Shown: positions 1-62,034 of the stretch, in pieces | Layout of the letters: every line of letters starts with the position of its first letter | Position numbering within the stretch: the first letter of the stretch is position 1 | Assembly (NCBI GenBank): GCA_038881895.1 | Contig: JAVZOV010000004.1 | Location: 98,521 to 160,554, forward strand | Reading direction: 5' to 3' | Source of the DNA: Thermoprotei archaeon | GTDB lineage: Archaea > Thermoproteota > Thermoprotei > Gearchaeales > WAQG01 | Length of the DNA stretch: 62,034 bases | The notes under the pieces: model-generated | Told to the model about the DNA's origin: nothing | Databases searched by the model: none | What the model saw: only the letters and a program-made list of their open reading frames with translations | Made by a program: the position numbers and the translations under genes

Positions 1-982
1 CAAAAACCATGTAGGCGATTATCGCTGCCACAGGAAAGCCTGATAACATAAAGATCGGTTTATTACCACATAGAGCTATCCCAGTGGGCTTTGCTGGACG
101 CATTGCAATACCGTGAACTATAATACCAGGCTTGCATATCGAACTTATCACATCAGGAACTAAATCAGTTTTACCGAGGCTCGTGCCACCAGTAAGTATC
201 ACAGAGTCAGATATTTTTAATGCATTTTTTATTGCTTCAGATATCTTTTCGAAATCATCCGGCACGATCCCCAGATCTATTGGTTCATAACCATCCTCAT
301 TTAATAAGACTTTCAACATAGGTTTAGAACTCTCTACAATCTCTCCGTGTTTAATCTCTGAACCTACCTTACGTACTTCATTACCAGTTGAAATCAGAGA
401 TACTTTTAATTTTCTAAAGACCTTTACTGTAGTTACATTAAAGGAAGCTATAGCTCCAATATGCCACGCTCTTAGTTTTGTGCCTTTTTTAACAACTACA
501 TCATCTTTCGCAAAATCTTCACCGATACGTGAAACGTTTTCCCATGGTGCCACAGGCTTATATACATTAATATAATCACCACCCCTATGAGTAAATTCAG
601 CCATAACCACAGCATTTGCTCCATTAGGTAAAAATCCACCTGTATATATCTCGTAAGCCTCACCGCTCATAATTGGTTTAAATTGTGAAGGTTGGTCACC
701 TGCCCTAATAGTACCTTTAACATTCAGTACTATTGGGTTTGTGGGAGATGCACTGTACGTGTCCTCAGCTATAACTGCATAACCATCAACAGCGCTTCTA
801 TTAAAGCTTGGTATATTAAAAGGTGCAATAAAATCTGTAGCCATTATCATTCCATTTGCGTTCTCTATTGGTACCTCTATGGACTCTAAATCTATTGGAC
901 GTATGAAATTCTTGATCTTCTCTAAGGCCTCATTGACTGTGAGTAATTTATGGAAACCAATCATATGTATACGTTCACTCAT
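1..982 (-). CDS. moeA: Molybdopterin molybdenumtransferase MoeA (5' part, cut by window edge)
   Basis: MoeA inserts molybdate or tungstate into adenylylated molybdopterin, the last step of cofactor synthesis in the cytoplasm. The frame is open from the ATG at 982 to the window edge (327 codons). It carries the family signature NRSAVDGYAV (residues 61-70), a GGTS turn of the MPT-binding domain near residue 264 and SGFPVAA near residue 315, the counterpart of the usual GxPGNPVSA. GAGGGAT lies just before the ATG. It follows moaE by 12 bp on the same strand, so moaD-moaE-moeA read as one operon. The C-terminal domain lies outside the window. Family assignment is firm; Mo versus W use cannot be told. 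Confidence 0.93.
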   Translation of the reverse strand, partial: MSERIHMIGFHKLLTVNEALEKIKNFIRPIDLESIEVPIENANGMIMATDFIAPFNIPSFNRSAVDGYAVIAEDTYSASPTNPIVLNVKGTIRAGDQPSQFKPIMSGEAYEIYTGGFLPNGANAVVMAEFTHRGGDYINVYKPVAPWENVSRIGEDFAKDDVVVKKGTKLRAWHIGAIASFNVTTVKVFRKLKVSLISTGNEVRKVGSEIKHGEIVESSKPMLKVLLNEDGYEPIDLGIVPDDFEKISEAIKNALKISDSVILTGGTSLGKTDLVPDVISSICKPGIIVHGIAMRPAKPTGIALCGNKPIFMLSGFPVAAIIAYMVF

Positions 983-994
983 GAGCATCCCTCA

Positions 995-1420
995 TTAACT
1001 TGTGGTCTCATAAACCCATTTAGATCCGTCTTCATAAACCTCTTTTTTCCAAATGGCAACCTCATTTTTAATTTTATCAACAAGCCATCTAGTAGCTTTA
1101 AATGCTTCATCCCTATGCTCTCCAGCAGTTATAACTAATAGTGCAACCTCACCGATAGGCACATCACCAACTCTATGGAGTATTATTGCATCTATTAATC
1201 CAAAATTTTTAATCGCCTCCTCCCTTAACCTTTTTAATTGCGAATCAGCGAGTTCAGGATAATAGTCATAACTTAGCCTGATAACTCTTTTATTATCATT
1301 AACACTACGTATCATTCCGATAAAACATACAACACCTCCTATGTTTTTAGAACCCTCAGCGATCTCCCTCAAGTATTTATTTACATCAATCATGCTTGTA
1401 GTCAGCCCAGCCATACCCAT
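995..1420 (-). CDS. moaE: Molybdopterin synthase large subunit MoaE
   Basis: MoaE pairs with thiocarboxylated MoaD to turn cyclic pyranopterin monophosphate into molybdopterin. The protein has the MoaE features GGVVCFIGMIR near the N-terminus, HRVGDVPIGE, the HRDEAF helix and the C-terminal VAIWKKE, which supplies the active-site lysines. I chose the ATG at 1420 because GGGTG lies 6 nt upstream; the alternative ATG at 1393 (MIDVNKY) would give a more standard N-terminus but has no ribosome binding site. With the 1420 start it overlaps moaD by 35 nt, and the two Gly codons of moaD double as its ribosome binding site. About 141 residues, normal length. Confidence 0.92.
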   Translation of the reverse strand: MGMAGLTTSMIDVNKYLREIAEGSKNIGGVVCFIGMIRSVNDNKRVIRLSYDYYPELADSQLKRLREEAIKNFGLIDAIILHRVGDVPIGEVALLVITAGEHRDEAFKATRWLVDKIKNEVAIWKKEVYEDGSKWVYETTS

Positions 1421-1667
1421 TATAACCACCCGAGAACTGTGGGAATATTGCAACAATATCATTACTTTTTATAACCTTTTTCATATCATTTGTGATTTCA
1501 TGATTGACAGCAACAAAAAGTGTTCCATCCTTCATCTCTTTAAGAACATCACCCTTTTCATCGATCATCATTATAACTTGTTCTAGTGGAACATCAGAAG
1601 TGTTAAGTTCAATAGTTTTTGCTCCTATGCGCTCTCTTATCCAACCATAGAGTCTTACAACTACCAT
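1386..1667 (-). CDS. moaD: Molybdopterin synthase small subunit MoaD (ubiquitin-like), with C-terminal tail
   Basis: MoaD is the beta-grasp sulfur carrier of molybdopterin synthase. It normally ends in Gly-Gly, which is adenylated by a MoeB/E1-like enzyme and thiocarboxylated. Here the frame continues after FPQFSGG for another 12 residues (YNGYGWADYKHD), so the diglycine is internal. Such a precursor would need trimming, or the frame carries an indel. In the alternative frame a TAA follows the Gly codons almost at once. The rest of the 93-residue protein fits the family. It is the first gene of moaD-moaE-moeA; the ATG at 1667 lies 59 nt from the divergent moaB start. Confidence 0.87.
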   Translation of the reverse strand: MVVVRLYGWIRERIGAKTIELNTSDVPLEQVIMMIDEKGDVLKEMKDGTLFVAVNHEITNDMKKVIKSNDIVAIFPQFSGGYNGYGWADYKHD

Positions 1668-1726
1668 AGCTAATAGTGGTAAAGTATTTCTCTATTAAAA
1701 ACTTATGCTATGTAGGTGAAAGAGTC

Positions 1727-2233
1727 TTGAGTTCTATTGAAGAGCATAGAAAGCATGCAAAAGAAAAGGTAACGTTCACAATATTAGTGGTTAGTGATAT
1801 GGTGAGTTCTGGAAAAAGCGAAGATATAAGTGGTAAAATCGCATCAGAAAAAATTAAAAAGAATGGTCATAACGTAGCTGAACTAAAGATAATTCCTAAC
1901 AATATGAGTGAAATCAGAAAAACAGTAAAAGGTATCAGTAATGATAATGATGTCATACTAGTCATCGGTGGGACTGGACTTAGTAATAAGGACTTATCTG
2001 TTGATGCGTTACAACCATTATTTTCAAAACGATTAGAAGGATTTGGAGAGATCTTTAGATATGAAACTTATAAAATAAGAGGAACAGTTGCATGGCTTTC
2101 ACGAGCTGATGCCGGTATTATAAATAATTCAATAGTATTCATAATACCTGGTTCACCCGATGCCGTGAATACTGCTCTTGAAATAATATTACCAGAAATA
2201 GGTCACGCAGTAGCACAAATGAGAAAGAAGTGA
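1727..2233 (+). CDS. moaB: Molybdenum cofactor biosynthesis protein MoaB (MogA/MoaB family)
   Basis: MoaB-type proteins adenylylate molybdopterin before metal insertion by MoeA. Visible motifs are EEHRKHA at the N-terminus, GGTGLS (81-86), the MPT-binding turn FGEIFR (106-111), LSRADAG (124-130) and PGSPDAV (141-147). An open frame extends upstream to a GTG at 1676, but a clear AGGTG at 1714-1718 sits 8 nt before the TTG at 1727, and starting there gives the usual ~168 residues beginning MSSIEEHR. The divergent moaD starts 59 nt away, leaving room for a shared promoter region. rpiA follows directly. Confidence 0.92.
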   Translation: MSSIEEHRKHAKEKVTFTILVVSDMVSSGKSEDISGKIASEKIKKNGHNVAELKIIPNNMSEIRKTVKGISNDNDVILVIGGTGLSNKDLSVDALQPLFSKRLEGFGEIFRYETYKIRGTVAWLSRADAGIINNSIVFIIPGSPDAVNTALEIILPEIGHAVAQMRKK

Positions 2234-2238
2234 CTTTT

Positions 2239-2913
2239 ATGGTGACCCCTCCCGGACGTTTAGAAGCTGTAAGCCAAGCGTTACAACTCATTAAAAATGG
2301 CTGGGTTATTGCTGTTGGATCCGGCTCAACAGTAGCGTTATTTCTTGAAGAACTTTCTAAAAAAGTTAAAAATGAACAACTAAAAATTACAGTAATACCA
2401 GGATCATCACAAACATACTTTCAAGCATTAAATCTTAACTTACCAATTTCTACACTGGATGAATATCCAGAACCTGATGCATGTTTTGATAGTGCTGATG
2501 AAGCAATGGAAAACGGTATTCTTCTTAAAGGAGGTGGAGCAGCATTAACAAGAGAAAAAATCCTAGCATATTTCTCAAAACGCTTTATAGTTATTGTTGA
2601 AGAAAGCAAGATTGTTGAAAAGATAGGAAAATTTCATCCAGTCCCTGTTGAAGTGTTACCGTATGCAATAACACCAGTTTCATTAGAACTAAAAAAGATG
2701 AACGCAAAAACAGCACTAAGGTATGGTTCAGGCAAAAATGGCCCTATAATAACAGATAATGGAAATTACATAATTGATGCCTATTTTAATTTAATAGCAG
2801 AGCCACAATATTTGGAACTCAAAATCAACAGCATACCAGGTGTTGTGGAAAATGGAATTTTCACGTTCGCAAAAACTGAATTGATCATAGGTAAACCTAA
2901 AAAACAATCTTAG
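2239..2913 (+). CDS. rpiA: Ribose-5-phosphate isomerase A
   Basis: RpiA interconverts ribose 5-phosphate and ribulose 5-phosphate; in archaea it supplies ribose for nucleotides from the ribulose monophosphate route. The phosphate-binding GSGST is at residues 27-31, the DACFDSADE acidic loop around 80-88 and the catalytic-loop KGGGAALTREK around 97-107, followed by PVEVLPYA. Length 224 residues is standard. The start is the ATG at 2239, preceded by AGTG; a GTG at 2230 overlapping the moaB stop is the alternative. It sits immediately after moaB and is likely cotranscribed. Confidence 0.95.
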   Translation: MVTPPGRLEAVSQALQLIKNGWVIAVGSGSTVALFLEELSKKVKNEQLKITVIPGSSQTYFQALNLNLPISTLDEYPEPDACFDSADEAMENGILLKGGGAALTREKILAYFSKRFIVIVEESKIVEKIGKFHPVPVEVLPYAITPVSLELKKMNAKTALRYGSGKNGPIITDNGNYIIDAYFNLIAEPQYLELKINSIPGVVENGIFTFAKTELIIGKPKKQS

Positions 2914-2979
2914 GTTTTTCGCTCATAATGCTAACCTTATAAAATATTAGAAAGTAAAAATTAAGACAGTGTGATTAAT

Positions 2980-4194
2980 ATGGAGATGATTAAGGACGTT
3001 AAAAAACTAATTGAGCTCATTAAAAAACATGATGAATGGAGAGAAGAAAAAACAATCAATCTCATACCTTCAGAGAACATTGTAAGTCCTGAAGTACGAG
3101 CCTTCCTCTCCTCTAAAATAGTTGGTCGGTATACGTCACGTGATTCATTCTATAGAGGAACTAAATATATTGATGAAATAGAAGAACTAGGTGTTGAAAT
3201 AGCTAAACGCGTATTCAAAGCAAAATATGCTGATCTTCGCATGATTTCTGGTCATATTGCTGATTTCACATTCATAATGGCATATGTAAAACGTGGAGAA
3301 ACAATAATGTGCATCGATCCTAAAGATGGTGGATATCCAGGCATTTCTAAAAATGCGCTTCCAAAACTATTAGGAATACGCGTTGAATATTTACAATTCA
3401 ACAAAGATAATTACACCATAGATATTGAAAAAAGTATTGAGCGCATACGTGAAGTAAAGCCAAAAGCTATAATACTTGGTTCCAGTTTAATACTTTCCCA
3501 TCAACCTGTAAGAGAAATCAGCTCAATGGCAAACAAAATTGGAGCTGTAGTTGGATATGATGGTTCGCATGTTTTAGGTCTAATAGCTGGGCATACATTT
3601 CAAGATCCTTTAAGAGAAGGTGCTACAGCTCTGTTTGGATCTACCCATAAAACATTTTTCGGTCCTCAAGGCGGAATAATGCTTGCAAACGAACCGGAAC
3701 CATTAAATAGTATAGTTCATCCTTCAATAGTAGACAATGCTCACTGGAATAGAATAGCAGCACTAACAATGGCTCTTCTAGAAATCGAAAAATTTGGAGA
3801 CACTTATGCAAAACAAGTAATAAAAAATGCAAAAGCATTAGCTAAGAGTTTAGCTGAAAGAAAAATGCCAGTAAAAGGTCCTAAAGATGTTTATACAGAA
3901 TCCCATCAAGTATTATTTGCACCAAGACCATACCAACACAATAAAAAGCTGGCATTAAAGCTAGAAAAAGCAAACATAATTGTTGATAGTGGAATTCGAC
4001 TAGGAGTCAATGAAGTAACAAGACGTGGAATGAAAGAAGGTGAAATGGATAGAATAGCTGAATTCATAGAAAGAGTATTTAATGGAGAGAATCCTAAAAA
4101 AATAGCAATCGAGGTCTCAAAATTAAGGACAGAATTCTCAGGCATAGAATATAGATTTAAAGATATTATAGATTTAAACTACTTTATCTCGTAA
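2980..4194 (+). CDS. glyA: Glycine (serine) hydroxymethyltransferase, archaeal type
   Basis: PLP enzyme that exchanges serine and glycine using a tetrahydropterin C1 carrier. The N-terminus has NLIPSENIVSPEVR, the fingerprint of archaeal GlyA. The PLP lysine lies in GSTHKTFFGPQGG near residue 224, and the PLP-contacting GYDGSHVLG is intact. Length (404 residues) fits the archaeal family, which is shorter than the bacterial one. I prefer the ATG at 2980, with GTG 6 nt before it, over the in-frame GTG at 2971. It stands 66 bp after rpiA and is followed by a 195-bp gap. Confidence 0.95.
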   Translation: MEMIKDVKKLIELIKKHDEWREEKTINLIPSENIVSPEVRAFLSSKIVGRYTSRDSFYRGTKYIDEIEELGVEIAKRVFKAKYADLRMISGHIADFTFIMAYVKRGETIMCIDPKDGGYPGISKNALPKLLGIRVEYLQFNKDNYTIDIEKSIERIREVKPKAIILGSSLILSHQPVREISSMANKIGAVVGYDGSHVLGLIAGHTFQDPLREGATALFGSTHKTFFGPQGGIMLANEPEPLNSIVHPSIVDNAHWNRIAALTMALLEIEKFGDTYAKQVIKNAKALAKSLAERKMPVKGPKDVYTESHQVLFAPRPYQHNKKLALKLEKANIIVDSGIRLGVNEVTRRGMKEGEMDRIAEFIERVFNGENPKKIAIEVSKLRTEFSGIEYRFKDIIDLNYFIS

Positions 4195-4359
4195 ATACTT
4201 ATAAGAATAGATTCAAAATTTTCAGAGAACAAAAAATACCTGAGCCCTGCAAAAATCGTCCTTTTTTCAATTTGTCAATACTGTTCAACGAAAATATCCT
4301 AGAATTATGGAAATTTAGATAATAAAAATCCATCGCGCATCTCATAGGTTTAAAGAATA

Positions 4360-4370
4360 GTTATAAATAT
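4360..4370 (+). promoter_or_regulatory. TATA box of the HtrA-type protease gene
   Basis: The sequence tataaatata begins about 30 nt before the ATG at 4390. Archaeal transcription starts roughly 25 nt downstream of the TATA centre, so the transcript would begin at or just before the ATG. No GGTG-type ribosome binding site is present, which fits a leaderless mRNA. Nothing else is seen in the gap 4195-4389. Confidence 0.6.
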
Positions 4371-4389
4371 ATGTAAAGACGATATAAAA

Positions 4390-5337
4390 ATGGTGAACGA
4401 TTTGGGAATTGCTCCATTTTTTGAAGATCTAATAGTTAAAGCAGTTGAACGAGTCTATCCGAGTGTTGTAAATATTAGTACTGTAAAGTATGTTGAACAA
4501 TTATTTGAAATAGTTCCGGTTCAGGGAATAGGTTCTGGTTTCATAATATCAACAGATGGACTTATAGTAACTAATTTTCATGTGATCGAAGGTTCCAGAA
4601 TCGCCAATGTTACAACACCTGATGGTCGAACAATGAAAGGTAGAGTAGTAGGATACGATCCCGCTACAGACATTGCTTTAATTAAAGTGGACGCTAAAAA
4701 TTTACCAACAGCACCAATAGGTGACTCTGATAAATTAAAGATTGGACAAATTGCTATAGCAATAGGTAATCCACTTGGTCTGGCTGGGGGACCTTCAGTA
4801 ACGGTTGGAGTCGTTAGTGCATTAAATAGGCATGTAAAAGCACAGAGACTTTACATGGGTCTGATACAAACAGATGCAGCAATTAATCCTGGAAATAGTG
4901 GTGGGCCTCTTGTAAACAGTAATGGAGAGGTCATAGGGGTTAATACTGCCATTATACCATTTGCACAAGGCATTGGATTTGCAATACCCATTAACTTAGT
5001 TAAAAAAGTAGTTGATGATATATTAATGTACGGTCGTGCATTAAGACCATGGCTTGGAATCCTTGGAACTTCACTTACACCTCAAATTGCAGAATACTAT
5101 GGATTGCCAGTAGAAAAAGGAGCCTTAGTAGTTAATATAATTCCAAGAAGCCCAGCATATAAAGCCGGACTTGAAGAAGGTGATATAATAATATCAGTAA
5201 ACAATAAACCAATAAATAGTATAGAGGATTTACAAGATACCTTAAGAACAATGCATGTTGGTGAAATTGTGGATATAAAATTCTATAGAGGTAATAAAAT
5301 CTTAACTACAAAAGTCGAACTGGAAGTCACTGAATAA
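4390..5337 (+). CDS. HtrA/DegP-like serine protease with one PDZ domain
   Basis: Trypsin-fold protease of the S1C family. The catalytic triad is complete: His64 in NFHVIEG, Asp94 in DIALIKV and Ser170 in GNSGGPL. A single PDZ domain follows (about residues 220-315), with the GLEEGDIIISVN core. There is no signal peptide or membrane segment at the N-terminus, so it may act in the cytoplasm or depend on an unusual export route; bacterial DegP/DegS proteins are envelope enzymes. The gene is monocistronic, running toward the convergent ABC transporter genes with a 5-bp gap. Confidence 0.93.
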   Translation: MVNDLGIAPFFEDLIVKAVERVYPSVVNISTVKYVEQLFEIVPVQGIGSGFIISTDGLIVTNFHVIEGSRIANVTTPDGRTMKGRVVGYDPATDIALIKVDAKNLPTAPIGDSDKLKIGQIAIAIGNPLGLAGGPSVTVGVVSALNRHVKAQRLYMGLIQTDAAINPGNSGGPLVNSNGEVIGVNTAIIPFAQGIGFAIPINLVKKVVDDILMYGRALRPWLGILGTSLTPQIAEYYGLPVEKGALVVNIIPRSPAYKAGLEEGDIIISVNNKPINSIEDLQDTLRTMHVGEIVDIKFYRGNKILTTKVELEVTE

Positions 5338-5342
5338 TAAAT

Positions 5343-6266
5343 TTATCGTTCACCTCTCACATAAGGCTTACCTAATGCTGCCGGTGCACCAATTTTTCTA
5401 GCATACTCAGTTGAAAATATGACCAGCGCTATTAGAGTAATTCCATAAGGAAGTGCTGAAAACATCTCTGTAGGCAGGTTAAACATTATTTGAAATCTGT
5501 ATTGTAAAACTTCCAGAATTCCGAATATGTATGATCCTATTAATGCGTATAAAGGATTCCAGAATGAAAATATTACAAGTCCCAAAGCAATCCATCCTCT
5601 TCCAGCGGTCATATTTTCTATCCATGCTGCACTTAGAACTAATGAAAAGTATGATCCAGCTATACCTGAAAGAAAACCACCAAACATTACAGAGATATAT
5701 CTTACTAGATCAACGTTTATACCTGATACATCAGCGGCTTCAGGATTCTCTCCAACTGAACGTATTTTAAGACCTATCATTGTCTTAAACAATATGAACC
5801 AAAGTACTGGAGCTAATATTACTGAAACTAAGACTAGCGGATCTTGTCCAAAAAGAGCTGGACCTAAGATTGGTATTGAGGAAAGAATTGGAATTTCTAT
5901 ATGCGGCAATCTTGGTGCGGCCAAGCCGATTAATCCTTGACCCAACAAACCACTCATCCCAATGCCCATTAATGATAGAGCTAATCCACTTACTATTTGA
6001 TTGACTTTAAGAGTGATGGAAAGAAATGCGTGAATAGAACTTAATAATGCGCCTGCTAATCCTGCCACTAAAACCGCTAACCACACATTACCTGTTATAT
6101 TTGAGGTGACAAAAGCTGCATATGCACCAATTAGCATCATACCTTCAATGCCCAAATTCATAACTCCTGACCTTTCAGAGTAAATTTCACCTAATGATGC
6201 TAATAATAAAGGTGTTGCTGCCTCCGTTACTGATATAAAAAAGAATTGTATTGTTTCTATATTCAT
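5343..6266 (-). CDS. ABC transporter permease, nucleoside/BMP type (second permease)
   Basis: Membrane permease of the branched-chain/nucleoside importer fold (BPD_transp_2), like NupQ/YufQ. It contains many hydrophobic helices and the conserved segments RSGVMNLGIEGMMLIGAY near the N-terminus and SVGENPEAADVSGI, the coupling region to the ATPase. 307 residues is the usual length for the second permease. It starts 7 bp after the stop of the first permease and is the last gene of a four-gene importer operon (binding protein, ATPase, permease, permease). Confidence 0.92.
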   Translation of the reverse strand: MNIETIQFFFISVTEAATPLLLASLGEIYSERSGVMNLGIEGMMLIGAYAAFVTSNITGNVWLAVLVAGLAGALLSSIHAFLSITLKVNQIVSGLALSLMGIGMSGLLGQGLIGLAAPRLPHIEIPILSSIPILGPALFGQDPLVLVSVILAPVLWFILFKTMIGLKIRSVGENPEAADVSGINVDLVRYISVMFGGFLSGIAGSYFSLVLSAAWIENMTAGRGWIALGLVIFSFWNPLYALIGSYIFGILEVLQYRFQIMFNLPTEMFSALPYGITLIALVIFSTEYARKIGAPAALGKPYVRGER

Positions 6267-6273
6267 TATCCTT

Positions 6274-7323
6274 CTACCTCACTACTAACTTATACTTGCT
6301 AAGCAGATCAGCTATTAATACTAACATCAGTACTAAAGCTTCAAATGTATAGATTGATGAAATTGGTAAGCTAAAACGTGTTTGCAGAGCATCAGCACCA
6401 ACAAGCATTCCCCCAAAAAGTATTGAAGAAATTATTGTTACTAATGGGTTAAGACGAGCTAGCCACACAACAATAATAGCCATATATCCATACCCCGGTG
6501 AAATATTGCTTATTAACCTATGTTGAAAACCTGCTACCTCACCCATACCTCCTAACCCTGCCAAACCTCCACTAATTATCATAACAATTAATATTACTTT
6601 TATCGAACTAATTCCAGAATAACGCGCAGCTTCAGGATTATCCCCAAAAACTTTTATCTCATAACCTACCCTCGTATATTTCATCATATAAGCTAGAATA
6701 ACCCCTATGAATAATCCTATAACAGGCATTATATGTATGTTAGTATACGGTATTAAAGGAAGCATCGCCGAACTTGGTATCACAGGAGTTATTGGAAAAC
6801 CATACCCTTTAGGATCTTTCCATGGCCCATAAACTAAATATCTAACTATAAGAATTGCAATATAATTCATCATTAATGTTGAAATTACTTCATTAGCGTT
6901 TATAAGAGCTCTCATGACACCTGGAATGAATGCCCAAAACGCTCCAGCGATAAAACTCATTATCATCATTAAAGTGATAAGAATCGGTGGAGGCAAGAAT
7001 GCAAATGTAAACGCAGTCCATGTAGACAATACAGCACCAACATATATTTGACCCTCTGAACCAATGGTAAAAATACCTGCCTTATATGCTATTGCAAGAC
7101 CTAATGCAGATAACATTATTGCTGATGATCGAATAATAGTGTTAGAAATACCGTATGGATTAAGAAAAACATTATAAAACATAAAACCATACGCCAAAAA
7201 AGGACTAAAACCGGCAACCATTAATATAAGCCCATAAATAATTAATGCAAATACAAAAGCCATCGAATAGATCATAATAATAAATTTTAACGTTACATCT
7301 TCACGTGGTATAAATTTAAGCAC
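6274..7323 (-). CDS. ABC transporter permease, nucleoside/BMP type (first permease)
   Basis: Polytopic membrane protein of the same permease family, similar in layout to NupP/YufP. The conserved AGIFTIGSEGQIYVGA segment and KVFGDNPEAARYSGI coupling loop are present. A GTG start at 7323 has GGTG 7 nt upstream. It precedes the second permease by 7 bp; the two would form the heterodimeric channel. Substrate is inferred only from the BMP-family binding protein encoded upstream (purine nucleosides in characterised members). Confidence 0.92.
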   Translation of the reverse strand: MLKFIPREDVTLKFIIMIYSMAFVFALIIYGLILMVAGFSPFLAYGFMFYNVFLNPYGISNTIIRSSAIMLSALGLAIAYKAGIFTIGSEGQIYVGAVLSTWTAFTFAFLPPPILITLMMIMSFIAGAFWAFIPGVMRALINANEVISTLMMNYIAILIVRYLVYGPWKDPKGYGFPITPVIPSSAMLPLIPYTNIHIMPVIGLFIGVILAYMMKYTRVGYEIKVFGDNPEAARYSGISSIKVILIVMIISGGLAGLGGMGEVAGFQHRLISNISPGYGYMAIIVVWLARLNPLVTIISSILFGGMLVGADALQTRFSLPISSIYTFEALVLMLVLIADLLSKYKLVVR

Positions 7324-7352
7324 AAATACTCACCAGTTTTTCAAAAATTAAA

Positions 7353-8855
7353 TCAATTCGATATAAGTGTAGCTATTTTAGTAACATCATTCGGAGAGAC
7401 AAATTCCTTGATCTCACCCTTGCTTATGACTGCAACATGATCGCTTAACTCTAATAACTCATTAAGATCCTCTGAGATTAATACAATTCCAGAACCATTA
7501 TTCTTAAGCCATTTTAACATCAATCTAACCTTTAAAGATGTAGACACGTCTAAACCTCTTGTTGGGTATGCTGCAACAAGAATCTTAGGTCTACGCAATA
7601 TCTCACGAGCAACAATAACTTTCTGTATATTACCACCAGACATCAACTTTACCCGCATACTGGCATCTCTAGCTGCAATATTAAATTGCATTATAGCCTG
7701 TTGAACAAGCTGTAAAACTTTATTATCATTAATGCTAAAAGCCTTATTATATAAATTAGTAAGAACCATGTTCTCTATAATACTTAAACTAGGTGCCACA
7801 GCAAGAAAAGGATCCTCAGGTATAAAACCTACAAGACTCCGAAGCTCTTTCAACTTATAACTATTTATCGGTCTCCCTAAAATCTCTACATTTCCATGTT
7901 TTAGTTTTCGTAGACCTGCAATCGCCTCTGCAAGTTCACGTTGACCATTCCCAGCAACACCTGCAATTCCTAGTATTTCACCACTAAACAAATGGAAAGT
8001 TACATTTTTAACAGAATCAATACCATTATCATTTTCAACAGTCAACTCATCTACACGCATTAACGGCACTCTATTAGACTGCATGTTCACAGCGCTTACT
8101 TCCTTATTATTAATAGCAATAGAGTTATCAATACCAAACATCATAGAAGTAAGCATTTGTTCATTAGCCTCCCCCCTAGAAACAGTTCCAGCAATCTTTC
8201 CCTTCCGAATAACTGTTATTCTATGACTAACCGCTAGTGCTTCATCTAACTTATGAGTAATAAAAATTATTGAGGAACCAGTTTTCACAAAACTGCGCAT
8301 AAAGTTAAATAAACCCTGCGTTTCTATAGGTGTTAATACTGAAGTAGGCTCATCGAATATTAATATACTTGCCCCTTTAAGTAACGTTTTAATAATTTCT
8401 ACCTTTTGCCTCTCACCCATGGAAAGCTGCCATACTTTACGATTCAAATCTACTATTAAGCCATATTCATTAAATAATTGCATAATTTTTTTGTGTAGCG
8501 CATTAGACTTAATAAACAAACTCGAACCATTAACTGCTAAAGCAATATTTTCAAGAACAGTATGATTAGGAATTAGAGTGAAATGCTGATGAACCATTCC
8601 TATTCCTAAACGTATTGCGTCTTTAGGAGATTTTATTATTACCCTCTTCCCATGCACATAAATTTCTCCTTCATCGGGATGTTGCACACCATAAATTATA
8701 TTCATCAAAGTTGTTTTCCCTGCGCCATTCTCACCAAGAAGCGCATGTATTTCGCCTTTAAACAGAGAAAAATTAACATGATCACTCGCTATAATACCGC
8801 CTGGGAATCTTTTAGTAACATTCTTTACTTCAAGCACAGACTCAATAGTAACCAT
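7353..8855 (-). CDS. ABC transporter ATP-binding protein with two ABC domains, nucleoside importer type
   Basis: Fused double ATPase of the RbsA/NupO kind that energises the importer. The first domain has Walker A GENGAGKT (41-48), signature LSMGERQK and Walker B ILIFDEPTSVL. The second has a degenerate Walker A (GVAGNGQREL), signature LMSGGNIQK and AAYPTRGLDV in place of a full Walker B, which is normal for this family. The ATG at 8855 is preceded by GTGG; a GTG at 8864 is the alternative. It lies 10 bp after the binding-protein gene. Confidence 0.94.
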   Translation of the reverse strand: MVTIESVLEVKNVTKRFPGGIIASDHVNFSLFKGEIHALLGENGAGKTTLMNIIYGVQHPDEGEIYVHGKRVIIKSPKDAIRLGIGMVHQHFTLIPNHTVLENIALAVNGSSLFIKSNALHKKIMQLFNEYGLIVDLNRKVWQLSMGERQKVEIIKTLLKGASILIFDEPTSVLTPIETQGLFNFMRSFVKTGSSIIFITHKLDEALAVSHRITVIRKGKIAGTVSRGEANEQMLTSMMFGIDNSIAINNKEVSAVNMQSNRVPLMRVDELTVENDNGIDSVKNVTFHLFSGEILGIAGVAGNGQRELAEAIAGLRKLKHGNVEILGRPINSYKLKELRSLVGFIPEDPFLAVAPSLSIIENMVLTNLYNKAFSINDNKVLQLVQQAIMQFNIAARDASMRVKLMSGGNIQKVIVAREILRRPKILVAAYPTRGLDVSTSLKVRLMLKWLKNNGSGIVLISEDLNELLELSDHVAVISKGEIKEFVSPNDVTKIATLISN

Positions 8856-8865
8856 AAAAACCACA

Positions 8866-10059
8866 TTAACCAGTCACAACAGTTGGTAATTCTCCAATTA
8901 TACCAGGAAGGAAATAATTCATACTCCATAATTCATCATGAGTTGCCCGTCTGCCGTTCTCTATCCTCAACTTCCCATCCCTATCATAAATGGGTCCCGT
9001 GAACGGCTCAAATACATCATCCAGTATCTCTGCTCTCCTTTTTAAAACGTATTCTTTCACACTATCAGGTATTTTAGGATTTATGTTTTCAAGATCAGCA
9101 GCTCCTTGACCCAATCTATCAATGTATCCACCTCCCATTTTCCACCAAATATCCGTACTACGCCAGATCCCTGCATACACACGAGCAAGAATCTCTTCAT
9201 AAATAACTTCCCAGTGAGCTACTTGAGCAGCTAATTGCGCATCGCCACCCCACTGAGACATATCACTGTAATGACCAAAACTGTAAACATTATTCTCTTT
9301 GGCAACCTGAAGAACAGTTGGTGAATCTTCAGTAAACGCCAAAACATCAGCCCCATTATCAATCAACGTTTTAGCCGCAGCTCTAGCTTTGGTCGGATCA
9401 TACCATGCATTGATCCATATAACTGTTGTTGTCACATTAGGGTTGACTTCCCTAGCACCCAGATGAAAAGCATTTATATGTCTAACGACCTCTGGTGTTG
9501 GGTACGCAGCTACATATCCTAGCTTATTAGATTTAGTCATCTTCCCTGCTATTAATCCACATAAATAATAAACCTGATAAAGTTCAGCAAAATATGTTCC
9601 AACATTCTTAGAACGTTTATAACCTGAACAATGCTCAAAAATCACATTAGGATAACGCTCACCAGCAGCTATTGTAGCATCCATATAACCAAAACTTGTA
9701 GTGAATATAACCTTATTACCAGCAGCCACTAAATCATCAATAACTGGACTAACCCTATCCTCAGCAACACTCTCAACATACGATGTATCAAGAAATGGCA
9801 TCTCTTGAGCAACCTTTCTTCTACCAACATCATGAGCATATGTCCATCCATAATCCCCAATAGGCCCCACATAAATCCACGCAGCCTTTATTCTCTGAGG
9901 TTGAGAAACAGTTTGCGTAACAGTTTTAGTAACTTGAGTAGACGGAAGAAACACACGATCCAAAGCTCCTACAGCAGCACCACCCACAACAAGCCCGGCA
10001 CCTACAAGCGCAGCATTTTTAATAAACTCCCTCCTCGAAACACCTCTCTCAGATGACAT
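8866..10059 (-). CDS. BMP-family substrate-binding protein with Tat signal peptide
   Basis: Extracytoplasmic binding protein of the basic membrane protein (Med/PnrA) family, whose characterised members bind purine nucleosides. The N-terminus has a twin-arginine motif, SRREFIKN (residues 8-15), followed by a hydrophobic stretch, so it should be exported folded through the Tat pathway. A Thr-rich segment (TKTVTQTV) looks like a short surface linker. The mature part has AAWIYVGPIGDYGWTYAH, typical of the family. The ATG at 10059 has TGTG 6 nt upstream. It is the first gene of the importer operon; a tatA gene lies near the end of this window. Confidence 0.92.
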   Translation of the reverse strand: MSSERGVSRREFIKNAALVGAGLVVGGAAVGALDRVFLPSTQVTKTVTQTVSQPQRIKAAWIYVGPIGDYGWTYAHDVGRRKVAQEMPFLDTSYVESVAEDRVSPVIDDLVAAGNKVIFTTSFGYMDATIAAGERYPNVIFEHCSGYKRSKNVGTYFAELYQVYYLCGLIAGKMTKSNKLGYVAAYPTPEVVRHINAFHLGAREVNPNVTTTVIWINAWYDPTKARAAAKTLIDNGADVLAFTEDSPTVLQVAKENNVYSFGHYSDMSQWGGDAQLAAQVAHWEVIYEEILARVYAGIWRSTDIWWKMGGGYIDRLGQGAADLENINPKIPDSVKEYVLKRRAEILDDVFEPFTGPIYDRDGKLRIENGRRATHDELWSMNYFLPGIIGELPTVVTG

Positions 10060-10322
10060 AATACTCACACATTACCATACTACTTACTTGATATAAGTTT
10101 TACGTTTAATGTTTAAGTTAATTTTACACAATTATGTTAAAAATTTCCGTATCTCTACTATTTCTGGAAGCTATCGATGAGCGTTTCATACCTAATAAAA
10201 TAAGATCCACATCTACATTAAATAATGAAAAGAATTTACATAAGGCTCGATAAGAAAGCTTAGAACTTTGTTTCTAGAATGAATTGTTGACAAGTTTGTT
10301 TTGTGGATTTTAAGCGAGTTGC

Positions 10323-10426
10323 TCTCAAGCAGGCTATAGCAGGGGCTTGACAAAGCCCAGAACTCAGTACAATAAAACCTCGGATAGAGCTGAGAGTCTC
10401 CCAACTTCAGTCGTGGAGAGTGTCAA
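10323..10426 (+). mobile_element. TnpB-element right end (copy A), degenerate tnpB tail plus terminal hairpin
   Basis: The left part is a frame-broken copy of a tnpB 3' end (reading QAGY...RG then KAQNSVQ), matching the better copy near 53.6 kb. The right part is a hairpin: a 9-bp stem with a bulged T and TTCA loop, ending GTGGAGAGTGTCAA. The same hairpin closes copies at 48.6 and 53.6 kb. This is the right-end/omega-RNA region of an IS200/IS605-type TnpB element whose body is gone. No intact gene is seen between 10.1 and 10.5 kb. Confidence 0.6.
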
Positions 10427-10477
10427 TGTAGAAAATGAGTTTGGAAAAAGTCTCAATAGCAAAAGACATTAATGAAA

Positions 10478-11746
10478 TCAATAGTTTGTTTTTCTCTTAA
10501 GATACTGAGAAAGTATGGAGTCTGCTATTGTGTATTTTCCTCTACTTTCTTTTTGCACATAACCGTACTGCAGTAATCTTTCAAGGTAAAGTTGAAGTAT
10601 TTTTGATTGAGGTATAGGTTTTCCCTCTTGTTTTGAGAGCACTTGAGCAATCTCAGATGGTGTTGTTACATCATACTTTGCCATTATTTCTAAGATTTTT
10701 AAAATACGAGGAGTTTTAATTACTGTTCTTAGTTTAGTTAAATCTTTTTCGATTTCTGCTATTAGTAATGGATCTTCATACATTTTACTAACAACATCTG
10801 AAGCTATTCTTTCATCAATTACTTTAGTCTTCTGCTCATTTGCGTTGAATATACATTTCTGTCCAATGTAGCTGAGCCAAGCTGGTATTCCATCAACGTT
10901 TTGAACTAACATGTCTAATGTATCTTCTGTTACCGTAAATCCCTCTGAAATAAATCCTTCATAAAGATAGTTTTTCGCAATTTTCTGGGAGAAAGGTTTC
11001 ACATGTATCGGCATAAAGGTCATGTAAAATGGTGCCTCTTTTAAGTTTAATATATCTGTAATCATTCCAACAGCAGAACCGCTTATTATGTAAGTTGTTT
11101 TCTCTTGATGCTGATATATACTTCGCATTGTGTGAAAAATACCCCTCCGCCACACTTTCAAATCCCTAACAAATTGGAATTCATCAATAAATACAACAAA
11201 TCTTTTATCCTGCTCTTGAGCTAAAACTTCAGGTAGCCTTAATATACTTTCAAGCAGTCTATCTTCTACTTCCATTCTATTACGATTTTCATGGAGTGTT
11301 TTTTCAAATTCAAGATGCAATTCTAAAGACCCTATAAGAGATTGAACCTTAAAACTTGAACTCTTTAACCGTCCTAGTATTTCAGAAAGCGCCAAAACTA
11401 TCTTTGAAGATGTCTCACGCACTAAGTGCTTTAATTTAATAGATATTCCCACTTGATTGAAATAATCTTCAAGTATTGAAAAATTATAGAGTCTTAAAAA
11501 TGAAACAGGATCCAAATAACCCCTCTCCATCTTAACCTCCAAATCTATAAAGCTTGTGAGAAAACCTCTCTTACTTAAAATTTGTTCCAAAACATTAAGT
11601 ATCGACGTCTTTCCCATCCTCCTGAAACCTATCAGAGCATACGATTGACCTCTCTCTATATAATTGATCATAGATTCTAGAAGCTCCTCTCTATCATAAA
11701 AATCCTCCAAATTTTTTATTGGTCTACCAAAGACAAATCTAACCAT
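10478..11746 (-). CDS. Archaeal AAA-type ATPase with C-terminal winged helix
   Basis: Member of the archaeal ATPase group (PF01637-like, STAND-related). Walker A is GFRRMGKTS (40-48), with arginines typical of this group. Walker B is RFVVFIDEFQ (Asp188, Glu189), and ISGSAVGM may be sensor 1. The last ~90 residues look like a winged helix (TTPSEIAQVLSKQ ... LQLYLERLLQYGYVQ). Such proteins are abundant in archaea, often near mobile DNA, and their role is unknown. The ATG at 11746 directly abuts two tandem palindromes. 422 residues, apparently intact. Confidence 0.85.
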   Translation of the reverse strand: MVRFVFGRPIKNLEDFYDREELLESMINYIERGQSYALIGFRRMGKTSILNVLEQILSKRGFLTSFIDLEVKMERGYLDPVSFLRLYNFSILEDYFNQVGISIKLKHLVRETSSKIVLALSEILGRLKSSSFKVQSLIGSLELHLEFEKTLHENRNRMEVEDRLLESILRLPEVLAQEQDKRFVVFIDEFQFVRDLKVWRRGIFHTMRSIYQHQEKTTYIISGSAVGMITDILNLKEAPFYMTFMPIHVKPFSQKIAKNYLYEGFISEGFTVTEDTLDMLVQNVDGIPAWLSYIGQKCIFNANEQKTKVIDERIASDVVSKMYEDPLLIAEIEKDLTKLRTVIKTPRILKILEIMAKYDVTTPSEIAQVLSKQEGKPIPQSKILQLYLERLLQYGYVQKESRGKYTIADSILSQYLKRKTNY

Positions 11747-11781
11747 ATTACCACTACTAGTAATTTACCACTACTGGTAAT
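11747..11781 (-). promoter_or_regulatory. Tandem palindromic operator-like repeats at the ATPase start
   Basis: Two copies of a 17-bp unit lie head to tail directly upstream of the ATPase start codon. Each is a dyad of the form TTACC-actact-GGTAA (first copy ATTAC...GTAAT). On the coding strand each gives AGTGGTAA, so the proximal one also supplies the ribosome binding site. The layout suggests a repressor site that blocks transcription start or translation. Function is inferred. Confidence 0.5.
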
Positions 11782-11975
11782 TAAGCTTATCCTTCATTTT
11801 ATCATACATTTTCAGCATCTTTTTCAACATCGATTGATCTAACGAACAATTGCATCTCCTATATTTTGCATTCATTCTAATATTTAACATTACATTGTTC
11901 ATTCTGGTTTTAGCAAAATTAGCATTCTTTAAAATTTAAGTATATCTAAATAATGCAATGTTAGATGAATAGATT

Positions 11976-12461
11976 ATGCCTTTCACACCTTTTCATCTAA
12001 GCCCCGCGTTAGCCGTTGGCTTACCTTTGAGGAAATATATCCATGCACTAACCTTTATAGTAGCCGATATTGTGGTTGATATCGAGCCTTTCTTAGTTCT
12101 ATTATGCAACATCAACTACTCCCTCTACGGTTATGCTCACACATTCATCGGAGCATTACTTATTGTTTTAACTCTTTCTTACACCATGTATATTTTCAAG
12201 AACTCTCTTAATAATATTTTCAGGACGTCAAAGCTCGTTATTCAAGAGCAGAAGTTCACCTCTTATGCTGTAGCAGGAGTCTCTGGTACCTTTCTTCATG
12301 TATTACTTAATTCTCCTCTATACAGTGATATCAAACCACTTTATCCACTAAATATTAACCCATTATTTAATCCAGAAATAACATTAGACATATACACCGC
12401 ATGCACTTTACTTCTTTTAGCAGGTTTAGTTATATACTTGATCATATTGTTTAGAAGATAA
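11976..12461 (+). CDS. Small integral membrane protein, YdjM/DUF457-like (putative membrane-bound hydrolase)
   Basis: 161 residues with four or so membrane helices. The start MPFTPFHLSPALAVGLPLRK, the middle HTFIGAL and the later HVLLNSPLYSDIKPLYPL resemble the family annotated as membrane-bound metal-dependent hydrolase (YdjM/DUF457), where scattered His and Asp residues lie near the membrane surface. The biochemical role is not established. It stands alone between the ATPase and the metalloprotease; no clear ribosome binding site precedes the ATG. Confidence 0.6.
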   Translation: MPFTPFHLSPALAVGLPLRKYIHALTFIVADIVVDIEPFLVLLCNINYSLYGYAHTFIGALLIVLTLSYTMYIFKNSLNNIFRTSKLVIQEQKFTSYAVAGVSGTFLHVLLNSPLYSDIKPLYPLNINPLFNPEITLDIYTACTLLLLAGLVIYLIILFRR

Positions 12462-12664
12462 ATAAGATTAGCTTACCATCCTCTCACACATCTTTCTGCT
12501 CATGCATAATACCCAATACATGATGAACTAATAGACTAAATAAGCACACAAAACTCTTTTAATTAATGAGAAACGTTTCTAAAATAGAAAGTTAGTTCAC
12601 ACTTGATATTAACTTAGAGTATATATACTACGCAATAACACAATATATCGAGGTGATTAATATC

Positions 12665-15600
12665 GTGAAATTATTTACTACATGCCTGCTCATCACTATG
12701 TTAATAATATTAAGTTTACCAGGCTTATCCTCGGCACAAAACATTATTAATTCAAATCAAGAGAACTCTACTTTTAATGACAGTTTTTCATTGACAAGTA
12801 AAGAATTTAATAAACAAATTAACGATGGCATTAGTATTAAACCTCGTACAACTTATGTCCCTAATCCTATTTCTGGAGTAGTAAATATTTTAATTGTTCC
12901 CGTCAAATTTATTGATGTATCTAATACTACTACGATAGAGAATATTATTCGTGATAAAATCTTACCATTAGTTCGATACTATCATGAAGTCTCATACGGA
13001 GCGTTAGAAGTCGACGGAGTTTACTTCGAATCATGGTTTACATTGAATCATACTCTCGCGTACTATGGTCAAAATAGTGGATCAACTAAAGATATAAATA
13101 TAGATGAATATTTTCGTGCTTCTCTCGAAGATGCCGATCCATATGTTAATTATCATAACTACGATTTTGTAATTATCGTTCATGCAGGTAATGATGAAGC
13201 AATGACAGGCAACCCTAATGATATCTGGTCACGTGCCACTTTAGGTAAGCAGTATTATACGTATGATGGTGGTGTTAGACTTGGTTTATTAACAGTTGCT
13301 GAAAATGACCCATATGGTGTGTATGTTCATGAGTTTGGTCATAACCTTGGACTACCCGATCTTTATGATACTTCTTATAAAGAGATGTTTGTAGGTCCAT
13401 GGAGCGTGATGGATATAGGTAGCTGGCTTAACCCGCCAAGTAGTATTATGGCTGTTGAAAAGATATGGTTAGGGTGGATCCCAACTACTAATATAACTTC
13501 CGTTAGTTATGGTCAGATATTAAATGTTACAATTTCAAGACTCGAGTATCCTGGAAATGTTCTAGCTGTAAAAATACCTCTCGCATCTTCTACTTACTAT
13601 ATTATTGAGTACAGAACCAAGGTTCTTACTGATAGTGCGTTACCAATGAGCGGTGCATTAATAAGTTATGTAGATACGTCCTTGGGTTCGGGTAAAGGTA
13701 TTGTTAGGGTCGTTGATGCTAATAATTCAACTAAAAATGATCTTAACGATGCTGCGTTTGTTTCTGGTATGAAATTTATTAATAGCGCAAATAGCGTTGC
13801 TGTAAGGATTTGGTACTTAAATCCTCAGAACGCATATGTTATGGTGCAGCGTGGATTTGCAGATCTTTTTGTAGATAATATTCAACTGGTTGGAAATCCT
13901 ATGGAAGGTGAGGATTTATATTTTGACGTAAGAATAGGGAACAAGGGTATTACTCCTTCTAACTTTGCAATTGTTTCTCTGATCATCAATGGAACCAAGG
14001 TTCAAGAAAAGGGATTGCCTGCTGTAAATCCTTCCTTATTTTCCGTAATAAGACTTGGTCCTTGGAGAGGTGTTTCAGGTAAGTATAATGTTAGTGTAAT
14101 TGTTGATGCTAATAATAATGTTGTCGAAATGGATAAATCTAATAACGTTGGTTCTACGTTTTTTAATATATTACAACAATACGTATACATTGATAAAGCT
14201 TTCGTCAGCAAGCCTAGAGCTGATGTAGGTTCTGGTCAGAAGATATTCTTTCATGTTGCATGGAAGAACGGAACTAGCGTCAATAGTGGTATATTGTATG
14301 TTAATAATACTGGTTACATGATAAACAGTACAGGATGGGCCATGCTTTATACCACCTCTTCTCATATTGGTAAAACTACATTTCATGTCACTGGTGTAAA
14401 TATTAACAGTGTTACAGGTTTTTATCAGAACGTACCTGACCCTAACATTATCTGGGATAGAGTTGTGTTTATTTTATCCGTATTGGATAACAGGGTAAAT
14501 GTTGGTTCAACAGCTCAGATAATTGTTAAAAGTATGTATGAATATGATAATGCACCATTTGATGGAGAATATATATTAAACGATACCCTGACAAAGAGAA
14601 TCGTTGGTAAATATTATTATACCATTAGAAGTATTAATGATCACAAATATGGTTTAACAATTTTTGAAAGTAATACAGTATCAGTAATTTTTGACAGAAT
14701 AAAGATTACCTGGTATAATGTGTCCGATGATAGGTGCGACGTGGGATCCACTCAACAGATTAGAGTTAAACTCGCATTAGAATATGATGACTTACCATTG
14801 GGTTTAAATGACCAGGTTTATATAAATGGATCATTGGCTAAATACGATATCACGAACAGGTATTTCTATATAAATTATTCATCAAATAAAGTCGGCAGAT
14901 TCACTTTTAATATTTCATCAGCCACACAATCAACTTATAACATAACGGTGTTAAAAGCAATGCAAGAATTACCATCGATCATCTTCGATAAAATAAGGTT
15001 AGTACTTTCTGTAGTTGATGATAGGATTGACGTCGGAGATAGAGCCCAATTTATAGTTACTGGCGTTTACATTTATGATGGTAAAGAAGGGAGAGGTACT
15101 TATACTTTGAATGATACAACAATAAAAAGTACAGTTGGAAAATATGGTTATAAAATTACATCAATAACCGATGACATCTATGGTTTAACAACTTTTGAAA
15201 GTAATACAGTATCAGTAATTTTTGACAGAATAAAGATTATTCTAAAATCAGATTACACCCGTGTAAACGTTGGTTCTAAAGCCCCAATATCATGGAGTGG
15301 TATATATGAATATGATAATGCACCATTTGATGGAGAAATATTTCTTAATGAGGATTTGATAAAATATTCAATAAGCAACGTCAGCTACAAAGTCATTAAA
15401 ATCACTGATAAACTCTACGGCTTAACTGCATTTCTATCTAACGACGTTTACATTATTTTTGACGAGATAACTTATAACATAAAAACTGATAGTATTACAC
15501 CCGGAAGTATAAAAATCGCACTTACACTCAAATATACATCCGACAACTCCCCAGTAACCAACGCCAACGTAATTATTGGAAACACAAAAGCTAACTATAT

Positions 15601-15793
15601 CGGCAACGGAGAATATACAGCAGAATTCAGAGAATTAACACCCTACACCAGTTATCAGATTATAATTAATAAACAAGGATTCAAAACAATAAACTACACA
15701 CTCTCAACCATTCTAATTGGAAACACCATAATAATACTAATAGGAGCTAGCCTGGCAATTATCATAACCGCATTCATACTACGCAGAAAATAA
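12665..15793 (+). CDS. Secreted M6-family metalloprotease with repeat stalk and C-terminal membrane anchor
   Basis: Large surface protein (about 1042 residues). A signal peptide starts at the GTG at 12665 (MKLFTTCLLITMLIILS), with GAGGTG upstream. The catalytic domain has the zinc motif HEFGHNLGLPDLYD at residues 222-235 (HExxH plus a downstream D), as in immune inhibitor A-like M6 proteases. A CARDB-like beta-sandwich follows, then at least four ~90-130-residue repeats with NVGS, YEYDNAPFDGE and SVIFDRIKI segments, and finally a hydrophobic helix with the tail RRK. The repeats likely form a stalk holding the protease off the cell. Repeats are partly identical at DNA level. Confidence 0.88.
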   Translation: MKLFTTCLLITMLIILSLPGLSSAQNIINSNQENSTFNDSFSLTSKEFNKQINDGISIKPRTTYVPNPISGVVNILIVPVKFIDVSNTTTIENIIRDKILPLVRYYHEVSYGALEVDGVYFESWFTLNHTLAYYGQNSGSTKDINIDEYFRASLEDADPYVNYHNYDFVIIVHAGNDEAMTGNPNDIWSRATLGKQYYTYDGGVRLGLLTVAENDPYGVYVHEFGHNLGLPDLYDTSYKEMFVGPWSVMDIGSWLNPPSSIMAVEKIWLGWIPTTNITSVSYGQILNVTISRLEYPGNVLAVKIPLASSTYYIIEYRTKVLTDSALPMSGALISYVDTSLGSGKGIVRVVDANNSTKNDLNDAAFVSGMKFINSANSVAVRIWYLNPQNAYVMVQRGFADLFVDNIQLVGNPMEGEDLYFDVRIGNKGITPSNFAIVSLIINGTKVQEKGLPAVNPSLFSVIRLGPWRGVSGKYNVSVIVDANNNVVEMDKSNNVGSTFFNILQQYVYIDKAFVSKPRADVGSGQKIFFHVAWKNGTSVNSGILYVNNTGYMINSTGWAMLYTTSSHIGKTTFHVTGVNINSVTGFYQNVPDPNIIWDRVVFILSVLDNRVNVGSTAQIIVKSMYEYDNAPFDGEYILNDTLTKRIVGKYYYTIRSINDHKYGLTIFESNTVSVIFDRIKITWYNVSDDRCDVGSTQQIRVKLALEYDDLPLGLNDQVYINGSLAKYDITNRYFYINYSSNKVGRFTFNISSATQSTYNITVLKAMQELPSIIFDKIRLVLSVVDDRIDVGDRAQFIVTGVYIYDGKEGRGTYTLNDTTIKSTVGKYGYKITSITDDIYGLTTFESNTVSVIFDRIKIILKSDYTRVNVGSKAPISWSGIYEYDNAPFDGEIFLNEDLIKYSISNVSYKVIKITDKLYGLTAFLSNDVYIIFDEITYNIKTDSITPGSIKIALTLKYTSDNSPVTNANVIIGNTKANYIGNGEYTAEFRELTPYTSYQIIINKQGFKTINYTLSTILIGNTIIILIGASLAIIITAFILRRK
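14537..15340 (+). repeat. Near-identical internal repeats in the M6 protease gene
   Basis: Two segments of the stalk region recur. About 57 nt at 14651-14707 recurs at 15182-15238 with one mismatch (encoding GLTxFESNTVSVIFDRIKI). A segment of over 30 nt beginning at 14537 recurs exactly from 15305 (encoding YEYDNAPFDGE). The codon-level identity, in a protein whose other repeats have diverged, points to recent duplication or gene conversion. Confidence 0.85.
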
Positions 15794-15936
15794 CACAAAA
15801 ATACAAATTCTGTAACTTAATGTTATTTTTTGTTAAGAGTCAGGTTTCTAATAAATAATTGATGTAAAAATTTTCTTAAGTAAAGATTACTTCCAAATTA
15901 AATCGATTACATTACTGTAGACATGACAATTGTGTA

Positions 15937-16479
15937 CTACCTTTTCCATGATTTTATTATCTCATTACTTGTTGTGATTTCAGCCCCGTATATCTTTCTT
16001 AAGTATTCAATACCTTCAACGTGATCTTTCTCAGTAAATGAATCTACACAATCCTCGGGAACTTTAATTTTGTATCCCCTAAAAAATGCATCAGCCGCAG
16101 TATGTCTATCACATATATTTGTATGCAAACCAGTTATTATGACCGTATCAACATTTAACTGTCTTAGGAGAAGATCTAACCCAGTCTCATGAAATGCACT
16201 GTAAGTTCTTTTCTCAAGAATATAATCCGTCTCTTCAGGAGCTAATTCATCTATAATTTGAGCCCCCTCACTATTTTTCATTGCATGAAAGCCCCATAAC
16301 TTTATCTCCGGATCACTCAGCAAATGCGCATCACCAACATACACCACGGGTATATTATGCATCCTAGCCTCCTTTAACAACTTTTTAATATTTGGTATTA
16401 TTCTACCCGCTCTCTCACATTTCAATTTGCCGTATACGAAATCCTTCAACATATCAATAACCAGTACAACCTCGACCAT
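15937..16479 (-). CDS. Cysteine hydrolase of the isochorismatase family, nicotinamidase-like
   Basis: 180-residue alpha/beta hydrolase. The catalytic triad can be placed as Asp9 (VIDML), Lys90 (LEKRTYSAF) and Cys123 (HTNICDRHTAADA). The spacing and the YSAF segment resemble nicotinamidase/pyrazinamidase, which deaminates nicotinamide for NAD salvage, but isochorismatase-type enzymes act on several amides and the substrate is not certain. GGTG lies just before the ATG at 16479. The gene stands alone between a surface protease and a transposon. Confidence 0.85.
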   Translation of the reverse strand: MVEVVLVIDMLKDFVYGKLKCERAGRIIPNIKKLLKEARMHNIPVVYVGDAHLLSDPEIKLWGFHAMKNSEGAQIIDELAPEETDYILEKRTYSAFHETGLDLLLRQLNVDTVIITGLHTNICDRHTAADAFFRGYKIKVPEDCVDSFTEKDHVEGIEYLRKIYGAEITTSNEIIKSWKR

Positions 16480-16520
16480 TTTTCACCACCTACTAAATTG
16501 TTTAAAGAGATATTAAAATA

Positions 16521-16557
16521 GCCTTAGTCAGCTGTTTCGAGACAGATAGGTTTAAAT
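16521..16557 (+). promoter_or_regulatory. Left end and promoter of the IS607-type element
   Basis: A 37-nt stretch matches 61944-61980 at 29 of 37 positions without gaps; the last 14 nt (agataggtttaaat) are identical. The ggtttaaat part is a plausible TATA box, placing the transcript start near the GTG at 16582. This is best read as the conserved left end of a mobile element that also carries its promoter. Confidence 0.55.
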
Positions 16558-16581
16558 GGTAGTTTGTTAATTAAGTTATTT

Positions 16582-16761
16582 GTGGAAAAAAGGGAAAAAT
16601 TGTTGACAACAAGTGAAGTTGCCGAGGTACTTAATGTTACAAGACATACCGTAGCTAAGTGGATTAGGGAGGGAAGAATCAACGCCATCAAACTCCCTGG
16701 TGGAAGGTACAGGATACCAGAATCTGAGGTTGAAAAAATATGGAAGTCGTTAAAGCGGTAG
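16582..16761 (+). CDS. MerR-like HTH protein: DNA-binding domain of an IS607-type TnpA without the resolvase domain
   Basis: 59 residues if read from the GTG at 16582 (65 from a TTG at 16564). The sequence LLTTSEVAEVLNVTRHTVAK followed by WIREGRINAIKLPGGRYRI is the helix-turn-helix and wing found at the N-terminus of IS607-family serine recombinases. In those proteins a ~130-residue catalytic domain follows; here the frame stops at KIWKSLKR, leaving only the DNA-binding part. The stop overlaps the tnpB start by 22 nt, so the two are translationally coupled. It may be a remnant, or a stand-alone DNA-binding protein kept with TnpB. Confidence 0.8.
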   Translation: MEKREKLLTTSEVAEVLNVTRHTVAKWIREGRINAIKLPGGRYRIPESEVEKIWKSLKR

Positions 16762-17891
16762 TTTTCAAACATAACGCTGATGTCAAGCCCCTGCTTGAGA
16801 CTTTCAATCAAATGGTTAATGAATGCATGGCTTATGCCTTAAAGAACAATATCAGCTCTCCAATGAGGCTTGAGAGGGCGTTGTATGATTATTTCAAGCA
16901 AAGATATGGATTCGCCACCCATTATTGTATATCAGCTTGTAGAGTAGCATGTGGAATAATACGTTCTTGGAGGAGGCTTGTGAAGAGGGGAAGAGCCGAC
17001 TCCAATAAACCTCCAACTTTTAAAGCCTCAGCCATGAGGCTTCAGAAGGAGCTTATGCGTTTCAGAGGAGATAAAATAGTCGTTACAATAAAGCCTTACA
17101 GCTGGATCGAAGTTCCGCTGGCCACAGGCTCTTACCAAAGACAATTTGTTGAGGGATGGAGAGAGGGAAAGTTAAAGGTTGGGGAAATCACGTTACTCAA
17201 CGATAGAGCGATTGTAACCTTCAAGAAAGAGGTTGAAGAGAAAAAGCCTAATGGCTACGCTTCAGTAGACATCAACCTAATGAGCTTAGATATACTTGAA
17301 GCAAAGGATGAGCTAAAATATCGGAAAATCGACCTTAAGAAACTGTACGGCGTAAGGGTTCATTATTTTGAGAAACGTAGAAAAATCCAGTCTCTATCTA
17401 AATTCAAGCCCAAGACTTCAAAGATGCTTATGGAGAAATATTCTAAGCGTGAGAAAAGAAGGGTCAGCGACATCCTTCATAAAGTAACCACGGCAATCGT
17501 TAGAGAATTCATTGAAAACGGCGTTAGCCCGATCCTTGAGAAACTAAAAGGGTTAAGCTACAACGCAACGAGGAATAGATACGCTAAACGTAAGAATAGA
17601 AAAGTCTCCTCCCTACCTTACAAGAAAATCCAAGACTTCATTGAGTACAAAATGGCGTGGCATGGCTACAAAACACACTATGTTTCAGCTAAGAACACGA
17701 GCAAGACCTGTCCAAGATGCGGGCGTTTGTCCAAGACAAATGGGCAGGTCTTTAAATGTGAAAGTTGCGGATATGGGGCGGACAGACATTTTATAGCTTG
17801 TGTGAACATACTCAGGATGTGGGGAAAATGGTTCTCCCCGAAAGCTCTCGATGAACTAATAGAGAGGGAAGGGTTAAGTAGGAATACATAG
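16740..17891 (+). CDS. tnpB: TnpB, RNA-guided nuclease-like protein of an IS607-type element (RuvC-III Asp position is His)
   Basis: 383 residues, full length for TnpB. RuvC-I Asp177 lies in YASVDINLMSLDI and RuvC-II Glu267 in PILEKLKGLSYN. The zinc ribbon is complete (CPRC 324-327, CESC 340-343). The RuvC-III motif, usually RDxNAAxNI, reads RHFIACVNI, so His350 replaces the position that aligns with the catalytic Asp of TnpB/Cas12; Asp348 stands two residues earlier. The protein may be nuclease-dead or belong to an archaeal subgroup with a shifted acid. It overlaps the HTH gene upstream. Base composition is less AT-rich than the neighbours, consistent with transfer. Confidence 0.9.
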   Translation: MEVVKAVVFKHNADVKPLLETFNQMVNECMAYALKNNISSPMRLERALYDYFKQRYGFATHYCISACRVACGIIRSWRRLVKRGRADSNKPPTFKASAMRLQKELMRFRGDKIVVTIKPYSWIEVPLATGSYQRQFVEGWREGKLKVGEITLLNDRAIVTFKKEVEEKKPNGYASVDINLMSLDILEAKDELKYRKIDLKKLYGVRVHYFEKRRKIQSLSKFKPKTSKMLMEKYSKREKRRVSDILHKVTTAIVREFIENGVSPILEKLKGLSYNATRNRYAKRKNRKVSSLPYKKIQDFIEYKMAWHGYKTHYVSAKNTSKTCPRCGRLSKTNGQVFKCESCGYGADRHFIACVNILRMWGKWFSPKALDELIEREGLSRNT

Positions 17892-17930
17892 TGAATTGTT
17901 ACTTTCATTCCTACTTAACTCAGAACCCTT
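17869..17930 (+). ncRNA. Hairpin at the tnpB 3' end, candidate omega-RNA scaffold
   Basis: The last codons of tnpB (AAGGGTTAAGTAGGAAT, 17869-17885) pair perfectly with 17907-17930, giving a 17-bp stem interrupted by a 7-nt bulge and closed by a 21-nt loop that contains the stop codon. TnpB guide RNAs are made from exactly this position (tnpB 3' end plus right end), so this may be the scaffold. A simple terminator hairpin is the alternative; no T-run follows. Confidence 0.5.
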
Positions 17931-19108
17931 AAAGGTAATTTATGTCAACAATACCAACATCCTTGCAAAATTTGTACAAAAAACACGTAACATAAAATAT
18001 AACATAACAGATCTCAAAGATCAATGTCTTAAGATAAATAAATCATAAACATTTCATAGTAAACTAAAAACAAACTAAACCCATGAAACTACTCCTCAAA
18101 CCGAGCTTAATATCAAAGTAGAGTGAATCATTTCCGAAAACTTCCGGAAGTACTCCTTAACCAGATTTTCAAATGCTCTCTTGCTCTTTGGGATATGTAA
18201 ATTAAACTTAGTGATGCAGCATACTTATCATAGTCTCATTCATGATACATTAGAAGGGTATGTCCCCAAGTGTTTCTCTAATATGGTAAGATTCTTTGAA
18301 GAAGCTTGCGATAATTTGTCAATATAAGCATAACTTTCTTGATTAACTAAAAGCACCGCTAAAATTTTAGATACTTCAATATATTCCATATTTTATCATG
18401 AAAATGTATAGTACAATTTTAAATTTAGTGTCGAAATAGTTCTTAAAATTTAAAGTATATGTAATTTAATGAAGCGTCTCGCTTCTGAGAATTCATAAGT
18501 TTATGTTCTGTGATAAAGTAGGATGAGCCAAAAGTTTTACTGTGATAAGTCAGAGGACAAGAAAATTATGTTATGTTTCCATTATTAGAACAAAATTTAG
18601 GTAATGGATGATTGTGATATAAAGTTTATCTTGCAGTTTTAAGGAAAACCGATGCAATAGGAAAATAAGCAAAAGAGACAAAAGTAATGAAGATAAGGTA
18701 AACTAAGTTTCATGAGTGTAGTGGGGCTAATGTTTACTTTATGTTTTGGAAATTTCGCATTCTTATTTAAATTCACAATTTTTGCATTTCCATTTTTGTT
18801 GTAGGATTTTTTGAATATTTCTAGTATTGTTTTTTCAAGTTTTTTACTCCATTTTCATTCTATGCTTCTGATAGTGACTTTGATTCATTTTCTTAGGTAA
18901 CGCTTATTGGATGTCTGAATCTCTAGAGCTTTTGTTAGGTTCATGATGTTTTAGCTATGAAATAATTCTAAAGATGTGGAGTAGCTTAGTCATTTTGTGG
19001 TAATATAATATATTATGAGCTAAAGATAATAAGACGAAAGAGAATTGTTCTGGATCACGATAAAATTTAAATATTGTGAAATACACTTTTTTAACGGGTG
19101 TTCTTGAA
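17931..19108. other. AT-rich intergenic stretch with no gene recognised
   Basis: About 1.2 kb with stops in all frames and no tRNA or clear repeat. The first part lies next to the transposon and could hold its degraded right flank. I see no coding remnant that I can name. Confidence 0.5.
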
Positions 19109-19990
19109 TTGAAAATTATAACATTAATCATTATAACTTTCATAGTTTTAGGTGTGGTTGGTTCTGTTTTTTATTTTTGGTTAATGAGTGGTGGTCCTGT
19201 ATCAACTACAACTACGCGGACAACATCGCTAACATCAACAACTACACAGGGTGGTCCAATAGTTACAAATGTTACAACGGAGTTTGTCTATATTAAAGAG
19301 AAGCAAGACCTTTATTTACGGTTAAAAATTTATGGTGAGGCATATTTGCACGACAAGATAAGTATTAATGGTGTTTATGGTTTTTGGTTTGGTCATATTA
19401 ATGTGACTCTTCCAAATGGAAAAGTAGAAAATAAATTTTATGATCCAGGTGATTATGTGAATATACATACCCAATTCCTCCAAATTTCTGGAGTGAAAAT
19501 CATAGATGTCTATGTACCTACTCGTTGGTATGAAAATCCACTTTTAGATGGCACTTATAGGGTTATTGTATGGCTTCATGGACCTTATAAAAACTTTACT
19601 GTACTTTTTGAGAAGATTTTTAATTTTAAATTCTCATATAATTCAACAGTTTCACCTGCGGTTTGGAATTCTTGGAATCAAGAATTGACGTTCACATTGA
19701 CAAACACAGGAGATGTACCAATAATTATAGGTCGTGATATTGGTATTATCGTAAACAAGACTGGTATAGCAGTAGGGATAATAGGGTGGGCGCATGCAGT
19801 AAATTTAACAACGGAAAATGTTATCATGCCGAAAGAAACTCTGAAATGGACAGCGGCAGTAGAGATTAGAGATGATTTTAAGCCTAACCTTAAGGGGAAA
19901 ACTATTCTCGTAAGTTTTTGGATTGATACCGTAGGGGTTTCACAATATTATCCAATAGAAATGGATGTGACTTTTCCTGCGAGTTACTAA
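19109..19990 (+). CDS. Membrane-anchored surface protein with Thr-rich linker, unknown function
   Basis: I do not recognise a family. The protein has an N-terminal hydrophobic helix (MKIITLIIITFIVLGVVG), a short Ser/Thr-rich linker (STTTTRTTSLTSTTTQ) and an extracellular beta-rich region of about 230 residues with several N-glycosylation sequons. The layout matches lipoprotein-like or pilin-like surface proteins of archaea. I start it at the TTG at 19109, which has GGGTG 8 nt upstream; the frame is open back to a GTG at 19076. The beta-helix gene follows after 19 bp, so both are probably made together. Confidence 0.75.
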   Translation: MKIITLIIITFIVLGVVGSVFYFWLMSGGPVSTTTTRTTSLTSTTTQGGPIVTNVTTEFVYIKEKQDLYLRLKIYGEAYLHDKISINGVYGFWFGHINVTLPNGKVENKFYDPGDYVNIHTQFLQISGVKIIDVYVPTRWYENPLLDGTYRVIVWLHGPYKNFTVLFEKIFNFKFSYNSTVSPAVWNSWNQELTFTLTNTGDVPIIIGRDIGIIVNKTGIAVGIIGWAHAVNLTTENVIMPKETLKWTAAVEIRDDFKPNLKGKTILVSFWIDTVGVSQYYPIEMDVTFPASY

Positions 19991-20009
19991 TGAGTTGGGT
20001 GTAAGAGTA

Positions 20010-22874
20010 ATGATTTCACTATTTAAAATTCTTTTATCACTTTTTCTGATCTTTATCATGGTTTTTCCAAATTTTTCGTTCATGAGTGGATGGGGAATTG
20101 TAGCTTCTAAAGTGACTGGATGGAGTATTTACTATGAAGGAAGTAATGAATCTGTCTATCGTTTTAACCTCAGTAGAGAAGTTTCAGGTTTAGAGATGAT
20201 ACTCTACATCAATGCTATTGATGATCCCAGAAGTTTTAATGACGATTGGATGGAGTTTAAACTTGTAGGGGAACCGTTTGAGATAGCTACAGTTCATGGA
20301 AATTACATTGTTGAGCCAATAATCGGGCTGACGAAAGTGGGTTATAATAATGACAATGAGAAGAGTGTTGGGGGTCTTCATGTGATTTATTATGCTTTAC
20401 CAAAAAAGAATTTTGTCTCTTATATAAACATTACTTTGCATGCTCTTTATAGTAATCCGCGCTTGGATATTTCTCGTTCCTATATACGTGAATGGGATTT
20501 TGTGGAGAATGTTATTCAACAGAGTGTTTGGGCGACAGGTTGGTATCAGTATAATGTTACGCAAGATTATATAGGGCGTGTTTCTCTTGTATCCTTTGGT
20601 GCTTCGTTCGGAGATCGGCCAAGTGAGTCCGGTTTGGTTTGGTATTTTAGTAGAATGATAAGCCCGCCAAAACTTCTGTGGAATCCTGATGTATACGTTG
20701 AAGTTGGATATGCGGGTGGGATAAACATAGTTCCAGAAAGTTTTATTGGTACGGGAAATTATACATGTAAAATTAATGCAGGAATTGGGATTGGTAATGA
20801 ACTAAACGAAGCGGTTAGTTCAGGGTTTAGTAAAACAGTTTATAAGGTGAGGAAGGGCAACTATCCAACGCTTGTAACAGACAACATGGCAAGTGGAGAG
20901 ATTGATATATTGCTCGAGATTCTTGAAGAAACGGCTAAATCACCAGCAGGAAAAGCGCTCTTTAAATTATTAGATTATGCATTTTTTGTTCTTGATCTTG
21001 TAGACATAATATCGAGTCTTGGTTTTGATGAAACTGTTTCGCATTGTAAAATCCTAGTTTTTAAAAATGTGCACATTGATCCACGGAAGGAATTTTATGC
21101 GTGGTTCAGCTTTTACAGTCAAATAAAATCTGTAGGGCTTAGTGGTGAGATAGTGAATTTCTGGGGAAAATTTCCGTTCGGTTCCTCAATATTTGATCAG
21201 TATAACCTTGTTAGTGTAACTGACTTACCTAATGGTGGAATGCAAATAGGGGGTATTCTTTTTGATTATCATAATCCAGACTTAAGAGAAAAAGGCTATA
21301 TTACAATAAGATCTGATGGCACAGTAGATCCATTCACAGCCCCATTCACAACACTTGACTACATTAATTATGAACTTCATGACAACTTAAATGTAGGAAT
21401 TGAAATAAGAAAAGGGAATATTGTTTTAGACGGAAAAAACCACACGATTAACGGACGTAGTCCGATAATAGGAAGCCATGCCGTAAGAATGATAAACGTA
21501 AATAATGTCATTATAAAATCTCTAAGAATAGAGAATTTTGCTATAGGCATATATCTTGATTCTACCTCAAATAGTACTATTTTTGCGAATCAAATTATCA
21601 ACACTCATGAAGGCGTATACCTTGTTTGGTCCTTTGGAAACAACATCTCAAACAATCACATAAAAGCTACTGGTATAGGCATACATTTAAGGGACTCCGC
21701 TCAAAACATGATCTCAGAAAATAAATTAATAAACTGTGCAACAGCAATATCTATGGAAAAGCTTTCATATAACAACAGCGTTTTAAAAAACAACATCGTG
21801 AATTGTAGCACAGGCGTTGATGTAACCTTTCCATCACATAATAATTATGTAACAGAAAATAATATTATTAACTGTAGTGAGCAAGGACTTAGTATAGGTG
21901 GAGGAAAAAACAAGATTACTAAAAACATTATAGTTGGGGGAGCTTCTTTTGGTAGTCCAATAGGCATTTATCTTAGAAGATATTCTTATAGTAACAATGT
22001 TTCAAGAAATCATGTATTATACTTTAGCTATGCAGTATGTCTTGAAGGAACATCTAATAACAGAATTTCAATCAACAACATTATGTTTAATGTTAATGGT
22101 TTTTATTTTAAAGACGATGCTCAAGTATCAGAAAATAACACCATATTTGAGAATAACATGATGAACAATACATATAATTTCTTCTTTGGATCATCGGTCC
22201 TAAACATTCTTGTTTACCATAATAATTTCATTGATGGAGATGCCAGAAAAATATATTTTGTATCTGGAATATCAATCTCATGGGATAATGGTTACCCTTC
22301 TGGAGGAAATTATTGGGGAAAATATAACGGAAAAGATGAAAAAAGCGGAGTGAATCAAAATATTGCAGGGAGTGATGGTATAAGCGACACGCCATATATT
22401 ATCGACGAGCAAAACATGGATAGGTATCCTTTAATGGAACCTTACGGTGAACTCCTATCAATAACCTATAATTATAAACTTCCAAAAAACGCTTCGATAC
22501 AATTAACCTCCAATTCTATAGTTCTAAACTTTACCCATGATCTAGTAAACCAGAAAATATCCTTTAACGTCTATTGGAGAAACGGAACACAGGGATTTGT
22601 TAACATCAATATACCTAAAACCATTTTTAACAGTAACCCAGAAGTATTACTTGATGGAAAACTCATACCATTTAATAAAAGTGAGAACATAGACTATATA
22701 AATATCTATTTTACATACAAGCACTCAAAACACGATATAACAATTTACTTTCAACAAAAAACTTCAACATCAGCTAAAAACTGGGAAAACTATATTTATA
22801 TCATTGTCATTGGAGCAGCAATACTGGCTCTTGCCCTTCTAATACTTAAAAAGAAAAATAAGCCAAAACGATAA
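20010..22874 (+). CDS. Secreted beta-helix (NosD-like/PbH1 repeat) protein with C-terminal membrane anchor
   Basis: About 954 residues. A signal peptide (MISLFKILLSLFLIFIMVF) is followed by a ~450-residue region I cannot assign, then a right-handed parallel beta-helix built of short repeats such as NNVIIKSLRIENFAIGIYL, NNISNNHI and NRISINNI. The segment GGNYWGKYNGKDEKSG and SDGISDTPYII is the usual end of archaeal NosD-like domains. A C-terminal helix with KKKNKPKR anchors it. Beta-helix proteins of this kind bind or cleave surface polysaccharides, but no catalytic residues can be named. The ATG at 20010 has GGGTG 8 nt upstream. Confidence 0.82.
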   Translation: MISLFKILLSLFLIFIMVFPNFSFMSGWGIVASKVTGWSIYYEGSNESVYRFNLSREVSGLEMILYINAIDDPRSFNDDWMEFKLVGEPFEIATVHGNYIVEPIIGLTKVGYNNDNEKSVGGLHVIYYALPKKNFVSYINITLHALYSNPRLDISRSYIREWDFVENVIQQSVWATGWYQYNVTQDYIGRVSLVSFGASFGDRPSESGLVWYFSRMISPPKLLWNPDVYVEVGYAGGINIVPESFIGTGNYTCKINAGIGIGNELNEAVSSGFSKTVYKVRKGNYPTLVTDNMASGEIDILLEILEETAKSPAGKALFKLLDYAFFVLDLVDIISSLGFDETVSHCKILVFKNVHIDPRKEFYAWFSFYSQIKSVGLSGEIVNFWGKFPFGSSIFDQYNLVSVTDLPNGGMQIGGILFDYHNPDLREKGYITIRSDGTVDPFTAPFTTLDYINYELHDNLNVGIEIRKGNIVLDGKNHTINGRSPIIGSHAVRMINVNNVIIKSLRIENFAIGIYLDSTSNSTIFANQIINTHEGVYLVWSFGNNISNNHIKATGIGIHLRDSAQNMISENKLINCATAISMEKLSYNNSVLKNNIVNCSTGVDVTFPSHNNYVTENNIINCSEQGLSIGGGKNKITKNIIVGGASFGSPIGIYLRRYSYSNNVSRNHVLYFSYAVCLEGTSNNRISINNIMFNVNGFYFKDDAQVSENNTIFENNMMNNTYNFFFGSSVLNILVYHNNFIDGDARKIYFVSGISISWDNGYPSGGNYWGKYNGKDEKSGVNQNIAGSDGISDTPYIIDEQNMDRYPLMEPYGELLSITYNYKLPKNASIQLTSNSIVLNFTHDLVNQKISFNVYWRNGTQGFVNINIPKTIFNSNPEVLLDGKLIPFNKSENIDYINIYFTYKHSKHDITIYFQQKTSTSAKNWENYIYIIVIGAAILALALLILKKKNKPKR

Positions 22875-23124
22875 CCCATAAACGATATAAACTAATTATT
22901 TGCATGTTGCATACAGTTATAATTGCGAGTTAATTTGAGTTCTTATTGTCTATAGATTTTATATTTACACCTTTAAAATCTTGTTTTGAAAGTTTCTGTG
23001 CTATGAGATGTCTCAAAATCAGCAGCAGATCTAGGAGGTTAAAATACACTGTTTATTGTAGCATGCGTCATGATTTGATTTCGAGTTCCAAAAAATTGTT
23101 ATTTTAAAAAAATAATGTAGTAAT

Positions 23125-26100
23125 TTAAAGTCCATTTATTGTTGCCCAATCTTGAAACACGAAAAAGCCATCGAATACATAGTATCTTGACATGAATCGT
23201 AATACTATTGCATTATCTTTTGTTGTTCCATAAATGTATACTATTGCCTTTTCACTTGTTGACTCTGTGGTTTTTACTTGTAACCCATATGATGATGTGA
23301 ATATTTCTCCTGGTGGTAATAAACCTAATGGAAGTACAGCTGTTTTGTTTTCTGGTGTGGTTGATGTCTTGAAACGTAATACTGTATTATTACCATAGAA
23401 GCCTGCAGCTAATAATGTTGCATTCGCATGGAATGGTAAATTCACTGAAGTATTTAAGGATGTCCAATTCCCTACTGGTACGGTGATGGATGATGGTAAT
23501 CGTTGTGATGTGGTCAGAACACTTACCTCTAATAAGAATGGTTCAATGGGTATAAGACCGCCATGTAATGTTTGGTGTATGTATATTGTAAATATAGCTG
23601 GTGTTTTAGGAACATACCACTCATACCTGAAAGATGGATACGTTACGATCCTTCTTGTGAGGGGTTTTTCGTTTGAAGTGAGGTTGAACGTATTGTACAT
23701 AAAGTATCTACCAGAGCTGATGTAGAATGGATATCCTATACCATCTCCTCCATACCAACCTGCAAATTCACCATTTGGACCTAGTACATAAACATTGTAT
23801 GATGAATTGTACTGAGACCACTCAAGCTTTACTTTCAACGCAAAAGCATTAGGATCGCTAACCTTTACTGCAAAAACTCTCCAGTCGCCTGATTCTGCTC
23901 TCCAACTCCAATCAAAGTCGCCGTACGTTGCTCCAAGATCATAGGGTGTAGTGCCAAGGGTAGGCGGACCTGAAACTACGGTAGGCAGACCTGAAACTAC
24001 ACCAGGTTTACCCACAACTAAGTATGAGTATGGAACAATGCGTTGGAATAAGCCATAGGTCGTGTTTAATGTAACTGATATTAATCCCTCCCTAACACCT
24101 GAAGAAGCAACCACTGGAACAGTAAGAGTTCCCGTGACCGTCGCATTCGAATATGGGGCAATGCTAGCTGATGGTGATGATGTTGTAACCCATGTGTCTG
24201 GCGTCTTCTTATATTTTATTAACGTTAGTGTGAAAGCGACAGAAATGTCAGGTAATGATGGGCTGCTCTTTGTTATTGCAGGCCTAAGTAATATTAGTGA
24301 ACTAGGACTGTGTAGTTTGCTTAGTACGTTGCTAAGCGTTACTTCGGCTGTTGTTCCTCTTACAAAATTAGCATTAAGCAGATAAAGTTCCCTAGGTTGT
24401 ATTATGCCATCATGATTTGCATCATACCATTCAAATACGAAGAGGCTTATTCTGTAATTCCAACTGTAACTATACATTGGATCGAACTTTGAAAAGCTGT
24501 ATGATAAAATAAAGCGTGCCATATCAACATTAGAGAACCAAGACGGGGTCAATGGAATATATGTTACCGGTCTAGATGCTGTATTAAGAACGCCTGAAAT
24601 AATACTTTTACTGAACGCTGTGTAAGTTAATGCTGTTGTATTCACCATTTGTAAGTTTGCGCTACCTAAGTTCTTAATTGTGAAGGAGAATTGTGTTTGT
24701 GTTCCTGGATCAATGGTTCCTAGAAACATGCTAGAGGACTGCATGGACATAAATGATGGTACGTGTGATGGTAAGTATACTTTTCCTCCTATCTCATATT
24801 CTAGTACTGCAGGTATTCCTATAAACCACTGATCTAAGTCGTTACTCCACTGCTCTGACCATGCATCGTGTAGTCTTGTTTCTAGGTTTTTGGCTGTCAC
24901 GGTAGAGCTTATAATTGCTATTGATTGTCCTGTTTCTGGGCGTATCATGCGTCTAGATGCCTTTACTGCCATGTATGCATCAACGCGTCCTGATGTTTGT
25001 ATAAAGGGTTCAATGCCTAAATCTTTTGCAGTGCTTTGTAATATTGTTTTAGCATCTGACGGTGAAAGTGTTTTATTCGAAGCCTCTAACATTAGTGCTA
25101 CCACACCTGCCGTAACAGGAGTTGCCATACTTGTGCCACCGAATATACCATAACCACCAGCTATTAGAGGTGCGATAGCCCAACCATAGGCACCAACGTT
25201 TACTACATCTGGCTTTATTTCACCTACTGGAGAGGGAGCCCTTGCGCTCCATGAAATTACTTCATCATAACTTCCGGACGGGTTCCAACCAAAAAGTGCA
25301 TATATATGGGTAAGTGTTGAGGCTCCCACTGTTATTACAAATGAGGCGGCACCCGGTGATGTGATCGTACCATATCCGGGTCCTCCATTACCGGCTGCAT
25401 GAGTTATAATTATACCTGGATATGTTGAGTTTAAAAATCCTGGAATTGTCAGACCATTCTCAAGCATGCTCTCCATATCGAATCCAAAGCCAAAGCGATC
25501 ATACCACTGAGCGGAAATACCCCAGCTATTACTTATTATGTTAGCTCTTTTCTGTCCAGTATATACGAACGTTACATTGTAGTCATAAATTCCTGGGGCT
25601 TTCTTAACTTTTGGTCCTATTCTTAGATCAAACCCTGCTGCCCACAACATTCCGATCTCTACATCGCCGGTCCATAATCCTTTAATACCTATTATTGTGG
25701 CATTAGGTGCTATGCCGGGTAATGTTCGATAACCGTAACCTGGTATATAATATGCTACCTTGCCTCTAGACGCTAACACGCCTGCGACGCTAGTTCCGTG
25801 ACCATAGAAATCATAGAATATCGATAAGTATTCTCCATCTAAATCCCATCCTGGCATAACCTTACCTGGGTACGAGAAGTAACGCCAGAAATCAAAGAAG
25901 AAACCTCCAAGAGTGCCTATAGTATAAGGATAGTCGTTGTAAACGGTCACTCTATCACCATTATAATCGTAATATGGGTCATCAGTAAAGTTGCCGTTAT
26001 TATTAAAATCTACATAGACCCTAGTATATTGACCCGGAGTCACTGGATCAACCATCAATATTCCAATGTTAATTATATCACCTAGCATGTATAAATCAGT

Positions 26101-26874
26101 CATACCAAATTTTACTATACCACTCCTTGACCATCCAGGATTAATTACATAATTATATTCTGCGGTTATGTTAACTGGTGCCGGTTCAAGGACTGTAAAA
26201 TTCTTATTGGCTGTAGGCAAGACTGGTGTAGCGTTGTAAGACTTCATTATTAATACCTGGCTTTCGTCAGGATCATATATCAGGGGTTCTCTTCCATTAT
26301 TAGGTAAAGTAACATAGGTAAGTGAATCTTTTATGTCGGGATTTGCATAATCTATTCCGGTATCGACAACTGCAACTTTGATACCTTTACCAGTAATACC
26401 ATATTCGCTAACCACTTTATTTACACCAAGTAGATCCCTGACTCTAAACATATCGACGCCTATCTCTTTTTGTAGTTCAATGCTTCTATCTTTTGGTAAA
26501 TCTATGAATGGTTTCACGAAAACACTTTTAACTGAGGTATATGTTGATAGTTCTTCTAATGTATCTTTAGATGCTAATACTTTAAGGGTATAAAGATTGT
26601 TACCAAGATAGTATAGGTTTGAATGTTCATCAACTTTGCTAATAACGTATTTTAATCCATTAGCATCAACGGTTACCGTCGCGTAATATTTTCCTTGAAA
26701 TCGTGGATTTGGGTTCTCTCCTACAAAACTTCCAGCTAGCTTCTCAACACTTTTTAATGAGGTATTAACAATGTTACCATTAGAAAAAGCATATGCTGGT
26801 GTTGAGTAATACTGTAATACTAATATTATAATCATTATTATGGTTGTGATCTCAAATAATTTTAATTGTTTCAT
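23125..26874 (-). CDS. Secreted subtilisin-like serine protease (S8 family)
   Basis: 1249 residues. A signal peptide is followed by a pro-region of about 150 residues. The subtilase triad is complete: Asp171 in VAVVDTGIDYANPD, His near residue 357 in YGHGTSVAGV and Ser near residue 581 in GGTSMATPV, with HAAGNGGPGYGT as the oxyanion Asn region. About 180 residues are inserted between Asp and His, with an acidic DFNNNGNFTDD loop that may bind calcium. The long C-terminal part is beta-sandwich-like. GGTG lies 6 nt before the ATG. Together with the M6 protease this suggests extracellular protein digestion. Confidence 0.93.
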   Translation of the reverse strand: MKQLKLFEITTIIMIIILVLQYYSTPAYAFSNGNIVNTSLKSVEKLAGSFVGENPNPRFQGKYYATVTVDANGLKYVISKVDEHSNLYYLGNNLYTLKVLASKDTLEELSTYTSVKSVFVKPFIDLPKDRSIELQKEIGVDMFRVRDLLGVNKVVSEYGITGKGIKVAVVDTGIDYANPDIKDSLTYVTLPNNGREPLIYDPDESQVLIMKSYNATPVLPTANKNFTVLEPAPVNITAEYNYVINPGWSRSGIVKFGMTDLYMLGDIINIGILMVDPVTPGQYTRVYVDFNNNGNFTDDPYYDYNGDRVTVYNDYPYTIGTLGGFFFDFWRYFSYPGKVMPGWDLDGEYLSIFYDFYGHGTSVAGVLASRGKVAYYIPGYGYRTLPGIAPNATIIGIKGLWTGDVEIGMLWAAGFDLRIGPKVKKAPGIYDYNVTFVYTGQKRANIISNSWGISAQWYDRFGFGFDMESMLENGLTIPGFLNSTYPGIIITHAAGNGGPGYGTITSPGAASFVITVGASTLTHIYALFGWNPSGSYDEVISWSARAPSPVGEIKPDVVNVGAYGWAIAPLIAGGYGIFGGTSMATPVTAGVVALMLEASNKTLSPSDAKTILQSTAKDLGIEPFIQTSGRVDAYMAVKASRRMIRPETGQSIAIISSTVTAKNLETRLHDAWSEQWSNDLDQWFIGIPAVLEYEIGGKVYLPSHVPSFMSMQSSSMFLGTIDPGTQTQFSFTIKNLGSANLQMVNTTALTYTAFSKSIISGVLNTASRPVTYIPLTPSWFSNVDMARFILSYSFSKFDPMYSYSWNYRISLFVFEWYDANHDGIIQPRELYLLNANFVRGTTAEVTLSNVLSKLHSPSSLILLRPAITKSSPSLPDISVAFTLTLIKYKKTPDTWVTTSSPSASIAPYSNATVTGTLTVPVVASSGVREGLISVTLNTTYGLFQRIVPYSYLVVGKPGVVSGLPTVVSGPPTLGTTPYDLGATYGDFDWSWRAESGDWRVFAVKVSDPNAFALKVKLEWSQYNSSYNVYVLGPNGEFAGWYGGDGIGYPFYISSGRYFMYNTFNLTSNEKPLTRRIVTYPSFRYEWYVPKTPAIFTIYIHQTLHGGLIPIEPFLLEVSVLTTSQRLPSSITVPVGNWTSLNTSVNLPFHANATLLAAGFYGNNTVLRFKTSTTPENKTAVLPLGLLPPGEIFTSSYGLQVKTTESTSEKAIVYIYGTTKDNAIVLRFMSRYYVFDGFFVFQDWATINGL

Positions 26875-27040
26875 TTAATTCACCGTAATTTTTTCTTGTT
26901 GTTAAAAGTTTATAAATTTAACTTAAAGATTTAAATGTACATTGATTTTTATACTTGTTTTAGTTTTTGCTGATTGATCTTATTTTTGAAAGGATAAAGT
27001 ATAATAAATTATAGACTGTATAATTCTTAGGTGTAGGGTT

Positions 27041-28282
27041 GTGTATAAGATTAAGGATCCTAGCTTAGCGGACGAAGGAGAGAGACAAATAGAATGGGCA
27101 AGATATAATATGCCTGTGCTTAGGAGTTTAGAAAAGGAGTTCTCTAAATCAAGACCATTAGAGGGTGTAAGGATTGGTGCTTGTTTGCACGTTACTAAAG
27201 AGACTGGTGTGTTGATGATGTTACTATTAATGGGTGGCGCTGAGATTGCTCTTGCAGGGTCAAATCCGCTCTCTACACAAGATGATGTTGCTGCAGAGCT
27301 TGTTAGGAGAGGTGTTCATGTTTATGCTTGGAGGAGGGAGACTGAGGACGAGTACTATTGGGCTTTAAATAAGGTTTATGAGTTTAGTCCTAACATAACA
27401 ATGGATGATGGCGGAGATTTAACTGTACTGCTCCATAAAAATAAAGCGAGTAATGTATGGGGAGGTACTGAAGAGACTACTACGGGTGTTTATAGGCTTA
27501 AAGCTTTAGAACGCGAAGGACTTTTATTATATCCAATAATAGCTGTAAATGATGCTAAGACTAAATATCTTTTTGATAACAGGTATGGGACTGGGCAAAG
27601 TGCTCTTGATGGCATAATGCGGGCTACTAATATGCTCATTTCTGGTAAAACTGTTGTTGTTGCTGGTTATGGATGGGTTGGTAGAGGTATAGCTGTGAGA
27701 GCAAGAGGATTAGGTGCCAGAGTTATAGTTGTAGAGGCAGATCCAATAAAGGCTTTAGAGGCTGTTATGGATGGGTATGAAGTTATGAACATGAATGAAG
27801 CTTCAATTCGCGGTGATATATTCATTACAGCAACTGGAAATACTAGCGTAATACGTGCTGAACACATGAGAAAAATGAAAGACGGTGTTGTGCTCGCGAA
27901 CGCGGGTCACTTTAATGTGGAGGTTTCTGTGCGGGATCTAGAATTGCTTTCAAAAAGTAGTTATGAGGTAAGAAAGAATGTGAAAGCGTACGTTCTGCAA
28001 GATGGAAAGCGTATTTACCTAATAGCTGAGGGAAGGTTAGTGAATCTAGTTGCTGCAGAAGGACATCCGAGTGAAGTTATGGATATGTCATTTTCATTAC
28101 AAGCTTTGTCAGTAAAATATTTAGTTGAAAATAAGGATAGATTAAAAAAAGCTGTTTATAACGTACCTGAGGATATTGATAAACTTGTTGCGACCCTTAA
28201 ACTGCAATCTATGGGAGTAACCATTGAAAAATTAACGGAAGAGCAGGAGAAGTATCTTAAAAGTTGGTCACTAGGTACATAG
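27041..28282 (+). CDS. ahcY: Adenosylhomocysteinase
   Basis: Hydrolyses S-adenosylhomocysteine to adenosine and homocysteine, relieving product inhibition of methyltransferases. The NAD-binding motif is [18 protein letters not shown]; the substrate region has [28 protein letters not shown] and [20 protein letters not shown]. 413 residues is standard for archaeal enzymes. The GTG start at 27041 has AGGTG 7 nt upstream. The glycosyltransferase follows 12 bp downstream. Confidence 0.97.
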
Positions 28283-28294
28283 GAGCCTACTTTT

Positions 28295-29452
28295 ATGCAC
28301 GTTTTAATGTATACGTGGGAATTCCCTCCAAGAATTGTAGGAGGTCTAGCACGTCATGTCTATCATCTTTCTAGGGCGTTAGCAAGAAAAGGTGTTGAAG
28401 TAACAGTAATTACGCTAGAATTTCCCGGAGCATCGTGGAGTGAAGTAACCGATAATGTAAACGTTGAACGAGTAAGAGTTGAGGTTGGGCATCCAAGTTT
28501 TCTTTCCTGGATTTTCCTTTTTAACCATTTCATGGAAAAACGATTTGCATTATTAAAAAAATCAGTAGATATAATCCATGGTCACGACTGGCTCGTCTCG
28601 TTGGCATCAATATCCACAAAACATTTCATCAATAAACCACTCGTATTCACGTATCATAGTACTGAACGTGGGCGCGTAGGAACATTATCTACGCCAGACT
28701 CTTTTACGATAGATGGATTAGAATGGTGGTGTGGATATGAGGCGTCCAGCGTCATCGTTACCAGTAGGTCTATGATGAATGAAGTTGCGAATTCATTCAA
28801 GATACCAGAGTATAAAATTTCAATAATACCAAACGGTATTGATCCGGCTGAGTTTGATATCCAAGTTAATCCACTGGATGTTAAACGTAATATAGGTATA
28901 GGGGAAGATAAAAAGCTTGTTCTTTTCGTAGGACGTATAACAAGCCAAAAAGGTGTAACATATCTTATTAAAGCAGTACCTAAAGTGATAAACATGCATC
29001 CAGATGCGCGCTTCCTAATAGTTGGTGATGGTTGGGAATTAGGGACAGTTAAAAATATGATTTCCTCAATGAACCTAGGAAATTATGTAAAAACGCTGGG
29101 ATTTTTGCCTGATCATGCTGTTAAAAGCCTTATGAAAGCTGCCGATGTAATAGTAATACCATCAATATACGAGCCGTTCGGCATCGTTGCACTCGAAGCC
29201 ATGATTTCCGGGGCGCCATTAGTTGCAAGTGATGTGGGAGGATTGAGTGAAATCGTAGAACATGGAAAGACAGGTTTAAAAGTATATCCAGCAAACCCAG
29301 ACTCTATTGCATGGGGCATCAACACCATCCTTTCTGATCCGAAATGGGCTAAATCAATGGCACAAAACGCACTTAATACTATAAAAGAAAAGTATAATTG
29401 GGACGTAATCGCACTCAAAACAATTGAAGTATACAAAAAGGCTATTACCTAG
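28295..29452 (+). CDS. Glycosyltransferase family 4/5, glycogen-synthase-like
   Basis: GT-B fold transferase. The N-terminus has YTWEFPPRIVGGLARHVYHL, where the glycine-rich loop contacts the nucleotide sugar, and HGHDWL follows. The C-terminal half has FVGRITSQKGVTYLI and the E-x7-E motif EPFGIVALEAMISGAP. The sequence resembles archaeal short glycogen synthases, but related enzymes make other glycosides or sulfolipids, so the product is open. It is 385 residues and follows ahcY closely, though a functional tie is not obvious. Confidence 0.85.
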   Translation: MHVLMYTWEFPPRIVGGLARHVYHLSRALARKGVEVTVITLEFPGASWSEVTDNVNVERVRVEVGHPSFLSWIFLFNHFMEKRFALLKKSVDIIHGHDWLVSLASISTKHFINKPLVFTYHSTERGRVGTLSTPDSFTIDGLEWWCGYEASSVIVTSRSMMNEVANSFKIPEYKISIIPNGIDPAEFDIQVNPLDVKRNIGIGEDKKLVLFVGRITSQKGVTYLIKAVPKVINMHPDARFLIVGDGWELGTVKNMISSMNLGNYVKTLGFLPDHAVKSLMKAADVIVIPSIYEPFGIVALEAMISGAPLVASDVGGLSEIVEHGKTGLKVYPANPDSIAWGINTILSDPKWAKSMAQNALNTIKEKYNWDVIALKTIEVYKKAIT

Positions 29453-29746
29453 TTATCGAAGTATTGAGAGATATGCTATTCATGCTTATTATCTTAGATT
29501 TTTCTATATTGATTACAAGAATTTTTCAGGTGTGAAGAATTCTCCTCTAACAGCGTTTTCTGTTAAGAAAGTCAGAAAACTTTAGTATACCATTGACAAG
29601 AAAGTGTGAAAGAAAAGAATAGCGAATATTTTTGTTAGTTAGATGTCTAAGATAAGAACTCTTAACAGACGTAAAAGAAAAATAATTTTCGTATGGACAA
29701 TTGTATTAACATGATATGTGTGTAGAAAATATGGGTGGTAAATAGA

Positions 29747-29769
29747 TTTATAAACATTTGTATACAAAT
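29747..29769 (+). promoter_or_regulatory. TATA box followed by a 14-bp perfect palindrome
   Basis: A TATA box (tttataaa, 29747-29754) is followed at once by ATTTGTATACAAAT (29756-29769), a perfect palindrome. It lies between TATA and the ATG at 29784, where a bound repressor would block RNA polymerase recruitment or start. The downstream gene encodes a small winged-helix protein, so self-repression is likely. Between 29453 and 29746 I see no gene. Confidence 0.6.
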
Positions 29770-29783
29770 AATATGGGGATTCA

Positions 29784-30032
29784 ATGAAGCGAATACAATC
29801 GAAAATGGAGATTAATGAAGATACTGTGCTCTTCATGATAGTAGCAGTAGGAGCTATTACACTCGACAAAGCTAAATCTATAGATGATTTAAGCACAGTA
29901 TTATCCATAAATAGGGATGAATTGTTACCAATAATAGAGAAACTACGCCAACAAGGCTATTTGTCACAAAATAACAGCCTTTACTATGTGACGCAATCTG
30001 GGCTTCTCAGAGCAATGTCTCTTTTCAGCTAA
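29784..30032 (+). CDS. Small winged-helix DNA-binding protein
   Basis: 82 residues. The part from DDLSTVLSINRDELLPIIEKL to RQQGYLSQNNSLYYVTQSG reads as a winged helix: recognition helix, then a two-strand wing, as in MarR/PadR-like and other archaeal regulators. No effector domain is present. GGGGAT precedes the ATG. A perfect palindrome in its promoter suggests autoregulation. It converges on the DRG GTPase gene with a 6-bp gap. Target genes cannot be told from sequence. Confidence 0.75.
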   Translation: MKRIQSKMEINEDTVLFMIVAVGAITLDKAKSIDDLSTVLSINRDELLPIIEKLRQQGYLSQNNSLYYVTQSGLLRAMSLFS

Positions 30033-30038
30033 ACATAA

Positions 30039-31175
30039 TTAATCAATTTTTAGTTCTATAATATCACCATCAAGTAATACATGATCTTCCCCAACTTTTT
30101 CTCCAGGATATTTTGCGCTCTTTCCCCATACTTTTGCATACTTTAACCTTTGAGTAAACGTTTTATGTATACGTTCAGCAACATCTTTGACTGTTGATCC
30201 TTCTTTTAATACTAACGGTCTAGAAGAGTGCTTCGTTTCATTAGGTTCTTTAGTATAAACTCTAATAAGCTTCAATGTTTTAATCAAAAGATCACCAAGG
30301 AGATTCAAACCAGTACCATTAACAGCAGAAACGTACAATATTGGTAATTGAGTATATAACTCTACATTATCTTTTATCATATCAACCTTATTCACGAGAA
30401 CAATAGCAGGTTTGTACATTACATTACCTGTTATAAAACGCTCTACATCATCAAGTGTTGCCTCGCCCCATATAGTAACTTGAGCATTAGTAATCCTATA
30501 ATCATTAAGTAACCTTCTGACGTCATCAATGGTAGCATCCATTAGACGACCATGAACAATAACCTGAACATGGGGATATGGACCTCTTTTTATCTCAATT
30601 TTACACTTCTCATCACCCAATAGCAAACCATAATCTTCGAACATCGAAAGAAGCTTATTCAGTTGGTCTCTAGGATTATAGGAACCGTCAATAACGAGAA
30701 GAACGCCATTTGCATTCCTAACCAAGGAAAAAACCATATCATTCCACTTACCTCCCTCTTTAATAATTGCAGGAGCCTCAACTAACTGAATCAGAACACC
30801 ACCATGTTTGAAAACACCTGGAACAGGCCTTGTAGTTGTGTAAGGATGATTACTTATTTCAACTTTAGCACCGGTAAGCCTTGACAAAAGTGCACTCTTA
30901 CCAGAACCGGTAAACCCCACCATGACGACCTGCACATCACCCTCCCTCTCAATAGAAAAACCGTACCCACTACCCCTCCTACTCTTCTCCTCCTCGATCT
31001 CACGCTTAAGAACAGCAATTTGATGCCTAACTTGGCTAACTATTTTCTCAGTACCTTTATGCTTTGGAACTGCAGCTAAATATTCTTGCAATGCTTTAAT
31101 CTTCTCTTCCTTAGTCTTTGCCTCAAGAACTTTAGCCCATTTTGCTCTAGCCTCGGCAGGAAGATTAGCTGGCAT
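30039..31175 (-). CDS. DRG-family GTPase with TGS domain
   Basis: Developmentally regulated GTP-binding protein type, a ribosome-associated GTPase conserved in archaea and eukaryotes. The N-terminal helical region (about 80 residues) is followed by G1 GFTGSGKSALL, the TTTRPVPG switch, NKVD (G4) and SAVNG (G5), with the HTH-like insert typical of DRG. The C-terminal TGS domain ends in LLDGDIIELKID. In this copy the G3 region reads VEAPAI instead of the usual DxPG, as in some archaeal members. GGAGGGT lies 7 nt before the ATG. Confidence 0.92.
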   Translation of the reverse strand: MPANLPAEARAKWAKVLEAKTKEEKIKALQEYLAAVPKHKGTEKIVSQVRHQIAVLKREIEEEKSRRGSGYGFSIEREGDVQVVMVGFTGSGKSALLSRLTGAKVEISNHPYTTTRPVPGVFKHGGVLIQLVEAPAIIKEGGKWNDMVFSLVRNANGVLLVIDGSYNPRDQLNKLLSMFEDYGLLLGDEKCKIEIKRGPYPHVQVIVHGRLMDATIDDVRRLLNDYRITNAQVTIWGEATLDDVERFITGNVMYKPAIVLVNKVDMIKDNVELYTQLPILYVSAVNGTGLNLLGDLLIKTLKLIRVYTKEPNETKHSSRPLVLKEGSTVKDVAERIHKTFTQRLKYAKVWGKSAKYPGEKVGEDHVLLDGDIIELKID

Positions 31176-31319
31176 AAACTGAACCCTCCAAAGAAGAATA
31201 ACTAGTCTCCAACCAAGGATAACATACGCCTGAGAAAAGAGATTTTATACATTTCACCCTTACTCTACTAAAATATCCTATGATAATTATTTAAACTTTA
31301 AATAAAAACACTCACACAA

Positions 31320-31718
31320 CTAGTCATTATCAAGAGAATAATATATACCGGTTGCTGTTGCTATAAGGTTACCTTTATCATCTATGACCCTGGACTCAGC
31401 ATAGTGTATTTTCCTTCCCAAACGATTCAAATGAGCTATTGCTTTTATAACACCATCAGAAGCCGGTGATAAATAATTCACATTAATTTCTACAGAAACG
31501 CTAGCTTTACCTGTGATAGCAATCACTAAGGATCCCATAGCAACATCGACCATCGTAGCAATAATACCTCCATGAACCATCCCTAATCGTTGCTTATGCC
31601 TACTATCAACCACCAGAGAAACTATTGACTCTTTATCTGAGATCTCTTCTACACGTAGTCCTACGTAAGACACAAACGGCGACTTATTAATAACTTCCAT
31701 AATCTCTTTGTAATCCAT
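31320..31718 (-). CDS. Hotdog-fold thioesterase, PaaI-like
   Basis: Acyl-CoA thioesterase of the PaaI/YdiI group. The sequence RLGMVHGGIIATMVDVAMGS is the hotdog helix with the active-site HGG turn, followed by VEINVNYLSPASDG and the YAESRVIDDKGNLIATATG strands. About 132 residues from the ATG at 31718; an upstream TTG at 31736 is possible but GTGAT fits the ATG. Substrate unknown; aryl- or fatty-acyl-CoA are likely. No close operon partner. Confidence 0.88.
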   Translation of the reverse strand: MDYKEIMEVINKSPFVSYVGLRVEEISDKESIVSLVVDSRHKQRLGMVHGGIIATMVDVAMGSLVIAITGKASVSVEINVNYLSPASDGVIKAIAHLNRLGRKIHYAESRVIDDKGNLIATATGIYYSLDND

Positions 31719-31817
31719 TCCAATCACAATTACCAAATTATCTAGAAAAATTAAAAGATTTATCTCTGTATTTTAGTTTAAGACTGGTTTGGTTATGAAA
31801 GTTAATGTAAAGGAGGA

Positions 31818-31895
<78 letters not shown>

Positions 31896-32042
31896 TTTCT
31901 CCTCAATCTGAATAGACGTACCTTCCCTAAAAATTTTATGATAAAAACTTTAACTTTTCCCATTAGGCTGAGAACACTAAACGAACCTTAAATTCTTAGA
32001 TTCAAAGAAATGTTTAATAACGATTTATGTAATATTTTGTAT

Positions 32043-32795
32043 ATGATTGATGTTCATTGTCACTTAGATTCAAAAGAATTTTCTGATGATCTAGATTTAG
32101 TTATTCGTAGGGCTAAAGAAAATGGTGTGAAAGCAATAATTACGTCAGCATTAGATTATAATGGAATAAAATTTAGTGAAAGACTAATAGTACAATATAA
32201 TGGATACATTTATAGGACAATAGGATTAGATTATACAGTACTTGATAAGTCACTCTTCGAAGAAATCGTTTCCTATATAGAAAGGAATAGGAATACCATA
32301 GTAGGAATTGGGGAAGTAGGTTTAGATTATTATGTATTTGAGGATGAAGAGAAACGGAAAATTCAGCGAGAATTCTTTATAAATTGGATTAATCTTGCTA
32401 AAGAACTTGACCTCCCGTTAATTGTTCATTCTAGGAGTGCTGGAAAATATGCTTTAGAGTCTCTCATCCAAAATAATGCTGAGAGAGTTATAATGCACGC
32501 TTTTGATGGGAAAGCAAGTTACGTTAAGAATGTAGTAAGTAAGTGGTATCTATTTTCAATACCTCCTTCAATAGCCAGATCAGAACAGAAACAAAAACTG
32601 GTTAAAGCATTACCAATAGAATCTTTACTATTAGAATCAGATGCGCCAGTGCTAGCTCCAATTAAAGATGCGCGTAATGAACCCGTTAATATAAAAATTT
32701 CAGCAGAATGGATTTCAAAACTCAAAAACATCAGTATAAATACTGTCATAGAAAAAACAACAGAAAATGCAAGAAAAATTTTTAAATTATATTAA
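32043..32795 (+). CDS. tatD: TatD-family metal-dependent hydrolase (deoxyribonuclease)
   Basis: TIM-barrel metal hydrolase. The metal ligands are present: IDVHCHLD at the N-terminus, GEVGLDYY, VHSRSAG, MHAFDG and LLESDAPVL. Family members are 3'-5' exonucleases acting in DNA repair or quality control. About 250 residues from the ATG at 32043, which gives the usual MIDVHCHLD start; an in-frame ATG at 32010 would add 11 residues. A TTTAATAA box 24-31 nt before 32043 supports a leaderless message from the inner start. Confidence 0.9.
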   Translation: MIDVHCHLDSKEFSDDLDLVIRRAKENGVKAIITSALDYNGIKFSERLIVQYNGYIYRTIGLDYTVLDKSLFEEIVSYIERNRNTIVGIGEVGLDYYVFEDEEKRKIQREFFINWINLAKELDLPLIVHSRSAGKYALESLIQNNAERVIMHAFDGKASYVKNVVSKWYLFSIPPSIARSEQKQKLVKALPIESLLLESDAPVLAPIKDARNEPVNIKISAEWISKLKNISINTVIEKTTENARKIFKLY

Positions 32796-33283
32796 TTAAT
32801 GTAGAATCAAAGATAATCTTCACTAAGCTACCGTTGTCGGATAGTTTGAAGTTAATTATCTATCTGTTCTGTTTTAGTTGTAAATGCGTCATGGATGGTT
32901 TTCGTGGTAACGGAGGCTCATCTCATCCTGAGTCTATCTATCATCACCACACATCCGGTTAACAGCCCATTCGAGCTCTCTCACACACTGTTCTCATCGC
33001 GAAAGGTATAGAGTTAACTATGAAAACTGCTAATGAAACACGTTCCTGTGACTGAGGACAATTTTTCTAGTTGTTCGTCTGGGGTTTTTACGTATTTAGG
33101 CTCATTTACTGGTTTAGAAAGCTCACAATTCTTCATCCTGCAGACTATTGACCAAGTGCTCGAAATTTCAACCATTCTTTAAAGAAAAACACTTACTTTT
33201 CTCAAATTTTGACATTAAGTAACATTGTTAATATTGATGGGATTTAGTGAAGATTATTGCTGTAATGAGATTGTCTGGGAGTG
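32796..33283. other. Intergenic stretch without a recognised gene
   Basis: Nearly 490 bp between tatD and tRNA-Gly. It is less AT-rich than its flanks and has a short open stretch on the minus strand near 33.0-33.2 kb (about 50 codons) that resembles nothing I know. It could be decayed mobile DNA. Confidence 0.4.
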
Positions 33284-33358
33284 TGCGGGCGCCGGGATTT
33301 GAACCCGGGACTCCAGGCTCGGGAGGCCTGTGTCCTAACCAGACTAGACGACGCCCGC
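33284..33358 (-). tRNA. tRNA-Gly (anticodon CCC)
   Basis: Full cloverleaf on the minus strand: acceptor GCGGGCG pairing with CGCCCGC, anticodon arm CAGGC-CTCCCGA-GCCTG (anticodon CCC), T arm with GGTTCAAATCC, discriminator A at 33284. The next bases are CAC, so the CCA end is not encoded, unlike the nearby tRNA-Glu. No intron. Confidence 0.95.
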
Positions 33359-33426
33359 TTTAGTCTCATAATTATTTAATTATTAAATGGGTTAAAAACT
33401 TTGCTTAATTAATGTATCAAAAGTAC

Positions 33427-33452
33427 AAAAATACTTAAATACAAGTATTTTT
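33427..33452 (+). promoter_or_regulatory. Dyad operator upstream of the coiled-coil RHH gene
   Basis: Perfect 10-bp inverted repeat AAAAATACTT-N6-AAGTATTTTT, 15 bp before the ATG at 33467. Size and symmetry suit a dimeric ribbon-helix-helix protein, and the gene just downstream ends in such a motif, so autoregulation is the simplest reading. Confidence 0.55.
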
Positions 33453-33466
33453 ATTACATATTTGGT

Positions 33467-34231
33467 ATGAGCGCGATTGATGATTTTGAGAAGCGAATTA
33501 AAGAATTAAAAGATGAGATGGAGAAGGAGCTATCGAGTATTATGGAGAGGTTGAGAAATGAAAACAAAAATATTTCGGTAAAACTTGATGAACTGAAGGT
33601 GAAGGGGGATAGGGTGACTTATGAGGAGTTAAGAAATCTTTTGCTGGATGTGAGGGAAAATTTGTCTAACCTCAGATTAGAATTGCAGAAGCTTGAGCAT
33701 AAATTCAGATCAAAAATGCGTGATCTTAGGATAGATGTAGAACGTTCTAATTTAGGTTATAGTGAGAAAATAAAATTAGATGATATGATTAATGAGTTAA
33801 ATTATTTATTAAGAGATATGTCGGAAAACATTAGAGAATCTCTAGAGGATCTGAGGGATTTAGTATCGGAATCGAGAGCTAGAATTAAGCGTGCCATTAG
33901 AAGAGGTCAAGGTATTATAAGCGTAGGAATAAGATCACTACCAGATGTAGGTAAAATAATCAATGATGCTATGGAGATTGCTAAGAGAAGTATTGAAGAG
34001 GCAACAACAGTGATCTCCTCGGTAAGAATCCCGGAAAGTGATGCAAGAATAATCGATGAATTAGTTAATGCAGGGCTTTTTAGAAGTAGAAACGAAGCAT
34101 TAGCATTTTTCGTGCATAAAGGAATAGAATCAAGTAAGGAATTACTAGATAAAGTTAATGAACGAGTAACGCGTATAAAGGAACTTCAAGACGAGATAAG
34201 AAAAGAGTTAGATCAACTCTTCAAGCACTAA
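33467..34231 (+). CDS. Coiled-coil protein with C-terminal ribbon-helix-helix-like motif
   Basis: 254 residues. Residues 1-150 are strongly charged heptads (long coiled coil), residues 150-190 are less charged, and the segment SSVRIPESDARIIDELVNAG followed by LFRSRNEALAFFVHKGI reads like a CopG/ribbon-helix-helix DNA-binding unit (beta strand, then two helices with a SRNEA turn). A short coiled coil ends the protein. The arrangement of a long N-terminal coiled coil with a distal RHH could bridge two DNA sites or tie DNA to a partner. It overlaps the convergent thioesterase gene by 4 bp. Confidence 0.75.
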   Translation: MSAIDDFEKRIKELKDEMEKELSSIMERLRNENKNISVKLDELKVKGDRVTYEELRNLLLDVRENLSNLRLELQKLEHKFRSKMRDLRIDVERSNLGYSEKIKLDDMINELNYLLRDMSENIRESLEDLRDLVSESRARIKRAIRRGQGIISVGIRSLPDVGKIINDAMEIAKRSIEEATTVISSVRIPESDARIIDELVNAGLFRSRNEALAFFVHKGIESSKELLDKVNERVTRIKELQDEIRKELDQLFKH

Positions 34232-34650
34232 ACTACGTTTCCTTCAAAAAATGATCTTATTTTTTCTACGATTTCCTTTGGTATAGGTACAGCACGATTC
34301 TCATTAATGCTAACAGAAACAATCACAACATATCCTTCAGCAGCTTTTTTACCAGTTGTTAAATTATTAACCATGAAACCATATCTTATTGCCTTCTCTT
34401 TAATCTCCTCAACACGTATTGAAACTTCTATTAGGTCATTAAACCTACATGATGATAAATATTTACAGTGTGCTTCTACTCTTGGAATCCAAACACCATA
34501 TTTAGAGAGAGATAGAAAATCAAACCCAAGTTTATTATAGAGTGCTTCTTCTGCTCTTTCAAAATATCTAAAATAATTTGTAAAATGCACAACCTGTGCA
34601 GCATCGGTTTCAACCCATGAGACTCGAAACTGGACTCGGAAATCGTTCAT
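34228..34650 (-). CDS. Acyl-CoA thioesterase, YbgC/4-hydroxybenzoyl-CoA thioesterase type
   Basis: Hotdog-fold thioesterase. The motif WVETDAAQVVHFTNYFRYFE is the YbgC signature; the Asp in TDAAQVVH (usually D..GHVNN or D.AGVVY) is the catalytic residue. About 140 residues from the ATG at 34650 (a TTG at 34659 is the alternative). Substrate cannot be told. It stands alone, convergent with the coiled-coil gene and 91 bp from the archaemetzincin gene. Confidence 0.87.
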   Translation of the reverse strand: MNDFRVQFRVSWVETDAAQVVHFTNYFRYFERAEEALYNKLGFDFLSLSKYGVWIPRVEAHCKYLSSCRFNDLIEVSIRVEEIKEKAIRYGFMVNNLTTGKKAAEGYVVIVSVSINENRAVPIPKEIVEKIRSFFEGNVV

Positions 34651-34750
34651 GATGATCAATAATAATCATAATATTGAGCAATATAAATTTTAGTGTATTG
34701 TTCTATGATTCTATTTTTACTTTCTTTAAAAATGAAAGCTGGATTACATT

Positions 34751-35284
34751 TTAAGAAATTTTAAGGGGGACTCTATCTCGTAATAGTAATTGTGAGCATT
34801 TTTTGCAATACATCGGTTTCTTACGGTCCGTATCAGCAATCGTTCTGCTAAAATACATTATACATTCTGGGTTTCCACAATGTTGTAAACCAAGTACATG
34901 ACCAATCTCGTGAATAACCTCTTTAATTATGCGCTCATTATATAAATCACGGTCTTCTGTTTTAAGACGCTCTAAATAAACTGAGCACACGCGATTTTTT
35001 GGATAGGCCTCGCCAAATATAAAATTCAGACCATTAGCATAAGCATCAAAATCGCCAATCCCAACAATAACGTCAGCATTGTACCATGCCATGTTCTGCT
35101 TGATCCATTCAAGGATTAAATCACTATTATACTGTTTACGCACACTATTATAAAATCTCAAGCCCAACTCTAATGAGCTGTCCACAACGCACTCACAATC
35201 AAATACTCTTTCTCGCAAATATTTACAAACATAATTTAATATTTCTTTATCGACATCATTTAATGCAATTACAACTATTTTCAC
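34751..35284 (-). CDS. amzA: Archaemetzincin (zinc metalloprotease)
   Basis: Small archaeal/vertebrate metzincin. The catalytic zinc motif is HEIGHVLGLQHC, followed by the four-cysteine structural zinc site CGNPECIM ... CKKC, and the Met-turn IMYFS. 177 residues is standard. GTG start at 35284 with GGTGG upstream inside the preceding HAD gene, which it overlaps by 4 bp, so the two genes are translationally coupled. Substrates of archaemetzincins are unknown. Confidence 0.95.
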   Translation of the reverse strand: MKIVVIALNDVDKEILNYVCKYLRERVFDCECVVDSSLELGLRFYNSVRKQYNSDLILEWIKQNMAWYNADVIVGIGDFDAYANGLNFIFGEAYPKNRVCSVYLERLKTEDRDLYNERIIKEVIHEIGHVLGLQHCGNPECIMYFSRTIADTDRKKPMYCKKCSQLLLRDRVPLKIS

Positions 35285-35997
35285 ACTAAACCACCTTTAT
35301 TTAATAGATCTACAATCACACGGTACGCCTCCCTCAGATTATTCACATTATAATCAGCCTTAACATTACTATTTAAAATAATCGAAGTAATACCTAATGA
35401 TCTAGCTCCCATTGAATCAACATCCTCATCACCCACCATTACACATTCATTAGGACTTACATGGAATTTCCTTAAAACTTTCTTATAAATTATTTTGTGA
35501 GGTTTTGTATATCCTACTTTATCAGAAAAAACCATGAAATCAAAATACTTATCCAGATGATACTTTTTCAAAACCAACTTCAAAATTCTAGAATCAGACG
35601 TGTTCGAAACCAAAACCAATAATAAGTTCATTCCTTTTAATCCAGAGAGAAAATATTCAACATCACTAACCGGCTTCAAATATTTCACAATTAATCTCTC
35701 ATAAACCCTTACTAACGCCCTTTCTATCTCATAACTATCACTTATGCCGAGAACTCTAATCAAGGATCTGAGCTCAACCAACAAAGGTACTTCCACGTTT
35801 AAAGAATATCTCACACTATTTACTACAGTACGGACAATCTGATAACGTTCTTTCAAAAACTCAACAGAAAAGTTATAACCAAAACCATGCAAAACATTTC
35901 TAAAAAGAATACTGCGTTCATTAAGATACTCATTAACGGATACTTCAAGCCTAAATAATGTACCCCAAAAATCAACAAACACTAGTCTTACTACCAT
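35281..35997 (-). CDS. HAD-superfamily hydrolase
   Basis: Phosphatase-like or dehalogenase-like enzyme with a cap domain. Motif I is VDFWGTL (nucleophile Asp; the second Asp of DxD is Trp, as happens in dehalogenase-like members), motif II SNTSD, motif III lysine in YTKPHK, motif IV VGDEDVDSMGA. The frame is open to 36066, but the extra N-terminus comes from a repeat element, so I start at the ATG at 35997 (MVVRLVFVDFWGTL). It overlaps amzA by 4 bp. Substrate unknown. Confidence 0.88.
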   Translation of the reverse strand: MVVRLVFVDFWGTLFRLEVSVNEYLNERSILFRNVLHGFGYNFSVEFLKERYQIVRTVVNSVRYSLNVEVPLLVELRSLIRVLGISDSYEIERALVRVYERLIVKYLKPVSDVEYFLSGLKGMNLLLVLVSNTSDSRILKLVLKKYHLDKYFDFMVFSDKVGYTKPHKIIYKKVLRKFHVSPNECVMVGDEDVDSMGARSLGITSIILNSNVKADYNVNNLREAYRVIVDLLNKGGLV

Positions 35998-36040
35998 ATC
36001 TATCCATAATAATGAATACAACAACCATAAATAAATATCT

Positions 36041-36558
36041 ATGGGGAGAGGAGATCTGGGGGTCAAAACACTGCCCTTTTAGGTTCCCATTTACTTTAAG
36101 ATATGTTATCAGGGTGTTTTATTTCTTACGAATTTAAGTTCCGTTAAGATCAGAGGGGGTTCCCACTTTAGTCCTAATACCTGAAATGATTGCAAAATAT
36201 TGTTAAACTGGGGTTCTAAGCTATGTAGTCTTTGATAGACATACATAGCTTTTTCCTCTCGATTTTTCATCGAGGACTTTCGGGAGAATCAATGAATCCC
36301 CACATCCGAAGTTTTAACATGTCTCCATAGGATGTTATTGCTTCTGGAGCAGAGGGGACAGGTTAGAGATACGTATCTCGTATCTATACTTATTGCAACT
36401 TAACTCTATTTGAGTCTTTCTATCGCGAAACTGCTAGCTACGGCTTTAGTACCCATTAGTGCCCAGTCGATATTTATGAAAAATATTTTTCACTTGAAAA
36501 GAAAATAATTATATCGGCACGCATGAACCTTGAGGGCTCTCCCCTCTCCTCTCCCCAT
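36041..36558. mobile_element. Decayed insertion element bounded by 14-bp inverted repeats
   Basis: The sequence atggggagaggaga at 36041-36054 recurs inverted at 36545-36558. The 490 bp between hold no open gene, but the minus strand encodes fragments such as TCPLCSRSNNILWRH, a CxxC-type stretch, with stops around. Part of it (36340-36360) is repeated at the end of the window (62003-62023, 19 of 21 inverted). A hairpin flanks it at 36551-36596. Best read as a transposon remnant. Confidence 0.45.
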
Positions 36559-36691
36559 CATACCTTACACCTTTACGGTGCGCATCCTGAGGAGAGGCTC
36601 CATAATATTTATATATAAAGTTGTATATAAATCTATTGATCATATGGGCCTTAATAAGGTGAAACTTAGTGTTTGTATTTTTAGCAAAATT

Positions 36692-37003
36692 TTAATAGTA
36701 TTCTATGATTAAATCGACGTTCCCATTATAGTGTGCATATATTATTGCAGAAGCAATTATCCTGTGCTCTTTCTCACTTACACATATGATTTCTCCTCGG
36801 ACAACCTGTTTTTCTCGTATGACAGTTTCATCAACCATGATGTATTTAATATTACCTCGCTTTTTTAATTTTTCAGCAACAAAATCTTTTGCTTGTGCGA
36901 ATGTATTTACGGTCCATCCAATAATACCATTAATATCAGTAAGCGGTTTTACTTGAAACTTATGGTTTAATGTTTTTGTTACTCGATTTTTTGTCTTTTG
37001 CAT
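36692..37003 (-). CDS. Hypothetical protein of 103 residues
   Basis: Not recognised. The sequence is basic at the N-terminus, then mixed alpha/beta (IKYIMVDETVIREKQVVRGE) with no Cys cluster or membrane segment. The gene is probably real: an archaeal TATA (TTTAAATAC on its strand, 37028-37036) lies 25-33 nt before the ATG, suiting a leaderless message, and the codon pattern is even. It could be a small regulator or a protein of a mobile element, as it sits next to a decayed insertion. Confidence 0.55.
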   Translation of the reverse strand: MQKTKNRVTKTLNHKFQVKPLTDINGIIGWTVNTFAQAKDFVAEKLKKRGNIKYIMVDETVIREKQVVRGEIICVSEKEHRIIASAIIYAHYNGNVDLIIEYY

Positions 37004-37036
37004 ACATTTATTATAAATTTATTAGTTGTATTTAAA

Positions 37037-37446
37037 TTTAATTACAAATTTATAAAAATCAGTTTTATAAGTATAGAATCTGTAAGCATACAACAAATAC
37101 GCTAAATTTTTATTTCAAAATTCTTATTCATTTTTTGTTCAAAAATTTTAATCAAATCTTTAACTTAAGTTAAAACTTTGTTTTATAAATGTGTATCAGA
37201 ACGGTACATCTATCATAGTGTTGCATGGTAATGAGCTAAATTTTATCCTTTAGGATAGAGTGTGATCATGTGCATTACTTTAGGATTTGCAAAAATTGGG
37301 TTAGTTTTTGAATTTTTCCATTATAACTAAGTGAGTTTATGAGACATATTTTGGAAATATTTAAAATTTTTTCGTAAAAATTTCACTGTAAAATTAAATA
37401 ATATTTATATATTAGTTAAATAATTTTGCTATATAGTGAATATAAA
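37037..37446. other. AT-rich intergenic region, promoter of the two-module regulator at its right end
   Basis: No gene is seen. A strong TATA-like run (aatatttatatatta) near 37400-37412 lies about 40 nt before the regulator start at 37447. Confidence 0.45.
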
Positions 37447-38577
37447 ATGTCAGAATCATTTAAAAATATTAACAATATATCAATTAAAATTCGTCAAAAC
37501 TTAGAAGATCTAAGTTCAAAGGCTTTTCTAACTCTTGAGACTATCTCTAAATACCAGATATCAAATGTTGCTGAGATTTCTAGAAGGTCTAATATTCCGG
37601 TGAGTACGTTGCATAAGTTTATAGCACAACTGTTAAAATCTCCAGTAAGAATAGGAATATACGTAGATCTACATGTTATAGGATTGAAACCATATTTTTT
37701 GACACTTTATAATCCTGATCAGACAGCAATAAAAGCAGTTACAGATTTCCTCGAAGATTATTATGTATTACTGGGCACTATAAATGAAAAAAATACTACG
37801 ATTATGAAAATTTGCACACCAGAGGATAAGGATAAAGATCTAATAGAATTATTGGAAAAGTTAAAATCCATTGAAAAAGTGGAGGATTACGATTTTCACG
37901 CTACAACATCTCATATACAACCACCGATATCTTTTAAAAACTATGACGAGGAAAAGAAATTGTGGAAAATCAGTTGGGAATCTATCATAGATGATATAAA
38001 TGCTGGCTCATTTGCGGATTTGGATGAAAGGCTCAAGACTATTAAACAGACAAAGCAATGGTTGGATGAAGTTGACATAGAAATATTAAAGTTGCTGGAT
38101 ACGAACGCGTTCATGGAGCTAATAGAAATCCAGAGAGAACTTAGTGCGTTGAAATTCCAAAAAATATACTATCATTACACACAACACATATCAAAGAAGA
38201 ATATGATATTAAGCTTTAGAATAAAATTCATACCATACGAGGAACCAATAAATTATGCGGTAATATATGCAACTTTTAGTGGGTCATATGACATGGCAAA
38301 ATTCATAGAAGCACTGACCAGTCAACTTTATGTGTACAGCGTATCCAGAGTGATCGGTGAGCCATCATTGCTAATAGAACTTCCAATACATGTGACAATG
38401 AGAGAAGGACTAGATAATCTTTTAGAAAAACTTAAAACCCAAAAATTCATAAGAGAATACAAGACATTTTATGCAGATCAAATTACAGAAAAATCTACAC
38501 CATACCATCTATATAACCCATCCACAGAAACATGGAATTGGAAAAAACAAATCCCAGAAATAAGATTAGCTTCATAA
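37447..38577 (+). CDS. Two-module winged-helix regulator (Lrp-like), paralogue of the gene at 50.4-51.6 kb
   Basis: 376 residues. Residues ~20-70 form a helix-turn-helix (ISKYQISNVAEISRRSNIPV). A ligand-domain-like part follows, then FKNYDEEKKLWKISWE, then a second helix-turn-helix (DEVDIEILKLLDTNAFM) and a second sensor-like part ending TPYHLYNPSTETWNWKK. The duplicate layout looks like two Lrp/AsnC-type half-proteins fused. I know of no characterised member. The ATG at 37447 gives an N-terminus that matches the paralogue's in length; an open frame reaches back to 37426. Confidence 0.75.
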   Translation: MSESFKNINNISIKIRQNLEDLSSKAFLTLETISKYQISNVAEISRRSNIPVSTLHKFIAQLLKSPVRIGIYVDLHVIGLKPYFLTLYNPDQTAIKAVTDFLEDYYVLLGTINEKNTTIMKICTPEDKDKDLIELLEKLKSIEKVEDYDFHATTSHIQPPISFKNYDEEKKLWKISWESIIDDINAGSFADLDERLKTIKQTKQWLDEVDIEILKLLDTNAFMELIEIQRELSALKFQKIYYHYTQHISKKNMILSFRIKFIPYEEPINYAVIYATFSGSYDMAKFIEALTSQLYVYSVSRVIGEPSLLIELPIHVTMREGLDNLLEKLKTQKFIREYKTFYADQITEKSTPYHLYNPSTETWNWKKQIPEIRLAS

Positions 38578-38648
38578 TATAAATCTCTTTTTAAATTTAT
38601 ATAAATTTAGGTTGTTATTTTTAAATTTTTATAGAAATTTTGTTAAAA

Positions 38649-39851
38649 TTAATGATGAAGCAGTCCGTCTACAAACTTTCTTATCAATTCAATAGCACGG
38701 CGAATTCTCTCTTGAGATTCTGAAACAAATGACAATCTGATAAAATCTTTTGCAGAACTAAAATAATTACCAGGAACAGTAGCAACACCTACACTAGTGA
38801 GTAATTTTTCGCTAAAAGCCTCACCATTCATATTCAACCTGTTTAAGTACTCTGAAAAGTCAGCAAACAAAAACATTGATCCCTGTGGTCTAACGAACCT
38901 TACATCTGAAAGATTTTCTTGAAGTGCACTGATTAATACATCTCTTTTAGCGCGATATTCAGAAAGAACCTTAGGCATGAAGTGCTTTCTTAGGCCACTC
39001 TTCAAATAGTAGGCGACCATAATCTGGGCTATAGAGGGCGGGCAGTATACTATCTCTTCACTAATCAATTTTGCTACTTTTATGAAATCTTCGGGACCAT
39101 AAACATAACCAAGCCGCCATCCAGGAATCCCAGGATCTTTAGAAAAAGTATTAATACCAATAACTCTTTCAGGAGCAGAATGCCATACCCACGAGTGCTC
39201 TCCCTCATAAATTAACGTCTTATAGGCCTCATCAACAATCAACCAAAAATCATAATCTTTTGCTAATTCAGCCAACCCCTTGGCAACGTCGTTTCTGATA
39301 ACCCTACCAGTAGGATTATCAGGGGAAACAAGAATTAAAGCCTTTGTCTTAGGACCAACGACCTTCTTTACGCTTTCGATATCAGGTTGAAAATCATCCT
39401 CCATACTAACAAAAACATACCTAATACTTCCACCAAAATACTCTATAAGAGGACGATATCCAAAATACGTTGGATCCATGAGAACAACCTCATCACCAGG
39501 TTCTAAAATACCAGAGAGCACAGTAAACATAGCCTCTTGACCACCAGCTGTAACAACAATATTTTTATCTGGATCCAAATCTAAACCGCCAAGCTCTTTT
39601 AAATCATTAACAATAGCTTCACGTAGCTCTCTAATACCCTGACTCTGAGTATAACCATAAAGCTTCATAGATTCCTCAAAAAGCAACTTGGACAAGAATT
39701 CACGCACTTCCTTAGGAGGCGGAATGCTAGGCTGACCAGTAGAAAGTAAATAAATATCACGCCCCTCTTTTGAAATCATCTCACGTATCCTATCAATTCT
39801 TCTAGTTGGAGACTCCTTCAACAACGAACTTCTCCAATTAATATTACGCAT
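38649..39851 (-). CDS. Aminotransferase class I/II (aspartate/aromatic type)
   Basis: Fold-type I PLP aminotransferase. The N-terminal TGQPSIPPP, the VTAGGQEAMF cofactor loop, SPDNPTGRV, the aspartate in VDEAYKTLIYEG and the Schiff-base lysine in NTFSKDPGIPGWRLGY are all present, with RLSFV near the C-terminus as the carboxylate-binding Arg. About 400 residues. The ATG at 39851 has TGATC just upstream; the ATG at 39860 is the alternative. Substrate range is not resolvable; many archaeal homologues act on aspartate, alanine or aromatic amino acids. Confidence 0.92.
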   Translation of the reverse strand: MRNINWRSSLLKESPTRRIDRIREMISKEGRDIYLLSTGQPSIPPPKEVREFLSKLLFEESMKLYGYTQSQGIRELREAIVNDLKELGGLDLDPDKNIVVTAGGQEAMFTVLSGILEPGDEVVLMDPTYFGYRPLIEYFGGSIRYVFVSMEDDFQPDIESVKKVVGPKTKALILVSPDNPTGRVIRNDVAKGLAELAKDYDFWLIVDEAYKTLIYEGEHSWVWHSAPERVIGINTFSKDPGIPGWRLGYVYGPEDFIKVAKLISEEIVYCPPSIAQIMVAYYLKSGLRKHFMPKVLSEYRAKRDVLISALQENLSDVRFVRPQGSMFLFADFSEYLNRLNMNGEAFSEKLLTSVGVATVPGNYFSSAKDFIRLSFVSESQERIRRAIELIRKFVDGLLHH

Positions 39852-39860
39852 GCTGATCAT

Positions 39861-40246
39861 GAGCCATAAGAAAAATTAGTATTTAAAGATTATGTTCTAT
39901 TATTATAATAAAAACAATAGAACTAGTAATATAAAGAACACTGAGTTCCTTACAGAACTATTAAAAATAAGAAGAATACCATTTCCATGCAAAACATAAT
40001 GTACTAATTCATATAATGAATAAAGTAATCTTATAAAGCATTTTTCACTTCTGAAACTATAATAATTCGATAAAATAAGAAAATGATTGTTAAAAAAGAT
40101 TTACAAAACACGGCACGGTTACCGCATAACTTACGTTACTTGAAAATGTGTTTCTAAGTTGTTTAACATATAAGAAGTTTTGATTAAAAATTGCTATATA
40201 AGTTTATAAATTTTGATTTCAGAGTATATAACTTGGTGATTATTTC
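39861..40246 (+). promoter_or_regulatory. Intergenic region with TATA box of the CoA-transferase gene
   Basis: No gene is seen in this 386-bp divergent gap. TTTATAAA at 40203-40210 is a TATA box; initiation about 25 nt later leaves a short leader carrying GGTG 8 nt before the ATG at 40247. Confidence 0.5.
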
Positions 40247-41392
40247 ATGTTAAATGGTATAAGAGTTTTAGATTTTACACGCGTACTTGCCGGTCCTTTT
40301 GCTACAATGATCTTAGGTGACTTAGGTGCTGAAATTATTAAAATTGAACCTCCATCGGGTGATGAGACTAGACTGTGGGCTCCATTCTTAGACAATGAGA
40401 GTGTATATTTCTTAAGTATTAATAGAAATAAGAAAAGTATAGTGCTTGATCTTAAAAAGGAGGATGCTAAAGAGATAGTGTATAAATTAGTAAAGGAAAG
40501 TGATGTAGTCATAGAGAATTTTAGATCAGGGGTTCCTGAAAAGCTTGGGATCGATTATAACAGTTTGAAAAACATAAAAGGTGATATTATTTATTGTAGT
40601 ATTAAAGGATTCGGCTCAACAAGCCCATATGAACATAAGCCTTCATACGATCTATTAGTACAAGCAATGAGTGGATTCATGACAGTTACAGGTGAAAAAG
40701 GCAGTCCGCCAATTAGAGCTGCATTTGCACTGTTTGACATCATAGCTGGTTTAATTGCTGCCAACTCTATCCTTGCTGCAATAATTGAGAGGTTTAGGAC
40801 AGGACACGGTAAATTCATAGAAGTCTCACTTTATGATAGTGCAGTATTCTCAATGAGCTACATAGCCGAGATATACTTACTTACAAATAAAATACCGAGT
40901 AAAATGGGCTCCGCACATCCATCCATAGTTCCTTACCAGGCATTCAGATGTGCAGATAATAAATACATAGCTATAGCAGTTACGAATGAGAAATTCTGGG
41001 AAAATCTATGCAATGCATTAAATATGAAAGAATTATACAGTGATCCAAGATTTAAAACAAACCCAGACAGAGTTAAAAATAGAGATGAACTAATACAATT
41101 ACTTGAAAAGAAATTTTATGAAAAAACTAGGAATGAATGGTTAAATATGCTTGAACAGGCAGATGTACCATGTGCACCGGTTTATGAATTAAACGAGGTT
41201 TTTCAAGACACTCACGTATTATCTTCTGGTATAATAAATATAATTGATCATAAAACCTTAGGACAAATAAAGCAATTATCATACCCAGCACTATTTAATA
41301 ATAAAAGACCTGAAATTCGTTTACCTCCACCAACACTTGGAGAACACACATCACAAATACTTGAAAAATTAGGATATATAAAGACCAGATAA
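40247..41392 (+). CDS. CoA transferase family III (CaiB/BaiF type)
   Basis: Transfers CoA between organic acids. The N-terminus VLDFTRVLAGPFATMILGDLGA, then IKIEPPSGDETR, is the family signature; the catalytic-Asp region is SYDLLVQAMSGFM, and GHGKFIEVSLYDSAV and the C-terminal CAPVYELNEV are in place. 381 residues is normal. Its substrate may be the acid brought in by the TRAP transporter genes that begin 169 bp downstream; this is inference from position. Confidence 0.92.
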   Translation: MLNGIRVLDFTRVLAGPFATMILGDLGAEIIKIEPPSGDETRLWAPFLDNESVYFLSINRNKKSIVLDLKKEDAKEIVYKLVKESDVVIENFRSGVPEKLGIDYNSLKNIKGDIIYCSIKGFGSTSPYEHKPSYDLLVQAMSGFMTVTGEKGSPPIRAAFALFDIIAGLIAANSILAAIIERFRTGHGKFIEVSLYDSAVFSMSYIAEIYLLTNKIPSKMGSAHPSIVPYQAFRCADNKYIAIAVTNEKFWENLCNALNMKELYSDPRFKTNPDRVKNRDELIQLLEKKFYEKTRNEWLNMLEQADVPCAPVYELNEVFQDTHVLSSGIINIIDHKTLGQIKQLSYPALFNNKRPEIRLPPPTLGEHTSQILEKLGYIKTR

Positions 41393-41561
41393 ACAAACTT
41401 AAACTTAACCAAGCAATACGCTAATTAATGATTCTCATTTACCATAAGATCATGAGCAATATTTAACGACTAATGAGCATTCATTGTGATCTAAAAACCA
41501 GCATAAGATAAAAATAGATAAGTATAAATATTTGATACGAACACTATTTCGCTGAGGCTCT

Positions 41562-42614
41562 ATGAATAAACGTGCCATAAGTCGTTTTGTTATAGTTGGG
41601 ATAATAGTTATATTAATTATAATAGCGGTTGCAGTAGTAACTTTATTACCACAACTAACACCAACAACCACTACCACAACTACTACGACGGTAACGATGC
41701 CAATCACATCTCTTACAATAGCAACAGGAACTGTTGGTGGTGTTTACATTTACTATGGTGGAGGAATGGCAACAATCTATTCGAAATATTTAGGCATTCA
41801 AGCTGCTGCTGTTCAAACTAAAGCAAGTGTTGATAATCTTCTCTATATTGCTAAAAGTCCATCTAATACTATTGGGCTTGTTCTTTCAGACACAATATAT
41901 GATGCATGGAATGGTAAATTAAGCGCTTTTAACAATACGCCTCAACAATGGATAAGAATATTATGGGTTATGTACAATAATTATATACATATTGTTACTC
42001 GATCAGACAGTGGTATTAAAACTGTTTATGACCTTAAAGGTAAGAGGGTCTCAACAGGGCCTCCTGCAAGTGGTACTGAACTTACTGCACTTTCAATACT
42101 TAAGGCTGCTGGTATAGATCCAACAACAGATTTAGCAGTATGGCAGAAATTGGGACCTGCAGAATCAGCTGGGGCATTGTTAGATGGCAAGCTTGACGCT
42201 TTCTTCTGGTCTGGGGGACTTCCAACTGGTTCTATATCTGAACTTTCAGTTAATTTAAAACAAAGGGGACTAAAAATTGCTTTTATAGCTGTGCCAACTG
42301 AGGTATTTAATAAACTTGATGCTCAGAGACCTGGAATATACGTCTTAGCAACCTTAAAGAAGGAGGTTTATGATGCTGTTGAAGATGTTCAAACAATGGC
42401 TGTGCCAAACTTAATAGTTGCTCATAAGGATATGGCCGATGATACTGCTTATTTATTAGTGAAAACAGTATTTCAACATTTAGATGAATTACAGGCTGTT
42501 CATCAAGCAGCCAAAGACACAACACTAGAATCTGCACCATTATACAAAGGAGCACCGTATCATCCAGGTGCAATACGTTTCTATAAAGAGGCAAAAGTGT
42601 GGCCAAGTGGCTAA
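41562..42614 (+). CDS. TAXI-family TRAP transporter solute-binding protein
   Basis: Extracellular substrate receptor of a TAXI-type TRAP transporter. An N-terminal membrane anchor (RFVIVGIIVILIIIAVAV) and a Thr linker (TPTTTTTTTTVTM) precede the receptor domain, which has LTIATGTVGGVYIYYGGGMA, the TAXI signature region, and the KRVSTGPPASGTELTA turn. 350 residues. Several TAXI members transport glutamate or 2-oxoglutarate-like acids, but the substrate here is unknown. The DUF1850 gene overlaps its 3' end by 16 bp and the fused permease follows: a complete transporter. Confidence 0.94.
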   Translation: MNKRAISRFVIVGIIVILIIIAVAVVTLLPQLTPTTTTTTTTTVTMPITSLTIATGTVGGVYIYYGGGMATIYSKYLGIQAAAVQTKASVDNLLYIAKSPSNTIGLVLSDTIYDAWNGKLSAFNNTPQQWIRILWVMYNNYIHIVTRSDSGIKTVYDLKGKRVSTGPPASGTELTALSILKAAGIDPTTDLAVWQKLGPAESAGALLDGKLDAFFWSGGLPTGSISELSVNLKQRGLKIAFIAVPTEVFNKLDAQRPGIYVLATLKKEVYDAVEDVQTMAVPNLIVAHKDMADDTAYLLVKTVFQHLDELQAVHQAAKDTTLESAPLYKGAPYHPGAIRFYKEAKVWPSG

Positions 42615-43036
42615 GATCCCTATACATTATACTATTTGCTTTAATAATTTTTTTATTCATAATGACTAGGCTAAGTTATCATAAATATAGTTATATACAG
42701 ATTAAAAGCAATGGTGATAATATTATGAACATTCCTATTAAAGTTGGAGAAAATATTACACTATCGTTTGTGCATTCAATACATGGAGGACAAGTTTTTG
42801 TGAAATATAGAATTACAGATAGCGGTTTTATACCTTTAGAAATTGCAAGTAAAGATGAGGCTAGCATATCATATTATACTGATAATTATACCTTTAATGG
42901 AACGATGTTCATAGCAGAGCTTAAGGGAGAAACATTGAATAAGATCCTTATTAACGGTGGATGGAAGCTCATTGTGAATAACCAAACATATGTGTTATTA
43001 AACAATGGAATTGTAGAACTAAGTGTGGTGAATTAA
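42599..43036 (+). CDS. DUF1850 protein, accessory to the TAXI-TRAP transporter
   Basis: 145 residues with one N-terminal membrane helix and an extracellular beta domain. FVHSIHGGQVFVKYRI is the DUF1850 signature (FxHSV...V.E.F.). Such genes sit beside fused TRAP 4TM/12TM permeases in many bacteria and archaea, and a role in assembly or substrate capture has been suggested from position only. Translation starts at a GTG inside the receptor gene and stops 1 bp before the permease GTG, so the three are tightly coupled. Confidence 0.8.
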   Translation: MAKWLRSLYIILFALIIFLFIMTRLSYHKYSYIQIKSNGDNIMNIPIKVGENITLSFVHSIHGGQVFVKYRITDSGFIPLEIASKDEASISYYTDNYTFNGTMFIAELKGETLNKILINGGWKLIVNNQTYVLLNNGIVELSVVN

Positions 43037-43037
43037 G

Positions 43038-45101
43038 GTGAACACCGAAAAAATTGGATTAGCGATAGGTTTTATTTTTGCTGTATACAGTATTTTTATA
43101 GTATTTTATTCGTATTTTATACCATACCTAACATGGATGCCTTTGTGGATTAGATACATATTTGATCAAGAACATTTAATAAGAGCAATACATTTGTCGT
43201 TCTCCATAACAATTTTAACACTATTTGCTTTTAGACAACCTATAAGCATAAAGGGCGAAATAATCCTCACAATACTATCATTTCCTATAATGCTAGCTAT
43301 AATGATGTACGAACTTAACATAAACCTAATATTATCACTATTAACATTTTTAACATGGATTTTCACATTTCCGATAAACCTCCTGCAGCGAATAGTAAAT
43401 ACAAAAATAATAGGATTAGTTAGAGGCATTATTCTGCTTACGTCAGTGCCAGCAACGTTATATCTCATTATAAATTATGAGGCAATACTTTACAGGGTCG
43501 TTAGTCCGACAGCAACTGATATGTTAATCGGCTGGATATTACTGTTAACACTGTCTTATGCAACGGATATAAAAATAGGTTGGATATTATCAGCATTAAT
43601 ATTAATATTCTTCGATTATACAGTTTATGGGAATTACATACCACCCCCACTTGGACATCCCCCAATAGATATAACATTAGCATTGGGCAAATCATGGATG
43701 GAGACTGAAGCAGGAATTTATGGGCTTCCTTTAGGAGTTTCTGCTAAGTACATCATTTACTTTACAATATTAGGTGGCGTATTAGAGGCCGTAGGGATAA
43801 CAAAATTAATATCAAACATAGCACTCTCACTCGTTGGTAAAAAACCTCAAGGCATAGGTAGAGCTACAACAATATTTTCTGCATTAATGGGAACGGTGTC
43901 AGGCTCAGGCGTTGCAGTAACCACAACAGTAGGAACAACAATGCTACCAGCATTCAAAAAGGCAGGCTATGATGACGTTTTCTCTGCCGGTTTCACGGCA
44001 GGAACAGGAACTGCCGCATTAATCACTCCACCAGTTCTTGGTGCAGCCGCCTTCATAATGATGGAAGTCATTGGAATAGATTATAAGACACTTATAATAA
44101 TGACAATACTTCCCGCGGTTCTCTATTACATTTCATTACAGACCTATCTTGAACTTTATACTCGAAAACTAAAAATCGTTAAAGAACTTAATATAAAAGG
44201 TTCGAAGGTTCAAGTAAAATTTCTCTATCTACTAATACCTATAGCACTTTTGATCGCTATGGTAGCATACGGTTACACAATAGCAACGTCTGTAATTTCA
44301 GCAACATTTCTATCAGTAGCTTTAGGAATCATAAGTAAAGAAACCCGACCAACCTTAGTTAATCTTTTAAAAGGATTCGCCAAAGGAGCAATAGACGTTA
44401 TACCAGTAGCTTTAGCCACAGGCTCAGCAGGCATAGTGCTTCATGCGTTACTAATCACAGGGCTCGGTTTAAAAATGGAAGAAGTGATTAGTTTTTTGAG
44501 TGGAGGCAACTTTTACATAACGCTCATACTATTAGCTGGTTTTACACTCTTATTAGGTATGGGCGTGCCACCTACAGCATCGTATGTAATAGCTTCCTCA
44601 TTAGTAGCCCCATCAGCAATAAGTTTAGCAGTAAAAAGTGGGTTTCCAATGGGAATCGCTAAATACTCCGTCCACATGTTCACATTCTATTATGCAGTTT
44701 TAGCTGATGTGACACCACCAGTTGCATTATCTGCATATGCTGCGGCTGCATTAATAAGAAGAAATCCTATTGAAGTAGGAATTACCGCCGCTAAAATTGC
44801 ACTACCAAAATATCTTTTAGGATTTTCGTTTGCTGCAGCCCCATTAGGAGCTGCTATACTTATAATACCATTTCTAAATGATCCACTGGACATAATTTTG
44901 CGAATCATATTTGTTATACTCTCAATAATATCTATAAATATAGCGACTGCAGGGTATTTAAATAAAAACATTGCATCATGGAAACGAATTCTATATTTGG
45001 TCTTAGGGGTTATGCTTATGTTACCATTCACAACATTAAACATTATAGGAATAATGGCATTAGCAGCATTAGTATTTACTGACGTTAAAAAAATACTTTA
45101 A
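43038..45101 (+). CDS. TRAP transporter fused permease (4TM/12TM)
   Basis: 687 residues with about 17 hydrophobic helices. The small (DctQ-like) and large (DctM-like) subunits of TRAP transporters are fused, as is usual in TAXI systems. The large part has GTVSGSGVAVTTTVGT, FTAGTGTAALITPPVLGAA and LLGMGVPPTASYVIASSLVA, conserved in DctM. GTG start with GGTG upstream. Energy comes from ion gradients (Na+ in studied systems). Confidence 0.93.
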   Translation: MNTEKIGLAIGFIFAVYSIFIVFYSYFIPYLTWMPLWIRYIFDQEHLIRAIHLSFSITILTLFAFRQPISIKGEIILTILSFPIMLAIMMYELNINLILSLLTFLTWIFTFPINLLQRIVNTKIIGLVRGIILLTSVPATLYLIINYEAILYRVVSPTATDMLIGWILLLTLSYATDIKIGWILSALILIFFDYTVYGNYIPPPLGHPPIDITLALGKSWMETEAGIYGLPLGVSAKYIIYFTILGGVLEAVGITKLISNIALSLVGKKPQGIGRATTIFSALMGTVSGSGVAVTTTVGTTMLPAFKKAGYDDVFSAGFTAGTGTAALITPPVLGAAAFIMMEVIGIDYKTLIIMTILPAVLYYISLQTYLELYTRKLKIVKELNIKGSKVQVKFLYLLIPIALLIAMVAYGYTIATSVISATFLSVALGIISKETRPTLVNLLKGFAKGAIDVIPVALATGSAGIVLHALLITGLGLKMEEVISFLSGGNFYITLILLAGFTLLLGMGVPPTASYVIASSLVAPSAISLAVKSGFPMGIAKYSVHMFTFYYAVLADVTPPVALSAYAAAALIRRNPIEVGITAAKIALPKYLLGFSFAAAPLGAAILIIPFLNDPLDIILRIIFVILSIISINIATAGYLNKNIASWKRILYLVLGVMLMLPFTTLNIIGIMALAALVFTDVKKIL

Positions 45102-45284
45102 AATATTTTTTGGATATAGCTTGTTTCTTATAAAGTGGATATCAGCTCAGAAATGATTATTCATATAAAATAATGAACCTTTATTACGAAACTGTTAGCC
45201 ACAATATGTTACTAAAAATTTAAAGAGAAACATAGTTTTTATAAAGTTAGAGTTATTTATCTTAAATTGGTTTAAAGGCTTAGA

Positions 45285-45675
45285 ATGTTTCTAGTTCTCT
45301 ATTTTGCTATTCTAATTGCGGCTACAACGCTTGGTTGGTCAACTGGGTCTAATGATGTGGCAAATTCAACAAGTGTTATTGGTTCGGGTGTTCTCAGGTT
45401 TAGAACTGCTTTTATTCTTTTTTCTGTCTCTCAATTAATAGGTGGCTTTGCTTTAGAGTTATATGGTTATGAAAACTTTAGGTAAAAATGTCGTTCTTGA
45501 AATAGATGTAATTGGAGCAATTGCTGCATCATCAACAGCTTTCATATGAATTACAGTAGCTATAGTAGTCAGCCACCTATATCCACTATGCACAGTGTTA
45601 TAGGAGTTATCATAGGTGTTGGATTGGCCTATATGTTGTTTACTACGGATTCTGAACTAAGTATGGGTATGTGTA
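45285..45675 (+). pseudogene. PiT-family phosphate permease, broken
   Basis: The start MFLVLYFAILIAATTLGWSTG followed by SNDVANSTSVIGSGVLRFRT is the N-terminus of a PiT inorganic-phosphate permease. The frame stops at 45485 (66 codons), but the next ~190 bp still encode family sequence in shifted frames: VIGAIAASSTAF and then PISTMHSVIGVIIGVGLAYML, the PiT signature around the PxSTTH motif. Frameshifts and internal loss (a PiT protein has about 330-400 residues) make it a decayed gene. A promoter-like ggtttaaa precedes it. Confidence 0.8.
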
Positions 45676-45915
45676 GAATACATACTTAGTCCTTTCCTCT
45701 CTGTGCTAAACGTTTCATGGAGGGAGGTCCTTCAGGGAGAACCCTAAGAAATACTAAACAAACTATTATGGTGTTTTAAAACGGGCTGTGAAAAGCCAGG
45801 ACTAAATATATAATCTATCCAAGGTTCTCTTGATAGTGCTCAGGAAAAAGAAGTCTTAAGGCTGAAGAATAGAAAACTTCTCTATTTTAGTTGTAGGAGA
45901 TGTCATAGTGTTTGA
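45676..45915. other. Intergenic region after the phosphate-permease pseudogene
   Basis: No gene is recognised; probably decayed DNA between the pseudogene and the transposon right end. Confidence 0.4.
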
Positions 45916-46211
45916 GTGAACTACCACCAGCTTTCGCAGGTGGCTTCCTGCTTCCACGGACAGACTCGATCTCCACTCACCCACAGCGGAGGTCTCGGCA
46001 GGTGAGACCGTTTCGGGAATCCCGTGTGGAAGGTGGGTTACGGAGGTCTTGCCCTCAGCAGGCTTCTCTTTCGGCCTGTCCCATGCCTACTAGGTCTGCC
46101 AACCAAGCAGACAATGATAAATACAACGAGAAAAAATATAAGCTTATCGGCCTTCATCCCCACCCCTACGGATGGAGACTCCCCGCCGTCAAAGTTAAAC
46201 CTGTCATGATA
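45916..46211 (-). mobile_element. TnpB-element right end (copy F) with decayed tnpB tail
   Basis: Read on the minus strand, the end is CCACCTGCGAAAGCTGGTGG (a stem closed by a GAAA tetraloop) followed by TAGTTCAC, the classic right end of IS200/IS605-type elements. Upstream of it lies less AT-rich DNA in which a tnpB-like C-terminus can be sensed but is not intact. No transposase remains. It lies just before the EF-2 gene, whose promoter must be within about 60 bp. Confidence 0.55.
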
Positions 46212-46275
46212 ATTAATTATTAGAGAAAGAAATATATTACACGCAGTTTTATTACAAATAAAAAGGTGGTGCATC

Positions 46276-48486
46276 GTGGTAAAATACAAACAAACTGAAG
46301 AGATCGTTAAGTTGATGAGGAATGTTGAGCGAGTTCGTAATATAGGCACGTTAGCTCATGTGGATCACGGTAAAACTACATTATCTGACTCGCTGCTATT
46401 GGCAGCTGGTATTATTTCTCCAAAAGTTGCTGGAGTAGCTTTAGCGATGGATTATGTAGAGATAGAGCAATTGCGTCAAATGACCGTCAAAGCAGCCAAC
46501 ATTTCTCTTTACCATGAATTTGAAAATGGTCAATATGTTATTAATTTGATTGATACGCCTGGGCACGTTGATTTTACAGGTCATGTAACTCGTAGTCTTC
46601 GTGCTATGGATGGTGCTATTGTTGTAGTTGATAGTGTTGAAGGCGTTATGACGCAAACTGAGACTGTTGTTCGTCAGGGTTTAGAGGAGCGAGTGCGTCC
46701 CTTGCTGTTTATTAATAAGATTGATCGCTTAATTAAAGAATTACGTTTATCTCCTCATGAAATTCAGAACAGAATCGTTGAAATTGTGAAAGATTTTAAT
46801 GCTTTAATAGAATTATACGGCGAGGGCGAGTTCAAGAAATTATGGAAGGTTGACATCTCTAAAGGTCAAGTTGCTTTTGGAAGTGCTTTAGGTAAATGGG
46901 GTTTAACAGTTCCTATGGCTCAGCTTAAGGGTTTGAAATTTAGCGATGTGCTAGAAGCTTATAACAGAAGTAAAGAGGGCGTTGAAGAGCTAGCTAAGAT
47001 TGCTCCCTTGTATGAAGCTATTCTTGATATGGTTATTAAGCATGTTCCACCACCTAACGTTGCCCAGCGCTACAGGGTTCCTAAGATTTGGAAAGGTGAT
47101 GTGAGTTCTGCGATTGGTAAAGCTCTATTAGAATGTGACCCTGATGGCCCTCTTGTCGTCGGCATAACAAAAGTTGTTGATGATCCTCATGCTGGTTTAG
47201 TTGCTACTGGTAGGGTATTTAGTGGTACTGTAAGAGAGGGCGTTGATGTTTATCTGATGCGTGGTAGAATTATCGAGCGTGTGCAACAAGTTGGTATGTA
47301 CATGGGTCCTTATAGAGAAGTCGTCGAGAATGTGAGTGCTGGTAATATTGCTGCTATGCTAGGTTTAAGTTATGCTAGGAGTGGTGAGACTATTGTTGAT
47401 GTCCCCTTGAAAGACTCCATGGTACCCTTCGAAAGCTTAAGTTATATTAGTGAACCTGTTGTTACTATTGCTATTGAACCTAAGAGGAGCGGTGATTTAC
47501 CTAAGTTAGTCGATGCTTTAAAGAAGATGGCTGTTGAAGATCCTACTTTGCATGTAAAGATTAATGAAGAAACTGGTGAGTATCTGATCAGTGGTATGGG
47601 TTCTTTGCATTTAGAGATTGCATTGTGGGATTTGAAACAGAGAACTGGTAACCTAGAATTTGTTACTTCGGCACCTCTTATTATTTATAGAGAAGGCATT
47701 CGCAATCGTGGTGAGACATTCGAGGCTAAGAGTCCCAATAGGCATAATAGAATTGTCGCTGAAGTTGAACCTCTGAATGAAGCAACGTTAAGACTATTGG
47801 CTGAAGGTCGAGTGACCGAAGACATGGATTGGAGGACTAGAGCTAAAATCTTAAGAGATGAGGCTGACTGGGATGCTGATGAAGCTAGGAATATTTGGGC
47901 TATTGATGAACACCTGAACATCTTTGTTGATGCTACTAAAGGTGTTCAGTATTTAAATGAAGTTGCAGATACCCTCATCAATGGTTTTAGGTGGACTGTA
48001 AGTGCTGGACCTTTAGCTCATGAGCCTATGAGAGGCGTTAAGGTACGTTTATTAGATGCCACCATTCATGAAGATCCTGCTCACAGAGGCCCTGCTCAGT
48101 TAATGCCTGCACTAAAGAATGCCACAATAGCTAGCATTCTAACTGCCAAACCTGTGTTATTGGAACCTATTTACAAGATTGAAGTGAAAGTTGCACAAGA
48201 CTATTTAAGTGGTGTGATTAAGATCATCACCTCTAAAAGAGGTAAGATTAACACTATGGAACAACAAGGTTTAATTGCAATTATAAAAGGTGAGATTCCT
48301 GTTGCTGAAAGCGAAGGTTTAGCTGATGAAATGAGGAGCGCTACTGCTGGTAAAGCTTTTTGGGCTACTGAGTTCAGTAAATGGTTCCCCGTTCCTGAGA
48401 ATTTAGTTATGGACATTATAATGAAAATCAGAGAAAGAAAAGGATTACCAAAGAGTTTACCGAAGATTGAAGACTACCTTAAGTGA
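46276..48486 (+). CDS. fusA: Translation elongation factor 2 (aEF-2)
   Basis: GTPase that translocates the ribosome. G1 AHVDHGKTT, switch I EIEQLRQMTVKAANIS, G3 DTPGHVDFTG and G4 NKID are present. The switch I sequence RQMTV, in place of RGITI, is the form I know from crenarchaeal EF-2. The diphthamide histidine lies in HEDPAHRGPAQLMPA near the C-terminus, modified by Dph enzymes. 736 residues, intact. GTG start with AGGTG 7 nt upstream. It is monocistronic and flanked on both sides by transposon debris. Confidence 0.97.
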   Translation: MVKYKQTEEIVKLMRNVERVRNIGTLAHVDHGKTTLSDSLLLAAGIISPKVAGVALAMDYVEIEQLRQMTVKAANISLYHEFENGQYVINLIDTPGHVDFTGHVTRSLRAMDGAIVVVDSVEGVMTQTETVVRQGLEERVRPLLFINKIDRLIKELRLSPHEIQNRIVEIVKDFNALIELYGEGEFKKLWKVDISKGQVAFGSALGKWGLTVPMAQLKGLKFSDVLEAYNRSKEGVEELAKIAPLYEAILDMVIKHVPPPNVAQRYRVPKIWKGDVSSAIGKALLECDPDGPLVVGITKVVDDPHAGLVATGRVFSGTVREGVDVYLMRGRIIERVQQVGMYMGPYREVVENVSAGNIAAMLGLSYARSGETIVDVPLKDSMVPFESLSYISEPVVTIAIEPKRSGDLPKLVDALKKMAVEDPTLHVKINEETGEYLISGMGSLHLEIALWDLKQRTGNLEFVTSAPLIIYREGIRNRGETFEAKSPNRHNRIVAEVEPLNEATLRLLAEGRVTEDMDWRTRAKILRDEADWDADEARNIWAIDEHLNIFVDATKGVQYLNEVADTLINGFRWTVSAGPLAHEPMRGVKVRLLDATIHEDPAHRGPAQLMPALKNATIASILTAKPVLLEPIYKIEVKVAQDYLSGVIKIITSKRGKINTMEQQGLIAIIKGEIPVAESEGLADEMRSATAGKAFWATEFSKWFPVPENLVMDIIMKIRERKGLPKSLPKIEDYLK

Positions 48487-48625
48487 CAGAAACCATCTAG
48501 ATTAAACCTTTAACTCCCTCAGTTAAAGCTGAAATTTTCCTGTTTCTGAGGTTATTATTGATTACTCATTACAACTGAAAACCTCACAGTATGAAGGAGA
48601 TTACTCTTAAAGAACAAATTTCTTT
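48487..48625. other. Downstream flank of the EF-2 gene
   Basis: No gene. The stretch CTCCCTCAG...CTGAGG near 48.51-48.56 kb is weakly self-complementary and may be part of the EF-2 terminator, followed by transposon DNA. Confidence 0.3.
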
Positions 48626-48812
48626 TTGACACTCTCCACAACTAAGGTCGAGAGATTCTAGGCTTGTTGGACTTTCGATAGCCTTCATCTCACTGAGTTC
48701 GGGCTGTGTCAAAGTAGCCCCTGAATGGAGCGTATAGCCTCATTCTCACTTGTCTAAACCTTCTCCCAAACTTCAGCTTGGAGCCTTATTCGGACTCTTG
48801 GACATCCGCTAT
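48626..48812 (-). mobile_element. TnpB-element right end (copy B) with tnpB tail
   Basis: On the minus strand the tail of a tnpB frame can be read (GSKLKFGRRFRQVRMRLYAP, then FRGYFDTARTQ and stop), followed by the same terminal hairpin as copies A and D: a 9-bp stem with bulged T, loop CTTA, then GTGGAGAGTGTCAA. Stem positions differ from copy D in ways that keep pairing. The rest of tnpB is absent. It fills most of the gap between EF-2 and the dehydrogenase gene. Confidence 0.65.
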
Positions 48813-48953
48813 ATGTGAGCGACTTGTTCAAACATTGATACAATCATCAAATGTTTAAGTTTATCAACAATTCATCCCAGAACTAAGGTTCTATTTTCGG
48901 TCAAATTATTTATAAGCTTAAGTTTGAGTTAATATTTTGAATTAGTGATTCCT

Positions 48954-49964
48954 ATGCGTAAGCCAAACGTTTTTGTAAGTAGAGAACTGTTTGATGATGT
49001 GATTAAGAAGATTGAAGAATATTATGATGTTGAGGTTTGGGATCACTATCAAGCACCATCCTATAGTACTCTTTTAAGTAAGGCTAAAAATATTGATGCA
49101 TTAGTAACATTATTGAGTGATAAGGTTGATTGCAACTTGCTTCAAAGTGCAAAACAGTTAAGAATTATTGCGCAGTATGCTGTAGGTTTTGATAACATTG
49201 ATGTCGAGTGCGCAACAAAGCTTGGCATTTATGTTACCAATACACCAGGTGTTCTTACAGAATCTACTGCAGAACTTACATGGGCGTTAATACTAGCTGT
49301 TACCAGAAGGATTGTGGAGGCGGATAATTTTGTCAGGTGGGGTGAGTGGGAACGTTTAAAAACTGGTTGGCATCCAAAAATGATGCTCGGCATTGAACTT
49401 AGAGGTAAAGTTTTAGGGATAATCGGTTTAGGAAGAATCGGTGGAAGAGTTGCTGAGATTGGCAAAGCGTTTGGCATGAAAGTTATATATTACGATATTG
49501 TGAAGAACGAGGAACTTGAAAGAAAGCTTGGTTTAGAATACAAGAATTTAGAGGAACTATTAAAGATCTCCGACGTGATCTCTATTCATATTCCGTTAAG
49601 TAAGGAAACTTATCATTTGATTAACGAAAATAAGTTAAGATTAATGAAGAAGTCAGCTTTTCTTATCAATACTTCTAGAGGTAGCGTTGTGGATAGTGAG
49701 TCTCTAGTAAAAGCTCTAAAGGAAGGTTGGATCGCTGGTGCTGGTTTAGATGTATTTGAGAATGAGCCCTTGCCTTCTAATAATTTACTTACTGCTTTTA
49801 AGAATGTTGTATTAGTTCCTCATATTGGTAGCGCCACTTATGAGGCTAGGCATGCTATGGCTGAGCTCGTTGCGGAGAACTTAATAACATTCTATGAAAA
49901 GAAAGTACCACCAACTCTCGTAAATAAGGATGTTGTAAACATACGAAAACCAGGATTTGAATAA
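48954..49964 (+). CDS. D-2-hydroxyacid dehydrogenase (glyoxylate/hydroxypyruvate reductase-like)
   Basis: NAD(P)-dependent reductase. The Rossmann motif is GIIGLGRIGGRVAEIGKAFG; catalytic residues are Arg in NTSRGSVVD, Glu in FENEPLP and His in VPHIGSA. The N-terminal part matches archaeal glyoxylate reductases, but phosphoglycerate and hydroxypyruvate reductases are close relatives and substrate is not certain. 336 residues from the ATG at 48954, which has AGTG 6 nt upstream. Confidence 0.92.
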   Translation: MRKPNVFVSRELFDDVIKKIEEYYDVEVWDHYQAPSYSTLLSKAKNIDALVTLLSDKVDCNLLQSAKQLRIIAQYAVGFDNIDVECATKLGIYVTNTPGVLTESTAELTWALILAVTRRIVEADNFVRWGEWERLKTGWHPKMMLGIELRGKVLGIIGLGRIGGRVAEIGKAFGMKVIYYDIVKNEELERKLGLEYKNLEELLKISDVISIHIPLSKETYHLINENKLRLMKKSAFLINTSRGSVVDSESLVKALKEGWIAGAGLDVFENEPLPSNNLLTAFKNVVLVPHIGSATYEARHAMAELVAENLITFYEKKVPPTLVNKDVVNIRKPGFE

Positions 49965-50060
49965 TTCTAGCACCTTGCTCTTTATTATAACCTGTTTACA
50001 AAACCAAAACATTTATAAAAATCTACCCAGAAACAGTAGAATAGTTCATTGTCATGGTTT

Positions 50061-50315
50061 TCATTCAATATTTTCCATTCTTAATGTTTCAAAGTAAATT
50101 TCAGGATTTATCCAAATGCGTTGCAATCGTTTTGATATTATTTTAAGTTTCTTTTTCACGCTACCTGTGAGCGGGTGGTTCATTTCATCTACGTCACCAA
50201 GTTTTATTGAATTGTATAGTGTTTCGGCTTCTGTATTGTTTTCTAGTTCTCGATAGTAGATTTCACGTTTACCTGATTCATCCATCACCTCGACTACTAC
50301 GAAAAATCTGGGCAT
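50061..50315 (-). CDS. Hypothetical protein of 84 residues
   Basis: Not recognised. From the ATG at 50315 the protein begins MPRFFVVVEVMDESGKREIY and is alpha/beta in pattern with a basic centre (SVKKKLKIISKRLQRI). It has no cysteines or membrane segment. A GGTGAGATC ribosome binding site overlaps the start, and codon use is like the neighbours, so it is likely a real gene. It is 49 bp from the regulator's stop and on the same strand, so it may be cotranscribed with it. Confidence 0.6.
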   Translation of the reverse strand: MPRFFVVVEVMDESGKREIYYRELENNTEAETLYNSIKLGDVDEMNHPLTGSVKKKLKIISKRLQRIWINPEIYFETLRMENIE

Positions 50316-50364
50316 TGATCTCACCAACTATAGGAAAGTTATGGAAGCTTAAAAAAATAATGCC

Positions 50365-51576
50365 CTACAGTATTGTTGTAGGAGATGCAGAATAGTGTAT
50401 ATTATTCTTTTTGATTGTTTTTACATTGTTTTGAAGTTTTAGTATATATTTATTTTGAGACCAGCGCCATTCGTTATTCTGTATATCGTATGCATGGTAT
50501 GGTAACGGTTCTATTTGCGCAGTTTTAAGGTCTATCATGAGAAATCTGTAATATGTTATTATTTTGTCTTGTGTGAGTTTGTCTAAAAATTGTAGAAAGT
50601 TTGATTGTTCTGTATACGGTAAATATATGTGAGCTATAAGTGTGTTTTCGCCAAATATTCTGGTAGCGCTGTAAAGAAAACACGTATCCTTTAATGTATT
50701 GACGAATTTATTCATCCATTCTGTGTTGCTAAAATTAATAAAGAGCATCATAAAATTACTGATAGTTTTATCACCAATTGTGTATGGATATGGCAAAAGG
50801 ATAATTCTAGTTGTTTTTATGATGTTGTTTTTTTGTATATGATTAAAATAATGATAGTATATGCTTTGCAGTGATACGCCATTAAGCATCATTTTTATAC
50901 TACTTAAATGTGTAAAACTATTAACTTCACGTGCGAGTAAAATCTTTAGATCAATATAGTCAAGTTTAACTTTAATCGGATCGCGAATATTTAAAAACTC
51001 TTGCGTTTCAGATAGATATAAGTTATTTAGTAATTCCTCCCAATTGAAAATCCATGTTTTTTGTTTAAAGTCAAAATTTTTAAAATTCAGTGGTGGAATA
51101 TAATTGTCGGTTGTCGCGTATGCTTCATAGTCATTTATTAATTTTAAGTCTACTGCAGTATTAAGAAATTCTATGAAATCTTTATCATTGTTAATTGGCA
51201 CAACATATTTGGCATACACGCATGGTTTATCGCAGTAACTATTTGCGGAATATATTAGATAGTCCCTGTTTGCTGAGAGAATTTTCTCAACATCTTCTTT
51301 TTTAGTGTAATAAAATATTACAGAATATTGTGTAAGTCCCAGCATTGTAAAATTTATCAGATCACGCACATGAATTACATTCTTTCTCTGCAATCGTTTT
51401 ATTATGCCATAAACTGTAGTAATAGGCATGTTAACATTTTTAGCGATCTCAGAAATGTTAGTTGTGCCATATGATGAAATGTATTCAAGTATTTTTGCTG
51501 TTCTTCTATCGATTTTTTGCATGGTTAACCCATATATGTTCGTTATGAAATCCTTATATGCTTCGGTCACATTCAT
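50365..51576 (-). CDS. Two-module winged-helix regulator (Lrp-like), paralogue of the gene at 37.4-38.6 kb
   Basis: 403 residues from the ATG at 51576; the frame reaches 51660, but the inner start aligns with the paralogue. Shared landmarks are a first helix-turn-helix (ISSYGTTNISEIAKNVNMPI), FKNFDFKQKTWIFNWEE, a second one starting YIDLKILLAREVNSF, YYHYFNHIQKNNII, and PYHAYDIQNNEWRWSQ near the end. Identity is modest, so the duplication is old. Two cysteine pairs occur in the first sensor part (YCDKPC), not seen in the paralogue. No characterised homologue known to me. Confidence 0.75.
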   Translation of the reverse strand: MNVTEAYKDFITNIYGLTMQKIDRRTAKILEYISSYGTTNISEIAKNVNMPITTVYGIIKRLQRKNVIHVRDLINFTMLGLTQYSVIFYYTKKEDVEKILSANRDYLIYSANSYCDKPCVYAKYVVPINNDKDFIEFLNTAVDLKLINDYEAYATTDNYIPPLNFKNFDFKQKTWIFNWEELLNNLYLSETQEFLNIRDPIKVKLDYIDLKILLAREVNSFTHLSSIKMMLNGVSLQSIYYHYFNHIQKNNIIKTTRIILLPYPYTIGDKTISNFMMLFINFSNTEWMNKFVNTLKDTCFLYSATRIFGENTLIAHIYLPYTEQSNFLQFLDKLTQDKIITYYRFLMIDLKTAQIEPLPYHAYDIQNNEWRWSQNKYILKLQNNVKTIKKNNIHYSASPTTIL

Positions 51577-51943
51577 AGCAACTTTATTATAAGAAACTGA
51601 GTATAAAAACTTTTCTAATAAGTTAAAAAAATTACAATTATTATGAAAATTATTTTGCATTTTTTATTTATATTATATCTTATGATCAATTAATTTGTTA
51701 AATATTTTTAATTTTTACATAATATGATGTTCACTCTTTATATATACCTTTGGATAAATTTAAAAACTGCAAAAATCATTTATAATCATATGATCTAAAT
51801 GTCAATATTTTTCCTTAGTAATTTTATTTTTAACTATTTTTATTCTAGAATATGGATATTCTTCAATAAATTTTCCATTAATATTGATGTTTTGTCGATA
51901 ATGTTTTAATACTAGTTTATTGAAGTATAAAGGGTGATGCACC

Positions 51944-52996
51944 ATGGGGTTGAAACCTGAGCTGAGGATACATAGGAGTGTATTAGAATTTGAGAAATTA
52001 GTTAGTGATAAATCCTTTCCTGAAAATGTAACCAAAATACTTTCTACATCATATCTAGCAGTTAGAGAACCCCGTCAGAAAACGATTGTAAGAGTCCAGG
52101 CCGGTATTCTCAAAGCTATAAGAGAGTATCTTGATGACAATGGTTTTATGGAACTTCTTCCACCAATAATAGGGCCTGTAACTGATCCTGGTATCAGAGG
52201 TGCAAAGCAAGTTACTATTGATTACTATGGTCGTGAATACAAGGTTATGAGTAGTGCAATCCTTTACAAGCAGATGATGGTTACTGTTCATGGTAAAATA
52301 TATTTTGTATCACCCAACGTTAGACTTGAACCTCCTGAAACCATTTATACTGGAAGACATTTAACAGAATTTTTCCAGGTTGATATAGAATGGGCTCGAG
52401 CAAGCTATCACGATGTGATGTCACTTGCTGAAGGCCTTTTCTTATATGTAGTAAAGCGTATAAAAGAAGATTATCGAAGAGAGCTTGAAGAGCTAGGACG
52501 TGAGTTAGATGACTATAAAAAACCATTCAAAAGATATACACATAAAGAAGCTGTGGATTTATTAAGGAGTCTTGGTTATAATGCAAGTTATGCTGCTGAA
52601 ATTCCATGGGAGGGTGAAAAGATACTTTCCGGAATACATAAGGAACCCTTCTTCATATACGACTATCCCAAAGGATCAAGAGGGTTCTACGATATGGAAG
52701 ATGCTGAGAGGGTTGGCATTTTAAGGGATTTTGATATGCTGTATCCAGAAGGTTTTGGGGAAGCTATATCAGGTGCTGAACGTGAGTACATAGTTGACAA
52801 GGTATTAGCCAGAATGAAGGAGAGCGGTGAAAATCCAGCAAAGTATGAATGGTATCTCGAAATGCTTAAGGAAGGCATAGAACCATCAGCAGGATTTGGT
52901 ATCGGTGTAGAAAGATTTACAAGATTCATCTGTGGTTTAGGAGCTATATGGGAAGCTAGACCCTATCCTAAGGTCGCTGGTGTATACTCACCATAA
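51944..52996 (+). CDS. AsnA-like asparaginyl-tRNA-synthetase-related protein (archaeal asparagine synthetase)
   Basis: Class II synthetase catalytic core without an anticodon-binding domain. Class II motifs are visible: FMELLPPIIGPVTDPGIRGA, the motif-2 region VSPNVRLEPPETIYTGRHLTEFFQVDIEW, and motif 3 GFGIGVERFTRFICGL. In Pyrococcus abyssi such a protein makes asparagine from aspartate and ammonia. 350 residues. GGGTG lies 7 nt before the ATG. Monocistronic. Confidence 0.92.
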   Translation: MGLKPELRIHRSVLEFEKLVSDKSFPENVTKILSTSYLAVREPRQKTIVRVQAGILKAIREYLDDNGFMELLPPIIGPVTDPGIRGAKQVTIDYYGREYKVMSSAILYKQMMVTVHGKIYFVSPNVRLEPPETIYTGRHLTEFFQVDIEWARASYHDVMSLAEGLFLYVVKRIKEDYRRELEELGRELDDYKKPFKRYTHKEAVDLLRSLGYNASYAAEIPWEGEKILSGIHKEPFFIYDYPKGSRGFYDMEDAERVGILRDFDMLYPEGFGEAISGAEREYIVDKVLARMKESGENPAKYEWYLEMLKEGIEPSAGFGIGVERFTRFICGLGAIWEARPYPKVAGVYSP

Positions 52997-53314
52997 ATAA
53001 TTAACAATTCTTTCTTTAAAGGCTAGCTGATTTTTTGTATCCTCCTATCATAACCTCTCATGATTACTACATTCTCACTAATACTCATAACAATACCTGA
53101 TCTCAATGCACTTATCGATATCTCATACTTAGTTTATTAGCTATATTGGTTGGCTCAATAGAAGCAACCGTTAATGATAGCTTGAATTTAACAGTCTATC
53201 ATGATTCCTGTGTTAACATTGGTATATATTGATTCTCTTATAAAGTTCTTTCATCTTTTTAATTCAAGTGAAGTCGGAGAATTCTTGATCGAATCATATT
53301 TTTGTTCCTCGTTG

Positions 53315-53450
53315 TCAAGTTCGGGCTGTGTCAAAGCAGCCCCTGAATGGAGCGTATAGCCTCATCCTTACCCACTCTTTCGGCGAGAAGGCTTCCGACT
53401 TCAGTCGTGGAGATGAATCGCCGTTAAGTTTATATTCCTCCAAGCCCATC
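53315..53450 (-). mobile_element. tnpB tail remnant (copy C)
   Basis: The minus strand encodes RLKSEAFSPKEWVRMRLYAP then FRGCFDTART and stop, very close to the tail of copy B. The terminal hairpin after the stop is absent here. A hairpin-like ACTTCAGTCGTGGAG is embedded on the plus strand near 53.40 kb, suggesting nested insertion. Confidence 0.55.
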
Positions 53451-53535
53451 ATCTCCTTGAGCAGGTCGCTCGCATGTGGATGGGATGTCCGAAAGCTGGA
53501 ATAAGGCTCCCATCCAAGACGGGTGGGGATGGTTC

Positions 53536-53663
53536 CAGCAAGCGGGCTATGGGCTATATGCTCATGGCAGGGGCTGGTTTGACACAGCCCAGAACTCGGT
53601 AGAATGAGTGGAGGCCCCACGACAAACCGAGAATCTCCCGGCTTCAGCCGTGGAGAGTGTCAA
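53536..53663 (+). mobile_element. TnpB-element right end (copy D), best preserved
   Basis: The plus strand ends a tnpB frame with QAGYGLYAHGRGWFDTAQNS and VE-stop, followed 25-70 nt later by the terminal hairpin CTCCCGGC-TTCA-GCCG-T-GGAG and the end AGTGTCAA. Stem pairing is perfect apart from the bulged T. Immediately after (53664-53703) comes a piece of the opposite-strand tnpB tail. No intact tnpB or tnpA is near. Confidence 0.65.
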
Positions 53664-53703
53664 TTGTCCGAACCTCCTCACCAACTTCAGCTCAGAGCCT
53701 TAA

Positions 53704-53932
53704 GACCTATAAACCTATCGACCATTTGGCAGCACGATATGGTGCAAAAGGTGTTGAAAATTTTGTGAGCGCTACGAAAACAGAAATTCAGATGCTAACG
53801 CTGGCTCTTTGCAAATATAAAATACAAGACTTAGGTAGTGAAGATCTTGGAACTCTTGATAAAGAATTAGCAGAAATGTTTAATATTGAATTACGTATAT
53901 TTAATATTAAAACAAACGATCAAAACATATAG
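53704..53932 (+). pseudogene. 3' remnant of a gene, possibly glutamate-synthase-like (FMN domain)
   Basis: About 75 codons reading DHLAARYGAKGVENFVSATK followed by TEIQMLTLALCKYKIQDLGS, with the charged tail EDLGTLDKELAEMF. The pattern recalls the C-terminal helices of archaeal FMN-binding glutamate synthase proteins, but this is a weak call. The open frame begins inside transposon sequence (from 53657), so the 5' part of the gene has been lost or replaced by insertions. Confidence 0.4.
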
Positions 53933-53955
53933 GGAGTTAACGTACAACCAATGAG

Positions 53956-54000
53956 AGTCTTAGAAGCGAGAGTCTCTCCGCTAAAGCATGGAGAGTACCA
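53956..54000 (+). repeat. TnpB-type terminal hairpin (copy E)
   Basis: CTCTCCGC-TAAA-GCATGGAGAG followed by AGTACCAA has the same design as the ends of copies A, B and D (stem closing in GGAGAG, then AGTGTCAA there). It lies between the gene remnant and the MoaA-like gene, with no tnpB tail in front. Confidence 0.45.
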
Positions 54001-54190
54001 ATCTTTAATAAATTCTCTTTTAAACTACTTATTTGTTTATGGTTATGAGAATGCAATTTGAGTGTATTATAAGTATTTATCTAAGTTATTTTATCAAAAA
54101 TATGTATGATGGGAAGAGTGAAAAAAGAGGTTTCAGATAAGCCAAGATTATACAAGTTTCTGATCCAGAGTGGGAAAGGAGGTCGAAGTT

Positions 54191-55225
54191 TTGATACCAG
54201 CAAATGACATTTCACAATTGTCAACCGGTGTGTTAGTAGATAGGTGGGGACGACCTGTTACTGGTGTGCGTATATCTTTGACTTCGAGTGAACGATGCAA
54301 TTACAGATGTATTTTTTGTCATAATGAAGGAATTTATGATGATCCTAAAGATTTAGTAACACCTGAGGAGATTGAAAGAATAGTAAGAATCCTGTATAAA
54401 TTTGGTGTAATGACTGTGAAGCTTACTGGTGGTGAACCGATGTTACGTAAAGATATTATTGAAATTGTAAGACGGATTAAAAGCGTTGGTGTTAAAGAGA
54501 TTTCTATGACCACGAATGGAACTAGGTTTGCACTTCTTGCTAAGGAGTTAAAAAATGCAGGTCTTGATCGTGTAAACATTAGCGTACATAGTTTGCGACG
54601 CGATACGTATAGGTTTATCACTGGTGTTGATAAGCTTGATGAAATGATGAGTGCTATTGATGCCGCATTAGAAAATCAGATTATACCTTTAAAACTTAAT
54701 GCAGTGATTATGCGGGACATGAATGATAGTGAAATACCTGATCTCATAGATTTTACTGCAAAATTAAATAGGAGAGGTGAGACTGTTCTTCAACTTATTG
54801 AACTTGTTGCTGAAGGATCTGCGGCTAGTTCACAATTCTTTAAAAAATATTATTACAGTTTATCAGAAGTTGAGAAAATAATTGCTAGACAGGCTATAAA
54901 AGTAGAGAAAAGGCAGTTGCATAATAGGATGAGATACTATTTGCCTAATGGAGCTATCTTAGAGTTTGTGAAGCCAATGCACAATAGTGAATTTTGTATG
55001 GGTAACAATAGAATAAGAATTACGTACGATGGTAAATTCAAACCATGTTTATTACGACAAGATAATCATGTAGATTTCATTACCGCTATGAGAAATGGTG
55101 CAACTGATGAAGAACTTGAAGAAATATTCAAAAAAGCTGTAAGAATGCGTGAACCTTTCTTCAAACCAGGCATAGGACCAACCACAACACCACCATCAAG
55201 AATCTTTTATACATGCACAGAGTAA
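54191..55225 (+). CDS. MoaA-like radical SAM protein (GTP 3',8-cyclase family), one C-terminal cluster Cys missing
   Basis: Radical SAM protein of the MoaA family, which starts molybdopterin synthesis from GTP. The N-terminal cluster motif is CNYRCIFC (Cys36, 40, 43), with TGGEPMLRKD and MTTNGT following. The C-terminal region reads EFCMGNNRIRITYDGKFKPC where MoaA normally has FCxxCNRxR; Asn stands at the second cysteine, leaving two of three ligands. The usual C-terminal GG is also absent. A perfect AGGAGGT (54177-54183) precedes the TTG at 54191, so I start there rather than at the GTG at 54170. It is probably the pathway's MoaA. Confidence 0.82.
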   Translation: MIPANDISQLSTGVLVDRWGRPVTGVRISLTSSERCNYRCIFCHNEGIYDDPKDLVTPEEIERIVRILYKFGVMTVKLTGGEPMLRKDIIEIVRRIKSVGVKEISMTTNGTRFALLAKELKNAGLDRVNISVHSLRRDTYRFITGVDKLDEMMSAIDAALENQIIPLKLNAVIMRDMNDSEIPDLIDFTAKLNRRGETVLQLIELVAEGSAASSQFFKKYYYSLSEVEKIIARQAIKVEKRQLHNRMRYYLPNGAILEFVKPMHNSEFCMGNNRIRITYDGKFKPCLLRQDNHVDFITAMRNGATDEELEEIFKKAVRMREPFFKPGIGPTTTPPSRIFYTCTE

Positions 55226-55239
55226 TCCTATACTTTACG

Positions 55240-55419
55240 TAGCTCTTGGGGTTCATCAGCCTTCCCCCTGTCAGGGTGAACACTCTCTCATCCCTTTATC
55301 AGCTCTTTAAAGAGGTTTGGAGGTGGAGGACTTTTCTTCATCCCCTAAGCTCTTCAAAGAACTGATGAGGAGCTCGATGAGCTCGTGAAAGCTCTTAGAC
55401 CGATGAATCCCTAGAGTTA
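55240..55419. repeat. Miniature inverted-repeat-like element, 180 bp
   Basis: Ends TAGCTCTTGGGGTTCATCAG and, inverted at 55400-55419, TAACTCTAGGGATTCATCGG match at 16 of 20 positions. A second inner pair (TTATCAGCTCTTTAAAGAG against CATCAGTTCTTTGAAGAG inverted) makes the whole unit fold on itself. No coding capacity. It separates two convergent genes, moaA-like and cbiO. Confidence 0.55.
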
Positions 55420-55442
55420 TGTAGGTCTATTTGAGACCACAA

Positions 55443-56321
55443 TTAGAACCCCATAACAGAAGCATCCTTGATGTTTATGAGGTATTTTATTTTTTCTAGC
55501 GCCTCTTCTATTGTTAATGGTAAGTATTTAGTAAGATTTGAATCTTCGCATCCATATATCTTGTAAATAAGGTAAAAAAGGCGAGCTATTATTGGAGGCT
55601 CTAAGTTTGCTTTTTCCATTATTTCAAAGTTCGCAAAGACTTCTCTAACTGATCCCTCTGCAATAATTTCTCCCTTATTTAAAATGTAAACTCGATCAAC
55701 AATCATCGGAATCATGTCAATATCATGTGTCGTAACAATTAATGTTATTTTTTGTTCATGATACAATTTATTGATAAATTTTATCATTTCCACTTTACTT
55801 TTTGGATCCAGATTAACAGTTGGTTCATCTAATATTAAAATTTCCGGGTTCATTGCCAAGATTGTTGCGATTGCAACTTTTTTCTTTTCTCCTATGCTCA
55901 AATGATGTGGAGGCCTATCCTCATAACCTTCTAATCCTACAATTTTTATTGCTTCCCTTGCTCTCTGTAATGCTTCATCTTTAGGTAAACCCATGTTTAA
56001 TGGACCGAAAGCAACATCATCCAATACCGTCGGAGAGAATAACTGATCATCAGGATCTTGAAAAACGAGTCCAACTTTCATTCTTATTCTATGTAGATTG
56101 TTTTTATCCATAGACATGCCGAATACATGAATTTGTCCTTCGGTTGGTTTAAACAAACCATTAGTAAGCATTAGTAACGTGGATTTTCCAGCTCCATTGG
56201 CGCCAAGTATTCCAACCCTCTCTCCTTTGAATATTCTCAGATTTACATTTTTTAGCGCAACATGACCGTCTGGATAAACATATTTTATGTTCTTCATTTC
56301 TATAACAATTTCATTCACCAT
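55443..56321 (-). CDS. cbiO: Cobalt/nickel ABC transporter ATPase (CbiO/NikO)
   Basis: ATPase of an energy-coupling-factor transporter. Walker A is GANGAGKSTL, signature LSIGEKKKVAIA, Walker B EILILDEPTVNLDP, with the H-loop in TTHDIDMI. 292 residues from the ATG at 56321, preceded by AGGTGG; it overlaps the cbiQ stop by 7 nt. Last gene of cbiMNQO. Nickel is the more likely ion because nikR and hyp genes are adjacent. Confidence 0.94.
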   Translation of the reverse strand: MVNEIVIEMKNIKYVYPDGHVALKNVNLRIFKGERVGILGANGAGKSTLLMLTNGLFKPTEGQIHVFGMSMDKNNLHRIRMKVGLVFQDPDDQLFSPTVLDDVAFGPLNMGLPKDEALQRAREAIKIVGLEGYEDRPPHHLSIGEKKKVAIATILAMNPEILILDEPTVNLDPKSKVEMIKFINKLYHEQKITLIVTTHDIDMIPMIVDRVYILNKGEIIAEGSVREVFANFEIMEKANLEPPIIARLFYLIYKIYGCEDSNLTKYLPLTIEEALEKIKYLINIKDASVMGF

Positions 56322-57130
56322 AAATACCACCTAAACCAGAGGTCTGTTAATAAGATTGTGAGGAACGTTAATGAAGAAATTATTAAGAATGCCCAATCTT
56401 TGTAGTTTATTTTTGCGTTATCGGTTAATTTAATTTCACCTGTATATCCTCTAGCTATCATTGCCAAGTAAACTTTTTCATTTTTTTCGTACGCTCTTAT
56501 GAATAAAGTACTAATTATTTGTGCTATTGTTTTCATAATCTGTAATCTGCTCTCCTTATTAACTGTTCTCGCCTCTTTTGCCAAGATCATTCGGTACGTT
56601 TCGTTGATAAAGAAAAAGATGAACCTGTAGGTAATAATTATTATAGAAGTAAAAATTATTGGAACTTTTATATTCTTCATTAAGTAAACAAGCTTAGAAA
56701 ATTTCGTAGTGAAAATTAAAAGGGATAACGAAGCTACACTAATCCACACTCTAACTATGAATTGTATTGCTTTATATAATCCTTCCCATGTAATCGAAAC
56801 AAAAAATTTATCATAACTTATTATAATCAATTTCGAACCTGATGTTATGAAAGGTAATGGTAAAACTATTATTATGGAGAATAAAGGTATAAAAGCTGTT
56901 CTTAAAAAGAATAGTTTCAATGGAATTTTTGATGTAATAGTGAGTATTGTAATAATCACGAAAATAATACCTAATAAAATTATGGAGTTTACGCTAATTG
57001 CTGTTAATATGCATAATGCGAGACTATAAAGTTTTATTCGAGGATCAATGTTTTGAAGGACTCCATTGATGTTTGTAAATTTCTCTGAGAGCACGCTATA
57101 TTCAAGTGTATTCAATATATCTCGTAACAT
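56315..57130 (-). CDS. cbiQ: Cobalt/nickel transporter transmembrane component (CbiQ/NikQ)
   Basis: 271-residue membrane protein with five or so helices. The helical region with EARTVNKESRLQ and MIARGYTGEIKL (A-R-G cytoplasmic coupling motif) is the CbiQ/EcfT signature; it transmits ATP hydrolysis to the substrate component. GAGGTT precedes the ATG. It follows cbiN by 15 bp and is translationally coupled to cbiO. Confidence 0.93.
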   Translation of the reverse strand: MLRDILNTLEYSVLSEKFTNINGVLQNIDPRIKLYSLALCILTAISVNSIILLGIIFVIITILTITSKIPLKLFFLRTAFIPLFSIIIVLPLPFITSGSKLIIISYDKFFVSITWEGLYKAIQFIVRVWISVASLSLLIFTTKFSKLVYLMKNIKVPIIFTSIIIITYRFIFFFINETYRMILAKEARTVNKESRLQIMKTIAQIISTLFIRAYEKNEKVYLAMIARGYTGEIKLTDNAKINYKDWAFLIISSLTFLTILLTDLWFRWYLW

Positions 57131-57145
57131 GTAATCAACCTCTAA

Positions 57146-57418
57146 TCACTTTCGTCCTTCAAAAATTTTACCTACAATTAAGGTTATTACAAAAATCAAT
57201 ATAGTGAATATCGCACCTAGAAAAACATCTACTATTAGATTTCCCTCAAGTCCTGGTACCTCATAATTAGGGAACGGAGGCGTCCATATATTGGATTCGG
57301 AAGCGTTAAAACGCTCTGCAATCACATCTAAAGTTTCATTAGAGTAAGAGAAATAAAAAGTTCCAACAATAACAAAAACTAAAGAAACAATCAAACCTAT
57401 CACAACTAATTTGTTAAT
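57146..57418 (-). CDS. cbiN: Cobalt/nickel transporter accessory protein (CbiN/NikN, PDGLE domain)
   Basis: Small protein with two membrane helices and the extracellular segment FPNYEVPGLEGNLIVDV that marks CbiN/NikN (PDGLE) proteins, needed with CbiM for metal uptake. The first ordinary start codon is a GTG at 57403, with no ribosome binding site. A strong GGGGGGAT lies 7 nt before an ATT at 57418, which would give MNKLVVIGLIVSLVF, a more typical N-terminus. I use the ATT, with the GTG as alternative. It follows cbiM with a 2-bp gap. Confidence 0.85.
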   Translation of the reverse strand: MNKLVVIGLIVSLVFVIVGTFYFSYSNETLDVIAERFNASESNIWTPPFPNYEVPGLEGNLIVDVFLGAIFTILIFVITLIVGKIFEGRK

Positions 57419-57420
57419 TT

Positions 57421-58107
57421 TTAATCCCCCCTTATGAACATTATAGGATCAGGCATCCATGAAGGCGCAATTTTTGGTAATTGTAATAAGTCTTGCCTTG
57501 AGTTCCAGAGAATTGAGATGATCATTGTTGTAATAATACCTTCCCCAATTCCTATAAATAAATGGTGCAATCCCATCGCAGCAACAGCTATTTGTATATT
57601 GTATGGAAATATTGTAGATAATCCCAGTTCAAGTCCAGCAAAAATTGCAGCCAGATCATCACCTATCAGTGCTCCTATGAAAACTCCAACTAACATTCCT
57701 TTCTTACTTCTTAATATTTTTGTAACCAAGAGCAATATTAAATATGGAATGAAAACGTCGATGATTCCCATATTCCAAACATTTGCACCAAAAGTTGTAA
57801 TGCCGCCGTCACCGAAAAGCAATGCTTGAATTAAGAGAATAATGGTCATTGATATTAATCCAGTATAGGGTCCTAAGGTAATAGCTAAAATAGGTCCTCC
57901 AATCAAATGTGCAGTTGTGCCGCCGACTATAGGATAATTCATCAGCTGAGCAGCAAAAAACATAGCCGTTAAAGTAGCCATCAAAGGAACTTGCCTTTCA
58001 TCTAAACCTTGTCTTAACTTTCGAAAAGCAAAAATCCAAAAAATAAGAGTACCAAAATACATCAAGGCACAAATACGCAAATCCAAAAATCCATCAGGAA
58101 TATGCAA
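57421..58107 (-). CDS. cbiM: Cobalt/nickel transporter substrate component (CbiM/NikM)
   Basis: Membrane substrate-binding component. The N-terminus MHIPDGFLD, with His2 as metal ligand and the N-terminal amine participating, is diagnostic. GTTAHLIGGPILAITLGPY and MGLHHLFIGIGEGIIT are conserved parts. 228 residues. TTG start with AGGTG 7 nt upstream. First gene of cbiMNQO, with the NikR operator at 58121-58148 just before it. Confidence 0.95.
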   Translation of the reverse strand: MHIPDGFLDLRICALMYFGTLIFWIFAFRKLRQGLDERQVPLMATLTAMFFAAQLMNYPIVGGTTAHLIGGPILAITLGPYTGLISMTIILLIQALLFGDGGITTFGANVWNMGIIDVFIPYLILLLVTKILRSKKGMLVGVFIGALIGDDLAAIFAGLELGLSTIFPYNIQIAVAAMGLHHLFIGIGEGIITTMIISILWNSRQDLLQLPKIAPSWMPDPIMFIRGD

Positions 58108-58120
58108 GTTTGTTCACCTC

Positions 58121-58148
58121 GTAATACTAATTATTAAATTAGTATTAC
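58121..58148. promoter_or_regulatory. NikR operator between cbiM and nikR
   Basis: A perfect palindrome with 11-bp arms, GTAATACTAAT-TATTAA-ATTAGTATTAC. It lies 14 bp before cbiM and about 60 bp before nikR. NikR is a tetramer that binds such dyads when nickel is bound; here it would repress nickel uptake and itself. Confidence 0.85.
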
Positions 58149-58151
58149 CAG

Positions 58152-58193
58152 TATTTATATTTTTCTATGAATTATTTATATTTTTCTATGAAT
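58152..58193 (+). repeat. Exact tandem duplication of a 21-bp promoter unit before nikR
   Basis: The unit TATTTATATTTTTCTATGAA plus T occurs twice in a row (58152-58172 and 58173-58193). Each copy holds a TATA-like ATTTATAT. The second is placed about 30 nt before the nikR start, so it could direct a leaderless message; the first is close to the operator. Confidence 0.75.
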
Positions 58194-58209
58194 ATTTAGA
58201 AAATAGGTG

Positions 58210-58635
58210 ATGAAGATTAAAACTAGAAGGGGCGTTACAAGATTTAGTGTTTCTGTACCTCCTGAATTGCTTACAAAGTTTGATGAGATAATTAAACGAA
58301 TGGACTATGATAGATCTAAAGCTATTCAACTCACAATGCGCAATTTTTTGACTGAATATAAATGGGAATATGAAGAGACAGGCATTATTGCAGGAACAAT
58401 AACACTTATTTATGATCATGAAGTAAAAGGGTTGGAGGAAAATTTAACGGATGTGCAGCATCTTCAGCGTGACGTCATTATTTCGAATATGCATATTCAT
58501 ATTGATGACAGAAACTGTCTCTTAGTAATAGCAGTGAAGGGAGAAATAAAAGCCATCAAAAATTTAGCAAAGGAATTAATGCGCATGAGGGGTGTTAAAC
58601 AGCTCAAATTAACCACTATCGCAATTGGAATATAG
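58210..58635 (+). CDS. nikR: Nickel-responsive regulator NikR
   Basis: Ribbon-helix-helix repressor with an ACT-like nickel domain. The N-terminal strand is TRFSVSVPPELL. All four high-affinity nickel ligands are present: His84, His95, His97 and Cys103 (in VQHLQRD and NMHIHIDDRNC). 141 residues. The ATG at 58210 or the GTG at 58207 directly follow an AGGT; a leaderless start is possible. Divergent from cbiMNQO with a shared operator, and upstream of hypDCE on the same strand (72 bp). Confidence 0.96.
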   Translation: MKIKTRRGVTRFSVSVPPELLTKFDEIIKRMDYDRSKAIQLTMRNFLTEYKWEYEETGIIAGTITLIYDHEVKGLEENLTDVQHLQRDVIISNMHIHIDDRNCLLVIAVKGEIKAIKNLAKELMRMRGVKQLKLTTIAIGI

Positions 58636-58707
58636 TGTTAAATTTTAACTTAGAAGGTCTTCTTTAAATAGAAGTAAATCATAAGTAAGGATGAGGGATC
58701 TTCGATC

Positions 58708-59904
58708 ATGGATTTTTCACTTCTTCCTAAGCAAATAGAGGCCGTGTTTAGAGAAAATTCTTTGCTGGCAAAATCAATTCTTTCGCAAATATATCAAATC
58801 ACCCCTCTTGCTATGCAAAAATTGAAGAGAGAAAGAATAAAAATTATGAATTTTTGTGGTTCTCATGAATGGACTACTACGCATTATGGTTTAAGATACA
58901 TGATACCAAAAGAAATAGAACTGATCCCTGGACCTGGATGTCCAGTATGTGTAACACCCTCTAGTGATATAGAGAATATAATAAAATTAGCAATGGAAGG
59001 TTTTAGAATATATACGTTTGGTGATGTTTTTAAGCTACCAACAGTGAAACATTATAAGAAAGATGAGGTAGGAAGTCTTGCAGTGGCAAAGTCTATGAAT
59101 GCTGATGTTCAAATAGTTTATAGTTTTATTGATGCTGTTGACGATGCGAAGCATAATAAGAAACCTTCCATATTTATGGGGATTGGTTTCGAAACAACAG
59201 CACCGAGTTATGCCATCCTTTTTGAAAGGAATAAAGTACCAGAGAACCTTCTCTTCTATTCATCATTAAGGCTTACAGCACCTGCAGCTGAATACGCCAT
59301 CAAATTACACAAAGATAAGGGGAGTATTCCTATCTCAGGAGTTATAGCCCCAGGACACGTATCTACTATAATTGGTGCTATGAGTTGGGACTTTTTACCT
59401 AAAGAATATAAAATTCCTGCAGTCGTTACAGGTTTCGAACCTATGGATGTCATTGCCAGTATTCTCAAAATACTACAAATGATTTATACTGAAAATATAT
59501 CTTATACAGAGCTTGAATACAAAAGAGTTGCTACTCGTGAGGGAAACAAATATGCACAGAATGCAATAAATAAAGTTTTTGTGGTTACAGATGCGATATG
59601 GAGAGGAATAGGCTTAATACCTAAAAGTGGGCTTGCTCTACAAGAAAAATATTCAAAATACGATGCTAAAGAACAACTCGGCATAAAAGATGTGCCATGG
59701 GATTATGATTTGCCCCCAAATTGCAAATGCGCAGAGGTAACACTTGGAATGGCGTATCCTACAGACTGCCCAATGTTTATGAAAGCATGCACTCCTGCAA
59801 AACCTTGGGGACCATGTATGGTATCTATGGAAGGAGCATGTTCTGTATGGGCACGATTTGGATCTGTTCAAAAGGTATTAAATATTATGGACGAGGTAAG
59901 ATAA
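58708..59904 (+). CDS. hypD: [NiFe] hydrogenase maturation protein HypD
   Basis: Scaffold, with HypC, on which the Fe(CN)2CO group is built. It has the conserved [35 protein letters not shown] and TGFEPMD motifs, and the C-terminal four-cysteine region (CKCAEV ... CPMF ... [11 protein letters not shown] ... GACSVWA) for its 4Fe-4S cluster. 398 residues, slightly long. GAGGGAT precedes the ATG. First gene of hypDCE. Confidence 0.97.
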
Positions 59905-59905
59905 G

Positions 59906-60202
59906 ATGTGTTGGGGAGTCCCTGCTAGAGTCATATCAATAGATTCTGATGTAACAGCAACGGTTGATTTTCTAAGCGGCACTCTTAAAAAGGTTGTAAT
60001 AGGAGTAGATGATTTAAAGGTTGGTGATTTTGTCATTGTTCACGCTGGTGTTATAATATCTAAAATAACAAAAGAGGACGTCATAGAAAATATAAACTTT
60101 ATTGCAGAACAAATAAGGGAGACAGCATTAATGACTGGAGAAGATGCAGATAAAGCAGTCAAAGAATTTCTTAATATGGCAATGAAAATTTTGGGTGAAT
60201 AG
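59906..60202 (+). CDS. hypC: [NiFe] hydrogenase maturation chaperone HypC
   Basis: Small chaperone whose N-terminal Cys2 binds iron; the start is MCWGVPARV. The OB-like fold part [18 protein letters not shown] variant ([15 protein letters not shown]) is typical. 98 residues, slightly long because of a C-terminal helical tail. ATG one base after the hypD stop with GAGGT 8 nt upstream, inside hypD. Confidence 0.95.
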
Positions 60203-60205
60203 AAT

Positions 60206-61225
60206 ATGGACACAATACTTATTTCTCATGGTAATGGAGGAAGAGAAACACAACTTTTGCTTCAGCAAATAATTTTTTTAAAAGTACCTGAGAAATTAAA
60301 ACAAACAATCGGAGGAATAGGAATAAATTATCCTGATGATGGAGCTGTAATAAATTTAGAAAAAAACAAATTAGTCATCACAACAGACTCATACACAGTC
60401 AATCCTATATTCTTTCCTGGAGGAGATATCGGAACATTGGCAATTTCAGGCACAATTAACGATTTGGTTATGATGGGCGCATCACCAATTGCCATGCTAG
60501 ATTCGATAGTAGTTAGTGAAGGTTTCTCCATAAATGATCTAGAGAAAATCCTCGAATCCATGTTAAACATTCTAAAGGAATACAACATACCATTAATAGG
60601 TGGAGATTTTAAAGTAATGCCCTCAGATTCGATGAAAGGAATAATAATAAACACAGTAGGCATTGGTACCACCGAAAATCCAATAATAGATGCAATAGTG
60701 CCTGGAGACAAAATAATAGTTACTGGCCCAATAGGGACGCACGGAGCAATCATAGCTGCAATGCAATATGGAATCCAAACTTCCCTAAAAAGTGACGTAA
60801 AACCCTTATTACCATTGCTCAAGATTTTTAATAAATACAAAGGCAAAATACATGCTGCAAGAGACCCCACAAGAGGAGGGCTCGCATCAACATTAAACGA
60901 ATGGGCACAATTAACTAAAAAAATGATAATAATAGAAGAAAATAAAATACCAATACTTCAGGAAGTCAAATCCATTACTGAAATAACCGGACTTGATCCA
61001 TTTGTTCTAGCAAATGAAGGAATTGCAGTTCTTTCCGTAAGCCCGGATATAGAAAAAGATATAATAAAAGACCTCGAATCGTTAAATTTCCAACCCGCAA
61101 TTATAGGATACGTAACAGAACCAAAAAATTGGGAAAACAGAGGAATCGTAATCACAAAAACAGCTATAGGTGGAGCCAAAATTCTTGAAATGCCCACAGG
61201 AGACATTGTACCCAGAATATGCTAA
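60206..61225 (+). CDS. hypE: [NiFe] hydrogenase maturation protein HypE
   Basis: AIR-synthase-like enzyme that dehydrates a thiocarbamate on its C-terminal Cys to thiocyanate, the source of the CN ligands. The C-terminus is GDIVPRIC, with the required terminal Cys. The N-terminal [18 protein letters not shown] and [17 protein letters not shown] and the [14 protein letters not shown] motif are conserved. 339 residues. GGGTG 8 nt before the ATG. hypA, hypB and hypF are not in the window. Confidence 0.97.
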
Positions 61226-61301
61226 ACATAATTAAACAATCGCGTGTGACCTAGTTAATCTCACGCTAATGCACTATGAAACCTTAAGGATTAAAGAACT
61301 A

Positions 61302-61607
61302 TTAACTTTTTGCTTTTTCTATTATCTCCCTTGCAATTTCATCTCTAGTCTTGCCTTCAGTACTAATACCAAGACTCTTTGCAACCTCTATGAGCTTGTC
61401 ATCACTTGATACTGTTTGTGAGCTTTCAGTGGATGATGATTGTGTTATTTTGCTTATCTCTTCTTCTAATCCGCGTGATGCTTTTTCATACTCCCGTTTT
61501 GCGCGACCTAACGCACGAGCCAGCTCTGGTATTTTACTTGGGCCCCATATTATTAATGCTAAAATAATAATACCTATCATAAGTGTTTCAATAGGATCTA
61601 ATGCCAT
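61302..61607 (-). CDS. tatA: Twin-arginine translocase subunit TatA
   Basis: One N-terminal membrane helix (ETLMIGIIILALIIWG), the hinge/amphipathic helix GPSKIPELARALGRAKREYEKA and a charged tail are the TatA/E design. The C-terminus has a short SAP-like helix (DKLIEVAKSLGISTEGKTRD). 101 residues. AGGTG lies 7 nt before the ATG. TatC is not in the window. It would serve the Tat-dependent binding protein near 9-10 kb and hydrogenase-type exports. Confidence 0.9.
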   Translation of the reverse strand: MALDPIETLMIGIIILALIIWGPSKIPELARALGRAKREYEKASRGLEEEISKITQSSSTESSQTVSSDDKLIEVAKSLGISTEGKTRDEIAREIIEKAKS

Positions 61608-61700
61608 TACTTTTCACCTAAATAATATAATTCAGTGTATCTTATAAGTTTTTTAAGGTAATATACATAACAAAAAACATCATTTTTCAATGTAATTATT

Positions 61701-61826
61701 TCACAATTGTTCGTCGATTTCTTTGATGAGTTCTCTTAACGCTTCTCCTCCATATGCAATGATTTTAATTTTCTTTAACGATTTTAATTTTCCTTGAAAG
61801 ACCATATTTTTTATTGCCCTGCTCAT
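61701..61826 (-). pseudogene. Short remnant, possibly of a DsrE-like protein
   Basis: 41 codons reading MSRAIKNMVFQGKLKSLKKI and then KIIAYGGEALRELIKEIDEQL. The pattern of a helix, a strand IKIIAYG and a helix resembles the middle of DsrE/TusD-like proteins, but the frame stops too early for the family. A stop lies six codons before the ATG. Probably a remnant, or a very small gene; weak call. Confidence 0.3.
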
Positions 61827-61929
61827 GGCAACTCCAGCTTCGCCTTAAAAAACAGTTTCAAAATAGATGGAGTTAAATAGACATAAGCCATAATATCTTC
61901 TTGATGGAGAAGCTTTACACTCTCAAAGA

Positions 61930-62034
61930 GGCAGCGTTTAGCTGCCTTTGTCAGTATTTTCAGAGCAGATAGGTTTAAATATGGTTTGCTCATACGTTTT
62001 AGTGTCCCCTCTGCTCTGGAAGCATGACTTCCTA
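61930..62034 (+). mobile_element. Left end of a second IS607-type element or relative (cut by window edge)
   Basis: A hairpin GGCAGC-GTTTA-GCTGCC (61930-61946) is followed by the 37-nt stretch shared with 16521-16557 (29 of 37 identical), which ends in the agataggtttaaat promoter. After that, 62003-62034 resembles the inner part of the decayed element at 36.3 kb. Any gene lies beyond the window. Confidence 0.45.

What the first reader, a model, noticed from the sequence alone, without database searches (positions are those of the whole stretch)
16521..17930. HTH-only TnpA coupled to a TnpB with His at the RuvC-III acid: possible guide-directed regulator
The IS607-type recombinase is reduced to its DNA-binding domain (59-65 codons), its stop overlaps tnpB by 22 nt, and tnpB is otherwise full length with RuvC-I Asp177, RuvC-II Glu267 and zinc ribbon intact. 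The RuvC-III motif RDxNAAxNI is RHFIACVNI, so the position aligned with Cas12a's last catalytic Asp is His. Nuclease-dead TnpB-like proteins (TldRs) that repress transcription with a guide RNA are known in bacteria; a pair of a DNA-binding protein and a possibly dead TnpB in an archaeon could be a comparable system. A strong hairpin spans the tnpB stop, where guide scaffolds arise. Alternatives: an archaeal TnpB subgroup with a shifted acid (Asp348), or plain decay.
Basis: partly seen in the sequence, partly recalled or inferred. Interest (0 to 1): 0.68.

Follow-up and report, generated by a model that had tools for sequence, protein, structure and literature searches.

The report
HTH–TnpB jumping element, rewired nuclease
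This archaeal locus is not a one-off broken gene pair but an intact member of a family of small jumping DNA elements that have lost their own cut-and-join enzyme, yet still carry a DNA-binding protein and an RNA-guided protein whose cutting site looks moved rather than destroyed.

Summary
In detail: a 59-65-codon HTH ORF overlaps a 383-aa TnpB by 22 nt; Asp177, Glu267 and the zinc ribbon are intact; position 350 is His; a strong hairpin spans the stop. The unit is a complete mobile element (16521-17928). Its left and right ends are sharply conserved in relatives from other hot-spring archaea, and the DNA beyond them differs from copy to copy, which is the omega-RNA/guide boundary. HTH-only + TnpB is common here: about 22 sister copies with canonical DRD, plus copies made by in-frame deletion of the recombinase domain from full-length TnpA. 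Both proteins are under purifying selection. His350 is conserved in the window's clade and in a separate clade whose elements keep full-length TnpA, so it is not a mark of domestication. TnpBs lacking Asp350 (His or Gln) almost all carry a new Asp at position 184; none of 101 Asp350 proteins does. The acid appears relocated (RuvC-III to RuvC-I strand 2, not to Asp348), arguing for a rearranged rather than dead nuclease. Best reading: a non-autonomous IS607-type element, mobilised in trans by resident full-length TnpA. The regulator hypothesis lacks positive support. Cleavage is untested.

The parts
16521..16560 (+). left end (LE) of the element: GCCTTAGTCAGCTGTTTCGAGACAGATAGGTTTAAATGGT
   Evidence: abrupt conservation boundary shared with relatives in other genomes, ~22 family-A copies and full-TnpA family B; ends good to about 2 bp
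16551..16558 (+). TATA-like box (TTTAAATG) about 25 nt before the GTG start, suggesting a leaderless mRNA
   Evidence: conserved in most LE copies; promoter role inferred
16582..16761 (+). HTH-only TnpA derivative (GTG start, 59 aa; 65 aa if TTG 16564 is used)
   Evidence: Pfam HTH_17/MerR-type only; dN/dS 0.06-0.08 against L059/L061
16740..17891 (+). TnpB, 383 aa, D177/E267 kept, H350, D184
   Evidence: AF2 pLDDT 90.7, Foldseek best hits Cas12f, then TnpB/Fanzor; dN/dS 0.05-0.18 in the clade
17268..17270 (+). codon of Asp177 (RuvC-I)
   Evidence: invariant column in A1
17289..17291 (+). codon of Asp184 (RuvC-I strand 2), candidate relocated acid
   Evidence: Asp in 28 of 33 proteins without Asp350, 0 of 101 with it
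17538..17540 (+). codon of Glu267 (RuvC-II)
   Evidence: invariant column in A1
17787..17789 (+). codon of His350 (canonical RuvC-III Asp position)
17866..17928 (+). 3' omega-RNA scaffold / right end: outer GGG-CCC helix and 15-bp stem 17871-17885/17907-17921, ending CTCAGAACCC
   Evidence: covariation; abrupt right-end boundary
17929..17948 (+). predicted guide position (host flank): TTAAAGGTAATTTATGTCAA
   Evidence: first bases after the conserved right end; unique in the own genome at <=3 mismatches

Best explanation
The locus is one intact copy of a non-autonomous IS607-type mobile element. It encodes (1) an HTH-only derivative of TnpA that recognises the element's ends and/or its overlapping promoter, and (2) a TnpB that makes its own guide RNA from the transcript's 3' end and binds, probably cuts, DNA matching the sequence next to the element. 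The missing serine recombinase is supplied in trans by full-length TnpA of sibling elements with the same end motifs. TnpB has not simply lost its RuvC-III acid: a new acid (Asp184, strand 2 of RuvC-I) goes with loss of Asp350, giving a rearranged active site. Shown: anatomy, ends, multi-copy spread, selection on both proteins, hairpin covariation, co-switch of 184 and 350. Inferred: trans-mobilisation, HTH target, guide-RNA use and cleavage.
For: Ends. HTH-only with DRD TnpB in ~22 own-genome copies. In-frame resolvase deletion in family B keeping HTH and C-tail. Full-length TnpA in the own genome; family-B-like TnpA in 7 of 11 genomes searched, partial in some. H350 conserved in loci of other genomes; H350 in elements with full-length TnpA. 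Purifying selection: TnpB dN/dS 0.05-0.18, HTH 0.06-0.29. D184 with non-D350 in 28 of 33, with D350 in 0 of 101; about three co-switches on a tree built without these columns; same pairing in IS607 elements with full TnpA on Sulfolobus and Methanocaldococcus plasmids and in Sulfolobales viruses. Precedent for RuvC rearrangement with function: PMC10278001 (an RII-r5 ortholog cleaves) and PMC10711439 (repositioned glutamate in pro-Fanzors/Fanzors).
Against: No cleavage data for any D184/H350 or D184/Q350 TnpB were found. Whether the Asp184 side chain reaches the metal site could not be measured (no coordinates). Only about three independent co-switches (sign test cannot reach 0.05), and three DRQ/NRQ proteins (L033, L037, L198) lack both D350 and D184. 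Family-B-like TnpA was not found at E<=1e-20 in four of the eleven genomes searched. Several relatives are pseudogenes (L060, L064, L069, L070, L072).
Confidence: 0.72

Rival explanations
1. Guide-directed regulator (TldR-like): the TnpB is nuclease-dead and, with the HTH protein, represses a host target chosen by its guide RNA.
For: His at the canonical catalytic Asp; intact RNA scaffold; HTH and TnpB both under purifying selection. Cas12m shows that atypical RuvC sites can be bind-only (PMC11013384).
Against: Transposon ends kept, multi-copy, different flanks at every copy; window guide without a second genomic match; D177/E267 fully kept and D184 gained; H350 also in elements with full-length TnpA; no conserved non-transposon neighbour seen.
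Confidence: 0.12
2. Plain decay: a defective deletion derivative whose proteins no longer matter.
For: Resolvase domain missing; several relatives carry frameshifts or stops (L060, L064, L069, L070, L072).
Against: dN/dS 0.05-0.18 for TnpB and 0.06-0.29 for the HTH; conserved H350, covarying hairpin, many copies in T. tikiterensis.
Confidence: 0.08
3. Acid shifted to Asp348: the nuclease is active using Asp348 in place of Asp350.
For: D348 is present in DRH and most DRQ proteins.
Against: D348 is equally present in most D350 proteins, and L036 (NVQ), L041 (HAQ) and L201 (NRQ) lack both D348 and D350 but have D184.
Confidence: 0.06

Closest known systems
IS607-family insertion sequences (e.g. 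ISSis5 on Sulfolobus islandicus plasmid pYN01)
   Same: HTH at the N-terminus of TnpA, tnpA stop overlapping tnpB, TnpB with D184 and no D350 (Q350)
   Different: window element lacks the serine recombinase domain and has His350
TnpB clades with rearranged RuvC (RII-r3, RII-r5, RIII-r4; Nety 2023 PMC10278001, citing Altae-Tran 2023)
   Same: canonical RuvC residue replaced in transposon-borne TnpB; one RII-r5 ortholog shown to cleave
   Different: here the residue lost is RuvC-III Asp and the covarying gain is Asp184; whether this equals RIII-r4 could not be checked (paper not held)
TldR, TnpB-like nuclease-dead repressors (Wiegand 2024, not held; described in PMC13418256)
   Same: TnpB-derived protein with a missing canonical RuvC residue and a guide RNA scaffold
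   Different: still in a mobile element with ends, variable guides, D177/E267 kept, no associated host gene
Pro-Fanzor IS607 TnpBs with repositioned glutamate (PMC10711439)
   Same: active-site rearrangement in an IS607 TnpB lineage
   Different: RuvC-II glutamate moved there; RuvC-III aspartate here

Membership tests
IS607-family element | MerR-type HTH at the N-terminus of TnpA, overlapping tnpB | tested here: met
IS607-family element | serine recombinase catalytic domain in TnpA | tested here: not met
   no resolvase match in the HTH ORF; so filed as a non-autonomous IS607-type derivative, not an autonomous IS607 element
IS607-family element | ends like those of full-TnpA elements in the same genome | tested here: met
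RNA-guided TnpB | family profile and fold | tested here: met
   guided_TnpB above cut-off; AF2/Foldseek Cas12f and TnpB
RNA-guided TnpB | 3' stem-loop at the right end followed by a variable guide | tested here: met
RNA-guided TnpB | canonical RuvC triad D-E-D | tested here: not met
   H350; candidate replacement D184
RNA-guided TnpB | guided DNA cleavage | not testable with these tools
   needs biochemistry
TldR | nuclease site inactivated | tested here: inconclusive
   H350 but D177, E267 kept and D184 gained
TldR | guide matching a host target elsewhere in the genome | tested here: not met
   20-mer unique at <=3 mismatches; shorter matches not tested
TldR | loss of transposon context, association with other genes | tested here: not met
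   ends conserved, multi-copy, flanks unrelated

The most novel reading that the evidence does not exclude
HTH-only + TnpB elements are a recurrent, stable two-gene class of non-autonomous transposon in which the HTH protein controls or competes with resident full-length transposases, and the D184/H350 TnpB is an attenuated or altered-specificity nuclease (for example a nickase or binder) that shares the omega-RNA scaffold, and hence guides, with the many canonical DRD copies in the same cell.
Probability: 0.15. Interest if true: 0.75.

Novelty: new variant of a known kind. Interest (0 to 1): 0.5.

Why it matters
A His or Gln at the last RuvC acid is easily read as 'dead TnpB'. The co-switch of residues 350 and 184 gives a simple sequence test (is there an Asp at D177+7?) that may separate rearranged nucleases from truly inactivated ones, which matters for annotating TldR-like regulators and for mining compact nucleases. 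The HTH-only elements show that IS607-type elements have shed their recombinase more than once yet keep, under selection, the DNA-binding domain with TnpB, raising the testable question of what that domain does.

Tried and rejected
Scans of viral contigs with the window TnpB, a DRQ TnpB and the full-TnpA DRH TnpB found no relatives; a profile scan failed for lack of conserved stretches. Altae-Tran 2023 and Wiegand 2024 are not held. Asp348 as the relocated acid was considered and rejected. A single origin of all non-D350 TnpBs was considered: on the tree the window clade is separated from the full-TnpA DRH clade by supported branches, but no AU test was run, and a gain followed by reversal in family A is not excluded; either way the two positions switch together. 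Rfam has no match at the hairpin at gathering thresholds. A first attempt at reading minus-strand loci was wrong and was redone.

Full report
What is there. The window holds an HTH ORF (TTG 16564 or GTG 16582 to 16761) and a TnpB ORF (16740-17891) that overlap by 22 nt. The HTH protein matches only HTH/MerR-type and 'excise' models and positions 2-45 of the 187-position IS607 transposase model. The TnpB passes the guided_TnpB cut-off, folds confidently (pLDDT 90.7) and its best structural matches are Cas12f, with Fanzor and TnpB lower down. D177 and E267 are invariant in a 36-protein alignment; position 350, aspartate in solved relatives, is histidine.

It is a mobile element. The search for related loci gave 16 loci in other archaeal MAGs; their TnpBs are mostly 67-93% identical to the window's, except the degenerate L074. 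Aligning their flanks shows an abrupt left boundary, GCC[GT]TAGTCAGC.GTTTC..AATAGATAgGTTTAAATA (window 16521), and an abrupt right boundary..TACTTAACTCAGAACCC (window 17928); beyond both, sequences differ between copies. One genome (T. tikiterensis, G044, apparently the same as G101) has about eight complete or partial copies of the window's clade, some of them at contig ends. The right end carries a 15-bp stem with an outer GGG/CCC helix; over the 15 pairs counted, 95% of cells pair against 16-54% for slid controls, with changes on both sides in 6 of 12 inner-stem pairs. What follows the right end is, by position, the guide; the window's 20-mer has no second match in its genome at up to 3 mismatches.

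HTH-only is recurrent. The own genome has 64 TnpB matches. About 22 (family A) have an HTH ORF, mostly ~72 aa, overlapping a canonical DRD TnpB and share the window element's ends and hairpin although the TnpBs are only 34-43% identical to the window's. Family B has a full-length 214-215-aa TnpA (HTH + resolvase), ends of the same type and DRQ TnpBs. Inside family B, L027 and L029 carry in-frame deletions of the recombinase domain that join the HTH to the C-terminal tail, and other copies show matching 92-aa HTH frames. So HTH-only forms can arise from full TnpA and then spread, most simply by trans-mobilisation; TnpA close to family B's is detected in 7 of 11 genomes searched, some of it partial. 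Two different HTH types accompany the window's TnpB clade. Both ORFs evolve under purifying selection: TnpB dN/dS 0.05-0.18, HTH 0.06-0.29.

The RuvC site. Every TnpB of the window clade whose RuvC-III motif is covered reads DRH, apart from one DRP pseudogene. A second clade (L099, L132-L136 and fragments) also has DRH in all covered copies, except one DKH in a stop-riddled copy (L138), and in most copies whose upstream DNA is held it follows a full-length TnpA. Scanning alignment columns for acids that appear when D350 is absent gives position 184: Asp in 11 of 11 window-clade proteins, 6 of 6 of the second clade, 7 of 9 DRQ proteins then in hand (all of family B), and 0 of 47 D350 proteins. 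In 144 TnpBs, 28 of 33 without D350 have D184, and 0 of 101 with D350 do (one of the 28 is a second copy of the window record, one of the five exceptions is the misaligned fragment L246 and one is a D350N member of family A). L036, L041 and L201 have D184 but neither D348 nor D350. On a tree built without columns 184, 348 and 350, the two positions switch together about three times and never in opposite directions; this is too few for a sign test to reach significance. The same pairing is present in IS607 elements with full-size TnpA on a Sulfolobus plasmid (ISSis5), a Methanocaldococcus plasmid and in two Sulfolobales viruses. In the model position 184 lies on the strand after Asp177 (182-188) and 350 on the first turn of helix 349-360; whether they meet in space could not be measured.

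Interpretation. These data fit a rearranged, probably active site better than a dead one. RuvC rearrangements are known: one RII-r5 TnpB cleaves (PMC10278001), and pro-Fanzors/Fanzors have a repositioned glutamate (PMC10711439). A bind-only outcome remains possible, as in Cas12m with H-D-D sites (PMC11013384). A RuvC-III-rearranged clade (RIII-r4) is named in PMC10278001; I could not check whether it is this one, so the rearrangement itself may already be catalogued. From my own knowledge, Altae-Tran 2023 reports rearranged and inactivated catalytic sites in several TnpB branches.

Against a guide-directed regulator: ends and mobility are kept, guides vary, no host-gene association or second guide match was seen, and the same residue change occurs in elements with a full transposase. 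What the HTH protein does is the main open question; its binding to the ends/promoter is inferred from its homology to the TnpA DNA-binding domain and from the promoter lying within 40 bp of the left end.

Noticed in passing
window 17886-17906; L019: The hairpin loop of the window copy and of family-A copy L019 is the reverse complement of the loop in the other copies, as if the loop had flipped between the stem arms.
   Followed up: partly
L066 and L111: A DRH element and a DRD element from two different MAGs share the same variant RNA stem (TTACG.ATGTCTATAAATGACTACGTAA), although their TnpBs are only distantly related: ends or scaffolds may be exchanged between elements.
   Followed up: no
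L081 1465-3369 (G000:C3, about 48.9-50.8 kb): One 635-aa open frame carries both a resolvase domain and a TnpB, a possible TnpA-TnpB fusion in the same genome.
   Followed up: partly
own genome G000: Very high TnpB load: 64 matches to the window TnpB and 55 TNB-domain matches in 1.75 Mb.
   Followed up: partly
L011 (family A): One family-A copy has D350N without D184 (Met at 184), which looks like ordinary inactivation and is a useful contrast.
   Followed up: no
L203, L241, L242, L182, L205, L206 and others: A TnpB group with Gly at the RuvC-II Glu position (GNLKG/GKLKG) and NAD at RuvC-III, a different atypical arrangement, is common in these archaeal genomes.
   Followed up: no
L062: An intact H350 TnpB in T. 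tikiterensis without an upstream HTH ORF or recognisable left end.
   Followed up: no
L248 (virus SSV10), L249 (Acidianus tailed spindle virus): IS607-type pairs with D184/Q350 TnpB sit in virus genomes; in SSV10 both are annotated only as hypothetical proteins.
   Followed up: partly
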